The notes below the pieces were generated by a model. It ran no database searches and had not been told where the DNA came from. It saw nothing but the letters and a program-made list of their open reading frames with translations. A DNA stretch of 12,981 bases from Irineochytrium annulatum (lineage: Eukaryota; Chytridiomycota; Chytridiomycetes; Chytridiales; Chytridiaceae), in contig JADGJL010000843.1 of NCBI GenBank assembly GCA_027600665.1, positions 1-12,981 on the forward strand. The letters are read 5' to 3'. Made by a program: the position numbers and the translations under genes. Below are positions 1 to 12,981 of this stretch, in pieces (within the stretch, counting starts at the first letter, position 1; each line of letters begins with the position of its first letter).

Positions 1-59
1 GTGGAGGAGGGGAGCGCGGATGTGGGGGAGCTGGAGTTGGCCTTGGTAGGCCTGGTATT

Positions 60-648
60 TCATTGCCTGGCGTGGTAGATAATAAGGACCTGCAGAAGGA
101 TAAGAAGTGAGAAGGAATTTAATACCTGTAACTCGGACACGTGCGCGCGGAACGACCGCTCCTGCTTATGTTGGAATTTGTCGTCTGACGGCTGCCGGCG
201 ATGTTGTTGCTGCGGCGGAAGTTGTCGTTGTTGCGGGTGCTGTTCGCTGCGCTGCTGTTTGTAGTTCTTGTAGGCCTGCGACACGTTCTGTAGCGTCGGC
301 AGCCGGCTGCCGACGTCCGATGTTAGACGCGAGTAGAGCGGCGGTGGGCCCGGGTGCGGATTCGGGAGGCCCGGGTGCGCGCTCCCGGCTTGTCGGCCTG
401 TTGTCGCTGCCTCATTGGTACTCGATATCGCAGACAACAAAAAAAAAGGAGGATTAAAAAGGCCGTACCTGAGAATTGATGGACCATCGCGCTGATGGTT
501 GACGACTTAATGCCGGGGCTTCTCCTTTCAACGGGAGGACGCGGGGAGGGGGCCGCGAGATTGAGGCCGTTGCTGCCTGCGCTGATTTACAGATTTACGC
601 GGTGGCGCACATTTACGTGAGCTCCCAGACACCCTGATATCCAATACC
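60..648 (-). CDS. Probable exons of an unidentified Ser/Pro/Gln-rich protein gene (5' end unresolved)
   Basis: I do not recognise this product. Three minus-strand segments with high GC at third codon positions join in consistent phase. One ends at 648 (donor GTATTG). The next is 581-469, Ser/Pro-rich. The third starts at 397, is Gln/His/Arg-rich, and includes the stretch SRLPTLQNVSQAYKNYKQQ. The implied introns, 647-582 (66 bp, phase 2) and 468-398 (71 bp, phase 1), have GT-AG ends. The last frame stops at 62-60. A GTATTA...CTTCTGCAG stretch of 36 nt just before it is in frame, so splicing or retention gives the same stop. Splicing to a later acceptor could instead extend the gene beyond the left edge. 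No ATG is visible in the 5'-most frame, so the start must lie in further upstream exons, perhaps up to about 1070. The composition suggests a largely disordered protein, possibly nuclear. The strand is fairly likely; the exact model is weak. Confidence 0.35.
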
Positions 649-1125
649 TGTATCCATGTATCCATGCCACAAAGGGGGCGGTGTGGACTTCGCGTTGCCT
701 CTCACAATAATTACGCTTCGCATAAGACTTCAGCCAGCGCTTGCTGATGACAACGATGATATCTTGGAGCGAGCCGACGATAACTCCAAACTCGTCTCCG
801 AAGCCGCTGGCGCGCAACGATGACTGCCTTTTAATTGCACCCGATGGTGCGTCGGCGACAATGTTGGTATCCCCGAAGGATAGGGAAGAGTGCCAGCCAG
901 TACAGCACAGGATGAAGAAGCTCACTCAAGCTAAGGCTGGGTCTTTGTAAGATTTCCACCACCATTACCATAGCCTTCCTGGAAAACACCATTAGCGTCC
1001 TCTATGGCCCCTCCTCTCACACTTCGTGTCGCAAATCTCCAGGTCGGCCGCGACCTCGGCCTCCGGCTGTCTTAAACGTCTGCATGTAAAAATGACATAT
1101 CTTAAGTGATTTTTCAGGTCAACTC
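649..1125. other. Upstream region between two probably divergent genes; possible minus-strand exons
   Basis: No gene can be assigned firmly here. On the minus strand a frame with no ATG stays open from about 925 to 649 and may be an upstream exon of the leftmost gene. Farther up, near 980-1040, minus-strand signals resemble a short intron: a GTGAGAGG donor, then a CTAATGG branch-like motif followed by TTTTCCAG. On the plus strand, TTTTTCAG at 1110-1117 resembles an acceptor just before the proposed start of the F-box gene, and GTAAGATT near 949 could be its donor, giving a 5'-UTR intron. The two readings compete over part of this DNA. A tandem TGTATCCA-like repeat lies at about 650-664. Confidence 0.3.
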
Positions 1126-2736
1126 ATGGATTCGTTGGTCTGTAAGTTTTCTCTTCCCAAATCGCGCCTGGATCAGGCGATCTCCGCAACCATCCGCAGC
1201 TCTCGACTCCCCCGCAACTCCCCCAATGAACAACGACGGCAACGAAAGCGCCGTCAAGCGCAAGAACGAGACGGGGGCCTCCCCGGCAAAGGTGCGCTGT
1301 CACAGCAGTACAACCACTGAACCGCACCATCATCTCCAGCAGACGTCCTCTGAACATGTCACTGGCGCATGCAGCTCCGGCGCGGTCACGATCAATGTCA
1401 TTGACAATTCGGACAAGAAAGTCCGAGTTCTAAATGCGGCAGGTACTGACAGATGGCCGCCTTCGGCCTCCTCGATCTTCCAGCCGATGCCCTTCGCCTG
1501 ATCCTGGTCTTCCTACATCCGCATCAACTCAATGCGCTCCGTCGCCTGTCTTGCTCCGCCGCCGCCGTCGTCGCATTCACCGACCTCCAATTCGCCAGAT
1601 CCAACCTCCTCCGACTCGCGCCCCGAGGCAAAGACGCATCCCAAGCGGCCGCCCCGTCGTGGTCCAGGCTGCGCTTTGACAAGCTGGACGGCGTTTACAC
1701 CGTCGCCGTGCTCATCATCCATGCACCTGGCGGCATCCACGCGCCTCTCCTGCGGCACCTGCTGTTGGAGGATCCCCGGACGCCTTGCGACGGAAAGATC
1801 GGGCCGGTGAATGACCCGGCGCGGTTGGTGGACGCCGTCGCGCGCGCGTGGGCGATCTCGAGTCATCGTTGGAAGGTGGAGAGAGACGGGTGGTGTCTGC
1901 TAAAGTGGCTGGTGGCGGTAGATGCGTGGGAGGTGGTGGACGCAATGAGGGGCGAGATGGAGACGTGTCAGATGGTGCGGTGGGCATGTAAGTCCGGGAG
2001 CTTGGCGTGCCTGACTGGCTTGCTAAAGTCCGGTATTGAGGTTCGGGTTTCGCTGGCTCGTCTACTTGCTGATATGGCGAACAAGGTGGGCACGGAACCA
2101 TTCGTAACCGCGTGCGAGCACGGGCACGAGGCTTGCGTGAACCTACTTCTCACATCCGTCGAGCACGACGCTGGAACTATCGCGTGGGGCATTAAGGTCT
2201 CCTCCGCCGGTGGCCATTGTGCAATTCTTCGCGCACTGCTACCCCTGTGGAAGCGAGCCGGTGTTGAGTGGCGGCAGCTTCAGCCTCATGCGAAGGATGA
2301 GATCTCTTTTCGGCTCTATCAAGGCTTTGTGGCCGCTTGCGAGCGATGCGACGACGATGTTGCAAGGGTGCTGATGGAGTCTATGTTGCCGTTCGATCCC
2401 CTGCACGATCGGTGCATGGTTATGAGGATAGCGTGCTCTCATGGACGTTTGCCGATCGTTGCGCTCCTTTTGGATTGGGTCACCCAGCGATCTTTGGGAC
2501 AGGAAGGCGTGGTAAGCTTCGTTGATGGGTCGACGGCAGGGCCTATGCGTTCAGAGCGCCTGGTTGATCGCGATGCGCTTCAGTTGGCGCACGACATGGC
2601 CGCTCATAATCATCACGACGATGTCGCGCACTTGTTTGTAGAACACGGCCTTGTTGAGAAACCCGTAAGCAATATTCTCATCTTTCAGACCATGTCTCCG
2701 ACTGATCCCTTCGCTTTGGATCCGCAGGTTTTGTAA
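1126..2736 (+). CDS. F-box-like protein with degenerate ankyrin-like repeats
   Basis: Proposed exons are 1126-1141, 1200-1291 and 1453-2736, giving 463 residues. Both introns (1142-1199, GTAAGT...CCGCAG; 1292-1452, GTGCGC...GACAG) keep the frame. If exon 1 is wrong, the start is ATG 1226 or ATG 1453. The N-terminus is short, charged and Ser/Pro-rich, with a possible basic nuclear signal (VKRKN). It is followed by LDLPADALRLILVFLHPHQL, which fits the F-box pattern LPxxxLxxIlxfL. Such domains recruit Skp1 to SCF ubiquitin ligases. The C-terminal two-thirds carries at least five ankyrin-like helices, for example RWACKSGSLACLTGLLKSG, TACEHGHEACVNLLLTS and RIACSHGRLPIVALLLDW, which probably bind a substrate. 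A 63-nt stretch at 2665-2727 (GTAAGC, CTGATCCC, CCGCAG) could be a last in-frame intron, removing 21 residues and leaving the same stop. The fold assignment is good; the substrate is unknown. The gene converges on the minus-strand gene at 3032. Confidence 0.8.
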
Positions 2737-3031
2737 AGTATGTGTGTTCATTTCCAAGGAACTTATCGGACTTGTCTTTGCTGTTTTGCGCGTCGCCACT
2801 TCGTCGCCCCTATTCTTATGATCGTCGGATTTGTTGTATTATGATAGACTACTGGGCCGAGCTTTGCATATCTCTGAACCAAATTAAACTAGTAGTGTAA
2901 GAATACGATATGCTTGCGAATTATACGCGGAACTTGACCATGCAACATCGCTTTTCAGACTTTAAACCCCGTGATTGCAGTATGAGAAAGGTGTATAGTG
3001 ACCAAAAAGAAAAAAATTTAGGTGATAATGC
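2737..3031. other. Convergent intergenic region (3' ends of two genes)
   Basis: These 295 bp separate two genes that point toward each other and must hold both 3' untranslated regions. The stretch is AT-richer than its flanks. A homopolymer-rich AAAAAGAAAAAAATTTA tract at 3004-3020 reads as T-rich downstream sequence for the minus-strand gene. No coding frame, RNA gene or repeat is apparent. Confidence 0.5.
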
Positions 3032-5603
3032 TTAAATGAAATCAGCCTTCTCCGTCTTGTCAATGCCAGACATCTCGCTGTCGGTGCCGATTGAGAACTT
3101 GCCCTTCGGCGCGCCGTGGGACGCCAGGCCAAACTTCTTCCCCACCGTCTCGCCCATATCGTCATTGTCAATCTCGACCTCGGCCATCTCCCCCTTCTCT
3201 GGGTCCGCGCCATTCTCCTCGAGGTGCTGGAACTCGTTCGGGCTGTTGTTGACGTCGCGTCCCTGCTGGGCCGCCAGGTACCGCTTCCGGATGAGGACGA
3301 ACACGACGGCCGTGACGCCAATGACGAAGAAGAGACCCATGACCTGCAGCTGGAGGTTGCCCGGGTTCTTCTTGCCGACGATGACCTGCGTGTCGTCGAC
3401 GCTGATGCCGGAGGTGACGTCGTCGACCGCGCGGATGTTCAGGATGTGGCGCAACTGCGTGTCCAGATTACCCAATCCATTGACGATGGAGTACGTGCCG
3501 GAGAGCATGTCGATCATGGACTGCGAGATGGCCGCGGAGACGTTCAGGTACAGGCCCGCAGTGATGGCGGCGGGCCGGATAGCCGGAGTCGTTTTCGCGA
3601 TGACGCCGCAAAGCTGATGGGAGAGCTCCGAGCAGATGTCGGTGTCTGTATGCATCCGAAGATAAGAGTCAGACGCCGACAAGCCGAGAACAAAGAACCC
3701 TCCAACCTGTGAACAGAGAAGGCCTGGTGGGCACAATGTGGTCGTGCAATTGAGTAATGACGGTCTTCTGATACTGGGGGCTGGCGAGCCACTTTGCCAC
3801 CTTGACGGCAGCTCCCGGGTTCTGGGAGTACTTGTACACACCCGCGCTCCACCCGCCGGCGGCACCGACGGTCATGTTGGCATCGGTGCCGACAACGGGC
3901 CCAACACCCCACTCGAAGGGCAAGTTCATCTTCGCAAGTGTGTGATACGCGGAGGACCAGTGGCGCAGGTACACAGCCTTCCCGTTCGCGAACTTCTCAA
4001 GCGAGGCGGCCTCCGGCGTGCTGCCGTCCGCGGGGGCGCCGACATCGTTCGGGTCGATGATGAAGGCGTTGGTCCACGCGGCGATGCGACTGAGGACCTC
4101 GGCGACGTCGTTGGTGGCGACCGTCACGTTGCTCCCATCTGGCGTGAGGAAGGCGGACCTGTTGGCGCCGTACAACCATTCGGCCGCGGTCGCCGTAAGA
4201 CTTTCGCCTGAGGCCGCGTGAGATTCAGTTTAGACATAGTTTTGCCCTCACCATAGTATTGTCCGGCAACGCCGGAAACATCAAAGTTCTCCACGGTTCT
4301 CTCTGACTGCAAAGCGGAGATCGCAGAGGCCTCGATGTCATCGTAGCAGGTAGGCGGGTAAGCCTGATTTGACCTGTCCAGCATGTCCTGGTTGTAGTAT
4401 AGCACGCCGTAGTCCGACGCGGTGGGCAGAGACACTGCAAAACATGTCAGGACGCATACTCATGTGTGAAGATCCACCAATCGCATACCGAGCCTCCCGT
4501 TCACCACGCTGTTATTCAGCACGTCCTGCTGAAATCCCGTCCCGATAGTTTTGTCCCACCCTTGCAGGTCCAGCAGGCAGTCGCCGAGGACACCCGTGTA
4601 CGCGGCGTCCACCATCACGACATCGAACATGCCGCTGATGCCCTCATGGCAGGCATCCAGCACCTGCCGCACGTAGACGTCGTAGCCCTCATCGGGGGAG
4701 AAGACGCGGTGGTCAATCCGGATGGGCGGATTGGCCACGAAGCCGTTGTGGAGGGCGTCGAGGTTCGCCGACGTCTGCGAGGATAGGTACAGGATCGTGA
4801 CGGGCCCCGTCGCGGTTGTGTTGTAGTAGGGGTCCGGGTACGGGTAGCCGCCCGCGATAGTCTTCGGGAGCGGGGTCGCGACGCGTCGGGGCGTGGTCGT
4901 GACCGAGGTGGTGGTAAAGAGAGACTCAGTGCTGCTGAGAACCGAGGCCGACGCCGGAGGCGGGAGGGTGGTCGTCGACGTCGCGAGGACGGAGGACCAC
5001 GTCTGCGGCTGGACGACGGCCGCCGTCGTGGTGGCGGTGACGGCGTGAGAAGTCGCGATCGGGGAGACGGTGGCGGCCGCCAGGGCCGAGGTCGCGACGA
5101 CGGCGGACATGTTGGATATCGAGATCACGTAAGGTCGCGTGCAAAGAAAGGAGGGTGTCGAAGAGCAGTTAACAATGGGATTGCCGCCTGCGTCCCTGAT
5201 TCGGCTTCCTGGTGCTAATCCATAACACACTAATCGATTTACAAAGATTTACATGCAACGCGCTTGGTCTTCCTGGCGCGGTGTGCCAATCCATGACGAT
5301 GAGGCCGTCGGGTACAACGAGACCGATCCGCGGCGCGGCTCTGCTGCCCCTGCAGGCCGTCGTCGTCGCGGCCGTGTTCTGGCCGGCGGCAGCCGGCTCG
5401 GACCTGGTGTACTGCGCTGTCTTCCAGGTTCCAATCACCAGGGGTATGACGAGCCTGCAGGTCGCCATGTCACTTGAGCCGTCGTCGGCATCTTCAACGG
5501 AAGAATGATGCACTGTTGGCGCCCGTACTAGAAATAGAGCAATACATGTATCTGACCTGAGGATGATAATGGAAGTTGTCAGGAGAAATGTGCGTAGTCC
5601 CAT
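3032..5603 (-). CDS. Single-pass membrane protein with a bacterial-type family 1 solute-binding ectodomain
   Basis: Firm exons are about 5200-4489, 4434-4252, 4207-3707 and 3645-3032. The introns are 54, 44 and 61 bp, all phase 1, and the first and last have a CTGAC branch motif. In order, the protein shows a Ser/Thr/Ala/Pro-rich stalk (about 5110-4815) and a complete SBP_bac_1/MalE-type domain (about 4807-3440). Domain landmarks are ITILYLSS-like strand 1, FDVVMVDAAYTGVLGD, LVSLPTASDYGVLYYNQDM, FANGKAVYLRHWSSAY, AGGWSAGVYKYSQNPGAA and IVPTRPSLF. The final helices match the usual MalE-family end, including LNVSAAISQSMIDMLSG. One hydrophobic helix (about 3347-3290, MGLFFVIGVTAVVFVLI) is followed by RKRY and an 85-residue acidic tail with no recognised domain. 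About eight N-x-S/T sequons support an extracellular ectodomain, presumably binding a sugar or other small solute. The ATG at 5603 begins a plausible signal peptide (MGLRTFLLTTSIIIL), but the joins between 5603 and about 5200 are unresolved. The total is roughly 770 residues. Confidence 0.82.
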
Positions 5604-5648
5604 CAAAACAGAAAGTGGTCCGCTTATGGACGGGACTTATCCACAACG
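5604..5648. promoter_or_regulatory. Very short divergent intergenic region, possible bidirectional promoter
   Basis: Only 45 bp separate the proposed minus-strand ATG (5603-5601) from the plus-strand ATG at 5649. Any shared promoter would therefore overlap the 5' untranslated or coding sequence of one gene. The stretch holds small inverted repeats, GTCC(5618-5621)/GGAC(5628-5631) and TGGA/TCCA around CGGGACTTA, which could be a factor-binding site or chance. No TATA box is visible. The plus-strand start is secure by codon usage and frame. The minus-strand start is less so, so the real spacing could be larger. Confidence 0.4.
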
Positions 5649-8600
5649 ATGACTAAAACTGAGGCCCACCCGAACGACAACGACGACGCCGTCGAAGACC
5701 CGTATCTCGTTGCCGTCAGCGGCGGGGTCACCGAGATTGTCGTCCCGGGCGCCCGGGAGAAGCCGGAGGGCGACGGGGAAGGCGGGGACTGCGTTGCCGA
5801 CCAGGTAGGCCAGCCCGCGACAATGTCGATGCAAAGCCTGATCTACTCTTTAAGCCGTCGCCCGAGGAGACCGCCGCGTGGTACACATTCCCGACGCTGT
5901 CATGGCTCACACCCTTCATGCGAACGGCCACCCGCCGTCCTCTGCAGGCCGCCGACCTCTTTCGGCTCCACCCCAAATTCTCGGCAGGCAGGACCACGCA
6001 GAGGATGCGGGACCGCATTGCGCGCGGCATGCGCGAAGCCGGGTTAGAGGATGTTGACGGCCCGACGCGTCCTTTAGCCGGCATGCCGCCCGACGAGGCC
6101 AAGGCACGCAGACGACGGAGGACACGCGCCATAAAGTGGTCGATTTTTTGGGATGGGATCTTGAGCTGGCCCACTGAGAGCGCTGTCGCATTTACTCTGC
6201 ACGCGATGGGATCCATCGGTAACGTGGCCTCACCGATCGTGCTGAATCAGTTGCTCAACTTCCTCGCGGACCCGGGGACCAACGGCAGCGCGTTTGGGTA
6301 CTCTCTCTGCGTGTGCCTCTTCGTCGCGCAGATGATGGTGGCGTTCGGGTGGAATTGCTCGCAGTATATCCAGCGCAACGTGGCTATGAGCGTCAAGGCA
6401 TCCGTCATCTCGGTCCTGTTCCGCAAGTCCTTGACGATCTCGACGCGGGCGAGGGCGGTTTACAACAATGGCCGCACCCTCAACCTTATGGCGTCGGATG
6501 CCTCGAACCTCGAGAGCTTCTACACGTACCTGTACGATATCGTCCTGTTGCCCGCCGAGGTGATCGCGCTCAGCATTCTCCTCATTGTCTACACGGGCCC
6601 CGCAGGCGTCGCGGGCCTGGCTTTCATGGTGGTCTCCGTCGCGGTGCAAATGCTCGCCACGTCGAACGTGTTGAAGTACGAGCGCGATGCGCTTCAGGCG
6701 ACGGACGAGCGCGTCAACCTCACGTCGGAGGTTCTGGGCGGCATTCGCGTGATCAAGTATTTCGCCTGGGAACCCTTCTTCAGTGATCGGATCAACAAGC
6801 TTCGAGACCGCGAGCTGGGCCATATCCGCGTCCTCCGCTACATTATGTCCTCCTTCCTAGGCGTTCTCAACATCCTCCCGACCTCGGTCGCGCTCATTAC
6901 GTTCGTCGTTTACTGGGGCCTCGGCAACAGCTTGAGTTCAGCCACGGTTTTCACCACCATAAGCATCATCAGCGCGCTCCGGATGCCTATCTCGTTGGTC
7001 CCACAGGTGGCTCAGAGGTTTTGGTCGTCCCTCGTCTCGATCGAGCGCGTCGCAAGGTTTCTCGCCGTGGGTGACACCGACTCGCCCCCGGACGTGCATG
7101 CCAGGGACGACCCGGCCTTTGTTGCAGACGACATTGTGGTTGATAATGCGACTTTCGCGTGGGAGGTGGGCACGGCCGAAGAGTTTGACATAGGAGACGC
7201 GGACGAGATCATGACGAAAGCGTTGCCAAAGGCCGCTTCTATCGACACTGTCGGCGGGGATGCGTCTATGGCAGTGGATTTAACGGCTGCAAGCAATTTG
7301 GAAGATGAAGGCGGACAAATCATGCACCTAAAAGATATCGACTTCAAGGCTACACGTGGAACGCTCACCGTTGTGGTCGGTAAGGTCGGTGCGGGAAAAT
7401 CAAGCATCCTCCACGCTATTATCGGAGACATGAAGCGGATCAAGGGAAAGGTTTCGGTAGGGCCCATCTTTGTCTTTCCCTATTTCGCTAAAAGCGTTGT
7501 TGTTCTTCGTCCAGGTCTTTGGCTCCATAGCTTTCGCCTCCCAGACCCCCTGGCTTCAAAACGCGACCCTCCGCGCCAACGTCCTTTTCGGCCAGCCCTA
7601 CGACCCCGCTCGCTACGCGGCCGTCATCCGCGCCTGCGCGCTCGAGCGCGACCTCACGCTGCTCTCGCATGGCGACGCGTCCGAGATCGGGGAGAAGGGT
7701 GTGACTCTCTCGGGCGGGCAGGCAGCCCGCGTAAACCTCGCTCGCGCCGTCTACACGCGTTCCGACATCCTGCTCCTCGACGACCCTTTGTCGGCGGTCG
7801 ATGCGCACGTCGGGAGGACGCTGATGGAGGAGTGCGTGCTGGGCCTGTGCAAGGGGCGGACGGTCGTGCTTGTCACGCATCAGGTGCAGGTTGCGGCTAA
7901 AGCGGACAGGGTGGTGCTGGTTGATAAGGGTAGGGTGGTGGAGGATGGGCGCTTTGCGGAGCTGGCAGCAAAGCCCGGCGGTGCGTTCGCGGCGATGATG
8001 AGGGAGCACGGTGGCGCTGAAGCGGGCGGTTCGGATGCGATGCCGCGTTCGGAGGAGCAAGTTAACAGGCTTGACAAGGACGTTGTGGGAAGCGGTGGAG
8101 CGACCGGGGCGTTGATGACGACGGAGGAAAGGGAAGAGGGAGCTGTTAAGGCGGAGTTCTACGGCGTGTATTTCAGGATGTCCGGCGGCTACGGAGTAGT
8201 GGCCGCGATCGTTCTGGCGTGCATGGTTTGGCAGGTACGGCTTTTATTTGTCATTGCGACGGACGTCGATTATTCACAGTACATTACGCAGGCGGAACGC
8301 GTCCTGACGGACCTCTGGCTGGCGTTTTGGGTGTCACGCGAGTTCAGCGGGTGGACGGATCGCGATTATGTTGCGGGCTTCGGTGTCTTAACTGTGGTTC
8401 AGGTTGCCTTGAACAGTTGAGTGCTGATTTCATTGCATCGCCATTTGAGCATCGCGATAAAAATCTTATTCCTCCCTGTTTGTCAGTTGGCGTCACAATC
8501 GCTATCGCCTTAGTATGCTTAAAGAGCAGCCGGGCCATGCATCATGCCGCAGTCGGTAGTATTTTCACGGCGCCGATGTCCTTTTTTGATGTAGGCTTTC

Positions 8601-10440
8601 TGTCCATTACTGTCTGCTTTGTCGTGGCATAGCTTAAAGCTCAGACAATATTTTCCTAGACTACACCTACTGGCCGCATCATTTCGCGGTTTTCGAAGGA
8701 CTTCGCAGAAAGTAAGCCCTACTGTTCGGCTTCTCGTTTTTTGACCACTTGGCAGCCGACAACATGCTTCCACCTGGATTTCAGTCGTTTTTAGAGTTAG
8801 CCTTCAGCGTTCTCGGTACCGTCGGCTTGATTCTTTATGCAGTGCCTTGGGTCGGATTCTACATTATCGCCGTAATACCGATGTATCTGGTGTTTCTGAA
8901 GATATTCCGGGCTAGTATGAGAGAGCTAAAGCGGCTTGAGTCAAACTTACGGTATGTAGAGTAGGGCCCCCAACTTTCTCTCTTAGCACCTGACCGTTTG
9001 CATTAAAGATCGCCCCTATATTCGTACATCAACGAAATGCTCACTGGGATCTCGACAATTCGGGCCTACGGAGCTGAGAAGAGGTTCATTGAAACGCAAG
9101 AGGAGCTACAAAATAAGGCGAATCGTCCTACCTATATCAAGAACACTGTGGATTCTTGGATGAGTATCCGTGCGGAGGCCTTCGCGGTGGTCCTCATCTT
9201 CATTATTTCCATTGTTGGTTTAGCCATAAAGTAAGTGGTGACCAATTTAACGTGCAAAGCTTGTTAATTCGAACTTTGCGGTGGTAGTGTGAACAGCTCT
9301 TTACTCGGCCTTGCGCTTTCGTACGGTTTGACACTGACCGGCCTGCTAAATGTTCTACTTCGAAACATCGCGGACTTGGAGTCGAGAATGAACTGGTACG
9401 TGTTCAAGATATGATCACCACCTTTGTTAACGAGGTTTGTGGGTTTCAGTGTCGAACGCCTTACCTTCTACATGAACCACATCCCTCGCGAGGCGCCTCA
9501 CGAGGCCACCATCGCCAATGGGCTCGTTAAGCCCTCCTCGACGTGGCCTGAGAAAGGAGAGATCAGCTTTAAGGACGTCTCGCTCCGCTACCGATCAGAG
9601 TTGGATCCCGTCCTCCACAACCTGACCTTCAACATACGCGCCGGCGAGAAAGTCGGGGTAATTGGCCGGACAGGTGCTGGCAAGTCCAGCGTAATCACAG
9701 CCATCTTCAGAATGGTCGAGCCCACTGGCACAATCGCGATCGACGGCGTCGATATTGCTACATTGGGCCTGAACGACCTTCGAACTAAGGTCGCAATCAT
9801 CCCTCAAACTCCGATTCTTTTTGAGGGTACGCTTCGATCCAACCTTGACCCGCTCGGCCGGCACGACGATGCAGCTATATGGGCCGCGCTGAAGCGATGC
9901 TCGTTGAGCGATGCGATCGCGAGGAGCCTTCTTGGTCTTGACGCTCCCGTCAGTGAGTCCGGGGAGAACTTTTCCGTTGGCGAACGGCAGCTTTTGTGCT
10001 TGGGCAGGGCCATGCTCGCCCGGTGTAGAGTCCTCCTTATCGACGAGGCCACGGCATCAGTCGACCGCGAAACGGATAACTACGTTCAGAAGGTCCTGCG
10101 GGAGGAGTTCGAGAGCGCAACCGTCATCTGCGTAGCTCACCGGCTCATGACGCTCGTGGATTATGACCGGATTCTTGTGCTTGACCACGGCAAGATCGTC
10201 GAGGTGGGACGATTCTTTTTTTAATTTATTACCCCATGTTTTGTTACATTTCGCTGACCGTACGCGTAGTTCGATGCCCCTCACGTTCTCCTGTCAAACC
10301 CCGAGTCGGCTATGTCCTCTATGGTTAAAAACACAAGCGTCACAGACGCGGCGTTGATTCGCAAACTGGCAGCTGATAGTTTTAGAGCTAGGGGCTCCAC
10401 TGTACCTGAGGCGGGGAAGTTTTCCGGCCCAACGGAGTAG
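5649..10440 (+). CDS. Short ABCC-family (MRP/Yor1-like) ABC transporter
   Basis: Eleven exons: 5649-5804, 5855-7456, 7515-8234, 8292-8415, 8487-8590, 8660-8711, 8756-8951, 9009-9230, 9288-9395, 9450-10203 and 10270-10440. All phases agree and give 1402 residues. There is no TMD0. The N-terminal segment leads into TFPTLSWLTPFM and RRPLQAADLFRLHP, typical of the ABCC family, then TMD1 (with GGIRVIKYFAWE). NBD1 has Walker A GKVGAGKSS (561-569), LSGGQ (651-655), Walker B DILLLDDPLSAVD with Asp676 where the catalytic Glu would be, and His708. TMD2 contains MSFFDTTPTGRIISRFSKDF and GISTIRAYGAEKRF. NBD2 has Walker A GRTGAGKSS (1167-1175), signature FSVGERQ, catalytic Glu1294 in LLIDEATASVD, and His1325. 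One degenerate and one canonical ATP site is usual for ABCC exporters, which move glutathione conjugates, organic anions or drugs out of the cytosol. An acidic insert of about 60 residues lies in NBD1 before Walker A. The substrate cannot be read from sequence. Confidence 0.93.
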
Positions 10441-11375
10441 ATCTTTCACATTATCGTTCTCCTAAAGTTAATAACTAGAAGTGCGGAGGCAGTCCTATGA
10501 ATCTGTCTGCCCGTATTATGAATGATGTTTAAAATCCGTGTTCTTGGCTCAATACGCCGTCAAGATCGCAAATAGTGTACATTATATTGCCGTAGCAGTT
10601 TCCCGGCTGGCTATACATCAGCCCCATGCGCTCAGATTATGGCGGGTTACTACTAAATAACCGACGGGCTTCTGTCCTCGCGCGAGCACGACCTCAACTT
10701 GTCCTGCGATCATTACCATGTAATGCGGTATTCTTGTACTTTCCGCAGGCGGAAAAGGTAAACGATCGCTCTTGTGATTTAACGTCGCACTCCCCCAAGT
10801 TTCTGCTGACTCATCCCAGAAAACGGATCGCCCCTCCATTGCCGATAGAATTTTCCCGGAAGGCAAGTTCCCGGCACTGAAGCCGCCCTCGGGGCGTTCG
10901 TTTCAAACAAGTTCACGGGATGCAGGCGCTACCGCCAACCTGGCGGCATGCTGTCGTGACCCGACCCTCCCACCATCAAGACGAAGGCCTTCCCCGTCTA
11001 ATACTCCCGCCATCCAGTAGCGGTCACTTAGACGCTGACGCGAACAGGTTGTAGTGAGCCCAATGGCCGCAAATCGGCTCGAGAATGTCGACAGTGGGTC
11101 CTTTCCAAAGTCAACCGCTCGAGACGATCGCGAGTAAAGAGATCCGTTGTTTTATACACCAGATCTTCTCAGGAACCATGGACGTATATTGGCTCTCCTT
11201 CTGTCGAGTGGATATCTGGCCGCAGAGATGACGACCGCCTGCCACACCCTTTCCAATACAACGTCCTCGTCGTGATCCACACCGCGGGCCTCTCACGACC
11301 AGGTCCCCAGTCCAGGCTTGTTCCAGACACCAACTGATCGCACCGCTGTTACTGGAGCGAGAAGCAATTTTCAGC
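10441..11375. other. Intergenic spacer without a recognisable gene
   Basis: These 935 bp lie between the transporter stop and the kinase start. I see no coding frame with the high third-position GC of the neighbouring genes. Frames on both strands around 10618-10880 are shadow-like, and a 42-codon frame at 10920 is unconvincing. No tRNA or rRNA was found. A small perfect inverted repeat TTTCCGC-AG-GCGGAAA lies near 10740-10755. The right part should contain the kinase promoter and 5' untranslated region. AATTTTCAG immediately before the ATG (ending at 11374) looks like an intron acceptor, so a 5' untranslated intron is possible. Confidence 0.5.

Positions 11376-12981
<1,606 letters not shown>

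Follow-up and report, generated by a model that had tools for sequence, protein, structure and literature searches.

Locus and gene model

The window analysed here, a stretch of 12,981 nucleotides of Irineochytrium annulatum (Chytridiomycota, Chytridiales) on contig C917 of a 26.9-Mb assembly, carries a receptor gene headed by a solute-binding protein (SBP) domain, together with genes for an ankyrin-repeat protein, an ABC transporter and a protein kinase (Table 1). The coding sequence of the SBP receptor gene runs from 5110 to 3032 on the minus strand in four exons, and the spliced protein of 639 amino acids is identical (100%) to the NCBI record HK101_011202. The first-pass annotation had described a bacterial-type SBP displayed as a eukaryotic single-pass membrane protein, a description that is confirmed here along with its parts. 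From the span that it gave (3032..5230), the 3032 end stands and the 5' end is corrected to 5110, where the deposited model begins, 5230 being 120 nt upstream. Three or more introns had also been noted inside the domain; three were found, all GT-AG and all in phase 1. At the corresponding junctions (codons 208, 269 and 436) the alignment to relatives and to bacterial heads is gapped by at most one one-residue gap, and this smooth alignment supports the splicing of the gene.

Table 1. Features of the SBP receptor gene and its neighbours in the window.
Feature	Position	Strand	Description
Exon 1	4489..5110	-	Deposited start codon, Ser/Thr-rich stalk (residues ~1-90), first part of SBP domain
Intron 1	4435..4488	-	54 nt, GT-AG, phase 1, codon 208; no counterpart found in C602 (7tm_3 paralogue)
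Exon 2	4252..4434	-	SBP domain including D215 (column of T. thermophilus D118)
Intron 2	4208..4251	-	44 nt, GT-AG, phase 1, codon 269; column and phase as in C602
Exon 3	3707..4207	-	SBP domain with conserved sequon N284, W352, G386-G387-W388
Intron 3	3646..3706	-	61 nt, GT-AG, phase 1, codon 436; column and phase as in C602, absent in C751A
Exon 4	3032..3645	-	Last SBP helices including R459 (column of R356), linker, transmembrane helix, basic stop-transfer, acidic tail ending EKADFI, stop codon
Intergenic interval	5111..5648	.	Between SBP receptor gene and divergent ABC transporter gene (ABC start read by eye)
ABC transporter gene	~5649-10440	+	ABC_membrane/ABC_tran type, intron-broken, divergent from receptor gene with ~540 bp between; limits read by eye
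Ankyrin-repeat protein gene	1450-2736	+	Weak, sub-threshold F-box match
Protein kinase gene start	~11376-12981	+	PF00069, Ser/Pro-rich N-terminus, cut by contig end

Architecture of the protein

The SBP domain occupies residues ~100-508 and is built of two lobes followed by C-terminal helices. It scores above the curated cut-off of the Pfam family SBP_bac_1 and shows the SBP fold with both lobes, as expected of a family 1 protein. When the head was compared with the PDB by phmmer an E value of 1e-34 was obtained, and a profile built from five heads reached 8e-64, a match that is far beyond chance. The complete fold noticed at first reading, with both lobes and the C-terminal helices, was recovered by Pfam and in the predicted structure. 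The latter is an AlphaFold (AF2) model calculated from a 28-row alignment that took 21 of 25 loci (L030, L035, L044 and L045 were left out), with a mean pLDDT of 74.7, against 35.6 from a 7-row alignment; it presents the SBP head in an open state and the tail as disordered.

Behind the head, residues 536-554 form the sole stretch that exceeds the hydropathy cut-off of 1.6, the helix itself extending over residues ~533-555. It is followed by the basic motif RKRY and then by an acidic tail, which numbers 84 residues when counted from 556 (85 in the first-pass annotation), contains 18 D+E and 10 K+R, ends in EKADFI and gave no Pfam domain match. Stalk, single helix, stop-transfer motif and tail are thus all in place. 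With one helix, and with PF00003 (7tm_3) unmatched in the window protein at E values up to 10, the protein falls outside the class C-type GPCRs. Of the seven N-glycosylation sequons, six lie in the ectodomain and the tail has one, N568.

By hydropathy, a convincing signal peptide was found neither in the deposited window model (peak 1.93) nor in its relative P0003 (peak 0.56). The relatives P0002, P0004 and P0007 do have one by the same measure (peaks 2.77, 2.28 and 2.5, respectively), and the deposited models of P0005 and P0006 begin within the SBP domain. A search of the region 5' of 5110 for an upstream exon with a signal peptide yielded nothing convincing: a strict filter left 0 combinations, and a lax one left 33, among which the 15 listed include none with a donor from a list of seven consensus donors. 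A missing 5' exon that encodes a signal peptide could lie in 5111..5648.

A single-pass family with a conserved tail

Six further Chytridiales proteins were recovered, from Chytriomyces hyalinus, Chytridiales sp. JEL 0842, Chytriomyces sp. MP71, Physocladia obscura, Entophlyctis sp. and Obelidium mucronatum, and the succession of head, helix and tail is common to the window protein and all six (with models incomplete in the head for P0005, P0006 and P0007). P0003 was recovered by one homologue search alone. With about 8,000 candidates scored in each search, no homologue outside Chytridiales was returned, and gut-fungal sequences were absent from the homologues. On this shared architecture the window gene is a member of a clade and not an isolated oddity. 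As a separate observation, the deposited models of P0005, P0006 and P0007 look faulty, and P0007 is without a stretch of the C-lobe, probably through a fault of the gene model.

In P0002 and P0004-P0007, the five members most similar to one another, helices are on average 74% identical, tails 64%, heads 59% and stalks, if present, 34%; between the window protein and the other members identity is 39-46% for heads and 29-43% for tails. The C-terminus reads [DE]F[IV] in all seven members, and the last residues E-K-[AD]-[DE]-F-[IV] are likewise found in 7/7, including P0003, the rest of whose tail aligns poorly. The motif NEFxHL[DE] occurs in six of the seven, and YSIV or YVIV in five of the seven tails, that of the window protein not among them. 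The YSIV/YVIV motif resembles what we take to be a YxxPhi sorting signal. For the end of the tail, [DE]xPhi-COOH, there is presumably a likeness to PDZ ligands of class III, and hydrophobic C-termini can also serve as ER-export signals. In the ectodomain, sequon N284 is kept in all seven members and N470 in five, in keeping with synthesis of this part in the ER.

Kinship with seven-helix receptors of the same genome

With the window protein as query against its own genome, relatives were found on contigs C751 (two genes), C602 and C549. Matches to 7tm_3 follow directly after the SBP exons, on the same strand, at C751:11766-12467, at C751:8072-8599 and 8647-8784, and at C602:39404-39925 and 39922-40101, one of these pieces with a Pfam E value of 4.6e-36. 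Since the matches lie right behind the SBP exons, the two C751 genes and the C602 gene are assigned, by their 7tm_3 match, as SBP-headed class C-type receptor genes. On C751 (locus L018) the two genes stand in tandem. The C549 gene (locus L020, ~3650-6261, plus strand) encodes an SBP, a Ser/Thr-rich stretch and one strong helix, after which come basic residues and then a further, long frame. Close to where this frame ends, a second hydropathy window just exceeds the cut-off. The gene is probably a second, distant single-pass SBP gene with a very divergent head.

Two of the three introns of the window gene, those at codons 269 and 436, agree in alignment column and phase with introns of the 7tm_3 gene on C602, and the codon-208 intron is not shared. 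The two matches differ in quality, given that the paralogue exon models came from a small, purpose-made splice aligner and are rough, that of C602 having been corrected by hand. The codon-436 match comes from the unaided splice model of C602; this intron is present in C602 and the window gene and absent in C751A. At codon 269 the C602 intron was set by hand from the sequence, its donor lying 6 nt before that of the first-pass model, and the column in which it falls changes with the position given to a one-residue gap. Donors at the corresponding place in C751A and C751B were read by eye. The chance of at least two coincidences between sets of three and seven introns over ~1,005 sites is ~1e-4. 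Taken with the grouping of the fungal heads described below, the shared introns suggest that the single-pass and the 7tm_3 designs probably descend from one intron-bearing fungal gene, one acquired module probably serving two membrane designs. The distinction drawn at first reading between this protein and class C-like receptors thus holds in part: it has one helix and no PF00003 match, yet the relatives of its head in the same genome sit on 7tm_3 genes, one of which shares two intron positions.

Ancestry of the heads

A maximum-likelihood tree of 34 rows took in 10 of the 25 loci of a first set (the rest being mostly Mesorhizobium near-copies, and L045 scoring 40.9) and 9 of the 12 of a second. 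The bacterial rows were gathered by patterns and profiles of the same SBP family, and the fungal rows are the sampled Chytridiales heads alone. In this tree the seven single-pass heads form a clade (100/100), as do the three 7tm_3 heads (100/100), and all eleven fungal rows lie on one side of a branch supported at 99/99, within a 22-row branch (100/99) that also holds heads of Thermomicrobiota, Chloroflexota and Pseudomonadota. The C549 row covers 47% of columns, and its branch there is very long. The fungal rows group again (99/98) in a second tree, of 24 rows, which includes the corrected C602 model and omits C549 and L044 (L044, partly out of frame, is in the 34-row tree and absent from the AF2 alignment). 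The root as drawn in this second tree sets them opposite the bacteria, so that their nesting relies on the distant rows present in the 34-row tree. When the 7tm_3 heads were forced together with the bacterial rows L052 and L053, a grouping that we chose for the test, the arrangement was rejected (p-AU 0.008). The bacterial ancestry proposed in the first-pass annotation is therefore borne out, insofar as both trees set the sampled fungal heads apart from bacterial sugar SBPs as a single group, and because the family is spread across bacteria we infer a transfer from bacteria to fungus.

Contamination was considered as the source of the window gene and ruled out by the introns, the conserved sequon N284, the Chytridiales relatives and the ankyrin, ABC and kinase neighbours, in agreement with the first-pass annotation, which had argued from introns and sequons. 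Furthermore, the SBPs L002, L003, L004 and L008 of the same assembly (of eight loci, L001-L008) fall far from the window gene in the 34-row tree. The assembly also holds intronless family-1 SBP genes (33 matches) and importer permeases, some in adjacent pairs, on bacterial-looking contigs (C1, C2, C99, C126, C137, C192, C214, C226, C325, C436, C547, C657 and others), which probably represent a bacterial companion or contaminant in the culture.

The binding site

In the Thermus thermophilus protein, D118, W287 and R356 are residues mutated in deposited structures according to the PDB titles. These columns correspond to D215, W388 and R459 of the window protein and are conserved in all seven single-pass heads and in the three 7tm_3 heads. 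Other columns have drifted. At D70 the window protein has Asp and the other six members Glu; the W73 column is changed in 7/7 (Tyr in two, Val in five); and the Y250 column is Ser in 6/6 members with letters, P0007 having no letter in the Trp248 and Tyr250 columns. At the D70, W73 and Y250 columns D, W and Y are kept in the three 7tm_3 paralogues and in all eight bacterial rows of the alignment. As far as the available text of one study goes, the hinge residue Arg404 of LpqY contacts trehalose, its Ala mutant shows no binding, and the residue in the D70 column is implicated in closure (PMC7949145). R356 of Thermus is presumably the equivalent of LpqY Arg404. By its alignment columns, then, the single-pass clade keeps the hinge and has part of the site, or its rim, altered; a disaccharide ligand cannot be assumed given this drift, and a different ligand for the clade is plausible.

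Proposed function and alternatives

We favour, with a probability of about 0.55, the reading that the window protein is a type I single-pass surface receptor of Chytridiales, with a Venus-flytrap sugar-binding head of bacterial origin and a conserved tail that engages a partner, which captures or senses a ligand. In such a scheme, a flytrap head acquired from bacteria by a fungal lineage would have been used both in 7tm_3 receptors and in the single-helix form; the open head would close on a small ligand, probably a saccharide; and the tail would engage a trafficking or signalling adaptor, its fixed partner in the cytosol, and would hand it the event or the cargo. The protein would thus act at the cell surface by capture or sensing instead of feeding an ABC importer. 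Of this scheme, the architecture, the fold, the ancestry of the sampled heads, their link to the 7tm_3 genes and the conservation of tail and hinge residues come from computation; surface location, ligand class, closure and the role of the tail are inferred. Several findings count against the surface receptor: the signal peptide missing by hydropathy from the window model and P0003, with no convincing upstream exon; the drift of the pocket; a tail that is disordered and has no Pfam domain; and the lack of YSIV/YVIV in the window tail. For the kinship part, the codon-269 match rests on a hand-set donor and the placing of a gap. A more specific version, put forward tentatively, would have a bacterial flytrap with its pocket re-tuned for a different ligand, signalling or being trafficked through the [DE]F[IV]-COOH tail and derived from the same intron-bearing gene as the 7tm_3 receptors, so that one bacterial gene founded two designs.

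In class C receptors the flytrap heads function in pairs, as dimers, and the strongest rival is that the single-pass protein is a co-receptor, which would pair head-to-head with the SBP-headed 7tm_3 receptors, tune their response and signal only through them. The two kinds of head are sister modules in one genome, and a pocket that has drifted in the single-pass clade and not in the three 7tm_3 heads would suit a non-binding partner; the columns of R356, D118 and W287, conserved in 7/7, would however be needless for a pure partner, and the tail, which in five members shows as much conservation as the head, points to a separate role inside the cell. Such a co-receptor is doubtful, and sugar sequestration, in which saccharides would merely be concentrated at the surface for ordinary sugar transporters, is somewhat less probable still. 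The tail without a Pfam domain would suit it, as would the module and its membrane anchoring, which are as in the SBPs of gut fungi, sequestration being among the roles speculated in the available text on those proteins (Seppala et al., 2016, PMC5168858), but a simple tether needs no tail conserved like the head with a fixed C-terminus.

A binding subunit of an ABC importer, perhaps working with the divergent ABC transporter gene next door, is suggested by the adjacency of the two genes and by the role of the SBP family in bacteria. Two places in that neighbour, however, match PF00664 (ABC_membrane) and ABC_tran, and an intron splits one of the two, an arrangement that we take to be the layout of a full-length exporter. 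Permeases of PF00528 gave at least 18 matches in the assembly (18 of the 118 candidates scored), every one in an unbroken frame and not one of them on C917, C751, C602 or C549. The nine permease contigs look bacterial, and seven of them bear intronless SBP_bac_1 genes as well. From these gene contents an importer role for the window protein is unlikely, and we give it very little weight. Just as improbable is that the protein arose from a 7tm_3 receptor by truncation and now drifts without function: introns shared with a 7tm_3 paralogue and a changed pocket speak for such a remnant, but seven species retain head, helix and tail with a constant C-terminal motif.

Relation to known systems and significance

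Membrane-anchored SBPs of fungi are already known as a kind, and the window gene is not unprecedented in this respect. In gut fungi (Neocallimastigomycota) many type II SBP homologues are transcribed that bear one or more helices at the amino or carboxy terminus and are akin to the palatinose and trehalose/maltose group that includes Thermus thermophilus, with other importer components absent; sequestration, contact with transporters and chemotaxis were speculated as their roles, and almost half of the gut-fungal class C receptors bear an SBP head, according to the available portions of that study (Seppala et al., 2016, PMC5168858). Genes for SBP-like proteins and class C receptors rise in co-culture, their function being called unknown in the part of the report at hand (PMC8665504). 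The window protein is likewise a type II sugar SBP with a terminal membrane helix in a fungus, but it comes from a different phylum, and no conserved tail is described for the gut-fungal proteins in the accessible text (PMC5168858). Eight putative Glutamate-family receptors of Allomyces macrogynus have SBP_bac_1 heads, as given in the available text (Krishnan et al., 2012, PMC3251606). With fungal class C GPCRs of this sort, as far as they are described there, the window protein shares the Pfam head, and local 7tm_3 genes group with it, one sharing introns; it differs in having one helix in place of 7tm_3 and in the D70/W73/Y250 columns, changed apart from Asp70 and kept in the three local paralogues. 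Among bacterial importer subunits, the alpha-glycoside-binding protein of T. thermophilus (PDB 6J9W series) is ~24% identical by structural alignment, and its W73 and Y250 columns are not kept in the window protein; LpqY of Mycobacterium tuberculosis (PDB 7WDA), which partners the SugABC importer, is more distant.

In the literature searched, which was mostly open-access with preprints outside its scope, none of the papers listed was recognised as describing a clade of single-pass SBPs in Chytridiales whose tail is conserved. As far as this search goes, the conserved-tail clade, the altered pocket (Trp73 column, 7/7) and the introns shared with a 7tm_3 form are new. The flytrap-headed receptors of eukaryotes are commonly traced back to binding proteins of bacteria, through events that are old and hard to read. 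In these fungi the bacterial relatives, the 7tm_3 form and the single-helix form are still alignable, the latter two seemingly sharing introns, so that the path from importer subunit to receptor may be open to direct study, and the window gene offers a concrete candidate for the perception of sugars by zoosporic fungi.
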